The notes below the pieces were generated by a model. That model made no database searches and was not told the origin of the DNA. It saw only the letters and a list, made by a program, of their open reading frames with translations. Of a DNA stretch of 42,551 bases, positions 1 to 42,551 are shown piece by piece. The stretch lies in the NCBI GenBank assembly GCA_021809545.1, contig JAKAYL010000013.1, positions 1-42,551 on the forward strand. The letters are read 5' to 3'. The position numbers were made by a program, and so were the translations under genes. The stretch is from Thermoplasmata archaeon. Its GTDB lineage: Archaea > Thermoplasmatota > Thermoplasmata > Lutacidiplasmatales > UBA184. The stretch's first letter is position 1. Each line of letters opens with the position of its first letter.

Positions 1-1523
1 TCACCATTTCCACCACCGACGGCTGGACCTCTCAGCTCAGCTTCTCGGTGAGCGGTGTTCCCTCCAACCCCAACATCGAGTCCTGCATTGGGTGCGCTGC
101 GCCCTCGGTCCAGACCGTGGTCACCCTGAACCTCACCTCCTACTCCAACCTCACTTACCTCCTCGCGGGGCTCCTCGACAACAACACCACCCTGTCCAAC
201 GGGGAGCTCGGGGTCAACGGATACTTCGTCGATGTGACCAACCAGATCCCCACCTTGGGACTGAACCCGGTGGTCCTCTCGGTCCTGGCCAACTCCTCCC
301 AGCCCGACTCCGGTGTTTTCGGTGCATCCTGCTCGGTATGCGTTCCCACGCTCCCGGGGGCTGCGGCCTTCCTCGCCCTTCGCCTGCATCCCCACGACCT
401 CTTCGCCTTCTTTGCGGGTCTTTGGAACTCCTTCAGTGGGGTGATCGCCGCGCTCGTCACCCACCTCGCGGCGTTGGTCCACGCCCTGGTCGGGCTGGCC
501 TGGGACGCTTTCCTCGCCGCTGCGGCCTACTTCAACCACATCCGGGAGGGCCTCGCCCACGTCGCCATGGTCTTCGTGCAGGCTTCTGTCCACTTCCTCG
601 GCGAGGTGGGGCACGCGCTGGAGGCGGCGCTGCAGGCGCTGCTCGCGTTCGTTTTGAATGCCATTGAGACCCTCCTAAAACCTATCGTAAGTGCGATTAC
701 CAATTCAATGGGAACCTACATATCCAGTCTCTGGACCGATTTCGGGCCACTCTGGTCAGATCAGAACAAGTCGAAGACACCCTCCCCATCCCAAGTGTTC
801 CCGCTCATCGATAACCTCTTAGGTCAGACGCCAATTTTCGTTGCGCTTGGTTTGGGAGTTCTTGTCGAAATCGCCTTTGGTGTGGCAAGCGTTCTGGTGC
901 CTGGAACTTCATTCGTAGAGGATGCGTTAGAGACGGTCGTCATCGGAACCATCCTCTCAAGCTTCATCGGTTTCTTGTCAAGTCTGATACCATCCATTTT
1001 CATGTCCCCCGGGGTGATTAGTGCGGCTTGGCACTACTACAATGTTACAGGAGGTGGCTCCCACCCAAGTATGGTCTTTCAGGGTAGCAGTCCAGTCTGC
1101 GGAAGTATCATTGCGACACTTCTGACCGCTTTCGGGGTAACCCTCGCTAGTTATCAGTTCTACGGAGACATGACGGGAGCCAGGTACATGCTGGACCTCT
1201 TGGTCACTGCACGAACAACACCTGGAGCCGAGATTGCCATGTTGCCCACGTTATCTTTCGTCATGGATGCCATCTCACTTCTGATTGCTCTACACACTCT
1301 TCCTCCTCCTATCGGCATCATCCAGGGTGGAATGGCCCACGTCATGAACATCATTGGACTCTTACTAGGAACGGCAGGGCTGGTGATAGGCGGATACGCA
1401 CTTCTCTTCAAACGACCAGCTCTTGCGGAACCCCCCGGCCTTCTTGACACCACCATCACTGGGGAGGCCCTGGGAGCAATTGGAACAACTGCGAACTTGA
1501 TCCAAGTGGCGGCCGGATGTTAA
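1..1523 (+). CDS. Partial polytopic membrane protein with extracellular N-terminal part
   Basis: The reading frame is open to the left edge of the window, so the GTG at nt 48 offered by the ORF track is probably internal and the true start lies outside. The visible part begins with a Thr/Ser/Asn-rich, probably extracytoplasmic stretch containing two short Cys pairs (SCIGC and SCSVC). A long amphipathic Ala/Leu/His-rich helical region follows (about residues 120-210), then several hydrophobic segments typical of membrane helices (about 260-460). I do not recognise a family. Base composition changes inside the gene: nt 421-480 are 39/60 G+C by hand count, nt 961-1020 are 28/60. The stop codon overlaps the start of the next gene, suggesting translational coupling. 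The reading frame is well supported; the function is unknown. Confidence 0.75.
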   Translation, partial: TISTTDGWTSQLSFSVSGVPSNPNIESCIGCAAPSVQTVVTLNLTSYSNLTYLLAGLLDNNTTLSNGELGVNGYFVDVTNQIPTLGLNPVVLSVLANSSQPDSGVFGASCSVCVPTLPGAAAFLALRLHPHDLFAFFAGLWNSFSGVIAALVTHLAALVHALVGLAWDAFLAAAAYFNHIREGLAHVAMVFVQASVHFLGEVGHALEAALQALLAFVLNAIETLLKPIVSAITNSMGTYISSLWTDFGPLWSDQNKSKTPSPSQVFPLIDNLLGQTPIFVALGLGVLVEIAFGVASVLVPGTSFVEDALETVVIGTILSSFIGFLSSLIPSIFMSPGVISAAWHYYNVTGGGSHPSMVFQGSSPVCGSIIATLLTAFGVTLASYQFYGDMTGARYMLDLLVTARTTPGAEIAMLPTLSFVMDAISLLIALHTLPPPIGIIQGGMAHVMNIIGLLLGTAGLVIGGYALLFKRPALAEPPGLLDTTITGEALGAIGTTANLIQVAAGC

Positions 1524-2095
1524 TGAACGCAACCGTCGGAACCGAACCAGCGTCAAAAAAGCCTGAAGACGCAAAATCGCGCTTGCCGTATGCCATCGCG
1601 GGTGACGCCAAGGTTGTAGACAAGAACTCCGTTACGGAACCCAACATCTTCAGACCAAAATTGGGGAGAGTGGTTCTTGCATCAGGTTTGTTTCTCTGGT
1701 CGGTGTTCTTGCCCATAGTCTACTATTCAACATATCAAATACTTTCATGGGGAGAACCCGGGTGGGTTGTTGTTGCGATAGTCATATTCGAGTTTCTTCT
1801 TGGGAACGTGGTGTGGCGTGTGTTGGTCTACAGCAGCCTCAATTATGGAGTCGTCCTTGGCGAAAAAGGAATCATTTACTATCAGCGAAGCACTAGCCGC
1901 AAGAAACTGATAAAGAGGTTCTTTGAGTGGAATGATCTTCATGACCCTGTCATCGGTGTCACTCAAGTCATTCTCCGCGCCAATCATTTTCCGATGGAAC
2001 TCTCCTACGACCAGGCAAGGGAGTTGTTCATCGATGAAAGGTGCCCCCTGAAGGCGCGTCCTTCAATTGAAATGGCCCGAAAGCTCGGTGTGTAA
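1517..2095 (+). CDS. Small membrane protein with two TM helices and cytoplasmic tail
   Basis: This 192-residue protein has a polar N-terminus of about 50 residues, two hydrophobic helices (about 52-75 and 80-100) and a soluble C-terminal part of about 90 residues. That topology recalls PH-like (bPH) membrane proteins, but I cannot assign a family. The first ATG overlaps the previous gene's TAA (ATGTTAATG). A second in-frame ATG at 1523 is an equally good start. Both arrangements imply coupling to the upstream membrane protein. Base composition is low for this window (24/60 G+C in nt 1861-1920), matching the 3' half of the upstream gene and suggesting joint acquisition. The gene is followed by the 3' end of a tRNA gene. 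Confidence 0.7.
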   Translation: MLMNATVGTEPASKKPEDAKSRLPYAIAGDAKVVDKNSVTEPNIFRPKLGRVVLASGLFLWSVFLPIVYYSTYQILSWGEPGWVVVAIVIFEFLLGNVVWRVLVYSSLNYGVVLGEKGIIYYQRSTSRKKLIKRFFEWNDLHDPVIGVTQVILRANHFPMELSYDQARELFIDERCPLKARPSIEMARKLGV

Positions 2096-2271
2096 CGAAC
2101 TCACAGTCATCGATTGATGGCTGACCCCTATGGGTCGCAACCCACCCCTTCTAGTGCCCGGAATCTCGGGTCGCGAGGCAGTCGTCCCCAAGCGTCCAAT
2201 CAGTCCTATTCAGATGAATTCATACCCTCCGAGGGTAGAATATTCGAGAGAGGTGGATGTCAGGATGGACA
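2096..2271. other. Intergenic stretch with an imperfect inverted repeat, no gene seen
   Basis: No convincing ORF lies here; the 60-codon frame in the ORF track overlaps the tRNA and has no supporting signals. The notable element is an imperfect dyad at 2216-2245 whose core is TACCCTC, one C, GAGGGTA, flanked by GAATT on the left and ATATTC on the right. It sits about 27 nt from the 3' end of the initiator tRNA gene. It could be a transcription terminator structure, a regulator site or a recombination remnant; the sequence does not decide. Confidence 0.4.
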
Positions 2272-2346
2272 TAGCGGGGCATGGATTTGAACCATGGATC
2301 TACGGGTTATGAGCCCGTCGGGATGACCTGACTACCCTACCCCGCT
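2272..2346 (-). tRNA. Initiator tRNA-Met (CAU)
   Basis: The minus strand folds into an intron-free cloverleaf. The acceptor stem is AGCGGGG/CCCCGCT with the A1-U72 pair typical of archaeal initiators and discriminator A. The anticodon stem ACGGG/CCCGT carries the three consecutive G-C pairs that mark initiator tRNA, around the loop CTCATAA. The T arm is CATGG-TTCAAAT-CCATG. CCA is not encoded. A TATA box lies about 25 nt upstream. The three G-C pairs and the A1-U72 pair favour initiator over elongator Met or tRNA-Ile2. Confidence 0.95.
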
Positions 2347-2370
2347 ACGTCCGCAGCCGACTCCGTGGAG

Positions 2371-2380
2371 ATATTTAAAG
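2371..2380 (-). promoter_or_regulatory. TATA box of the initiator tRNA-Met gene
   Basis: On the minus strand the sequence reads CTTTAAATAT, a strong archaeal TATA element, 25-34 nt upstream of the tRNA 5' end. This is the spacing expected for transcription starting at or just before the mature tRNA. Confidence 0.75.
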
Positions 2381-2508
2381 GTATGAGACGCGACCCGGTC
2401 CCGCTGGAGCCTTCCCTAGGCCCTGAGAGAACAAAGCGAACCAACGGGGAGCACTCAGGCGGTCCCCAACAAGACCTTTACGAGATGCGAGGGCTTTTAC
2501 ATTTCTAG

Positions 2509-2520
2509 GGTTTCGAAACC
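2509..2520. promoter_or_regulatory. Perfect 12-bp palindrome upstream of the AAA/DUF835/TPR gene
   Basis: GGTTTCGAAACC is a perfect palindrome ending 12 nt before the ATG at 2533, where a leaderless or near-leaderless transcript would start. Its placement fits an operator for a dimeric regulator. No T-stem, acceptor or anticodon partner was found around it, so a tRNA T arm is unlikely. Confidence 0.35.
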
Positions 2521-2532
2521 GCGGAAGAATCG

Positions 2533-5454
2533 ATGGATCCTGTCCCCGAGGCCCCCTTCATCGGCCGCAAGACGGAGCTTTCCCGCTTGCGGGAGGGGCT
2601 GCGGAGAAGTTCCGCGGGAGAGGGATCATTCTGGGTGGTCTCCGGCCCTGTAGGGATAGGGAAGAGCCGTCTGCTAAGGGCCTTCGCGAACGAGGCGATC
2701 GAGACAGGGTTCCAGAGGTTCTGGGGAAGCTCCACCCGCACTCCCCTGTCCTCTTTCCAAGTTTTCGAGGAGGCATTTCCCCGGATTCCGACCGACACGC
2801 AGAAGGAAACCTCGCGCATCGGGCGATCGGCCATCCAGATGGTGGAGGAGGAGCGCCCGAAGAAGATATGGGAGGTGTTGCGCGAACTCTCTGTGACGAG
2901 GAACACCCTCGTCATCTCACGGGACCGTCCCTCGACCATCAAGGAGAAGGCCCCCCAGGGAGATTGTTCTCTGCAGGTGCTTCACCTGAGCCGTGGAGAG
3001 GGTAAGGACGCGCTCTCTCCCACCGCTCTGGATGCTCTGGGAGAACGCATTGAGGCCTTCCTTCGCAGTTCGCCAGGGAGCCTCGTCTTGGTGGCGAATC
3101 TGGAATTTCTTGTGGTGCAGAACAGCTTCCTTTCCGTACTGCGCCTGCTTCAGTTCCTCCGGGAATCGGCGGAAAGCAACGGAGGTCAGATCATGTTCTC
3201 GTTCAACCCCAACGGCCTTGAGCCCCGGGAACGTGCGCTCATCGAGGGGGAGGGTGAGTTGATCCCATCCCAGGAATCCTCCTTTTTGCAGAAGGCTGCG
3301 CCGACCCCTTCGTTCCTCTCGCCGCAAGTGCGCATGCTCGCCTACCTCGAACGGTTGGAGGGACTGTGCAGGAAAGGGCCCGTGCTGCTCGTCCTCGAGG
3401 ACCTGGGATGGGCCGATCCTGCCTCCGCAGCGACCCTTTCGTTCCTCGTGCGCAACACCCGCCACCTTCCCGTCCTCATCCTCGGAGCAACGCGCACCTC
3501 CGAGTGGGGGGGAGATGTGACCGGCAACGCCCGACTGAACGAATCCCTCGACACCCTTGCAAAGGAAGGATATCTCTCCCGACTTTCCCTCGCCCCCCTT
3601 CCCCCCAGTGACATCCGGGAGCTTGTGCGGGGGGAGCTCGGGTCGTATCGCGCAGGGATGGCGGTCCAGGAGCGAGTCCTCACCGAACTCGCGGAGAAAT
3701 CCTCCGGGAATCCGTTGATGACGCTGGAGATGGTACGCAGCCTCCGGAGAAACAAGGTGATTCGTCCGGAGGACGGAAGCTGGGCCCTCAAGGATGAATC
3801 GCGGGCCGGGCCCGGGAGCCCTCCCGCCCTCAAATCCTTCTTCCGCCAGGGACTGCGCCATCTGATCCTTTCCCTGCTGAACGACTTGGAGACCGACGTG
3901 CGAGAAGTGCTGGAGGCGAGCGCGATCATCGGTCCCTCATTCGAGCGCGACGCGGTCGCCGCAGCCCTGGGCCAACCTCCTGCCCAGGCCCAGCCAGCCC
4001 TTCTGGCTCTGGAAAGCGAGCACCGCATCCTCCGGGCCCTCGAAGGACGGGACGGTGCTTGGACCTTTACCCACCCCTACTTGCAGGAGGTCCTCCTGGA
4101 CAACCTCGTTTTCGAGCGGATGTCCTCCCTCGCGAACGAACTCGCAGATTGGTGGAAATGGTCCCACCCGCTGGATGCCGGCACCATAGGGCGGCTTTAC
4201 TTCGAAGCCCGAGAAGGGACCAAAGGCATCCCATGGCTCCTAAAGGCCGCCGAGCAGGCCCTTTCCGAGGGGGACGGAGAAGCCGTGCGGCGGTTCGCCA
4301 TGTGGGCCCTCGAGCTCGTGGGACCGAGGTCCCACGGGAGGGAGCGCGTCTTCGAGAACCTGCTGGCACTCGCAGAGACCGTCGACTCTCAGGGGGATCA
4401 CGAGAATGCCGGACACTTGCTGAGGGAACTTCTGAAGACCGCCTCGCCGGGACTGTTTGCCCTCCGGATCAAGCGCGCCCTGGCCGATATCTACCTGTCC
4501 GAACGCAGGCTCAGCGAGGCCAAGCTGCTCCTGGATTCCCTGGCAAAGGAATTCGAGGAAGGTGACGAGACGGAACTTCGTCCCCTCCGCCTGTCGACCG
4601 AGATCCTCCGGGCGGAGCTCGAGATGCTTTCCGGAGATCCCGAGACGGCGGCCACCACCACTAGGACAGTGCTGGAGCAATTGGGCTCCGACGAGAAGCT
4701 GCAAGCCTGGAGGGTGCGCGCCCTGGAGCACCTCGGATGGTCCCTCCTCGGGAAAGGGGAGGTCGAGGAAGCTCGAAAGGCGTTCGCTGAAGGACGAAAA
4801 CTCGCCCAGAAGCTTCACTTGCTGCAATACCTTCCCTTCCATTGTGAGGGGATGGGAAGGGTGGAGCAGCGACTCGGGGAGTTGGAGAAGGCACGGGCCT
4901 ACTTCCAGGAGGCCGTGGCAGCGGCCTTCGAGCAGGGGGACCTGCTGGGAGCGGCCGGTCACATGCACTCCATCGCCCAGGTCGATCTCACCGCCGGCCG
5001 GTTGCCCGAGGCCGAAGAGATGGCGCTCCGTTCCCTGCAGTACAGCGAGCGGTTCGACTCGCTCGGAACCGCGGGGCGGGCCCTTCTCACGCTGGGCCGT
5101 ATCAACGTGGAACGCAAGCGCTGGGAGGATGCGAAAGTGAACCTTTCGCTCGCCGTCAACCGGTTCCTCCTCTCCGGGGAGAGCACGATGCTCGACGAGG
5201 CGCGGCTCATCCTAGCACTGGTCCATGGCGAGATCGGCAACCCGAAGGGTGCACTGGAGGAGGTACGGTCGATCCCCTCCGGGGGTCCGCTGCACCACCT
5301 GGTCCTCTCCCGCCTGAACGAACTGGTAGGCAACTTGGAGGATGCCTGGAAGGAGATGGAGGCGGCCCAGGAAGAGGCGAGCTCCCTCCCCACGAAAGAA
5401 CGCGAGCGGCTCTCCAAGGCCCTCAAGCTCCTGGCCCAACGGATCGCAAAGTAG
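2533..5454 (+). CDS. STAND-like AAA ATPase with inserted DUF835 domain and C-terminal TPR array
   Basis: This 973-residue soluble protein is probably a signal-transduction ATPase. It opens with FIGRKTEL and a Walker A motif GPVGIGKS (residues 38-45). A segment at about 119-245 reads as a DUF835 domain (NTLVISRDRPSTI, then LVLVANLEFLVVQNSF and a FSFNPNGLEPRE ending). The ATPase then resumes, with Walker B LLVLEDLGWAD at about 285-295 and a sensor-like ILGATR. So DUF835 sits between Walker A and Walker B. From about residue 600 to the end, helical repeats with TPR spacing form a scaffold. The layout resembles MalT/AfsR-type STAND ATPases, which oligomerise on ligand or partner binding (family knowledge). 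The next gene is a KaiC-like ATPase on the same strand. The signal sensed is unknown. Confidence 0.85.
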   Translation: MDPVPEAPFIGRKTELSRLREGLRRSSAGEGSFWVVSGPVGIGKSRLLRAFANEAIETGFQRFWGSSTRTPLSSFQVFEEAFPRIPTDTQKETSRIGRSAIQMVEEERPKKIWEVLRELSVTRNTLVISRDRPSTIKEKAPQGDCSLQVLHLSRGEGKDALSPTALDALGERIEAFLRSSPGSLVLVANLEFLVVQNSFLSVLRLLQFLRESAESNGGQIMFSFNPNGLEPRERALIEGEGELIPSQESSFLQKAAPTPSFLSPQVRMLAYLERLEGLCRKGPVLLVLEDLGWADPASAATLSFLVRNTRHLPVLILGATRTSEWGGDVTGNARLNESLDTLAKEGYLSRLSLAPLPPSDIRELVRGELGSYRAGMAVQERVLTELAEKSSGNPLMTLEMVRSLRRNKVIRPEDGSWALKDESRAGPGSPPALKSFFRQGLRHLILSLLNDLETDVREVLEASAIIGPSFERDAVAAALGQPPAQAQPALLALESEHRILRALEGRDGAWTFTHPYLQEVLLDNLVFERMSSLANELADWWKWSHPLDAGTIGRLYFEAREGTKGIPWLLKAAEQALSEGDGEAVRRFAMWALELVGPRSHGRERVFENLLALAETVDSQGDHENAGHLLRELLKTASPGLFALRIKRALADIYLSERRLSEAKLLLDSLAKEFEEGDETELRPLRLSTEILRAELEMLSGDPETAATTTRTVLEQLGSDEKLQAWRVRALEHLGWSLLGKGEVEEARKAFAEGRKLAQKLHLLQYLPFHCEGMGRVEQRLGELEKARAYFQEAVAAAFEQGDLLGAAGHMHSIAQVDLTAGRLPEAEEMALRSLQYSERFDSLGTAGRALLTLGRINVERKRWEDAKVNLSLAVNRFLLSGESTMLDEARLILALVHGEIGNPKGALEEVRSIPSGGPLHHLVLSRLNELVGNLEDAWKEMEAAQEEASSLPTKERERLSKALKLLAQRIAK

Positions 5455-5500
5455 GCAGGTACGGTTCCGCCGATGGCCCTCGGCGGTGGGGCAGCGAAGA

Positions 5501-5508
5501 GTTTAAGC
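5501..5508 (+). promoter_or_regulatory. TATA-like box of the KaiC-like gene
   Basis: GTTTAAGC lies 32-39 nt upstream of the ATG at 5540. A start site about 25 nt downstream would leave a leader of only about 10 nt and would exclude the GTG at 5510 as the initiator. Confidence 0.4.
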
Positions 5509-5539
5509 AGTGCCAGAACTTCCCCCCTTCCGCACGTCC

Positions 5540-6268
5540 ATGAAGGGAAAGGAGACTCCTGGCGGCCCAAGGATCAAGACCTACATCGAAGGACTCGACG
5601 AAAAGATGGAGGGCGGGATCCCGACGGGAAATCTTGTGCTGATGGCCGGTGAGGCCGGGACGATGAAGAGTTCCGTCACCTACCACATGGCGTACAACAA
5701 CGCCATCAAGGAGAACAAGAAGACCCTCTACATCACCATGGAACAGTCCCGCCAGAGCCTCATCCGCAACATGGAAGGCCTCGGGATGCGGATCGAGAAC
5801 GTCGGGGATAAGGTCTCCATCGTGGACATCGGCCTCCTGAGAAAGAACCTCGGGAAGGAACTGCAGACCAATTCCTGGCTCGAGATCGTGAAGATGTACG
5901 CCCAGAACATGAAGGACTCGAACGGCTACGAGATCCTCATCCTGGACTCGCTCCCGGTGCTCGAGACCCTCTCCGAATTCAAGAACCCGAGGGCCGACCT
6001 CTTTCAGTTCTACGAATGGCTCCGCGAGCTCGGCGTCACCTCCCTTCTCGTGACCGAGGTTAAGGGCGGCGAGACCGGCTTCGGGTCCAAGGGCGAGGAC
6101 TACCTTGCCGACGGCATCATTCACCTTATGATGGCCAAGGTGAACGAGGAAACGGTCCAACGCCGGCTCCGGATCGTGAAGATGCGGTCGACCAACCACT
6201 CGACCAATCTCTTCTCTCTCATCGTGGACAAGGGCAACTTCCGGGTGGCCCGCGTCATCAGCACGTAA
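5540..6268 (+). CDS. KaiC-like RecA-superfamily ATPase (single domain)
   Basis: This is a 242-residue single RecA-fold domain of the KaiC family. Walker A is GEAGTMKS (37-44), the segment YITMEQS carries the Glu expected near the catalytic position, and Walker B is EILILDSLPVLE. The start at 5540 is preferred over the GTG at 5510 because of the TATA-like box at about 5501 and because KTYIEGLDEKM is the usual KaiC-domain opening. Single-domain KaiC proteins are widespread in archaea and are proposed to act in signal transduction together with DUF835 proteins (recalled, not checked here). The gene lies 85 nt downstream of the DUF835-containing ATPase on the same strand, so the two may work together. 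The substrate and phosphorylation capacity cannot be told from sequence. Confidence 0.85.
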   Translation: MKGKETPGGPRIKTYIEGLDEKMEGGIPTGNLVLMAGEAGTMKSSVTYHMAYNNAIKENKKTLYITMEQSRQSLIRNMEGLGMRIENVGDKVSIVDIGLLRKNLGKELQTNSWLEIVKMYAQNMKDSNGYEILILDSLPVLETLSEFKNPRADLFQFYEWLRELGVTSLLVTEVKGGETGFGSKGEDYLADGIIHLMMAKVNEETVQRRLRIVKMRSTNHSTNLFSLIVDKGNFRVARVIST

Positions 6269-6409
6269 AGGTCGTCAGATTCCTGGCATCTGAGCTCCTC
6301 CCCAATCCAGCGGAGCGGGTACTGTGCACGATTGGGACTCTCAGCCCGTGCAGGCGCGAAAGGAACGACCTGCAGAGCCCCGCCCAACGAATGGGATCGG
6401 GTCGAGGGA

Positions 6410-7123
6410 CTACAACGTACGAGAACTGTCCTGGATGGCGGTGAAAAGCTTCTTCTCAATGGTCGCGAGGGTTTCCCACAGGGAGGACTTCGAGATACCG
6501 ATCATCTCCGCCAGCTCCTTCAGCGAAGCCCGCCGGGGAACTTCGTAATAGCCTTCCCTCACGGCGCGTTTCAACACTTCGTACTGATGGGCCGTGAGGA
6601 GCGCCGATCCCGCCTCCTCTTCCCGCCGCACCGAGAGAAGCTCCGTCCCCGGGATCGACCGGCGGAGCCGGGCATGGAGTTGCCGGACCCTCGACTCGGG
6701 CCCTGCGATGACGACGTGGCAGCTTCCGTCGAGGATGGGAAAAGGATAGCGCGGAAGCAAGCGAAGTTCCCGCAGCAACCCGATGGAAGGGCAGAGGGGC
6801 TCTACGATCCGATAGCTGGCCTTTCCCGGCTGGCACGTCAAGGGGCTCACCTGGATGGTCCCCTGGTGCTCCCGCATCTCGTCGATCAGGTGCTCGTCCA
6901 CGCCCTCCCCGATGAACTCGGCGTCCGAGGTCAACTCGTCCTTCCCAGTGATCATCGCGCTGAGGTAGTGGATGGTGACCGCGGGATATTTCCGCGAGAT
7001 GTACTCGAAGACGCAGGAATCCCTGGGAAGAGGGATACTGAACTTGCAGACAACGGTGGGCTCGGAAGGGTCGCTCGTCATCGGGGACTCGAGAGACATC
7101 TCAGGAAGCTTCTCCTTCGTCAT
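6410..7123 (-). CDS. HTH_10 (Bat-type) transcriptional regulator
   Basis: This 237-residue protein has a C-terminal helix-turn-helix of the bacterio-opsin activator (HTH_10) type: LTAHQYEVLKRAVREGYYEVPRR followed by LAEMIGISKSSLWETLATIEKK. The N-terminal roughly 160 residues have mixed alpha/beta character and probably sense a signal. A paralogue with the same layout lies at 18143-18826. It is convergent with the KaiC-like gene, with a 141-nt gap in which I see no gene or strong structure. A strong TATA box lies well upstream (7272-7283), so the leader would be about 120 nt, unusually long for this genome, and it contains a 23-codon ORF. No Shine-Dalgarno motif precedes the ATG. Confidence 0.85.
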   Translation of the reverse strand: MTKEKLPEMSLESPMTSDPSEPTVVCKFSIPLPRDSCVFEYISRKYPAVTIHYLSAMITGKDELTSDAEFIGEGVDEHLIDEMREHQGTIQVSPLTCQPGKASYRIVEPLCPSIGLLRELRLLPRYPFPILDGSCHVVIAGPESRVRQLHARLRRSIPGTELLSVRREEEAGSALLTAHQYEVLKRAVREGYYEVPRRASLKELAEMIGISKSSLWETLATIEKKLFTAIQDSSRTL

Positions 7124-7157
7124 ACTTCGAGCCTGGAGGAGAGGGGTCGATACTGGC

Positions 7158-7229
7158 TCACAGTAAAGTCTCCCCCTCGCGCTCCATCTCCTCCCCCGTC
7201 TGTTCGTCGGCCCCAGGGATATCCACCAT
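7158..7229 (-). CDS. Possible 23-codon upstream ORF in the leader of the HTH_10 gene
   Basis: Between the TATA box at 7272-7283 and the regulator ATG at 7123 there is a short ORF, starting MVDIPGADEQ and ending ETLL. Its ATG would be about 18 nt from the predicted transcription start and its stop is 34 nt before the regulator start. It could be a regulatory leader peptide or simply chance. Low confidence. Confidence 0.2.
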   Translation of the reverse strand: MVDIPGADEQTGEEMEREGETLL

Positions 7230-7271
7230 CACGGTCGGAAGCTAGGGTCGATATCCTTTTGATGGTCAGGA

Positions 7272-7283
7272 CCCATATAAACC
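7272..7283 (-). promoter_or_regulatory. TATA box upstream of the HTH_10 regulator
   Basis: On the minus strand GGTTTATATGGG is an excellent archaeal TATA box. Transcription would start near 7247, giving a leader of about 120 nt before the regulator ATG. Confidence 0.6.
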
Positions 7284-7290
7284 AATGTCC

Positions 7291-7311
7291 AAAGGGGTTC
7301 GGGCCCCCTTT
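7291..7311 (-). terminator. Hairpin downstream of the LUD-domain gene
   Basis: AAAGGGG and CCCCTTT form a perfect 7-bp stem with a 7-nt loop, about 70 nt after the LUD stop codon and just before the next TATA box. The position fits a 3'-end or insulating structure. Archaeal termination depends mainly on U tracts, so its role is uncertain. Confidence 0.4.
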
Positions 7312-7379
7312 TGCTGCTCCACCCTTCCTCTTCATCGCACAAAAGGCGTGGGACAGCAGAACAAGACCCGAACAGGTAC

Positions 7380-8030
7380 TCAGAACCCGAGGTGCTCCCG
7401 CACGAGGACGACCGTTGTCCGCCCGGGGATGGCCTCGCGGTGGATGACGAGCAGCTTGTTGACGGAGCTCGGGCGCCCGTAGGCCTTACGCGCCCGGGCG
7501 TCCTCGAACGGGTACGAGTACTCGTGCACCCGGTGGAACGCGGAATCGAGGTCAGGAACGATCTTCTGGGTCCCGATGACCCAGATGGCCTTGCCCGCAG
7601 TGTACGCGTAGAGGCCCAACTGGCTCCCCGTGGCCGAGGCGATGACCAGGTCCCCCTTCTGCGTGACGGCGTGGACGCTTCCGACCACATAGTCGGGAGC
7701 GGCGAGGAGCTTGTGGATGGCATGTCCTTCCTTCGCCCGGTCCATCTTGGCGACCTGGGCGCGCAGGGAATGGTACTTGCCCTCGGCCGCGAGCTCCTCC
7801 GAGATCCCGATCTCGTCGAGCGTCCGGGAGGTGGCATTGAAGACCTCGGCTCCCTCCGGCAAGAGCCCGCGAACCGCCTGGGCGGCTTCCTCGCGGGTCT
7901 TCACGACGATCACGGTGTGACCGCGCTCCCGAAGGTTCCGAACCGTCTCCTCGACAACTTCCTCCGAGGGATTCTGACCAAAGCGTTCGTTCCAGGGCAG
8001 CACGGGGACGTCCTTCTGCGGCAAGCTCAT
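7380..8030 (-). CDS. LUD-domain protein (LutC/YkgG family)
   Basis: This 216-residue protein matches the LUD (DUF162) family: an N-terminal LPWNERFG, VIVVKTREEA, then EVFNATSRTLDEIGI, and the core VVGSVHAVTQKGDLVIASATGSQ followed by VIGTQKIVPDLDSAF. In bacteria LutC-type proteins take part in lactate oxidation complexes, but archaeal single-domain LUD proteins often stand alone and their reaction is unproven. The ORF track start at 8078 is too long: a TATA box at 8051-8058 lies about 25 nt upstream of the ATG at 8030, so a leaderless start at MSLPQKD is preferred. No lutA or lutB partner is nearby. Confidence 0.85.
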   Translation of the reverse strand: MSLPQKDVPVLPWNERFGQNPSEEVVEETVRNLRERGHTVIVVKTREEAAQAVRGLLPEGAEVFNATSRTLDEIGISEELAAEGKYHSLRAQVAKMDRAKEGHAIHKLLAAPDYVVGSVHAVTQKGDLVIASATGSQLGLYAYTAGKAIWVIGTQKIVPDLDSAFHRVHEYSYPFEDARARKAYGRPSSVNKLLVIHREAIPGRTTVVLVREHLGF

Positions 8031-8050
8031 GGCCTCACTATGGAAGCCAT

Positions 8051-8058
8051 AGTTATAA
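8051..8058 (-). promoter_or_regulatory. TATA box of the LUD-domain gene
   Basis: GTTATAAC lies 21-28 nt upstream of the ATG at 8030 and immediately downstream of the nusA 3' end. It separates this gene from the RNA polymerase operon and decides its start codon. Confidence 0.55.
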
Positions 8059-8083
8059 CGCTTTTGTTGTCGTATCATTGAGG

Positions 8084-8089
8084 AAAAAA
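8084..8089 (-). terminator. U-tract terminator of the rpo operon
   Basis: Twenty-two nt after the nusA stop the minus strand reads CCCTTTTTTCCTC. A run of six T residues is the usual archaeal intrinsic termination signal. It lies directly before the TATA box of the LUD gene, which fits the end of the long rpo operon. Confidence 0.5.
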
Positions 8090-8111
8090 GGGTACGGGGC
8101 GGTCGTCAGGA

Positions 8112-8540
8112 CTAAGCTACGCTGACCGAGACGACGTCGCTGTGGCGCACCAGGACGGCCCGGGCGATCTTGAGCTGCTTTCCTTCCTTGCCGATAGCAC
8201 GAGCCTTCCACCCTTCGGAGACCTGGACGGTGGCGTGTCGCCCGCCTCCCGGGTGCGCGGTGAGCGTCACTCCGACGGGGGAGTAGGGGAAGAAGATGTT
8301 CAGAATGAGCTCCTCCGCGTCCTCGGAGAAGGCAATCACCTGGATCTCGCGCTTCATCGCGCTTTTGAGCTGCTGGGCCCGCTCACCCTTGGCCCCGATG
8401 GCGCGGCGCAGGTCCTTCGAGGGGACCAGGAATACGATCTTTCCCTCGGCCACGAGACAGTCCACCGGGCGTACGCCCGTGGTGTCCTCGAGGACACGCA
8501 TGTAACCCAGGGTGTCCGTGTCGAAGGTGAGGCTCGTCAC
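8112..8540 (-). CDS. nusA: Archaeal NusA-like transcription factor (two KH domains)
   Basis: This 142-residue protein consists of two KH-type RNA-binding domains. The first carries RRAIGAKGERAQQLK and the second ARAIGKEGKQLKIARA, both with the GXXG loop of KH domains. The length is typical of archaeal NusA, which lacks the N-terminal polymerase-binding and S1 domains of bacterial NusA. It starts at a GTG 6 nt after the rpl30e stop and is the last gene of the rpoH-rpoB-rpoA1-rpoA2-rpl30e-nusA operon. In many archaea rps12, rps7 and the elongation factor genes follow; here they are absent and a U tract ends the operon. Confidence 0.93.
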   Translation of the reverse strand: MTSLTFDTDTLGYMRVLEDTTGVRPVDCLVAEGKIVFLVPSKDLRRAIGAKGERAQQLKSAMKREIQVIAFSEDAEELILNIFFPYSPVGVTLTAHPGGGRHATVQVSEGWKARAIGKEGKQLKIARAVLVRHSDVVSVSVA

Positions 8541-8546
8541 CGAACC

Positions 8547-8837
8547 TTAGCGGGGTTCGACGCTCAGTATGGCGGAGGACCCCGCGTCCAGAATGGCCAG
8601 CGAGGAGATCGGGAAGGGTTTCCCGCAGGCGGCTCCGAGCTCGGAGGCCGATCCCTCGTAGTGGTAGATCTGGACGGCGCCGAACTTCGGCTGTTTGAGG
8701 AGCTTCTCGTCCGGGCACGTCGAAGCGACTACCAGCAGCTTCGCCTCTCCCGCGGTCGCGCTCTGGAGCGACTCCGAGAGCCCGATCTTGACCTTTCCCG
8801 TCGTGAGCGCCAGTTTCAATGCGTGTGCTACATCCAT
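8547..8837 (-). CDS. rpl30e: Ribosomal protein L30e (eL30)
   Basis: This 96-residue protein has the L7Ae/L30e fold: ALKLALTTGKVKIGLSES at the N-terminus, KLLVVASTCPDEKLLK, and the closing GAACGKPFPISSLAILD. It is usually encoded between rpoA2 and nusA in archaea, and that order is kept here with gaps of only 6 nt on either side. It is expected to bind large-subunit rRNA, with no sign of truncation. Confidence 0.95.
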   Translation of the reverse strand: MDVAHALKLALTTGKVKIGLSESLQSATAGEAKLLVVASTCPDEKLLKQPKFGAVQIYHYEGSASELGAACGKPFPISSLAILDAGSSAILSVEPR

Positions 8838-8843
8838 GTCCGC

Positions 8844-12870
<4,027 letters not shown>

Positions 12871-12878
12871 GGTCCACC

Positions 12879-15800
12879 TTACCGGATATCCTCCATATTG
12901 ATCCGCATCACGACGCCCATGCTGATGAGCTCGTTCAAGAGCAGCTTGAACGAGTAGCTGATCTCGACCGGGTAGATGGCGGACGTGTTGCCGCACACCG
13001 GGCACCGGAGGGCGCGGGCGCGCGAGTCCATGATGGCGATGTGTCCGCAGGACGGGTTCCCGCAGACGTACTGCACGGTCCGGTCGGATTCGTCCAGCAG
13101 GCGGTCCTTGATGACCATGGCGGCCCCGTGGCCGATGAGCGTGTCGCGCTCCATCTCTCCGAACCGGAGACCTCCCTGGCGGCTGCGTCCCTCGGTCGGC
13201 TGCCGCGTGAGGATCTGGACCGGTCCGCGCGAGCGCATGTGGAGCTTGTTGGCCACCATGTGGTGGAGCTTCTGGTAGAAGATGACCCCCATGAAGACCT
13301 CGCCCCGCAGGCGGCGTCCGGTGAGCCCGTCCCACATGACCTCCCGGCCGTTCGAGTGGAATCCCATCTCGCGCAGGGAGTCACGGATCGCGTCCTCGCG
13401 GTCTCCAGAGAAGGGCGTCCCATCGATAAAGCGGCCCATCTTGGCCCCCATCTTGCCCCCGATCATCTCGAGGATGTGGGCGACCGTCATCCGGGAAGGG
13501 ATGGCGTGCGGGTTGATGATGACATCCGGCTGGATGCCGTCCCGGGTGAAGGGCATGTTCTCCTGGGGCACGATGAGTCCCACGACCCCCTTCTGTCCGT
13601 GCCGGGAAGCGAACTTGTCGCCGAGCTCAGGGATCCGCTCATTGCGGACCTTGACCTTGACGAGCTTGGAGAAGTTCTCCCCGTCGGTCAGCGTCACGGA
13701 GTCCACGAAACCGCCCTCGCCGGCCCGTACGGTCACGGAGCTCTCCCGCCGCTTCTGCGGGGTCAGGAGGTCCGTCTTTTCCTCGAGGAAACGGGGCGGG
13801 GAGGTCTTGCCGATGAGGACATCCCCCTCGGTCACCGCGAGCTCGGGGAAGATCAGCCCGTCCTCGGCCAGGTGACGGTAGGCGGTGTCGACCCGGGCAC
13901 CGGCCACGTCGGGCCGGGGGATCTCGAAGCGGTCATCGTGGTTGCCGGGGTACTTGCGCTCTTCGGCGCGGTACGTCCGGAAGAAGGAGGACCGTCCGAG
14001 CCCGCGCTCGATCGCCCCCTTGCTGATCACGATGGCATCTTGCATGTTGTAGCCCTCGAAGGAGAGCACGGCGACCACGAAGTTCTGTCCGGCGGGCCGT
14101 TCCATGAAGTGCGTGTACCGCTGCGTCTCGGTCGCGACGAGGGGAGCCTGAGGGTAGTGGAGGACGTGCCCGCGGGTGTCGGGGCGGTACCGGTAGTTCA
14201 CCGACTCGAGCCCGAGCGACTGCTTGGCCATCGCGGCGCCCATGGTGTTCCTCGGGGCAGAGTTGTGCTCCGCGTAGGGGATGAGACCGGCGGCGACGCC
14301 CGTGATGAGGTAGGGGTCGACCTCGAGGTGGGTCGTGTCCTTGGAGATCTTGAGGGAGGACTTGAAGGTCCCGCCACAGAAGGCGCACTTGAGGAGCGCC
14401 TGAGGGTCCTTGGATCCGGCGTTCTGCCACTGGACATCCTTCTTGGAGAGGGTGTGCGAGCACTCGGGGCACCGTTCGGGGGTCTCGTAGGCTTGGATCG
14501 CCACGAGGGCATCCTCCTCCTCCTCGGCGTCGAGCCACTCGATCTTCCCGTTGCGGACGAGCTCCGAGTAGGTCATGCTGCCCTGGGCGAGCAGGTCCAT
14601 ATCCTGGCGGGTGACGCGGGGGACACCGCCCGAGACCACGATGAGGGAGCGTCGGAGCCGCCCACTGTCGCAGTTCACGATGACCTCGTTCATGGACTCA
14701 TCGTAGCGGACGTTGATCTCGCTACCCCGGTGCATCAGGGCCGGGGAGAGGTTGCCGGAGCGCCGGCGGTTCCGGATCTCTGCGACGAGCGTCACAGGGT
14801 CCGGGTGAAGACCGATGAGGTTCCCGTTAACGAAGACACGGGCCGCCCGCTTGCCTCCCCGGGCGCTGCCCTTCTCGGAGGCCATCTGGGAGCCGAGGTC
14901 CCGGGTATCTAGGTCCCGGAGCACGAGGGCGACCTCCTCGTCGTCCGCGCCCTCGGAAACGTCGACCATGAGGGCGTAGTTCTTGACGAGTCCGCAGTTC
15001 TGTCCTTCCGGGGTCTCGTTCGGGCAGAGCCGGCCCCACTGCGTGGGGTGAAGATCGCGCGCCTCGAAGTGCGGCTGGCTGTGGGTGAGCTGGCTGGTCA
15101 CGCGGCGCAGGTGAGAGAACGTGGAGACGTAGCTGGTGCGGTCCAGCATCTGGGAGACGCCGGCCCGTCCACCGACCCAGTTCCCCGTTCCCAGGGCATG
15201 GACCATGCGCTGGGTGAGGAGGTCCGGACGGATCGCCGAGGAGACCCGAAGGTCCCGCTTCCGGGCGAAGGAGCGCTCGAGCTGGTACTTGAGGTCCTTG
15301 AGGAGCATGGTGAAGGCCACCCGGAAGAGGTCTTCCATGAGGTCCCCCGCCAGCTTGAGCCGCTTGTTGGCGTAGTGGTCCTTGTCGTCCTCCTTTCTCA
15401 TGTCGAGGTTGAGTTCGAGGACCGTACGCGCGATGCGGCCGAGATAGAGGGCCTTCTTGAGACGGTCCTGGGGCATGTCCCCCAGGTGGGGCAGGACGAG
15501 GTGGTCGAGGATCCCGGCGACCTTCTTGGTCCGGTACTCCTTGGCCTGGCCGGTGGCGAACTTCTTCTCGAGGAAGAGGAGGGCGTCCTCCGGGGTGGAG
15601 ATCCCCTCGGGCGGGTACGCCTTCGGGCTCGCCGCGTCTTCCAGGTTCACGTTGAGGATGTGCTTCATGGTCTGGACGAAGGGTTCGTCCAGGGGCAGGA
15701 GTTCGGCGAGGACCGCCTGCTCGATCTCCTCATCGTTCGCCATCCCGAGGGCCTTCATCAGGATGACCAAGGGGATCTGGCCAGCGGTGGAGGGGATCGA

Positions 15801-16568
15801 GACCTGCAGTACGCCGTCCTTCTTCTTCTCGACGGTGAGGGGGCTGCGGTATCCGCCGCGCTGGGAGAAGATACGGGCGCTCTCGATGGGCACGGTGCCG
15901 TACCGGTCGCTGAGCTCGGCGAAGATCCGGTTGCTCGCCCGGTCCTCGAGGGAGATGATGACCCGCTCGGTGCCGGAGATGATGAAGTAGCCGCCGGGGT
16001 CGTAGGGATCCTCGTTGTATTCCATGAGGCGGGCGCGGTACTCCTCGTCGGTGAGGGGCATCCCGCAGGTGCGTTCCATGTTCGCCTTGCTGAGGCTGCA
16101 GAGCCGGCTACGGACCATGATCGGCATGTCGCCGATGTGGACCATCTCGGACTCGCGCTCGACGCCGTTCTCGACGACGGTGACCTTGAGGTAGACGGGG
16201 GCCTGGTACGTGAGGTTCCTCAGGCGGGCCTCCATGGGGGTCGGAGGGGAGATCGCGGGCTTGGTGTCCACGGGCTGCTTGCCCTGGAGCGGCCCGACGA
16301 AGATGGTGGGCTCCGCGGTGGGGTCGATCGCACCGGTCCGCTGGTCCCGCCGGCGGCCGACACGCACGTAGATGGAACTCTTCGTCTTCTCCACATCGAG
16401 CTTGATGACCCCCCGTTCGGAGGAATCCTCGCTCAGACGGGCCTCGTCGACGACCATCTGCATCCGGGAGAAGGGGTTCTCCGGGGACGGGATGAAATCG
16501 TTGAAGCTGGCCAGGTGGTGGTTGACGGCCGATCGCTCACGGAAGAACGCACTGATGATCTCTCTCAT
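12879..16568 (-). CDS. rpoB: DNA-directed RNA polymerase subunit B (unsplit)
   Basis: This 1229-residue subunit is a single chain. In many methanogens, halophiles and Archaeoglobus it is split into B'' and B', so the intact form is taxonomically informative. Landmarks include [22 protein letters not shown], the [11 protein letters not shown] motif and the C-terminal zinc site [11 protein letters not shown] with CPVCGN. The start at 16568 (MREIISAFF) is chosen because AAGGAGGT lies 8 nt upstream, one of the best Shine-Dalgarno sequences in the window; it overlaps the rpoH stop codon region. That supports re-initiation within the operon. Confidence 0.97.
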
Positions 16569-16581
16569 GTTCTGAACCTCC

Positions 16582-16914
16582 TTATTCGAGTTTACCTTCA
16601 ACGATGATGCGGTACGTCACGGCCTCGCCGGACGTGGGGGACACCCGCTTGATGCGAACGACCCGTCCCACGAGGTTCTCGTTCGCCTGCATGGCCGCCC
16701 GGTAGACGGGGTCCGTCGCGAGACCGGGATCGTAGAGCGTGATCTTCGGGAGCTTGTCGGCGGTGGTGGAGAACCGCTGGAGCACCTGGCTCCCCTCGTC
16801 CACCGAAAGCAGGATGTGGACGGGCACCATGTTGTGCCGGACGAAATCCCCTTCCTGAAGGGCCTCTTTCCCGCGTTGCTGCTTGCTCTTCTTTTTGGAA
16901 GTACGTGCTGGCAT
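16582..16914 (-). CDS. rpoH: DNA-directed RNA polymerase subunit H (Rpb5 C-terminal-like)
   Basis: This 110-residue subunit has a Lys-rich N-terminus (KKKSKQQ) followed by the Rpb5 C-terminal assembly domain: [33 protein letters not shown] and GRVVRIKR. A Shine-Dalgarno-like GGAGGG lies 8 nt upstream of the ATG. There is no separate promoter: the apparent TATA at 17016-17025 is the anticodon arm of a tRNA-Lys gene. The gene starts 35 nt after that tRNA, so rpoH is most simply translated from a message released by tRNA 3' processing. Confidence 0.95.
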
Positions 16915-16963
16915 CGAATTATCCCTCCGAGTGGCAGAGTGAAGCGGAGCGGGCCCGCGGGGA

Positions 16964-16997
16964 ATGCCGGGCGATCTCGCACGGATGCGCCTCGCCT
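16964..16997 (-). other. T-loop intron (59/60) of tRNA-Lys
   Basis: The 34-nt intron contains an inner hairpin: GGCGA pairs with TCGCC and CGCA with TGCG. Exon TTCG can pair with CGGC at the intron 3' side (two Watson-Crick pairs, one G-U, one mismatch), leaving 3-nt bulges AAA and ATT. Cutting each bulge between its second and third nucleotide yields the loop TTCGAAT. The central helix is weaker than in the canonical motif. Confidence 0.8.
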
Positions 16998-17036
16998 TTC
17001 GAACCCCGGACCAACCGGTTAAAAGCCGGATGCTCT

Positions 17037-17066
17037 TTCCCGGACCCCAGGTAGTTCCCTGAGATC
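17037..17066 (-). other. D-loop intron (20/21 region) of tRNA-Lys
   Basis: The 30-nt intron forms an 8-bp hairpin (ATCTCAGG with CCTGGGGT, including G-U pairs, loop GAACTA). Exon CCCGG pairs with intron CCGGG, leaving 3-nt bulges CTG and AAA. Cutting between the second and third bulge nucleotides restores a 10-nt D loop ending in the invariant A21. Confidence 0.8.
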
Positions 17067-17097
17067 AGCCGGGCTGAGCTACGGACCCACCCCCACT

Positions 17098-17424
17098 TCA
17101 CGGCAAACTCTCCAGACGGCTTATCACTGACCAGAGAGACGTTCGACCATGGACCGGGAGGTTGGAGTCGTTGGCGAGGTCGTCCAGGATGCTTACCGCA
17201 GTGGCGACCCGCACATCGACGTCAACCCCGTCCTTACGGAGTTCCTCAAGCGCGGTCTGAGCTCCCTTTCGGAAGTTCTTTGGAAGTGTCAGGTCCTGGG
17301 CCAGGTCGGCGAGCGTCTCGGCGACCCCGCGGATCTCCGGGGACTGGGGTGCGATGACCGGGGAGTTGGCCGCTCCGAAGGGAGGAGCGGCGACAGGTTT
17401 GTCGGACCGGGAGGCAAACGTCAT
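17098..17424 (-). CDS. UPF0147 family protein
   Basis: This 108-residue protein matches the archaeal UPF0147 family through its C-terminal part: ADLAQDLTLPKNFRKGAQ, VRVATAVSILDDLAND and NLPVHGRTSLWSVISRLE. The first 30 residues are Ala/Pro/Ser-rich and form an extension beyond the usual family length of about 90 residues. The function of the family is unknown; it is small, helical and archaea-specific. Its ATG overlaps the stop of the upstream RAM-domain gene (ATGA), so the two are translationally coupled. Its stop is 9 nt before tRNA-Lys, placing it at the head of the rpo operon. Confidence 0.88.
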   Translation of the reverse strand: MTFASRSDKPVAAPPFGAANSPVIAPQSPEIRGVAETLADLAQDLTLPKNFRKGAQTALEELRKDGVDVDVRVATAVSILDDLANDSNLPVHGRTSLWSVISRLESLP

Positions 17425-17780
17425 GCGCTGGCCCTCCGTTCCCCGCTCTCCTTGTAGGAGGTCACGACGAGCAGCGTCTTGGATTCCCGGATCCCGCGCA
17501 CGTCGGGCAGCCGGTGGAGAACGAACTCCTTGAGGTCCCCGTAGTGGGGAAAGCGGACCTTGAGAAAGATGTCGATGTCGCCGGTGACGAGGTAGACGTC
17601 CTCCACCTCGCTGAACTTGGAGACTTCGGTGGCCACATGGTCGGCCTCGGTGGTCTCGACCTTCAGCCCGATGATGGCGACCACAGTGTCCTCGCCCCAG
17701 ACCTTCGTGAAGGCGCCTTCGACGACCGTCCCTACCGGAGAGCGTTCCCTATCGTTTGTCATCTTCTTTGGGCCAGGCAT
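17421..17780 (-). CDS. Stand-alone Lrp/AsnC-type ligand-binding (RAM) domain protein
   Basis: This protein of about 119 residues is a single RAM/AsnC_trans_reg domain: VVAIIGLKVETTEADHVATEV, VEDVYLVTGDIDIFLKVR and LKEFVLHRLPDVRGIRES. It lacks the N-terminal helix-turn-helix of full Lrp regulators, so it probably binds amino acids or partners but not DNA by itself. The ATG at 17780 shares a base with the upstream TGA (TGATG). A GTG one codon earlier and a Met at 17762 are alternatives. Coupling to the 62-aa gene upstream and UPF0147 downstream places an amino-acid-sensing fold at the head of the RNA polymerase operon. Confidence 0.85.
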   Translation of the reverse strand: MPGPKKMTNDRERSPVGTVVEGAFTKVWGEDTVVAIIGLKVETTEADHVATEVSKFSEVEDVYLVTGDIDIFLKVRFPHYGDLKEFVLHRLPDVRGIRESKTLLVVTSYKESGERRASA

Positions 17781-17968
17781 CACCTGGGGGGGAGGGATTC
17801 CACTTCTTCTCGGAGGTCGTCGATCACCATGTCGATGAGAGAGTTGGCGTTAAGGGAGCGGTACTCCCGCTTGCCGTTCGCGTCCGACGCCACCCGGGCC
17901 ACAAGGCCCGCGCTCGTTCGGAGGAACTCGACGTTGACTATCAACTCGTCCACCAAAAGGAACCCCAC
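17780..17968 (-). CDS. Conserved-looking 62-aa protein, first gene of the rpo operon
   Basis: A 62-residue ORF starts with GTG at 17968 and ends in a TGATG overlap with the RAM-domain gene. The sequence (FLLVDELIVNVEFL, then SLIDMVIDDLREEVE) is strand-rich at first and ends in an acidic amphipathic helix. I do not recognise a family. Its reality is supported by a TATA box 29-38 nt upstream of the GTG and by the overlap with a clearly real gene. As the first gene it would be translated from a leaderless transcript. Confidence 0.7.
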   Translation of the reverse strand: MGFLLVDELIVNVEFLRTSAGLVARVASDANGKREYRSLNANSLIDMVIDDLREEVESLPPR

Positions 17969-17996
17969 TCGCCGCTCTCTGGGCCACGCAACCCCC

Positions 17997-18006
17997 CTAT
18001 TAAGCC
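17997..18006 (-). promoter_or_regulatory. Promoter (TATA) of the roughly 10-kb rpo operon
   Basis: GGCTTAATAG on the minus strand lies about 29-38 nt upstream of the GTG of the 62-aa gene. No other good TATA box is seen before rpoH, so this is the best candidate for driving the whole operon, including tRNA-Lys. Confidence 0.5.
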
Positions 18007-18142
18007 TTTTGGTTCCGCTCGCTTCCGAGACCCGCGGCCCCTGGCTGCGCGGAGGTCCCAGGAAGCGCAGAAACCGGAGCGCTCCGGTCCGTGCTGTTCG
18101 GAACGGCCTCGTTCCGGACCGGCCGGGCGCCGCTTCCCCTCC

Positions 18143-18826
18143 TCAAAGGAGGGGGGCGAGCATGTGCTGGTCGCGGACCTCGTAGAGGAGCTTCTTCTCG
18201 ACCTGGGCGAGGGACTCGGCCAACGTGGACTTGGCCACGTTCTTAAGCTCTGCGAGCTGGGTCAGAGTGACCCGTCTCGGCGTGTCCCAGTAGCCGGAGT
18301 CCATGGCGAGCTTGAAGAGCTCCTGCTGGCGCGGCGTGAGAAGGCTTTCGGCCCCTTCCACTACGCTTTGCCGTATCGCCACGATGGTGGTGCGCGGCGC
18401 CACTTTGAGGAACGATTCGTAGAAGTCGCGCACCTTCTGGTTGGTCGCTACGATGAGCATGTGGGCCACCCCGCCATCGATCGAGATGGGATAGCGCAGG
18501 GGGATCGAGAGGCCGGTGTAGATCTTCGTACCGGGAGTCATCTCCATCGTGATGCGGTACGTGGCGGCATGGGGGGAGCGCTGCAAGACGTCCGCGCTTC
18601 GGACGCCCTTGGCCCTGCGAAACTCCTTCTCCAGCCCCTCAGGGAACGGCGTCCCGCTCACATGGATGTCCTCCATCACCTCTTTCCCGGAGACCATCCG
18701 GCTCATGATGTCGAAGTGCAGGTCCGGATGCGAGGCGGGGATGGCGCGATGGTACGTCGGATAATCCGAAGGCAAAGGGACGACCAGCCGGCAGACCACA
18801 ATGCGGTTTTCGTCCTCGGGAGTCAT
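18143..18826 (-). CDS. HTH_10 (Bat-type) transcriptional regulator, paralogue
   Basis: This 227-residue protein has the same layout as the regulator at 6410-7123. An N-terminal sensing half begins NRIVVCRLVVPLPSDYPTYH (compare VVCKFSIPLPRDSCVF in the paralogue). The C-terminal HTH_10 domain includes LLTPRQQELFKLAMDSGYW, DTPRRVTLTQLAELKNVAKS and TLAESLAQVEKKLLYEV. The start at ATG 18826 is preferred over GTG 18841 because a strong TATA box at 18853-18860 lies 27 nt upstream, giving a leaderless transcript. It is monocistronic and lies divergent from nothing obvious. Targets are unknown. Confidence 0.88.
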   Translation of the reverse strand: MTPEDENRIVVCRLVVPLPSDYPTYHRAIPASHPDLHFDIMSRMVSGKEVMEDIHVSGTPFPEGLEKEFRRAKGVRSADVLQRSPHAATYRITMEMTPGTKIYTGLSIPLRYPISIDGGVAHMLIVATNQKVRDFYESFLKVAPRTTIVAIRQSVVEGAESLLTPRQQELFKLAMDSGYWDTPRRVTLTQLAELKNVAKSTLAESLAQVEKKLLYEVRDQHMLAPLL

Positions 18827-18852
18827 CGGCAGTACTATCACTCATTGGAAGA

Positions 18853-18860
18853 TATTTAAA
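18853..18860 (-). promoter_or_regulatory. TATA box of the second HTH_10 regulator
   Basis: TTTAAATA on the minus strand is a near-perfect TATA element 27-34 nt upstream of the preferred ATG at 18826. Confidence 0.7.
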
Positions 18861-19011
18861 TTCTCGTTTGCGAACGCCTTTCCGAGAACTATCCTCGATT
18901 CTGCCCCACCAATTCGACGCTCCGGCTCACTTTCGTGGTAGATTTGCCGCTCTTGTTCTTATCATGGCGCCCCCTCCGCGGGAACGGAGATGAGCGGTGC
19001 CGGCGGCGAAC

Positions 19012-19683
19012 CTAGGACTCCAACGTCGAGTACGTATGAACCGCCCAAGCGAGGGAGACCCCCCACACTGCGAGCAGCACGAGCGGGAAGGCCAGGGTGA
19101 GCTCGTGCAGGAGCGCAAGATAGAGGCCGGCCGAGGCGACGACCACCCCGGCAAGGACCCCCGCGACCAGGGCCCCAGAGGCGGTGCGCACGAGCACGGA
19201 AGAGAGCAGCGTGACGCCCCCCAGGAAGAGGAGGAGACAGGAGATCCCAAGGAAGAGGTGGAAAGGGTCGAGGAGGGTGGGCCCGGGTACGGCCGAGACC
19301 GGGACGAGGAGGTCCACGGTACCCCAGGTGAGGGCGGCGCCCAGCGCGAACGCCCCAAGGCTACCGAGCAGCACGACGGCGACCCGTCCTAACAGGATCT
19401 CGTGGCGATGCTGGGGCAGGGGGAAGAGCGCCAGGTGGGCGCGCACCGCCAACTCCTCGCCGAGCGTGAGCGCGCAGAGGTCGACGGTCACGAGAGCCCC
19501 GAGCCCTCCGAGAACGAAAAGGCCCAGCATGAGAGCGATCGGATGCGAGGACACATGGAAGTAGAGCAGGGCAAGGGCACTACCGACCGGACCGGCCACG
19601 GGGGGGATGAGAAGGAGGAAGACCCGCTGGGAGCGAAGGAGGCGGCGGGCCTCCCACCGGGCGTTCGCCAGGAGAGCGTTCAA
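19012..19683 (-). CDS. ABC transporter permease (ABC-2-like)
   Basis: This 223-residue protein has an N-terminal cytoplasmic amphipathic stretch (ANARWEARRLLRSQRVFLLL) followed by six hydrophobic segments, ending with AVWGVSLAWAVHTYS. Length and topology match ABC-2-type exporter permeases. Its start overlaps the stop of the ATPase gene by 4 nt, so the two form one transport unit. The substrate cannot be inferred. The 185-nt region downstream, up to the TATA box of the neighbouring regulator, shows no gene. Confidence 0.85.
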   Translation of the reverse strand: MNALLANARWEARRLLRSQRVFLLLIPPVAGPVGSALALLYFHVSSHPIALMLGLFVLGGLGALVTVDLCALTLGEELAVRAHLALFPLPQHRHEILLGRVAVVLLGSLGAFALGAALTWGTVDLLVPVSAVPGPTLLDPFHLFLGISCLLLFLGGVTLLSSVLVRTASGALVAGVLAGVVVASAGLYLALLHELTLAFPLVLLAVWGVSLAWAVHTYSTLES

Positions 19684-20627
19684 GGATCCTCCTCCCGACC
19701 GACCGTGGCCAGGTACCGCTCCTCCAGGCCCGAGCCGCCCGGCCCCACCTGTACAAGAGAGATCCCGTTCTGGACCAGGACCGCAATGATCTGGGCCAGC
19801 TTCTCCTCACCCCCCTCGTACAGGACCAGGAGGTGACGGGGGGCCTGTTCCTTCAGGGATCCCAGATCCCTCACAAGGGCTTGGAGCTGGCCCTCGGGAA
19901 CGGGACGTAGCAGTCTGAGGTGAGCACGTCCGGAACCTTTCCCGTCGGCTCCCTCGCCCGACGGAAGGGACTGGTCCCCGAGGAGCTTGCCGTTCCGCAG
20001 GAAGAGGACCCGGGAACAGACGGCCTCCACGTCCTCGAGCAGGTGCGTGGACATGAGCAGAGTCCGTCCCTCCCGGAGCTTCCCCCGGAGGAGGGCTCGG
20101 AGCTCGGTACGCGCCGCCGGGTCGAGACCCAGCGTGGGCTCGTCCAGCACCAGGAGCTCCGGGTCGCCCATCAATGCGGATGCGATCAGCATCCGGCGCA
20201 GGTTTCCGGTGCTGAGCCCCCCCAACGGACGGGAGAGCACGCCTTCGACTCCCAATTCCCGGGCGACCCGGGCTTGCTGGACCCCGATCTCCCGCAGGGG
20301 CACCCGCTTGACTCGGGCCGAATACTCCAAGAGGTCGTCTCCGGTCATGTACGGAAGGACCCCGGGGCTCTCGATGAGGATCCCCGCGTGGGCGAGCGCG
20401 CTTCTCCGGTCCCGGGAGGGATCCTGGCCCGCCACGCGCACCTCTCCCTCCCCGGGACGGGAAAGGCCGGCAATGAGCTTGAGCGTGGTGGTCTTCCCGG
20501 CGCCGTTCGGCCCGAGGTAACCTACGGCCTCCCCGGATCGAAGAGAGAAAGAAACCTGGTCGAGGGCTCGGACCGGGCCGTAGGCCTTGCAGACCCCCCG
20601 GAGCTCCAGCGGTGGACCGTCTCCCAC
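19680..20627 (-). CDS. ABC transporter ATP-binding protein
   Basis: This 315-residue ATPase has Walker A GPNGAGKT, Walker B LLVLDEPTLGLD and switch His in LMSTHLLEDVEAVCSR. The signature motif is LSTGNLRRM instead of the usual LSGGQ, a relaxed form also seen in some ABC-2 exporters. A C-terminal domain of about 90 residues after the ATPase core is typical of exporter ATPases such as NatA/CcmA-like proteins. It starts at GTG 20627, with a TATA-like element at 20651-20660, so the transcript is probably leaderless. It overlaps the downstream permease gene by 4 nt. Confidence 0.93.
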   Translation of the reverse strand: MGDGPPLELRGVCKAYGPVRALDQVSFSLRSGEAVGYLGPNGAGKTTTLKLIAGLSRPGEGEVRVAGQDPSRDRRSALAHAGILIESPGVLPYMTGDDLLEYSARVKRVPLREIGVQQARVARELGVEGVLSRPLGGLSTGNLRRMLIASALMGDPELLVLDEPTLGLDPAARTELRALLRGKLREGRTLLMSTHLLEDVEAVCSRVLFLRNGKLLGDQSLPSGEGADGKGSGRAHLRLLRPVPEGQLQALVRDLGSLKEQAPRHLLVLYEGGEEKLAQIIAVLVQNGISLVQVGPGGSGLEERYLATVGREEDP

Positions 20628-20650
20628 GCCCGGAAGGAGAGCGGCTTCGA

Positions 20651-20660
20651 GATATTACGC
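20651..20660 (-). promoter_or_regulatory. TATA-like box of the ABC transporter operon
   Basis: GCGTAATATC on the minus strand lies 24-33 nt upstream of the GTG at 20627. The spacing supports leaderless initiation at that GTG. Confidence 0.45.
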
Positions 20661-20688
20661 AACGCCCCACGGGGCACGGGCCCCGGGT

Positions 20689-21534
20689 TCAGATCTGAGG
20701 AGTCACCGATTGGTGAACGGCCCGGTTGGTCCGCGCCCAGTGCTGGGGCGGGGAGAAGGCGCGGCGAACATGGGCCCGCAGCGGGGCAAGGTGGCAGGGG
20801 ATCCCTGCCTTGCGCAATGTGATGCCGAACCAGAGGTCTTCCAAGAGCGCCTTCGAATCGAACTTGTGCTGCTCGAAGACCCACCGCCGGACCACGATGC
20901 AGGGACCGATACTGGCGGGCCACAGGCGCAGAAGGTTGATCCCGTTGATGAAGAGCATGCCGAGGTTCGAGTAGAGGTCCGGGGTTTGGATGGCGTAACG
21001 GGGCAACCAGAACGCCTCCGAAGTGGGGCGCGTTCGGAACCAGGAGAGGTCTCCCTCCAGATGAGTGTCGTTGTCGACGAAGAGCACGATGTCGTCCGGG
21101 CTACCCTTGGGCAGCGTCTGGAAGCCCTGGTTCTTGGCCTTGCTCAATCCTATCTCCGTCGAGATGCGGCAGTCATCGACCCCGCCCCGACGCAGCGAGT
21201 CGGCGGTTTCCTGCGCCCAGCTCAGTTCCTGCTTCCGGCTGGGGATGACCGCGTAGACACAGGGCCCTTCGGGCTTGCGGGGAAATTCCAATTCGGGCAG
21301 CCGCGGGAAGGAAGTGATGTAATCCGGGCTCTCCGCGGGAGACCGGGGCATGGGTCCGGACGGGGCCCGGGAGATCCGCTGCGAGCGCGTCCTGGGCGAG
21401 TAGGGGACCTCGAAGTCCACCAGCGGAAACGTATCGGACGAGAGGTCCGCTTCCGGGGTCACCGCCATGCAGTCCTCGCCGAGAAGGCCCAGAGCGAGAG
21501 GTCCCTCTTCCGCCGTTCGAGCAGGGAGGGGCAC
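20689..21534 (-). CDS. Glycosyltransferase-like protein (GT-A/GT2 fold)
   Basis: The 281-residue frame carries features of family-2 glycosyltransferases: CVYAVIPSRKQELSWAQETADSL as the first Rossmann strand, GLSKAKNQG, then DDIVLFVDNDTHLEGDLSW, whose DND would correspond to the DXD metal/nucleotide-sugar site. KALLEDLWFGITLRKAG resembles the catalytic-base (ED) region. No membrane helix is present. The start is uncertain: the GTG at 21534 or the ATG at 21468 (MAVTPEADL). The TATA box at about 21612 would give a leader of about 60 nt or more. Sugar and acceptor are unknown. Confidence 0.75.
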   Translation of the reverse strand: MPLPARTAEEGPLALGLLGEDCMAVTPEADLSSDTFPLVDFEVPYSPRTRSQRISRAPSGPMPRSPAESPDYITSFPRLPELEFPRKPEGPCVYAVIPSRKQELSWAQETADSLRRGGVDDCRISTEIGLSKAKNQGFQTLPKGSPDDIVLFVDNDTHLEGDLSWFRTRPTSEAFWLPRYAIQTPDLYSNLGMLFINGINLLRLWPASIGPCIVVRRWVFEQHKFDSKALLEDLWFGITLRKAGIPCHLAPLRAHVRRAFSPPQHWARTNRAVHQSVTPQI

Positions 21535-21611
21535 CTGGGGCCCAGACCGAGAGTCGCAGGATGTTCTCTCATCGCAATGTGGGTGGGGAGCCGAAGAGCG
21601 AAACTGACAGA

Positions 21612-21623
21612 CCGCATATAAAC
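21612..21623 (-). promoter_or_regulatory. TATA box upstream of the glycosyltransferase-like gene
   Basis: GTTTATATGCGG on the minus strand is a strong TATA element. Transcription would start near 21590, leaving a leader of about 55 nt to the GTG or about 120 nt to the ATG. Confidence 0.6.
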
Positions 21624-21696
21624 ATGACTAGGGCATTGGAAACAAGCCAACTTTCCATCTTCAGCCGTCAGAAGGGGGTCCCCAGACGCAGGGAGT

Positions 21697-21867
21697 TCAC
21701 TCGTGCTCCGTGTAGGTGAGGAGGTAGAGGGCGCCGGCGCTGAGGGCGGTCAAGGCTCCCACCATGGTTAGCGGATTGGAACTGAAGAACGCGATGTCTG
21801 CGCCGATGACGCCTAGGGGAATGATGGTCCCCACTATGGCAGCAACGATCTTTCCCTGAGTGCTCAC
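21697..21867 (-). CDS. 56-aa two-helix membrane protein
   Basis: This gene is below the ORF-track size limit. It starts at GTG 21867 and encodes 56 residues with two predicted membrane helices (IVAAIVGTIIPLGVIGADIAF and MVGALTALSAGALYLLTY) and a short charged tail ending EHE. A TATA box, TTCTTTTAAG, lies 25-34 nt upstream of the GTG, the spacing of the leaderless genes in this window. No family is recognised. Confidence 0.7.
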   Translation of the reverse strand: MSTQGKIVAAIVGTIIPLGVIGADIAFFSSNPLTMVGALTALSAGALYLLTYTEHE

Positions 21868-21890
21868 GGACCTTTCCTCAACTGCCGCCG

Positions 21891-21900
21891 CTTAAAAGAA
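21891..21900 (-). promoter_or_regulatory. TATA box of the 56-aa membrane protein gene
   Basis: TTCTTTTAAG on the minus strand lies 24-33 nt upstream of the GTG start. It directly follows the strong hairpin at 21910-21944. Confidence 0.5.
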
Positions 21901-21909
21901 TTGTGTTAA

Positions 21910-21944
21910 GGTTCTCCGGACGCGGTGGAGGTGTCCGGAGAACC
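21910..21944. repeat. Perfect 12-bp inverted repeat with 11-nt loop
   Basis: GGTTCTCCGGAC and GTCCGGAGAACC are exact reverse complements separated by GCGGTGGAGGT. The element lies 64 nt after the FtsZ-like stop and just upstream of the 56-aa gene promoter, all on the minus strand. It could be a 3'-end hairpin of the RHH/FtsZ-like transcript or an operator next to the TATA box. Confidence 0.8.
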
Positions 21945-22008
21945 GAGAGTGGCCCCGATGCTTATTCTGCAATCGCTCTTCGAACCATAGGGATCACCTT
22001 CTTTGCGT

Positions 22009-22959
22009 TCAATCCTTCTCCGTAGGAGGGACGGGTCCGCCGGGTCCGGGCAGAGGCTTGGGCTTCGCCGCGAGAGCCCCGTCCTCCTCGGATTCGATCA
22101 AGATCTCCACGTCCCCGGGAGTGGTGTAGCCGGCCGGCATGCCGAGGGGCTTCTGGGAGAGCCGGGCGGTGGCCGCCTCGGCCAGGGAGGGCTGTTCTGT
22201 CGAAAGGAAGGAGGGAGAGACCCCGCCCGCCGCCTTGGGGATCCCCACCGAAGAGCCGAGGACCTGGCCCTCGCGGAGCCAGCTGACCATGGTCTCGACC
22301 CCGCTGATGGAGACGTACTTGCGGATGTGCTCCGCCACGTCGGCCGCGTAGCCGTGGACGAGGGAGGCGAAGCTCTGGTTGGGGTTCTGGCGGAGGGTCT
22401 CCTCGTTGTCCAGCACGAAGACGTGGGCGCGGCCCGCCTCGATGAGTTCGGTCAACCCTTCCTGGAAGTAGAGGTTGGCCATCGTCTGGTCGGCGATGCG
22501 CCGGCGCCGCTCCTCCGCGTGGAAGGGACGAATGAGGTAGAGTGTGAGATGAGCGAGGTCGTCGGGGTTGCGCGTCGCAGCGTCCAGCAGGATGGGAAGG
22601 ACACCGGAGCCCGACCCCCCTCCGAGACTGGCCACGATCGTGACGCACGAGGCACCCTCGAAAAGGCCCTCGAGCTTCTCCCGGGCAGCCAGCGCACGGA
22701 GCGTACCGTCGTGCACCGTGGTGTCCCCGTCATCGTCTTCCGCTCCCGGAAGACCCTTGACGAACACCTGCCGGTCGAACAGTTTCTCCTCCAAGACACG
22801 CCGGTCGCAGTTCACGGCCGCCGTCTCCAGGTATTGGATCTTTTTCTGGGCGACCTCTCGGCCGACCCTGATCCCACCGCCGCCTACAGATACGAGCAGG
22901 AACCTCACGTCCCTACCCAATGCCAGTCTCCGCCGCTCTCCCTCGTTCTTGGCCCCCAT
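22009..22959 (-). CDS. Divergent FtsZ/tubulin-family protein lacking the T7 catalytic motif
   Basis: This 316-residue protein has the nucleotide-binding half of FtsZ. The T1 loop is GGGG (26-29) after FLLVSV, AVNCD (48-52) matches the T3 region, and the T4 tubulin signature is GGGSGSG (113-119). IRPFHAEERRRR (143-154) matches the conserved KPFxxE..RR segment and FVLDNEETL (181-189) the T6 region. Where FtsZ has the T7 loop NxDxxD that completes GTP hydrolysis in the neighbouring subunit, this protein reads YVSISGVETMV (215-225) without the two acidic residues. The C-terminal domain is reduced and ends in a Pro-rich tail. It probably binds nucleotide but may not hydrolyse it like FtsZ. It starts 5 nt after the RHH gene, in one operon. 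Confidence 0.82.
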   Translation of the reverse strand: MGAKNEGERRRLALGRDVRFLLVSVGGGGIRVGREVAQKKIQYLETAAVNCDRRVLEEKLFDRQVFVKGLPGAEDDDGDTTVHDGTLRALAAREKLEGLFEGASCVTIVASLGGGSGSGVLPILLDAATRNPDDLAHLTLYLIRPFHAEERRRRIADQTMANLYFQEGLTELIEAGRAHVFVLDNEETLRQNPNQSFASLVHGYAADVAEHIRKYVSISGVETMVSWLREGQVLGSSVGIPKAAGGVSPSFLSTEQPSLAEAATARLSQKPLGMPAGYTTPGDVEILIESEEDGALAAKPKPLPGPGGPVPPTEKD

Positions 22960-22964
22960 GTTGA

Positions 22965-23462
22965 TTACCTCCCTCTTGCCGGATGCCTTCCTGCGTCCCT
23001 GGAAGACTTGTCGTCGAAGGAGCGCTCAAGGGAGTTCCCGGTGGGCACAGACCCTGTGAGCACCGGGGCGTTCCTCAATCGATCCTCGGCCTCCTTGACC
23101 CGTTGGTCGACACCGAGCTGGGCTAGCCCGTAGCGGACGCACATGGCGATCGCGTCCTCCAGGCTGCCCCCGTGCACCCGCTGAGCAAAGCGCGTGAGGA
23201 GCTCTACCTCCTCGGGTGCAAGTCGTGCCATCGGTCCCTCCACGGGTCGAGGCTGGCCAGACATCTCCCGTAGTCGTGCCTCAAGGAATTGCTCGATCGC
23301 GGATCGGACAAGGGCAGAGCGGTTGCGGAAGTCGCCCGCAAGAACGTAGGAGTCCATGGCTTTGAGCTCCTGCGGTGAGCACCGAACCGCCAGCTTTTCT
23401 TCCCCGACCCTCTCTCGCATATTCCTTTTGTCAGACAATACCACTTGGATTTTGTCGGACAC
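22965..23462 (-). CDS. Ribbon-helix-helix protein with C-terminal helical domain
   Basis: This 165-residue protein contains an RHH-type segment at about residues 18-65: EEKLAVRCSPQELKAMDSYV, then FRNRSALVRSAIEQFLEARL. A helical region follows (EEVELLTRFAQRVHGGSLEDAIAMCVRYG) and a basic, Ser-rich tail. RHH proteins usually bind DNA as dimers and often autoregulate. The GTG start at 23462 is set by a perfect TATA box 25 nt upstream. It is directly followed by the FtsZ-like gene with 5 nt between, so a joint role in DNA positioning, division or regulation is an inference worth testing. Confidence 0.8.
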   Translation of the reverse strand: MSDKIQVVLSDKRNMRERVGEEKLAVRCSPQELKAMDSYVLAGDFRNRSALVRSAIEQFLEARLREMSGQPRPVEGPMARLAPEEVELLTRFAQRVHGGSLEDAIAMCVRYGLAQLGVDQRVKEAEDRLRNAPVLTGSVPTGNSLERSFDDKSSRDAGRHPARGR

Positions 23463-23486
23463 CCGAGCAGTAAAAAGATTTTAGAT

Positions 23487-23494
23487 TATATAAA
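23487..23494 (-). promoter_or_regulatory. TATA box of the RHH/FtsZ-like operon
   Basis: TTTATATA on the minus strand matches the archaeal consensus exactly. It lies 25-32 nt upstream of the GTG at 23462, so the mRNA is leaderless. Confidence 0.8.
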
Positions 23495-23524
23495 CCATTC
23501 GTTGGAGTGGAAGCGCCGGGGTCG

Positions 23525-24409
23525 TCACGGTGCCATTGTCAGACGTTCCGCGCCGCTCGCCGTGAGCAAAAAGGTGGCCTCCGCTTGGGAGACCCAGCCT
23601 CCTGCCTCCTCGAGAAACACGGGATACGTCTGAATGATCGGACGCTTCCGAAGGGGAAACTTCCGGAGGTCGAGGTCCTTCACCCAACGGAGACAGAAGG
23701 GCAGCGTGCTGAACTGCCGGTGCAGCTCTTTGAGCTCCGGCTCGCTGTCGGCGGGAGGTGCCTCTCGGAAGCGCAAGATGTTCCCGAAAGGACCGTTGCG
23801 GATGTGCCCCACCCCGTTCGTGGCGAACGGCTCGACGGCCACGACCTCACCGACCTCGAGGAATGAGGGACGGACCTCCGTAGAGTTCGGCACCGACTTT
23901 CCGGCGTGCAGCCTGTAGCGCTCCACCGTGTGGCCCATGAGGTCCTTGATCGGTGTGAACCCCCGTCGCTGGATGGCTCCCTCGATAGCGCGGGTGACTT
24001 GGTCCGTGGTCATGTCCCCGTGCAGCACACGCTCGGCGGCATCGAGGGCCTCGCGTGCGGCGGAAACGAGCGAACTGTACTTCTGGGCCCCGACCTCCAC
24101 GGTCGTCGCGTTGTCGGAGACATACCCGTCGAACTGGGCCCCCACGTCCAGCTTCACCACCTGGCCCTTCTCGAACCTGCGGTCGAAGTCCGGGGGCGGC
24201 GTGAAATGGGCCGCCTCGTTGTCGAGCGAGATGTTCACCGGGAAGGAGGGCAGGCACCCCTCCTTCCGGATCAGTCCCTCGATCTCCTCGGCGACATCGA
24301 GGAGGGAAGTGCCCGGACGGATCAGCGAGGCCCCAAGGTGGAGAGCCCTCGCTCCCACGAGTCCCGCCTTCCTCCAAGCCTCGACGTTCTCGGTCAAAGT
24401 AGCTCGCAC
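23525..24409 (-). CDS. map: Methionine aminopeptidase, type II
   Basis: This 294-residue enzyme removes the initiator Met from nascent proteins. All five metal ligands of the pita-bread fold are visible: Asp in VKLDVGAQ, Asp in YVSDNATT, His in LMGHTVERY, Glu in VAVEPFAT and the final Glu in WVSQAEATFLLT. The length and the insertion between the last ligands are those of type II enzymes of archaea. It starts at GTG 24409, with a weak TATA (GGATTATTAG) 18-27 nt upstream. The 62 nt to the next gene hold that gene's promoter. Confidence 0.95.
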   Translation of the reverse strand: MRATLTENVEAWRKAGLVGARALHLGASLIRPGTSLLDVAEEIEGLIRKEGCLPSFPVNISLDNEAAHFTPPPDFDRRFEKGQVVKLDVGAQFDGYVSDNATTVEVGAQKYSSLVSAAREALDAAERVLHGDMTTDQVTRAIEGAIQRRGFTPIKDLMGHTVERYRLHAGKSVPNSTEVRPSFLEVGEVVAVEPFATNGVGHIRNGPFGNILRFREAPPADSEPELKELHRQFSTLPFCLRWVKDLDLRKFPLRKRPIIQTYPVFLEEAGGWVSQAEATFLLTASGAERLTMAP

Positions 24410-24426
24410 CTCCGAGACTTCGGGCC

Positions 24427-24436
24427 CTAATAATCC
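24427..24436 (-). promoter_or_regulatory. Weak TATA-like element of map
   Basis: GGATTATTAG on the minus strand lies 18-27 nt upstream of the GTG at 24409. The spacing is on the short side, so this is a tentative call. Confidence 0.35.
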
Positions 24437-24478
24437 TCGCTCCTCGAGTGGAAGCCTTGTCGGACCTTTGCCCAGGAC

Positions 24479-25054
24479 CTAGCGGGGTACGACCCTGGGC
24501 CGCTCACCGGTCAGGTCGATCAAGGTGGAAGGTTGTCCCGAAGGAGCCGGGGGAAGGTCCAGGCAGACCTCCACTCCGTCCCCCAGGACCCGGCGGATCT
24601 CCGCGAAGGTCCGACAGTTCGGCGCACCGTGCCGGTTGGCGGAGGTCGAGGTCACCGGGCCGGCCCGGTGAGCCAGCGCTCGGGCAACGACGTGGTCCGG
24701 GATCCGGACTCCGAGCGTTTCCCCCTTCAAGAGGACCCCGGGGGCGAAGTGCTTGCGGGCCCGGGGGCTGGCCGGAACGAGGAACGTGTAGGGCCCGGGA
24801 AGGGAGGTACGAAGGAGGGCCCGGGTTCGGGGCGTGAGCCGCGCCCAGGGCTCGATCTCTTCTACGGAAGAGAAGAGGACGGAGACCGGACTTCCCTCCG
24901 GGCGGCCCTTGACCTCGAAGAGGTGGCGGAGCGCCGGGGCGGAGTCCGCCCGGACCGCCAGTCCGAGAAGGGTATCGGTGGGATGCGCTACGATCTTCCC
25001 GGCAGAGAGGGCCCTGAGGGCCTTCGCAAGGAGCGGCTCAGAGGTAATCCTCAT
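24479..25054 (-). CDS. L-threonylcarbamoyladenylate synthase (Sua5/YrdC domain)
   Basis: This 191-residue YrdC-type protein makes threonylcarbamoyl-AMP for the universal t6A37 modification of tRNAs that read ANN codons. The core is visible: GKIVAHPTDTLLGLAVRADS, the basic KGRPEGSPVSVLF motif, LPGPYTFLVPAS, LGVRIPDH and TSTSANRHGAP. It corresponds to the YrdC domain alone, without the extra Sua5 domain. The ORF track start at 25447 is in a run-through frame. The ATG at 25054 overlaps the end of ndk by 17 nt, so the two genes are coupled. Confidence 0.9.
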   Translation of the reverse strand: MRITSEPLLAKALRALSAGKIVAHPTDTLLGLAVRADSAPALRHLFEVKGRPEGSPVSVLFSSVEEIEPWARLTPRTRALLRTSLPGPYTFLVPASPRARKHFAPGVLLKGETLGVRIPDHVVARALAHRAGPVTSTSANRHGAPNCRTFAEIRRVLGDGVEVCLDLPPAPSGQPSTLIDLTGERPRVVPR

Positions 25055-25514
25055 CCGTTCGTTCGTAGGGATGGTAGTCCTTCTCGGTGAAGTAGAGGGC
25101 AAGCTCCCGCTGTGCCGTCGCCACCGAGTCGGAGGCGTGGACGACGTTCGGGGTGAGGGAGAGCGCAAGGTCCCCGCGGATCGTGCCCGGACCCGCCTCC
25201 CAGGGCTTCGTCGCCCCGTTGAGGGAGCGGATGACCTGGACGGCATTCCTTCCTTCGATCGCCATGACGAGCACCGGGGAGGAGGTGATGAACCGGACGA
25301 GTTCCCCGAAGAAGGGTTTGGCCTTGTGCTCCTCGTAATGCTTCTCCGCCAGTTCCTTCGGGATGAGCATGAGGCGGGCGGCGACGATCTTGAGCCCCTT
25401 CTGCTCGTACCGGGAGAGGACCGCTCCCACGAGCCCCCGCCGGACACCGTCCGGTTTGACCATCACAAACGAGCGTTCCAACTTGGCGGGGTCCTTCTTC
25501 GCTGCCTCGACCAT
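25038..25514 (-). CDS. ndk: Nucleoside diphosphate kinase
   Basis: This 158-residue enzyme transfers the gamma phosphate between nucleoside triphosphates through a phospho-histidine. FVMVKPDGVRRGLVG opens the fold, and the active-site His lies in NVVHASDS, where the family consensus is HGSDS; here Gly is replaced by Ala, a minor deviation. The fold ends with TEKDYHPYER. The start ATG is 20-30 nt downstream of a TATA box (GCTTAAAAAGG), so the transcript is leaderless. It is the first gene of a two-gene unit with the Sua5/YrdC gene. Confidence 0.95.
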   Translation of the reverse strand: MVEAAKKDPAKLERSFVMVKPDGVRRGLVGAVLSRYEQKGLKIVAARLMLIPKELAEKHYEEHKAKPFFGELVRFITSSPVLVMAIEGRNAVQVIRSLNGATKPWEAGPGTIRGDLALSLTPNVVHASDSVATAQRELALYFTEKDYHPYERTDEDYL

Positions 25515-25533
25515 GCTGGGGGGAGGAGGAGGG

Positions 25534-25544
25534 CCTTTTTAAGC
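25534..25544 (-). promoter_or_regulatory. TATA box of ndk
   Basis: GCTTAAAAAGG on the minus strand lies 20-30 nt upstream of the ndk ATG. Confidence 0.55.
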
Positions 25545-25640
25545 TTCCAGTGACAGAAATCCTGCCCCCGTGAGGAGGTTCTGCAGCGGCGAAACCTTCC
25601 GGGGAAAGAAGGCTCCATTCTTCCGGCAAGCTTCTGAGGA

Positions 25641-25649
25641 GTTATAAAC
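25641..25649 (+). promoter_or_regulatory. TATA box of the peroxiredoxin gene
   Basis: GTTATAAAC lies 33-41 nt upstream of the ATG at 25682. A short leader of about 10 nt would include GGTGA as a possible ribosome binding site. The roughly 95 nt between this and the ndk TATA hold no gene. Confidence 0.6.
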
Positions 25650-25681
25650 AGCCCAAGCTTGCTCAATTTTGGTGAACTGAA

Positions 25682-26284
25682 ATGCTGTCCCAAAAGCTAC
25701 CGGAGTATACACTCGAGGCATACGACCCCAAGACCGAGGCCTCCAAGAAGATCAACCTCCCGAAGGACATCGCCGGTCACTTCACACTGATCTTCTTCTA
25801 TCCCGCGGATTTCACCTTCGTCTGCCCGACCGAGCTCGCCGACCTCCAGAACCGTAAGGCAGAGTTCGAGAAGCTGGGTCTCGAGGTCATCGTGGCCAGC
25901 ACCGACACGGTCTTCACCCACAAGGCGTGGGTCGAGTCCGAGGAGCTCCTCCATGGGTTCGGCTACCTCATGGCCGCCGACCACAACGGCAGCTTCTCCC
26001 GCGCCCTCGGTATCTACAACGAGGCCTCGGGTCTGGCCCAGCGGGCCAGCTTCCTCGTCGACCCGGACGGGATCGTGCGGGCCGAGTACCGCGTGGAATC
26101 GAACATCGGACGGAGCGCCGGGGAGATCCTCCGCCTGGCGAAGTCGTTGAAGTTCGTCCGGGAGAACCCCGGTGCCGCCTGCCCCGCCAGCTGGGACGAG
26201 GGGGCTGCGACCCTGACCCCGGGCCTGAAGATCGTCGGACACGTGGGCGAGGCCCTGAAGAAGGCCCAGCACGCCAAGGCCTGA
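25682..26284 (+). CDS. Peroxiredoxin (AhpC/Prx1-type, typical 2-Cys)
   Basis: This 200-residue thiol peroxidase reduces hydrogen peroxide and organic peroxides. The peroxidatic Cys48 is in the motif PADFTFVCPTE, and the resolving Cys167 in GAACPASW identifies the 2-Cys AhpC/Prx1 class. AADHNGSFSRALGIY and ASFLVDPDGIVRA are also characteristic. No AhpF or AhpD partner lies nearby, so the reductant is unknown. The gene is monocistronic with its own TATA box and is convergent with the MetF-like gene. It indicates exposure to oxygen or peroxides. Confidence 0.95.
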   Translation: MLSQKLPEYTLEAYDPKTEASKKINLPKDIAGHFTLIFFYPADFTFVCPTELADLQNRKAEFEKLGLEVIVASTDTVFTHKAWVESEELLHGFGYLMAADHNGSFSRALGIYNEASGLAQRASFLVDPDGIVRAEYRVESNIGRSAGEILRLAKSLKFVRENPGAACPASWDEGAATLTPGLKIVGHVGEALKKAQHAKA

Positions 26285-26317
26285 ACTCCCGGTCGTTCCG
26301 GACCGCCCCCGCAGGAC

Positions 26318-27247
26318 TCAGTCCGAAGGGGGCGGGAGCTTGGAGATCCTTCGAGCGAGCTCGAGCGCCGCCTCCATGTTGTGACGGGAGACCTCCTCGA
26401 CGTTGACCCCGAGGGGGACCCGTAGCCGCTTGCGCCGAGCAAAGGCGAGGATCTCCTTGTAGAGGTTCATGGAGAGGTTGATGGAGGATTCCACCACGTC
26501 TTCCGAATCCGAGAGCACCGAGGACTCGACGTGCTCCGGTATCTCGATCCCGAGCCATCGCACGAACTCGAGGTCCCCATCGTCGTGGATGGGGGCGAAG
26601 CTGAGGAGGACGGTGGCCGGCTGCACCCGGTAGTTCTTGCAGAGGGCGTCGTACTGGAGCAACAGGTCCTTGACCCCCGCCGTGTCGTAGAGGATCTGGG
26701 TCGTGGCGAAGAAGGCGCCCGCCACGGTCTTGGCGAAGAGCCGCTCCGGTTCGGCCGGCCGGGACGGAAGCGTGACGGCCCCGGAAAGTCCCGCTTCGAT
26801 CCCCTCCGCGTGGAACAGGTGGGAAATGATCCCCTCCGCTTCGAGCACGTTCGGACCCGGATACTTGCGCAGGTGGCTCGTTCCCCCCACCAAGATGATG
26901 TTGTGCAGATCGAATTCTTCGATCGTCTCCTTGGCCCACCGAAGGAAGTCCCCGTGGGAGGCGAGGTGGACGACGACCTTGTTGACGACCACCTCGATAT
27001 CCGTCTTCTTCCGGAGCATCTGGGAGAAGACGCGGGGATCGTAGGTCCGGTAGAACGGGAGCCCCAGGTGGTTCTCATCCACCACCTCGGGAAGATTCAC
27101 CGCGCAGACCCGGGGGAGCGAGGCAAGCCCCTCGGCGAGCGCCGCAAGGTTCTCCCGGATATAGTTCTCGCTCGCGCGACGGGGGGGTGGGAGCGCCTCA
27201 AAGAAGATCGGACCTTTGCGAATGACCTCCTTGAGAATTGTGCTCAC
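26318..27247 (-). CDS. Methylenetetrahydrofolate reductase-like protein (MetF family)
   Basis: This 309-residue protein has the MetF/MTHFR TIM-barrel pattern. It begins GPIFFEALPPPRRASENYI (the Glu would correspond to the catalytic Glu of MetF), followed by NKVVVHLASHGDFLRWAKE, NIILVGGTSHLRKYPG, then GAFFATTQILYD, the best-conserved MetF motif, and LLSFAPIHDDGDLEFVRWLG. It starts at GTG 27247. It lies back to back with the two metE-like genes across a shared AT-rich promoter region, so it may supply methyl groups for methionine synthesis. Whether it uses folate or a pterin analogue cannot be told. Confidence 0.85.
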   Translation of the reverse strand: MSTILKEVIRKGPIFFEALPPPRRASENYIRENLAALAEGLASLPRVCAVNLPEVVDENHLGLPFYRTYDPRVFSQMLRKKTDIEVVVNKVVVHLASHGDFLRWAKETIEEFDLHNIILVGGTSHLRKYPGPNVLEAEGIISHLFHAEGIEAGLSGAVTLPSRPAEPERLFAKTVAGAFFATTQILYDTAGVKDLLLQYDALCKNYRVQPATVLLSFAPIHDDGDLEFVRWLGIEIPEHVESSVLSDSEDVVESSINLSMNLYKEILAFARRKRLRVPLGVNVEEVSRHNMEAALELARRISKLPPPSD

Positions 27248-27306
27248 CTCTCTCGAACCCGACGCCGGAAATGTGGTCCCGTTGTTATTACCTTTTTGTA
27301 GTGTAA

Positions 27307-27320
27307 CTTATTTATTAATT
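27307..27320 (+). promoter_or_regulatory. TATA region of the metE-like operon
   Basis: CTTATTTATTAATT lies 19-32 nt upstream of the ATG at 27339 in an AT-rich patch (27283-27325) between the divergent metF-like and metE-like genes. The minus-strand promoter of metF probably uses the same patch (GGTAATAAC at about 27284-27292). Confidence 0.6.
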
Positions 27321-27338
27321 AAGTTTCCACCCACCGAG

Positions 27339-28283
27339 ATGCAGACCGAAGCGGGTACTACCACGTTCCTTCCGCGCCCGGAAGAGCTTGTCACTGCGAC
27401 GCGGGAATTGGACCGGGGCCGGAGGTCCAGGGAAGAGGTCGACAAGCTGGTGACCAAGTGGACGGGCGAAGTGTATCGGGTCGAGGATCGCCTGCACTTC
27501 GCGTGGAAGACCGGGGGCCACCTCTCCTGGCAGGACCTGTTCCGCCCCATCATCGATTCCTCCGACGGCATGGTCGCCGGTGCCCTTACCCGCTGGTTCG
27601 AGACCAACACGTTCTTCCGGCGACCGGTCATCGAGGACCTGCCTCGGCTGCGCGCCGGAGCCTTTGCACAGCACCTTCCCCCTCCCGAACAGCGTCTGGC
27701 CCTCATCCTCCCGGGCCCCTGGACCTTCGCGGGGCTCGCGGAGAACCGCACGGGGAAGGATCTGACGGAAGTGGCCTCCGCCCTCACGACCCTCCTCCAT
27801 GACCTAACGCTGGAACTCCTCCAGAAAGGGGTCCAGCACATCTTGCTCCACGAGCCGCTCCTCGCATACGCGGACGAGGTCCCTGAGGCGGAGCTCACCC
27901 AGCTCTATCACTCGCTGACCGAGGGGATCGCCCCGGAGCGGTTCCTCATCTGGACCTACTTCGGGGACGGTTCCTGGCTCCTTCCCCAGGCTTCCAAGCT
28001 CCGGGTCTCCGGTGTCGGTGTCGACCTCGCGGAGACCCCGCTGTCGAACCTGACCCGGCAACCAGTTCCCAAGGGTGTGACCCTGGGTCTCGGGTGCATC
28101 GATTCCCGGACCTCGCTCCCGGAAGACCCGAAGGACATCCAGGATGTCCTGCAGAAGATCGGGGAGGGAGCCCGGCCCGAACGCGTCCTCCTGGGACCGA
28201 GCTCCCCACTGGACCTCCTTCCCTGGGAGACCGCGGTCACGAAGCTCTCGGTACTAGGCGAAGTCCTGGGGAGGTCGGGGTAA
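27339..28283 (+). CDS. MetE N-terminal-like protein (cobalamin-independent Met synthase/UROD barrel)
   Basis: This 314-residue protein resembles the N-terminal barrel of MetE and archaeal paralogues: LALILPGPWTFAGLAENR, QHILLHEPLLAYADEV, FLIWTYFGDGSWLL, and a closing GPSSPLDLLPWETA. The positions that bind zinc in the catalytic barrel (HxC and a later Cys) are not conserved, so it is probably the structural or substrate-binding half. The start is moved from the ORF-track 27216 to ATG 27339 (MQTEAGTTTF), which has a TATA region at leaderless spacing. The catalytic partner begins 2 nt after its stop. Confidence 0.85.
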   Translation: MQTEAGTTTFLPRPEELVTATRELDRGRRSREEVDKLVTKWTGEVYRVEDRLHFAWKTGGHLSWQDLFRPIIDSSDGMVAGALTRWFETNTFFRRPVIEDLPRLRAGAFAQHLPPPEQRLALILPGPWTFAGLAENRTGKDLTEVASALTTLLHDLTLELLQKGVQHILLHEPLLAYADEVPEAELTQLYHSLTEGIAPERFLIWTYFGDGSWLLPQASKLRVSGVGVDLAETPLSNLTRQPVPKGVTLGLGCIDSRTSLPEDPKDIQDVLQKIGEGARPERVLLGPSSPLDLLPWETAVTKLSVLGEVLGRSG

Positions 28284-28285
28284 CC

Positions 28286-29419
28286 ATGTCCGAGGTCCCC
28301 TTGCTGCCCACCCAGGAGGTGGGATCCCTCCGGAAGCCGTTCTGGCTCGTGGAAGGCGCCCGGCGCGGGAAGCTCTCGGATGTTGCCGTGGACGAGCTGG
28401 AGGGTCTCCTCCGGCGGGTCCCCTTCGCCGATGCGAACGATCCCCGCTTGAAGAGCCTCTTGGAAGGGAACGCCTCCTCGATCCCCGTGGAGTCCCTCCG
28501 CGAGCTCGGTTCGCTCTTCGGGCTCCGTTTCCTCGAGTCGGCCGGCCTCGACATCGTCTACGACGGCGAGATGCGCCGGGTGGAGATGTACGAGTACCCC
28601 ATCCGCCAAGCGACGGGCTTCCAGTTCCTCGGACACGTCCGCTCCTTCGACAACAAGTACTACCTGAAGGCCGCCGGCGTCGATGCCGTGGGACTCAGGG
28701 CCCCCTACCACCTCGAGGAACTCTCGTTCGTCGAGCAGCAGACGCAGCGGGTCTCGAAGATCCCCGTCACAGGGGCCTACACCCTCGCCGACTGGTCCTG
28801 GAACGAGTACTACCTCCGGAAGCAGAAGGGCTGGAAGGGACCTGAGCAACGGCGGGCGGCCCAGCGGGAGTTCACGATCGAGATCGCCCGGAAGGTCATC
28901 CGGCCCACCCTCAAGGCCCTGGTCGAAAAGGGGGCCAAGGTCATCCAGATCGACGAGCCGGCCGCGGGAACCCATCCGGAAGAGACCGATCTCGTGGTCG
29001 AGTCCTTCAACGAATCGACCGTGGGGATCGATGCCAAGCTGGTCATGCACATCTGCTTCTCGGACTACAATTGCCTCTTCCCGGGAATGCTGGAGGCCAA
29101 GAGATGCCGGCAGTTCCTCCTGGAGTTCGCGAACCGGGACGTGGAGGGCCGGGACGGCTACGCCGACCTGGCGCTCTTCTCCGACGTGAACGACGGGAGA
29201 GAGGTCGGTCTCGGGGTCCTCGACATCCACCGGGACAACATCGAGACCCCCGAGAAGGTCGAGGAACGGATCCTCAAGGCGGCCCGGTACCTCAAGGACC
29301 CCTCCCAGATCTATGTCAATCCCGACTGCGGACTCCGGACGAGGACGCTGGACGTGGCGTGGCAGAAGCTTGTCAACATGGTCCGAGGGACCGAGCTCGC
29401 ACGGAAGAAGCTCGGGTAA
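28286..29419 (+). CDS. metE: MetE C-terminal-like methionine synthase (catalytic barrel)
   Basis: This 377-residue protein is the catalytic half of a cobalamin-independent methionine synthase. LLPTQEVGSLRKP opens the barrel, IQIDEPA is the conserved substrate loop, and the zinc ligands are seen as His and Cys in VMHICFSDY and Cys in VNPDCGLRTR. Archaeal core-MetE enzymes of this kind may take methyl groups from a corrinoid protein instead of methyl-folate (family knowledge). The ATG is 2 nt after the stop of the N-terminal-like gene. The stop codon is embedded in a 9-bp hairpin. Confidence 0.9.
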   Translation: MSEVPLLPTQEVGSLRKPFWLVEGARRGKLSDVAVDELEGLLRRVPFADANDPRLKSLLEGNASSIPVESLRELGSLFGLRFLESAGLDIVYDGEMRRVEMYEYPIRQATGFQFLGHVRSFDNKYYLKAAGVDAVGLRAPYHLEELSFVEQQTQRVSKIPVTGAYTLADWSWNEYYLRKQKGWKGPEQRRAAQREFTIEIARKVIRPTLKALVEKGAKVIQIDEPAAGTHPEETDLVVESFNESTVGIDAKLVMHICFSDYNCLFPGMLEAKRCRQFLLEFANRDVEGRDGYADLALFSDVNDGREVGLGVLDIHRDNIETPEKVEERILKAARYLKDPSQIYVNPDCGLRTRTLDVAWQKLVNMVRGTELARKKLG

Positions 29420-29442
29420 GGGGTTCGGCAGGCCCCCTTACC
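29415..29442 (+). terminator. Hairpin overlapping the metE stop codon
   Basis: GGTAAGGGG and CCCCTTACC form a perfect 9-bp stem with a 10-nt loop. The TAA stop of metE lies within the left arm. The right position for a 3'-end structure, though no U tract follows. Confidence 0.5.
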
Positions 29443-29500
29443 GGACAGGGTTCCCCGTGATCGCTCGTCTTGGTGAGACCCCAACGGAGGACCCTCTCTC

Positions 29501-31543
29501 GTGAACCTCGCCGTCCTTGTCCTCGAGCTGATCCTCTACGTCGTGATCTTCCTCCCGGTCGGAGACCTGATCCTCGAAGGGGCCGCACGGGTCCTCAAGC
29601 ACCCCCTGAGGCTCTCGGTCCCCGAGCGAGCCCTGGCCGCCTTCTACACGGGGGGCGGGGGCCTCTATCTCCTGGCCTACGTGCCCGGGGGCCTCTTCCG
29701 TCCCCTGGTGGTAGGAGCGATCCTCGGGGTCGCTGGGCTCCTCTGGTGCGTTCTCCGCGCACGGACCGCGGCCGCTTGGGGCCAGGGGTTCCTCCGGAAC
29801 CCGGCGAACCACCTGCGGAGGCGCTGGGCCCTGACGACCGTGCTCTTGGTGAGCTTCGGCCTTCTCGTCTTCGAGGCGATCGTGCTGGGAGGACGGGTCG
29901 CCCCGAACACCTTCGACGGAGGAATGCAAACCCTGTTCGTCGCACTGCTCTTGCACAACCACGTCGCTGCCACCACCCTGCAACCGTTCGCCGCGATGGG
30001 AGTGACATACCCGCAGGGCACCACGGTGGCCCTCGCCGCCTCCTCGATCCTCTTCGGGTGGTCCCCGATGACGACCCCCGTCTACCTGACCCCGCTCTAC
30101 GCCCCGCTCTTCCTCCTCGCCGCCTACCTCTGGACCCTTCGAACCGGGAAGGATTCCCCCGCCCAGGCGGAGCGCTTGGGGGTGCTCGTGGTCCTCTTCC
30201 TCGCACTTGTGGAGACCTGGCCCCGGTTCCTCGTGGGCGGTTCCTACGATTTCCTCTTCGCTCTGCCGCTCATGTTCCTGCTTCTCGGCATCTCGGAAAC
30301 GGCCCTCCCGGCCCGCCGGTGGCAGGACGCGGTGCTCCTGGGCGTGGGCCTCGGGCTCACCGCCTCCTATTCGGTGGTCGCCGCCCAGGTCCTCTTCGGA
30401 CTGATGCTCGTTCTCTCCCTCCGCGGACCGTGGAAGGCAGCTGGGAACCTGCTGGGGAGGATCCGCACCCTAGGGATCCTGGGGGGGCTTGGGCTCCTCT
30501 TCGTGCTGCCGAGCCTGGAGGGCATGGTCGAGTGGTGGAGCTACCCGGGACACGTCCTCACGCCCCTGGGGGGAAGCCAGGTCCCCACCACCGCGACCCA
30601 TTCTTCGCTGCCCAGTCTTCTCCCGACTCTCCTGGACCCGTTCCTCTTCCGGTCCACCGACGTGTGGCTTTCCCCATTCCCCGTTCTAAAGATCGTGCTG
30701 GCGGTACTGCTGGTGGCGGGGGCGCTGTGCCTTGTCTTCGTGGCCCTCGACCTCTGGCCCACACTCCGCAGGGAATTGCCCCGGCGGTTCGTAGTTCAGA
30801 CGTTGGCAGGGGTCTTGGTCACGGTCCTGCTCATCCTGAGCCTGGCGGGGATTGCGGCCGCCTTGTCCCTTGACTTCCTCCCCACGAACGTGAGCGAGGT
30901 CTCGATCCTCTTGTTCCTCTTCTATGGGATGGTGATCGTGATCTTACCCCTCCTCGCCTTGGAACATCTCCCCAGAGAGCGGAAGAAGAAGCTGACCAAG
31001 GGGGCCCTTGGGATCGGCATCGCCGTGCTGATCTTGGCCGTGCCGCTGGGAGCGGGAGTAGTGATCACAGGGGTCTCGGCGCCCACCTACATCGGTGCGC
31101 TCACCAGCAACCTCTCGAACGTCTCTCCAGGGGATTTGAATGCCCTGGAGTGGTCCGCCACCCACCTTCGCTCCTGCTCGACCGTCTTCGCGGCGCCCGG
31201 CTCCGCAGCCGAGTTCTTGCCGTCGTACGTCGAGGTGCATCTCGACTTTCCCATGATCCCTGCGCCACGGAATGCCTCGTACTCCACGGCGATGGCGCTC
31301 CTCGTCAACGGGTCGCTTACTCCCACCGTGGTGAACGACCTGAGGGCACTGAACGTGACGGAGGTCTTCGTGACCGGGCAGACCAACGTCTTGTGGAAGC
31401 CCCTCCTGCCCGCCCCGCTTCTCGCGGATACCGGCAATTTCACGCTGCTCTTCCACCAGGAAGATGCCTATATCTTCCAGTTCGAGCCCGTGGTCTCATC
31501 TCAGGGATGTCCCGCACTCCCGAACGCCCAGCCAGGGGTGTGA
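29501..31543 (+). CDS. Large polytopic membrane protein, GT-C-like architecture
   Basis: This 680-residue protein has about 12-14 hydrophobic segments through residue 540 and a C-terminal extracytoplasmic domain of about 140 residues rich in Asn/Thr/Ser. A luminal loop after the third helix (APNTFDGGMQTLFVALLLHN) and a large soluble end resemble GT-C glycosyltransferases or oligosaccharyltransferase-like proteins of archaea. A catalytic Asp in that loop (FDGG) would fit, but this is inference. It starts at GTG 29501 with CGGAGG 10 nt upstream. It follows metE after a hairpin and may have its own promoter. The last residues contain one Cys. Confidence 0.75.
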   Translation: MNLAVLVLELILYVVIFLPVGDLILEGAARVLKHPLRLSVPERALAAFYTGGGGLYLLAYVPGGLFRPLVVGAILGVAGLLWCVLRARTAAAWGQGFLRNPANHLRRRWALTTVLLVSFGLLVFEAIVLGGRVAPNTFDGGMQTLFVALLLHNHVAATTLQPFAAMGVTYPQGTTVALAASSILFGWSPMTTPVYLTPLYAPLFLLAAYLWTLRTGKDSPAQAERLGVLVVLFLALVETWPRFLVGGSYDFLFALPLMFLLLGISETALPARRWQDAVLLGVGLGLTASYSVVAAQVLFGLMLVLSLRGPWKAAGNLLGRIRTLGILGGLGLLFVLPSLEGMVEWWSYPGHVLTPLGGSQVPTTATHSSLPSLLPTLLDPFLFRSTDVWLSPFPVLKIVLAVLLVAGALCLVFVALDLWPTLRRELPRRFVVQTLAGVLVTVLLILSLAGIAAALSLDFLPTNVSEVSILLFLFYGMVIVILPLLALEHLPRERKKKLTKGALGIGIAVLILAVPLGAGVVITGVSAPTYIGALTSNLSNVSPGDLNALEWSATHLRSCSTVFAAPGSAAEFLPSYVEVHLDFPMIPAPRNASYSTAMALLVNGSLTPTVVNDLRALNVTEVFVTGQTNVLWKPLLPAPLLADTGNFTLLFHQEDAYIFQFEPVVSSQGCPALPNAQPGV

Positions 31544-31626
31544 GAAGCGGCGACCCGGCCATAATGGGTTGGGTCCCAAGAGAACGAGAATATCCTCTCG
31601 GGTTGAAACGCGACCGGCCGCGGACA

Positions 31627-31646
31627 CCCTCGGTTCCTACCGAGGG
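31627..31646. terminator. Hairpin between convergent genes
   Basis: CCCTCGG and CCGAGGG form a perfect 7-bp stem with loop TTCCTA in the 138-nt space between the convergent polytopic protein and the small acidic membrane protein. It may end transcripts from either side. Confidence 0.45.
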
Positions 31647-31681
31647 GAATTGTCTAAGGGACGGGAAGACCGAAGGGACGT

Positions 31682-32062
31682 CTAGTCCTTCGAGCTGTCT
31701 TCCGCGTCGTCTTCCTTGTAGTCGGACGAGCTCGAGGAGGAGTCCTCTTCCTCGCTCTCTTCGCCATCCTTGTCCGCGCCCTCTTCGGATTCCTCCTCAG
31801 GGGTCACGGCGGCGCCGCCCTTCCGTCCGAAGACGAGGAAGTAGAGCAGACCCGCGACGATGATTGCGATGACCACGCCGATGATAGCGTAGTCCGCCAC
31901 GGGAAGACCACTCTGGTTCTGCCCGGGGGTGGTGTACTGCGATTGTGGGGGCATGGAGGCGGCGTTGATCGTCAATCCCTGGAAGGCGGCCACGAGTACG
32001 AAGAGAGTCATGATGGCGCCCAGACCCAGTCCTATGCCCTTTCGAGCTTTCGTAGAAAGCAT
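31682..32062 (-). CDS. Small two-helix membrane protein with acidic Ser-rich tail
   Basis: This 126-residue protein starts at ATG 32062 (MLSTKARKGIG), set by a TATA box about 21-31 nt upstream; the longer ORF-track start is rejected. A hydrophobic helix (LGLGAIMTLFVLVAAFQGL) is followed by a short Gln/Pro-rich outer loop, a second helix (YAIIGVVIAIIVAGLLYFLVF), and an unusual cytoplasmic tail of about 45 residues made almost wholly of Glu, Asp and Ser. Similar TM-plus-tail proteins are common in Thermoplasmatota, but I recognise no family. The acidic tail may bind a basic partner. Confidence 0.75.
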   Translation of the reverse strand: MLSTKARKGIGLGLGAIMTLFVLVAAFQGLTINAASMPPQSQYTTPGQNQSGLPVADYAIIGVVIAIIVAGLLYFLVFGRKGGAAVTPEEESEEGADKDGEESEEEDSSSSSSDYKEDDAEDSSKD

Positions 32063-32082
32063 GATTATATAGCAGGAAACGG

Positions 32083-32093
32083 CATATATAAGG
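32083..32093 (-). promoter_or_regulatory. TATA box of the acidic-tail membrane protein
   Basis: CCTTATATATG on the minus strand lies 21-31 nt upstream of the ATG at 32062. Its ATATATA core also reads as a TATA box on the plus strand, so transcription to the right into the unannotated stretch is possible. Confidence 0.65.
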
Positions 32094-32248
32094 TTTGGTT
32101 CCAGAACTCCTCGGTGAGCGGAGGAACCCGCGAAGTGCCGAACTGTGGAGATGGTCGGGTATATTGGGTCTTCCACGCTTCGCGTTCTAGGCAAAGAGGG
32201 AAGAGGTTCCCGTCAGCAGAGGTGCCAAAATTGAGCACCAAAGGCAAT
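32094..32248. other. Unannotated divergent intergenic stretch with hairpins
   Basis: No convincing ORF is present on either strand. Two imperfect hairpins are visible. In the first, GGTTC pairs with GAACC around an inner CTCC/GGAG stem (about 32096-32129). In the second, GTGGA pairs with TCCAC (about 32145-32176). A small RNA is possible because the TATA at 32083 reads in both directions, but I see no C/D or H/ACA boxes. Confidence 0.3.
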
Positions 32249-32259
32249 GTTAAATAGGG
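32249..32259 (+). promoter_or_regulatory. TATA box of the uORF-alba transcript
   Basis: GTTAAATAGGG on the plus strand would start transcription near 32280. That gives a leader of about 140 nt before alba, which contains the 34-codon ORF. Confidence 0.55.
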
Positions 32260-32305
32260 GTGACCGCTCCTTCCACTGTCGTCTATAACTTTCTGCGGAG
32301 AACAC

Positions 32306-32410
32306 ATGGCTCAAGGTCTTTCCACAGCGTCCCCAGCCCACTGCACCGACCCGTTCGGGGCGTGGGAGACGGGCAATAGCACCTCGAAAGAGGGTAAGCG
32401 CCTACCTTAG
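32306..32410 (+). CDS. Possible 34-aa leader/small protein upstream of alba
   Basis: A short ORF begins at ATG 32306 with a Shine-Dalgarno-like GGAG 5 nt before it and ends in TAG 11 nt before the alba ATG. The product (MAQGLSTASPAHCTDPFG, then a Lys-rich end) has no membrane helix and one Cys. It lies inside the predicted leader of alba. It may be a translated leader peptide that couples or tunes alba expression, or chance. It is below the ORF-track size limit. Confidence 0.4.
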   Translation: MAQGLSTASPAHCTDPFGAWETGNSTSKEGKRLP

Positions 32411-32421
32411 AGGTAAGGAAC

Positions 32422-32763
32422 ATGAGAGAATCAGGGGGTCAGCCCTCGGGGCAACAGGAAGCGACGGTGTACATTGGCACGAAACCGGTCATGACCTATG
32501 TCTTTGAGGTGATCAGTCAGCTCAGCAGCGGGCTTTCGGACGTCAAGATCAAAGCCCGGGGGAACTCCATCTCGCACGCCGTCGATGTGGCCGAAGTGGC
32601 CCGGCGGCACAAGATCCTGGAAGGCAAGGTCCAGCTGAAGAGCGTCAGCATCGGAACCGAGCGGCTCACCAACCGGGCGGGGCGGGACACCAACGTGTCC
32701 ACTATTGAAATAGTCCTTTCCAAGACCGGGGAGATGGCACCCCCGGCATCGCCATCAGCTTAG
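32422..32763 (+). CDS. albA: Alba family chromatin/RNA-binding protein
   Basis: This 113-residue protein is a clear Alba: VYIGTKPVMTYVFEVISQL, VKIKARGNSISHAVDVAEV, then LKSVSIGTERL and VSTIEIVLSK. Alba dimers coat DNA and RNA in archaea, and acetylation of the Lys near the N-terminus alters binding in some species (family knowledge). A GAGGT ribosome binding site lies about 8 nt before the ATG, unlike the leaderless neighbours, which fits translation downstream of a leader ORF. The last 62 nt overlap the 3' end of a convergent gene on the other strand. Confidence 0.95.
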   Translation: MRESGGQPSGQQEATVYIGTKPVMTYVFEVISQLSSGLSDVKIKARGNSISHAVDVAEVARRHKILEGKVQLKSVSIGTERLTNRAGRDTNVSTIEIVLSKTGEMAPPASPSA

Positions 32764-34471
32764 GACCGCTCTTTCTCACGACCTGCGTGCCCACCATCAG
32801 GTCACCGACCCGGCGGCGGCCCGGATCGCTGGCGAGAACGGCAAGTGAGATCCCCCCGGAGATCGCGCTGGCAAGGATCCCGCTGGAGACCACCGCCACC
32901 CATTCGACGCTCTCCCACCCGAACTGCAGGACCAAGGGGACTGCGACGGCCACGGTGATCCCAAGGAAGGCGATGGGAAGGATCTTCGTGAGGTTGCGCC
33001 CGAACGATTCCAGGAGCGTCGGGGGTTCGAATCCGCGGCCGACCACCCGGAGGCCGAGCAGCCACTTCCCCGGGGTCACCCCGCCATTCCACTCAAAGAG
33101 CACCAGGGCGACGAACGGATAGGCGCCCATTCCGAAGTAGGCCGCTACGAAGGGGATGCTGTTGACGGCCACGTCCACGTTCGTGAGACCCCAGTACGAG
33201 CACAGTGCGGCGAGCACCACGGCCTCCGGCAGGATCGTCACCGCTAGATCGATGGCGAACGCGACGACGCGCTGGAGCGCGCTCGCCAGCCGCTGGCTGA
33301 ACAGGAGGTTGAGAGCACTGAGCAGGAAGAAGCCCGTGACGAGCGACTTGTGGGCCTCATCCCGTCCGACATTGGGATGCTGGGCCACCGTCGTGAGATT
33401 GGTGTAATCTCCCAGCACCAGGGGATGCAATGGGAGGCCCGCAAGTTCGGACATTCCCTGGGGGGGCGAGGGGAATCCAAGGGCTTCGCGCACCCGGTGG
33501 GCCCGGGATTCGAGGTGACGGACCACGGCGGGAGCGACCTCCGGGTACCGAGCGGCTTCGAAGGTCCGGACCACGTCCCGAAGGCTGGAGGAGCGAGGAG
33601 CCGCTCCCACGGGCTCGGGCTCGGATCTCCACCGGAAGCCGAGGAGCACGGCCAAGGCGATCGTGAATGCGAAGGGACCCGCGAAGAAGACCAGATCCTC
33701 GATCCCCGCTCCCCCGATCGAGCCGAGGATGGGGGTCGCTCCGGGGACATAGAAGGAGGGTTGGTGGATGAAATCCGCCCCCACCATCTCTCCCAGGGTG
33801 GCCGTTGCGTAGGCGGTCGGCAAAATGGCCGAGGTGCGGCCGCTCCATCGAAGGAAGATCACGGAGAGGATCGCGGCGAACATCGGGGGAAGGAGGAATT
33901 CCGGAAAGGTCGACAGGACTCCCGCGGAGAGGACCACGGTCGTGGAGAGGAACGTCCCGATGGTGACGGTGGAAAGGGTGGCATACAGAGGAAGGGACCC
34001 CCGAAGTCCCCAGCCCGCACCAAAGCCCGTGGTCACGAGGAAGAGGAGGTAGGGGACAGGCACCAGGAAGGCCAGGACCACGAAGTACCAGGGCAACGAG
34101 AGCGACACGAAGTACGTGGCGAGCCCCGCTCCGGCCCCCCAAACGCCCAAGGTCACGATCTCCGCCTGGGCCGCAGGGGGAGTGCCGCTCCTCCAGAGAA
34201 GGTAGAGCGAGAGGACGACGGGCACCACCCCTCCACCGACGTTGATGGCCATGATGGACTGATGGAAGTAGAGGAAGGGGATGTTCGCAAGGGAGCCGAC
34301 GTAGCCTCCGATCAGCAAGATCCAGAAGAGCTGGGGAGTGATGAGCGGGTGGGAGGCCCCCTCGCTGTCCCGCCAGGCGACCAGGTAGAAGACCGCCAGC
34401 ACGAGCGGGAGGAGCACATAGAACGAGACCACGGTGGACACGTCGAAGAGCACGGCTTCCCAGCCCACCAT
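32702..34471 (-). CDS. Membrane protein fusing DUF1614-like and RDD domains
   Basis: This 589-residue protein has about nine hydrophobic segments in the N-terminal 300 residues that resemble DUF1614: SIMAINVGGGVVPVVLSLYL and GADFIHQPSFYVPGATPILG followed by IGGAGIEDLVFF. A cytoplasmic linker of about 90 residues follows (300-390). The C-terminal part is an RDD domain: RVVAFAIDLAVTILPE, TPGKWLLGLRVVG and DPGRRRVGDLMVGTQVV. RDD and DUF1614 proteins are suspected transporters or membrane scaffolds, with no proven reaction. The stop lies inside alba, giving a 62-nt convergent coding overlap. A weak TATA (TGATTAGG) lies just upstream of the ATG. Confidence 0.85.
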   Translation of the reverse strand: MVGWEAVLFDVSTVVSFYVLLPLVLAVFYLVAWRDSEGASHPLITPQLFWILLIGGYVGSLANIPFLYFHQSIMAINVGGGVVPVVLSLYLLWRSGTPPAAQAEIVTLGVWGAGAGLATYFVSLSLPWYFVVLAFLVPVPYLLFLVTTGFGAGWGLRGSLPLYATLSTVTIGTFLSTTVVLSAGVLSTFPEFLLPPMFAAILSVIFLRWSGRTSAILPTAYATATLGEMVGADFIHQPSFYVPGATPILGSIGGAGIEDLVFFAGPFAFTIALAVLLGFRWRSEPEPVGAAPRSSSLRDVVRTFEAARYPEVAPAVVRHLESRAHRVREALGFPSPPQGMSELAGLPLHPLVLGDYTNLTTVAQHPNVGRDEAHKSLVTGFFLLSALNLLFSQRLASALQRVVAFAIDLAVTILPEAVVLAALCSYWGLTNVDVAVNSIPFVAAYFGMGAYPFVALVLFEWNGGVTPGKWLLGLRVVGRGFEPPTLLESFGRNLTKILPIAFLGITVAVAVPLVLQFGWESVEWVAVVSSGILASAISGGISLAVLASDPGRRRVGDLMVGTQVVRKSGPKLMAMPGVPSPRSWKGLFQ

Positions 34472-34607
34472 GGCTTCCCGAGGGCGACCCCCCTAATCAG
34501 GGTTGCTCCCGAGGAGGAATCGGACCGGCTCCCCCGAGCCTGCCCTGGGAATGGGGGCAACGTTCAAAGTCTTGGTGCCTTGGGATACCCCAGGAGGAGT
34601 GAGTAAG

Positions 34608-36008
34608 ATGGCGAAGGCACGGAAGGAGCGGGACTCGCTGGGAGAAAGGGAGATTCCATTCGAAGCCTATTACGGGGTGAACTCGCTGCGGGCACAGGAG
34701 AACTTCCCCGTCAGCGGGCTGAGGATCCCCCGACACCTCATCCGGGCCTATGGGCTTGTGAAGCTCGCGTCGGCCCAGGCCAACCAGGAGCTCGGAGGGC
34801 TGAAGGGTCCCCAGGCCAAGGCGATCCTCCGGGCCGCCCAGGAGCTCATCGACGGGAAGTTCGACGGGGACGTCATCGTGGACGTGTTCCAAGCGGGGGC
34901 GGGGACCTCCACGAACATGAACATCAACGAGATCATCGCCAACCGGGCCCTCGAGTTCCTCAAGGAGCCCAAGGGGACGTACTCGGTCATCTCCCCGAAC
35001 GATCACGTGAACATGGGGCAGTCGACCAACGACACCTACCCGACCGCGATGAACCTCGCCATCCTCCTGGCCCTCAAGGAGCTGGAGGGAAGCGTCCGCA
35101 CCTTTGTCCAGAGCCTGCGGCGGAAGGAGAAGGAGTTCGCCGGGATCCCCAAGTCCGGACGCACGCATCTCAAGGACGCCATGCCGGTCACGCTGGGAGA
35201 GGAGTTCGGGGCCTACGCCTCGGCCGTGGAACGCGTCCTGGAGGGGCTCCCGCGGGTCGTCGTGGGCCTGGAAGAGATCCCTCTCGGAGGGAACGCCGTG
35301 GGGACCGGCATCAACACCCGGCGGGGCTACCGGACCTCCGCGGTCCGCCACCTTGCCCGGGTCTCAGGGTTCAAGTTCCGGCCGTCCCGGGACCCCTTCG
35401 AGGGAATGCAGAGCCGGTGGGCGGCCCTTTCCGCCTCCGCCCTCTTGCGCAGCCTGGCGGTGGAACTTTCCCGGATCTCGAACGACCTCCGGCTCCTGTC
35501 GTCGGGACCGGCCACGGGACTCGATGAGATCCGGTTGCCCGAGGTGCAGGCGGGATCCTCCATCATGCCCGCCAAGGTCAATCCCTCGCTGGCCGAGTGC
35601 CTGAACCAGATCTGCTTCCACGTCATCGGCTCCGACACCGCCGCCACGTTGGCGTCCGAGGCCGGGCAGCTCGAGATCAACGTGATGATGCCGGTCCTCT
35701 GCTTCGAGGTCGTCTTCTCCGCGGGGCTCCTCGCTCGCTTCCTGCCCGTCGTGGCCTCCAAGGGGATCGACGGCATCACGGCCAACCCTGAAAAGTGCGA
35801 TGCCTACCTTCTCGCCTCGTCCTCGCTCGCCACGATCCTGACGCCAAAGTTAGGGTACCTCAAGGTGGCCGAGGCCATCAAGAAGTCCGCCGCCCGCGGA
35901 GAGAGCGTGAAGAACTACCTAGTCCGGGAGAAGCTCCTGACCCAGGAAGAGGCCGAAACGCTCCTCGGCAGGAAAGCGCTGCTCGCCATCACCCGTCCGG
36001 TGGGCTGA
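34608..36008 (+). CDS. aspA: Aspartate ammonia-lyase (aspartase)
   Basis: This 466-residue enzyme of the fumarase/aspartase superfamily interconverts aspartate with fumarate and ammonia. The signature loop GSSIMPAKVNPSLAE carries Ala in PAKVNP, and VIGSDTAATLASEAGQLEIN with GITAN further on favours aspartase over class II fumarase (which has PGKVNP). GQSTNDTYPTAMN and SGRTHLKDAMPVTLG are the other active-site regions. The ATG at 34608 has AGGAGG 10 nt upstream; the ORF track start at 34503 is too long. The gene is convergent with rpoD, with 18 nt between, and supplies fumarate or ammonia to central metabolism. Confidence 0.92.
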   Translation: MAKARKERDSLGEREIPFEAYYGVNSLRAQENFPVSGLRIPRHLIRAYGLVKLASAQANQELGGLKGPQAKAILRAAQELIDGKFDGDVIVDVFQAGAGTSTNMNINEIIANRALEFLKEPKGTYSVISPNDHVNMGQSTNDTYPTAMNLAILLALKELEGSVRTFVQSLRRKEKEFAGIPKSGRTHLKDAMPVTLGEEFGAYASAVERVLEGLPRVVVGLEEIPLGGNAVGTGINTRRGYRTSAVRHLARVSGFKFRPSRDPFEGMQSRWAALSASALLRSLAVELSRISNDLRLLSSGPATGLDEIRLPEVQAGSSIMPAKVNPSLAECLNQICFHVIGSDTAATLASEAGQLEINVMMPVLCFEVVFSAGLLARFLPVVASKGIDGITANPEKCDAYLLASSSLATILTPKLGYLKVAEAIKKSAARGESVKNYLVREKLLTQEEAETLLGRKALLAITRPVG

Positions 36009-36026
36009 AGAGGATCGACCGATCTT

Positions 36027-36872
36027 TCAACCGAGCGAGACGACCGCATCCCGCAGGTCGTCGATCTCGGCGACCAGGTTCTCGAAAGCGAGGCGGAGCG
36101 CTTCCCGGGCGGTCATCGAGCCGTCGGTCTCGAAGGTGAAGAGGTAGGTGGTCGGGTCCGAGTCGATCTTGATGCTCCCGTGGGAGCAGGCCTTCTCGCA
36201 ATCCTTGCAAAGGATGCAGGCATCCTCCTTGACGACCTCGAGAGGTCCGTCCCCGGCCTTGAAGACCTTGGTGGGGCAGATCGAGCCGGCCTTCTTCAGG
36301 CAGGCATCGGAGCATCCGGCGGCCTTGTTGATCGTGACCTTCGGTTGCGCGGTGAATCCCACCGCGTGAACCACTTGCCATTTGGCGTGCTGGCGTCCCG
36401 TGCCCATGACCGCGGTGGCGTAGGTCAGGATGGCCTGGCGGGCCCCCAGCGTGACAATGGGAACATCCGGATCTGCGATGGCCAGCTCGGGGTCTCCCAG
36501 CGGCACGAGGTCCCGGGAGTACACGGTGCAGGGGCCCTTCTTGTCCAGGGTGTAGATGACCTGGCAGTGCTCGCAGCCCTCGCCTTTGCAGGTGCACTTG
36601 TCCTTGAAACGGAAGCTCTTCGGCTTGGTGGGGACCGGAAGGAGCCCCATGCGCAGTGCGATCGCCTCGTCGAAGATGCTCGTGGAGAGGTCATAGTCCC
36701 GTCCGGACTCGTCGTCGTGGACGGTGCCCAGGTGGAACTCCACGTCGTCGATCGCCATCTTGGGGATGTTGCTCACGAGGGAGCGGCGGATGGCGTTCAC
36801 TTCGGTGGCCGTGGTGTCGCTGAACTTGAGCAGCGCCTTCTTAGGGGAAAGCTCCTGTATCTGGATCTCCAT
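36027..36872 (-). CDS. rpoD: DNA-directed RNA polymerase subunit D with 4Fe-4S-type domain
   Basis: This 281-residue subunit corresponds to eukaryotic Rpb3 and bacterial alpha. FSDTTATEVNAIRRSLVSNIP is the dimerisation motif. A Cys cluster CTCKGEGCEHC (about 93-103) may bind zinc. A ferredoxin-like domain follows with CSDACLKKAGSICPTKVFK and CILCKDCEKAC, enough Cys for at least one 4Fe-4S cluster, as in some archaeal D subunits. It is the last gene of the S13-S4-S11-rpoD operon. In many archaea L18e, L13, S9, rpoN and rpoK follow; here the convergent aspA gene takes that place. A GAGGT motif precedes the ATG. Confidence 0.96.
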   Translation of the reverse strand: MEIQIQELSPKKALLKFSDTTATEVNAIRRSLVSNIPKMAIDDVEFHLGTVHDDESGRDYDLSTSIFDEAIALRMGLLPVPTKPKSFRFKDKCTCKGEGCEHCQVIYTLDKKGPCTVYSRDLVPLGDPELAIADPDVPIVTLGARQAILTYATAVMGTGRQHAKWQVVHAVGFTAQPKVTINKAAGCSDACLKKAGSICPTKVFKAGDGPLEVVKEDACILCKDCEKACSHGSIKIDSDPTTYLFTFETDGSMTAREALRLAFENLVAEIDDLRDAVVSLG

Positions 36873-36902
36873 CTTTCTGACCTCTTGGTTAAGGATCGGG
36901 AA

Positions 36903-37286
36903 TCACACGCGCCGGCCGCGGCGGCCACCTTTCGGCTTGGTTCCGTCGTGGGGGAGCGGGGTGACATCCTCGATGCGGCCGATCTTCATCCCGGCCCGGG
37001 CAAGGGCGCGGATGGCAGCCTGTGCACCAGGTCCTGGGGACCGGGGACCGTTGCCGCCGGGGGCACGGACCATGATGTGGAGCGTGTCGTATCCCTTCTC
37101 CCGCAGCATCGCGGCCACCGCATCGGCGGCCTTCATGGCGGCGTAGGGGCTCGACTCGTCGCGGGCGTTCTTGACGACCATCCCGCCGCTCGTGTTGGCG
37201 AGGGTCTCGGCGCCCGTGATGTCGGTCACGGTGATGTGGATGTTGTTGTAGGAGGCGAAGATATGCGCGATTCCAACTTTTCCCAT
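36903..37286 (-). CDS. rps11: Ribosomal protein uS11
   Basis: This 127-residue small-subunit protein has the conserved [30 protein letters not shown] and [15 protein letters not shown] segments, ending with a basic [11 protein letters not shown] tail that contacts 16S rRNA. It lies between rps4 and rpoD, the usual archaeal order, with gaps of 15 and 30 nt. Confidence 0.97.
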
Positions 37287-37301
37287 GTTCTTGAACCTCG
37301 C

Positions 37302-37892
37302 TTACCCTGCCGCCACGGGGGGTGCGGAAACGGCCCGGGCCCCTTCGCCCTTCTCGATCTTCTGCTTGATGGCCACTCGCACGGGATGCGCGTCGTCGAG
37401 CAGTGGACTGAAGGCGTTGTAGCTGACCTGGGCTTCCTCCTCGCGGCTGACGAGGTACCCGGGAGACCGGACCTTGCGGTTCCGGATCGAGACATGCCCG
37501 TGGACGATGAGTTGCCGGGAACCCGAGAGGGAACTGGAGAGCCCCTTGACGTAGGCGATCCACTGAAGCCGGCGCTCCAGGAGAGATTCGAGCGTCAGTG
37601 AGAGCACATCGTCCAAGGAGTTGGCCCCGATCGGCAGGACACCCATGCGTGCGAGGGAGTCCAGCAGCCACTTCGTTTCCTTCTCGGCCTGAGCCTCCTT
37701 GGCCCGGACCCGAGCCTGGAGCTCACGTGCCTGCCGCCGGAAATTCCGGAGACGGAACTGAGCCTTCCACAGCTCGCGCTTGTTCTTGAGACCGTACTTG
37801 GCGGTGATCTTGTTCTCATCGGCCATCCGCACGGCCTCCCAGGGGTGTTTCGGCCGCTCGTAGGTCCTTCGCAGGAATTTTGGATCGCCCAT
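37302..37892 (-). CDS. rps4: Ribosomal protein uS4
   Basis: This 196-residue protein nucleates small-subunit assembly. It begins MGDPKFLRRTYERPKHPW, the archaeal N-terminus, and contains the S4 RNA-binding domain with ERRLQWIAYVKGLSSS and ARQLIVHGHV-like SRQLIVHGHVSIRN. The C-terminal 25 residues are Ala/Pro-rich. It lies between rps13 and rps11 in the same operon, spaced by 10-15 nt. Confidence 0.97.
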   Translation of the reverse strand: MGDPKFLRRTYERPKHPWEAVRMADENKITAKYGLKNKRELWKAQFRLRNFRRQARELQARVRAKEAQAEKETKWLLDSLARMGVLPIGANSLDDVLSLTLESLLERRLQWIAYVKGLSSSLSGSRQLIVHGHVSIRNRKVRSPGYLVSREEEAQVSYNAFSPLLDDAHPVRVAIKQKIEKGEGARAVSAPPVAAG

Positions 37893-37902
37893 GGAGTTTC
37901 CC

Positions 37903-38532
37903 TTACTTCTTCTCGGGGGCAGCCTTGGCAGCCTTGGCGGCCTCTTGCATTGTCTTCTTCATGACACCCGCAGCCATTCCCGTGCGGCCGTTGGAGCGGG
38001 TCCTCTGACCCCGAACCTTCTGCCCGCGTTCGTGGCGGATGCCCCGGTAACACCGGATCATTTTCATCATGTTGATGTCGTCCCGGACGGCCGTGTCCAG
38101 CTCGGCGGAAACGTAATGCCGGTTCTCCCCGGTGGACCGGTCCAGCCGGTGATTGATTAGCCAGCTGGGTGCCTTCGCACGGAAGCTCAGGAGGAGTTCC
38201 TCGAGGCCCTCCGTCTCGGCTTCGGAGTAATCCCCGAGCCGCTTGCGGGGGTCCAGTCCCGAGAGGTGAGCTACCGTCTCGGCGACCCGTCGGCCCACGC
38301 CCTTGACATCGGAGAGCGCCATGAGCATCGGGCGCTTTCCACTAAGGTCAGTGTTTGCGAAACGGACGATGTGTCGGAAGTTGGGGTTCTCCACCACGGG
38401 AGCGGGTGCCTTGCCCTCGGCTCCGACCTTCGGCTTCTTCTCACCTGACTTCTTGCCCTTCTTCTCCGAGGTGGGCTTGTCCGCGGCCGGCGCTGTCGGT
38501 GCGGCATCCTCAGTACCCTTCTTACCTGGCAA
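37903..38532 (-). CDS. rps13: Ribosomal protein uS13 with long basic N-terminal extension
   Basis: This 209-residue protein carries the normal S13 body (FRHIVRFANTDLSGKRPM, MALSDVKGVGRRVAETVA, IRCYRGIRHERGQKVRGQRT) preceded by about 50 residues rich in Lys, Ala and Pro that most archaeal S13 proteins lack. The start codon is TTG at 38532, supported by GGAGG 7 nt upstream and by the absence of another start before the S13 body. A TATA box at 38573-38583 would leave a leader of about 15 nt. It is the first gene of the S13-S4-S11-rpoD operon. Confidence 0.93.
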   Translation of the reverse strand: MPGKKGTEDAAPTAPAADKPTSEKKGKKSGEKKPKVGAEGKAPAPVVENPNFRHIVRFANTDLSGKRPMLMALSDVKGVGRRVAETVAHLSGLDPRKRLGDYSEAETEGLEELLLSFRAKAPSWLINHRLDRSTGENRHYVSAELDTAVRDDINMMKMIRCYRGIRHERGQKVRGQRTRSNGRTGMAAGVMKKTMQEAAKAAKAAPEKK

Positions 38533-38572
38533 CCTTGATCCTCCGTTAAGGCGAGTGTCCGAATATCAACTT

Positions 38573-38583
38573 GCTTTTAAACT
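38573..38583 (-). promoter_or_regulatory. TATA box of the S13-S4-S11-rpoD operon
   Basis: AGTTTAAAAGC on the minus strand lies 41-51 nt upstream of the TTG start and touches the stop codon of the upstream aldehyde dehydrogenase. It leaves a short leader that includes the GGAGG ribosome binding site. Confidence 0.65.
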
Positions 38584-40109
38584 TACCTGTTCCCGGTTGC
38601 GGGCGCAGAACCGGCAAAGTCGGTTCCCGGGGGCCGATCGCGGGGCCCGAGGCGGACGGAAACGAGCTTCTCCTCCGTCATCTCCCGGAGTGCGCGGTCC
38701 ACGCCCTCCCGGCCCAGCCCGCTGGCCCGGACTCCCCCGAACGGCAGCGCATCCCAACGGAGCGTCGTCGGATCGTTGACGTGCACGCTTCCCACCGAGA
38801 GGGCCCGCACGACCCGGAGCGCTTGCCCGAGGTCCCGGGTGAAGATCGATGCCTGGAGACCGTAGCGCGTGGAGTTGGCGAGCTCGATCGCCTCGGACTC
38901 CTCGGAGAAGGTCTGCACGGGGAGCACGGGGCCGAAGGGTTCCTCCTGTACGACCCGGGCATCGGCAGGAACATCGGAGAGCACCGTCGGGGCGTAATAG
39001 AGCGGGCCTGGGGCCTCCGCCACCCGCCGACCTCCGGTTACGAGGTGCGCCCCCTTCTCGAGCGCTTCGCCGACCATGGCTTCCACACGCTCGAGAGAGG
39101 GGAGGTCGATCAAGGGCCCCATCTCGGTGGATTCCTCGAGGGGGGAACCGATCCGGAGCTTCTCGGCGCGCACCGTGAGGGCCCGGAGAAACTCGGGAGC
39201 CAGCTTCTCGGCGACCAGGACCCGCTTGGTGGCCGTGCAGACCTGGCCGGAGAAAGCGAACCCTCCCCGGACAGCCGCGTCGACGGCCTCCGACAGCTGG
39301 GCGTCGTCGAAGACAAGGAGGGCATCCATTCCTCCCAGCTCGAGGAGGACCCTCTTCCCACCGGCTCCCGCCCGTTCGGCCACCTTGCGGCCGACGTCCA
39401 CGGACCCTGTGAATGTGACCAGGCGCACGCCGGGATGGCTCACGAGGGACATTCCGACCTCGGGGCCGCTCCCGAGAACCACGTTGAAGACCCCGGGGGG
39501 AAGCCCACATTCGAGCGCAAGCTGGGCGAGGCGGAGGGCCGTTCCGGAGCCTGGGGAAGCGGGCTTCGCGACCACCGTGTTGCCCACAGCGAGCGCCGGA
39601 GCCACCTTGTGGGAAAGCAGGTTGAGGGGGAAGTTGAACGGGGAGATGGCCACGACCACTCCGAGGGGTTCCCGGAGCGTGAAGAGCATCCGTTCCTCGT
39701 TCCCCTCCGGCAGAGGGTAGGCATCGGCGGGGTACGTTTCGCCTACGAGGTGACGCAGGGCATCGGCCGAGAGCGAGAAGACCGAGGCGGCCCGCTCCAC
39801 TTCCCGGCGGGCTTCCGTGAGAGGCTTTCCTATCTCCTGTGCGATCCTCCGGGCCATCTCCTCCCGCTTTTCCTCGAGGGCATGGGAGATCTTGCGGAGG
39901 ATCTCGGCACGGACGTGTCCGGGTACCTTGCGCCATGCCTCTCCGGCGGTGCGAGCGCTCTTCACGGAGAGGTTCGCTTCCACGGGACCTCCGCGGGCGA
40001 TCTCCCGGTCCGCCGCTCCGGACAGCGGACTGGGCACCGGCAGCGTCTTGCGGGTCTCGGAATCCCGAGAGACGCCGTCGATCAGGTGCTGGAGCGTTTC
40101 GAGTGCCAT
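38583..40109 (-). CDS. NAD(P)-dependent aldehyde dehydrogenase
   Basis: This 508-residue enzyme oxidises an aldehyde to the acid. The catalytic Cys (about residue 291) lies in FAFSGQVCTATKRVLV and the catalytic Glu in LELGGMDALLV. The cofactor loop PFNFPLNLLSHKVAPALAVG with TGSVDVGRKVAERAG and the closing PFGPVLPVQ are intact. In Thermoplasmata such enzymes act on glyceraldehyde, glyceraldehyde-3-phosphate or lactaldehyde, but the substrate cannot be fixed from sequence. The ATG follows the tRNA-Arg 3' end by 24 nt with no clear TATA box, so it may be transcribed from the upstream ribosomal operon and released by tRNA processing. Confidence 0.92.
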   Translation of the reverse strand: MALETLQHLIDGVSRDSETRKTLPVPSPLSGAADREIARGGPVEANLSVKSARTAGEAWRKVPGHVRAEILRKISHALEEKREEMARRIAQEIGKPLTEARREVERAASVFSLSADALRHLVGETYPADAYPLPEGNEERMLFTLREPLGVVVAISPFNFPLNLLSHKVAPALAVGNTVVAKPASPGSGTALRLAQLALECGLPPGVFNVVLGSGPEVGMSLVSHPGVRLVTFTGSVDVGRKVAERAGAGGKRVLLELGGMDALLVFDDAQLSEAVDAAVRGGFAFSGQVCTATKRVLVAEKLAPEFLRALTVRAEKLRIGSPLEESTEMGPLIDLPSLERVEAMVGEALEKGAHLVTGGRRVAEAPGPLYYAPTVLSDVPADARVVQEEPFGPVLPVQTFSEESEAIELANSTRYGLQASIFTRDLGQALRVVRALSVGSVHVNDPTTLRWDALPFGGVRASGLGREGVDRALREMTEEKLVSVRLGPRDRPPGTDFAGSAPATGNR

Positions 40110-40133
40110 GGTCGTTCGGTGTGTGGGGTTATG

Positions 40134-40254
40134 CGGGCCCGCCGGGAGTTTCGAACTCTCCCTCCCACCTCAAGCAGGTTGGGAAGAACAGCCTTTCGAA
40201 CCCGGGTTCAAGGCTCCGGAGGCCTTTGTGATATCCAAGCTATACTACGGGCCC
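40134..40254 (-). tRNA. tRNA-Arg (CCG) with a T-loop intron
   Basis: The gap between rps27ae and the aldehyde dehydrogenase folds as a tRNA of 74 nt after removal of one intron. Exons are 40254-40195 and 40147-40134. The acceptor is GGGCCCG/CGGGCCC with discriminator G and no encoded CCA. The anticodon arm is AAGGC-CTCCGGA-GCCTT, giving anticodon CCG. The T stem is CCGGG/CCCGG, and splicing gives the consensus loop TTCGAAT. The D arm keeps A14, G18-G19 and A21, but the D stem has an A12-C23 mismatch. It lies 17 nt after the rps27ae stop and no TATA box precedes it, so it appears to be co-transcribed with ribosomal protein genes. Confidence 0.9.
40148..40194 (-). other. T-loop intron (59/60) of tRNA-Arg
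   Basis: The 47-nt intron forms a long hairpin (CTTCCCA with TGGGAGG-like partner strand and loop GCTTG). Exon TTCG pairs with CGAA at the intron 3' side in a 4-bp central helix flanked by 3-nt bulges AAA and ACT, a canonical bulge-helix-bulge. Cuts between the second and third nucleotide of each bulge give the loop TTCGAAT. Confidence 0.88.
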
Positions 40255-40271
40255 ACACGTCAGAGGGATGG

Positions 40272-40433
40272 CTACTTGCCTTTCTTCGCTTCGGAGTATC
40301 CGCAGCGGCCGCACGAAAGGCGGGTCTTGTGGATGGCGAGGAACGTTCCCGGTCCGCAGGTCGGGCACTGGGAATGCGTGCGCTTGAGCGCGCCCCCCTT
40401 CGTGTCGTAGAAGCCTACGCGTGCCTTCGGCAT
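40272..40433 (-). CDS. rps27ae: Ribosomal protein S27ae (eS31)
   Basis: This gene is below the ORF-track size limit. It encodes 53 residues with the zinc-ribbon Cys pairs of S27ae: SQCPTCGPGTFLAIHKTRLS and SCGRCGYSEAKKGK. The ATG at 40433 is 2 nt after the rps24e stop. Archaeal S27ae lacks the ubiquitin part found in eukaryotes. It binds zinc in the small-subunit head. It is the last protein gene of the rpoE operon and precedes tRNA-Arg by 17 nt. Confidence 0.95.
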   Translation of the reverse strand: MPKARVGFYDTKGGALKRTHSQCPTCGPGTFLAIHKTRLSCGRCGYSEAKKGK

Positions 40434-40435
40434 GC

Positions 40436-40777
40436 TCAGGCCCCCTTCGTCTCGGCGGGGGCGGAGGCCGGCTTCTGACCGGCGGCGCCATCCTTGGAGG
40501 CGAGTCCGTTGCGAACTTGGATATGCCGGCGCACCGTGGTCTTCAGGACCTCGGGCTTGTCGTAGGCATGGATGACCCCGCGGGAAGCTGGAACGCCGTA
40601 GAGCGCTTCCATGTACTCCACCACGATGCGTTCGACGGGGATGGAGGCGGTCTTCGAGAATTCCTTGCGGACCTCGTTGCGCTTCGGAGAGGATTCCCTC
40701 GGATGAGCGATCTCCACGATGTACTCCTTCCGCAGGAGCAGGGGGTTCACTTTCTCTTCGATGACGCGTATCTCCAC
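40436..40777 (-). CDS. rps24e: Ribosomal protein S24e
   Basis: This 113-residue small-subunit protein shows NPLLLRKEYIVEIAHPRESS, TPSR-like SPKRNEVRKEFSK, and GVIHAYDKPEVLKT. It starts at GTG 40777, 1 nt after the stop of the dephospho-CoA kinase gene, and is followed 2 nt later by rps27ae. The Ala-rich tail of about 20 residues is an extension. Order and spacing match the widespread archaeal rpoE-spt4-DPCK-S24e-S27ae cluster. Confidence 0.95.
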   Translation of the reverse strand: MEIRVIEEKVNPLLLRKEYIVEIAHPRESSPKRNEVRKEFSKTASIPVERIVVEYMEALYGVPASRGVIHAYDKPEVLKTTVRRHIQVRNGLASKDGAAGQKPASAPAETKGA

Positions 40778-40778
40778 T

Positions 40779-41309
40779 TCAGTCCACCTCCATTTGTTCC
40801 ATGATGCTCTTCGCTGATCTCCTGTGTTCGTCGTTCACTGTGACCATGCAGAGACCTCTACGTGGCTGTCCATATATAACTGTCGTGCCCTCCCGCATCT
40901 CCAAGAGGAGCGGAAGGACCGCAAGGTCCTCTTCCCCGTCCACCCAGAGCAAACCGCCTCCCCCGGAAACGAGCCGATGGATCGCCTCCTGGAGCTCCGC
41001 GGAGATCGTCGCCGCAGGATTGCGCACGCGTTCCGTCCTTCCGTGAAGGAGGGTCTGGAACGAGGAGCTGGGGATCTCCTCCTTCCGTTCGGTCTTCCCG
41101 TCCACGATGGCCAAAAAGGGATGAAGGCCCCATTCCAGAGCATTCTTGGTCACCACATCCCCGCACGCGGCGAACTCGCCCACACGGGAGAGGGCCTCCC
41201 GGGCCTCCTCTCCGGGAAAGATCGGCCCCATGGGCGAGGCCAGCGAGGCACGGAGGGAATCGGGGAGCCGGAGGTTCCGAAAGGGACCTTTACTTGACCC
41301 GGAGGGCAT
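40779..41309 (-). CDS. GTP-dependent dephospho-CoA kinase (DUF359 family)
   Basis: This 176-residue protein matches the archaeal family that phosphorylates dephospho-CoA with GTP, the last step of CoA synthesis. The key segments are CGDVVTKNALEWGLHPFLAIVDGKT, and WVDGEEDLAVLPLLLEMREGTTVIYGQP followed by GLCMVTV. The Asp residues in GDVVT, VDGKT and GEEDL are the expected GTP/metal site. The start at ATG 41309 overlaps the spt4 stop by 20 nt. It lies between spt4 and rps24e, its usual place in euryarchaeal genomes. Confidence 0.92.
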   Translation of the reverse strand: MPSGSSKGPFRNLRLPDSLRASLASPMGPIFPGEEAREALSRVGEFAACGDVVTKNALEWGLHPFLAIVDGKTERKEEIPSSSFQTLLHGRTERVRNPAATISAELQEAIHRLVSGGGGLLWVDGEEDLAVLPLLLEMREGTTVIYGQPRRGLCMVTVNDEHRRSAKSIMEQMEVD

Positions 41310-41475
41310 AGCGGCCCGCGGTCTTGATCCCGAGCTTCGTCGCGATCTGGGATTTCTCCGTATCGAGGAGGACCACGTACCCTTGCCATTCCCGGCTCGT
41401 CTCCCCAGAGCACTGGGGGCACTTCGCCTGGTCGGAGATGAAGTGACACTGACGGCACGCCTTGAGGGAGATCAT
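41290..41475 (-). CDS. spt4: Transcription elongation factor Spt4 (RpoE'')
   Basis: This 61-residue zinc protein has Cys pairs in KACRQCHFI and AKCPQCSGE followed by SREWQGYVVLLDTEKSQIA, the typical Spt4 fold. It pairs with Spt5 to promote RNA polymerase processivity. The ATG at 41475 is 2 nt after the rpoE stop; the longer ORF-track frame is run-through. The stop overlaps the start of the downstream kinase gene. Confidence 0.95.
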   Translation of the reverse strand: MISLKACRQCHFISDQAKCPQCSGETSREWQGYVVLLDTEKSQIATKLGIKTAGRYALRVK

Positions 41476-41477
41476 GT

Positions 41478-42110
41478 TCAGGCCTTCCCCTTGGCGGGAG
41501 CAGGATGGGAGGTGGCGCCGACAGCGGAGCCTCCGCCGCGGGAACGGGACTCGCCCTTCTCCTTCTTCTTGCGGGCCTCGGCGATCCATTCCAACCGGCC
41601 CAGTCCGGGCTGGCGCATGGTCAGGCCGATGCGACTGTCGCGGGGAGAGATCTCCGAAAGGGAGAGGGAGACGATCCGGACCCGGACCTTGTGTCCGACC
41701 TTGATGTCCTTCTTGGATTCGACACCGATGAGCCGCTGGTTGCGCTCGTCGACGTTCACGCGCTCATCCATGACCTGGCTCACGTGGAGCAGACCGTCCA
41801 GGGGACCGATACGGACGAAGGCACCGAACTTGCAGACCTCAACGACCTGGCCCTCCACGACCTCGTGGAGCTCGGGTCGGAACAGGAGGGCACGGTAATC
41901 CACATCCTGATAGACACCGCCATCTCCGTGGATGATCCGTCCACTTCCCACGGGGTTGACATCCATGACCGTCACCGTGAGACTGGAACCACCGACGAAC
42001 TTTCCCTCGAATTGCTCCCGGGCGAGTTCGGTGATGACCCCGTCCATGCTCGGGCCGAGTCGGGAAGGCGGAATGCGCACCACATCGTGACGATCATCTA
42101 TGTAATACAT
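41478..42110 (-). CDS. rpoE: DNA-directed RNA polymerase subunit E' (Rpb7)
   Basis: This 210-residue stalk subunit has the N-terminal RNP-like domain (MYYIDDRHDVVRIPPSRLG, VMDVNPVGSGRIIHGDGGVY) and a C-terminal S1 RNA-binding domain (GQVVEVCKFGAFVRIGPLDG, LLHVSQVMDERV, KVRVRIVSLSL, DSRIGLTMRQPGLG). The last 35 residues form a Lys/Arg/Ala-rich tail. A TATA box 28-40 nt upstream leaves a leader of only a few nt. It heads the rpoE-spt4-DPCK-rps24e-rps27ae operon. Confidence 0.96.
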   Translation of the reverse strand: MYYIDDRHDVVRIPPSRLGPSMDGVITELAREQFEGKFVGGSSLTVTVMDVNPVGSGRIIHGDGGVYQDVDYRALLFRPELHEVVEGQVVEVCKFGAFVRIGPLDGLLHVSQVMDERVNVDERNQRLIGVESKKDIKVGHKVRVRIVSLSLSEISPRDSRIGLTMRQPGLGRLEWIAEARKKKEKGESRSRGGGSAVGATSHPAPAKGKA

Positions 42111-42137
42111 TTCTAGCCCCTGTGGGACATAGCGATA

Positions 42138-42150
42138 GCTATAAAAGCTC
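42138..42150 (-). promoter_or_regulatory. TATA box of the rpoE operon
   Basis: GAGCTTTTATAGC on the minus strand lies 28-40 nt upstream of the rpoE ATG, the best promoter candidate for the whole operon including tRNA-Arg. Confidence 0.65.
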
Positions 42151-42190
42151 AGCTTGGAGCCGGTGCCCCGGTCGTTCTTCGCCTATTTGC

Positions 42191-42551
42191 CTATGCCCGG
42201 GGAGGGGGAGGCGGGGGGTTCCCCGGGTATTGAGGGGCTGGGGTGTAGGCAGGGGGCTGGGCGGGCGGGGTGGGGCCCGGCTGGTAGGGGACGTTCTGGG
42301 GAGAGGGAGCTCCCGCGAACTGAGCCACTCCTGCCGCCTTGGCCTTCCGGCGCCGGCCGGTCCAGAGGACCGCACCGAGGATCACAACGACTGCGACCAC
42401 GGCGATCACCAGGACAAGCACGATGGGGAAGGTCTTGGCCGCCGGGGAGCTCGTGCCCTGCGCTGCGGCGAGGTTCGTCTGGGCCGCTTGCGTGGCCACC
42501 GACGCGTCCTGTGGCTGCGACTGGAGGGTCTGACCGCCCATGGAACCGCCG
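42191..42551 (-). CDS. Partial single-TM protein with Pro-rich C-terminal tail
   Basis: The frame is open to the right edge of the window, so the ATG at 42541 may be internal and the 5' end is missing. The visible part has a Gln/Ala-rich outer stretch, one hydrophobic helix (FPIVLVLVIAVVAVVVILGAVLW), a basic stop-transfer segment GRRRKAK and a cytoplasmic tail of about 50 residues rich in Pro, Gln and Tyr (PPAQPPAYTPAPQYPG). No family is recognised. The TM-plus-disordered-tail layout recalls the acidic-tail protein at 31682-32062. Confidence 0.65.
   Translation of the reverse strand, partial: GGSMGGQTLQSQPQDASVATQAAQTNLAAAQGTSSPAAKTFPIVLVLVIAVVAVVVILGAVLWTGRRRKAKAAGVAQFAGAPSPQNVPYQPGPTPPAQPPAYTPAPQYPGNPPPPPPRA

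Follow-up and report, generated by a model that had tools for sequence, protein, structure and literature searches.

A tandem ribbon-helix-helix gene paired with a truncated FtsZ homologue in archaea of the class Thermoplasmata

The two adjacent genes described here encode a ribbon-helix-helix (RHH) protein and a half-FtsZ, that is, a tubulin-family protein that has largely kept the GTPase domain of FtsZ and has lost both the T7 loop and the C-terminal domain. They lie in a 42,551-nucleotide stretch of DNA from a Thermoplasmata archaeon, the whole of which is referred to as the window, and their features are listed in Table 1. The locus is a variant of the archaeal pairing of an RHH gene with a tubulin gene, and is a member neither of FtsZ nor of cdrS-ftsZ2. 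We are confident of this account of the anatomy and ancestry of the pair. That the half-FtsZ functions as a regulatory partner of the RHH protein is possible, and we hold it with somewhat less than even confidence. The evidence for structure and ancestry is far stronger than that for either of the functions considered below, regulatory partnership or the capping of FtsZ.

Table 1. Features of the RHH and half-FtsZ locus, in window positions
Feature	Position	Strand	Basis or remark
Half-FtsZ CDS, 316 aa, ATG 22959	22009..22959	-	Pfam Tubulin 43 bits; NCBIfam FtsZ 36.7 bits
GTPase (Rossmann) domain and helix H7, residues 13-216, the sole high-confidence fold	22312..22923	-	AF2, Foldseek
T4 nucleotide loop LGGGSGSGVLP, residues 112-122	22594..22626	-	Sequence alignment
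H7/H8 junction YVSISGVETMV, residues 215-225, at the T7 deletion	22285..22317	-	Alignment; AF2 helices
Disordered tail replacing the FtsZ C-terminal domain	22012..22263	-	pLDDT ~43-65; no PF12327 match here
C-terminal peptide DVEILIESE, conserved in the family (consensus xVELTFEV)	22087..22113	-	Invariant columns
Tandem RHH CDS, 151 aa, from ATG 23420	22965..23420	-	GTG 23462 start less likely
First RHH unit, ~residues 9-46	23283..23396	-	RHH_1 E 0.004, below cut-off; profile comparison probability 98.8
Second RHH-like unit, ~residues 64-103	23112..23231	-	Class-profile unit comparison E 1.8e-7; predicted helices
TATA box TTTATATAAT	23484..23493	-	Across families, this part of the promoter is enriched in TATA-type 6-mers
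Palindrome 1, operator-like (minus-strand sequence TGTCCGACA)	23453..23461	.	At the expected transcription start
Palindrome 2, operator-like (minus-strand sequence TGTCTGACA)	23429..23437	.	24 bp beyond palindrome 1

An earlier note on this DNA had read the downstream gene as FtsZ-like but without the NxDxxD motif, and our searches agree. The protein scores above the cut-off of the Pfam Tubulin model (PF00091, 43 bits against 33) and below those of the NCBIfam FtsZ model (TIGR00065, 36.7 against 295.2) and of Tubulin_2 (PF13809, 11.3 against 27), and NxDxxD is absent from both its sequence and its alignment. The tubulin signature GGGTG(S/T)G is present as GGGSGSG. In an AF2 model built from an alignment of 47 sequences, the pLDDT is mostly above 90 across residues ~13-216, with one inner block at 77; helices span residues 197-216 and 218-231, with disorder beyond. 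The top Foldseek matches listed for this model are all FtsZ structures, aligned over about 200 of 305 FtsZ residues, and the aligned region is the FtsZ N-terminal domain. The earlier note had also counted T1, T3, T4 and T6 as kept. In our alignment T1, T2, T4, T5 and T6 are indeed largely kept, while T3 is lost in the genus of the window, where EDDDGDTTVHDG stands against GLGAGARPEIG in FtsZ. Because of this change nucleotide binding might be weakened in that genus. In some members of family f1, T4 has GGE in place of GGG. Beyond the GTPase domain, a C-terminal peptide reads xVELTFEV in most of family f1 and DVEILIESE in the window; E285 and E289 are invariant among 17 sequences, and E289 among 47. 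A small hydrophobic protein may be encoded directly downstream of the half-FtsZ (window 21700-21869, minus strand).

The loss of the T7 loop is best seen in an alignment of 43 half proteins with 30 full-length FtsZs of the class. The T7 loop (GLVNLDYAD) falls under an 8-column gap in 43 of 43 half proteins, the exception within the gap columns being L138, which has unrelated residues there and still no T7 motif. T7 being deleted, H7 runs straight into an H8-like helix. The earlier note had placed YVSISGVETMV in the T7 position; we rejected this peptide as a mutated T7, as the alignment with full-length FtsZ indicates a deletion, not a substitution, and the peptide is the junction of H7 with the H8-like helix. 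After the deletion the half proteins continue for 24-92 residues, compared with about 132 in full FtsZ. The C-terminal domain, previously described as shortened, is in fact absent: PF12327 has no match at the window locus and two elsewhere in the genome, and both the AF2 disorder and the extent of the Foldseek alignment agree with this. In an unrooted tree of the GTPase domain all 30 full FtsZs fall on one side of one branch (support 95/92), so that a single loss of T7 and the C-terminal domain is enough.

The RHH gene lies upstream on the same strand with a gap of 5 nt, and the pairing given in the earlier note is correct. Its start is most likely ATG 23420 and not GTG 23462, because the GTG frame meets a stop ahead of the ATG in two relatives from the same genus (L034 and L035). 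The identification of the partner as an RHH protein holds too, but to judge from comparison of its units it is a tandem (double) RHH protein. When the two units in the alignment of RHH proteins of the class are compared, they match each other with an hhalign E of 1.8e-7. The first unit of the window's family matches the class second unit with an E of 3.6e-8, and its second unit does so moderately (E 7e-5, probability 63), while the full alignments of window and class RHH are homologous across both units (hhalign E 2e-16). The structure model of the RHH protein has a low pTM of 0.33. Its sole NCBIfam match is the CdrS model NF058555, and even this is below cut-off (17 bits against 100).

The TATA box that had been noted ahead of the RHH gene is present, and between it and the RHH ATG lie two 9-bp palindromes (TGTCNGACA), 24 bp apart. 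The strict pair is found at one place only in the 1.96-Mb genome; looser sites may exist. GACA half-sites recur at the RHH promoter across families of the class. In 32 promoters, drawn from at least eight families, the most enriched words include GACAAA and 6-mers of the TATA type. TNNGACA, a motif picked after inspection in promoter sequences that are related and hence not independent, occurs 78 times in the 32, compared with a mean of 10.5 and a maximum of 19 in 200 shuffles. From these candidate operator sites we may fairly infer that the operon is autoregulated. A wider regulon based on single TTGTYNGACAA sites was considered and dropped: a genome search turned up six sites that share no theme, and none of the six was seen at ftsZ. 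One of them, a TTGTTTGACAA site (G000:C27:151725-151735, L092), is directly upstream of a frame that by eye is citrate synthase-like. A AAGGGATGGGA-like word recurs between RHH and half-FtsZ in the intergenic regions of L133-L148 and L180-L183, and is also found upstream of RHH in several families; AGGGATGGG is present between the two genes in 13 of 25 loci.

We searched 250 genomes of the class for the pair. The half-FtsZ was found in about 39 genomes of family f1 (E <1e-90), and short FtsZ frames in many other families. The relatives that bear names are Thermoplasmata metagenome genomes, one of which is Candidatus Lutacidiplasma silvani. Conservation of the RHH gene in this neighbourhood, a check proposed in the earlier note, is extensive: RHH is directly upstream at all 27 long half-FtsZ loci in f1, a tandem RHH is directly upstream at all 26 short loci examined outside it, and RHH is also upstream in loci of f2, f11, f15, f16, f18 and f20 (assigned by profile score). 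Wherever the upstream sequence is long enough, in about 14 families, the half-FtsZ thus has an RHH neighbour. The pair is near-universal in the class, and a genome has between one and a few copies of RHH. Many genomes also carry RHH with a full-length FtsZ; this FtsZ belongs to one clade and lies directly behind RHH. Among the conserved neighbour clusters listed, only those of RHH and half-FtsZ include the window locus; a methionine-aminopeptidase-like gene is upstream in the window and in three loci of the same genus. At L033, in the f1 genome G010, the RHH frame overlaps the open frame of a 419-aa FtsZ with NVDLSH at T7, and no half-FtsZ was detected in that genome. In a literature search of limited coverage on truncated archaeal FtsZ, the half-FtsZ family was nowhere described, and FtsZ is unmentioned in a paper on the order Lutacidiplasmatales.

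The source genome (G000; 1.96 Mb, 98.98% complete) has two further Tubulin matches on contig C69, so that a canonical FtsZ elsewhere in the genome, which the earlier note suggested looking for, exists twice. Both are full-length, with an intact T7 (NLDYAD and NLDFND) and with the PF12327 domain that the window gene lacks. One of them adjoins frames that by eye resemble SecE, NusG and L11. A SepF match is also present in this genome. The idea that the half-FtsZ is the only FtsZ of its host is therefore false for the source genome. It is partly true in f8, a family in which the main remaining relative of FtsZ is the short protein.

In 13 f8 genomes (95-99% complete, several of them single-contig) there was no PF12327 match, compared with a match in 13 of 14 control genomes. 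These 13 genomes have kept RHH, and the half-FtsZ was found in all of those examined; the f8 half-FtsZ keeps GGGTGTG. A PF00091 search of ten f8 genomes returned the short protein in ten and a divergent second tubulin relative in seven. Because of this divergent protein, an FtsZ-type partner is conceivable in most of the f8 genomes searched. Divergent tubulin relatives with a C-terminal part and without NxDxxD were seen at L149, L150 and L155 in f8 and at L151-L153 in other families, and at the three f8 loci an RHH frame is directly upstream too. SepF was absent from five of six f8 genomes searched, and the sixth had a weak match below cut-off; mcrA was present in six of six tested. In family f19, including genomes without any FtsZ match, RHH stays and the next gene encodes a protein of 160-255 aa without GTPase motifs, an apparent case of stepwise decay of the RHH partner. 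At L205-L214 of this family the tandem RHH is followed by a gene of this kind, which at L208 (by profile) and L212 (by eye) is still FtsZ-like. The f19 genome G066 has two full FtsZs, yet its half protein has lost the motifs. Some Thermoplasmata genomes have only FtsZ, with neither SepF nor PRC, according to a review (PMC10936438). Taken with the mcrA results, this review suggests that f8 is Methanomethylophilaceae-like and f19 Thermoplasmatales-like. In these few lineages the retention of nucleotide motifs is independent of full FtsZ, which argues against FtsZ capping as a general function.

We tentatively propose, with a confidence not far short of even, that the two genes form an autoregulated operon in which the half-FtsZ is a GTP-binding, non-polymerising regulatory partner, and not a filament or a partition motor. 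Its probable ancestor is an archaeal pair of RHH and FtsZ resembling cdrS-ftsZ2, which was duplicated or converted; the FtsZ copy would then have lost T7 together with the C-terminal domain. The RHH protein would bind the GACA palindromes over its own transcription start and repress the operon. With T1, T2, T4, T5 and T6 largely kept, the half-FtsZ may still bind guanine nucleotide. Since it has no T7 and no lower domain, it would neither form a protofilament of its own nor trigger hydrolysis in a neighbour. Being unable to polymerise, it could instead, with GTP bound, serve the RHH regulator as a partner or a sensor, and might report the GTP level or the state of FtsZ through its free nucleotide face and the conserved C-terminal peptide. 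The recurrence of the pair even without ordinary FtsZ suggests that it probably regulates and does not build a division ring. Linkage alone need not mean that the two proteins bind each other, because haloarchaeal CdrS acts by transcription. More doubtful is the wider view that this is a class-wide signalling module, in which FtsZ was reduced to a protein that binds GTP and regulates a tandem-RHH transcription factor, and that the module has outlived FtsZ in methanogens without the FtsZ C-terminal domain. The earlier note had suggested a tubulin homologue that binds nucleotide, is possibly non-dynamic and goes with a DNA-binding protein, and a non-dynamic homologue of this kind fits all of the evidence.

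The main rival of the regulatory-partner reading is that the half-FtsZ is a chain terminator, whose nucleotide face caps or poisons the exposed T7/C-terminal-domain end of an FtsZ protofilament at a dose set by RHH autoregulation. The source genome also has two canonical FtsZs and a SepF match, and these, the mostly kept pocket loops and the precedent of ARC3 (PMC5855766) would all accord with this. We nevertheless consider it unlikely, as f8 retains its GGGTGTG without any FtsZ_C, the half protein of G066 has lost its motifs in the presence of two full FtsZs, and the genus of the window has lost T3, which belongs to the polymer face. It is very improbable that, in an RHH-FtsZ operon, RHH alone matters while the half-FtsZ decays as a passenger. 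The strong decay of the RHH neighbour in f19, and GGE in T4 of some f1 members, are what such a passenger would show, but the gene is kept in about 39 f1 genomes and in no fewer than 14 families; its pocket residues are invariant, and its C-terminal peptide is conserved in f1. A dead gene would not keep pocket residues and peptide across the class.

Partition of DNA by a TubZ/TubR-like system, with RHH on a centromere and a tubulin filament that moves DNA, is highly improbable even though a DNA-binding protein gene adjoins a tubulin homologue: the half-FtsZ has neither the T7 nor the C-terminal domain that a filament needs, the two palindromes are found together at a single place in the genome, the operon's promoter, and near-complete genomes throughout the class contain the gene pair, as would be expected of a chromosomal gene. 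RHH antitoxins and autoregulation are usual in toxin-antitoxin pairs, but an RHH antitoxin with a division-poisoning half-FtsZ toxin is hardly to be expected of a pair that is near-universal in the class, where a genome has one RHH copy or a few, and that keeps the same gene order where no FtsZ_C domain exists to poison. Of the roles that the earlier note had put forward, partition and positioning are thus unsupported, because the candidate sites are at the operon's own promoter and the parts for a TubZ-like filament are missing; division control is the most plausible, with cdrS-ftsZ2 as precedent (PMC7439475, PMC8406309).

If the regulatory-partner reading is true, a tubulin-family protein has kept its nucleotide pocket, dropped the parts needed for a filament and become tied to a transcription regulator throughout a class. 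Nature would here have separated GTP binding from polymerisation within the tubulin superfamily, and in small proteins. The 13 near-complete f8 genomes without an FtsZ C-terminal domain bear on how archaea without FtsZ divide. To count f8 genomes as FtsZ-bearing, as surveys may do, would be misleading; if the module reading is true, the 'FtsZ' credited to such methanogen genomes is no division ring protein.

Several known systems share parts of this organization. With FtsZ (TIGR00065, PF00091 and PF12327) the half-FtsZ has in common the GTPase domain, T1, T2, T4, T5, T6 and H7, and it differs in having no T7 and no PF12327 and in scoring far below the FtsZ cut-off. The FtsZ of Nitrosopumilus maritimus is also reported to have an altered GTP-binding motif, and in the available part of that paper no RHH pairing is described, unlike in the window (PMC3684127). 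TubZ of type III partition is a polymerising GTPase with T7 and a C-terminal domain, of which the half-FtsZ has neither, and such a system would be expected to have centromere-like iterated sites away from the operon promoter, whereas here the strict palindrome pair is at one promoter only. The FtsZ-like families FtsZl1 and FtsZl2 have coiled-coil/helical or ~300-residue C-terminal regions, and FtsZl2 keeps T7 (PMC2875224). Both share with the half-FtsZ a tubulin-superfamily GTPase domain on divergent proteins, and FtsZl1 also the lack of a recognisable FtsZ C-terminal domain. Their long C-terminal regions and the T7 of FtsZl2 set them apart, and the match here to PF13809, which we take to be FtsZl1, is below cut-off. 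ARC3 of plant chloroplasts is an FtsZ-related division inhibitor that binds FtsZ and blocks its assembly (PMC5855766). On the chain-terminator reading it would resemble the half-FtsZ, to judge by description, as an FtsZ-derived regulator that is not a ring builder, and it differs in its MORN domain. We know of no RHH partner of ARC3.

The closest comparison is with cdrS-ftsZ2 of haloarchaea and other archaea, in which an RHH transcription factor and a tubulin homologue are encoded in one operon, and haloarchaeal CdrS acts on ftsZ2 and other genes via transcription (PMC7439475, PMC8406309). Shared features are the order of the genes, with RHH directly ahead of tubulin on the same strand, the single operon and a likely role in division control. 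FtsZ2 is an FtsZ division protein, whereas the half-FtsZ is without T7 and the C-terminal domain; CdrS is a small RHH protein, whereas the window RHH appears doubled and scores below the CdrS cut-off. Many genomes of the class hold a separate pair of RHH and full FtsZ beside the pair of RHH and half-FtsZ, and it is these full-length pairs that resemble haloarchaeal cdrS-ftsZ2.
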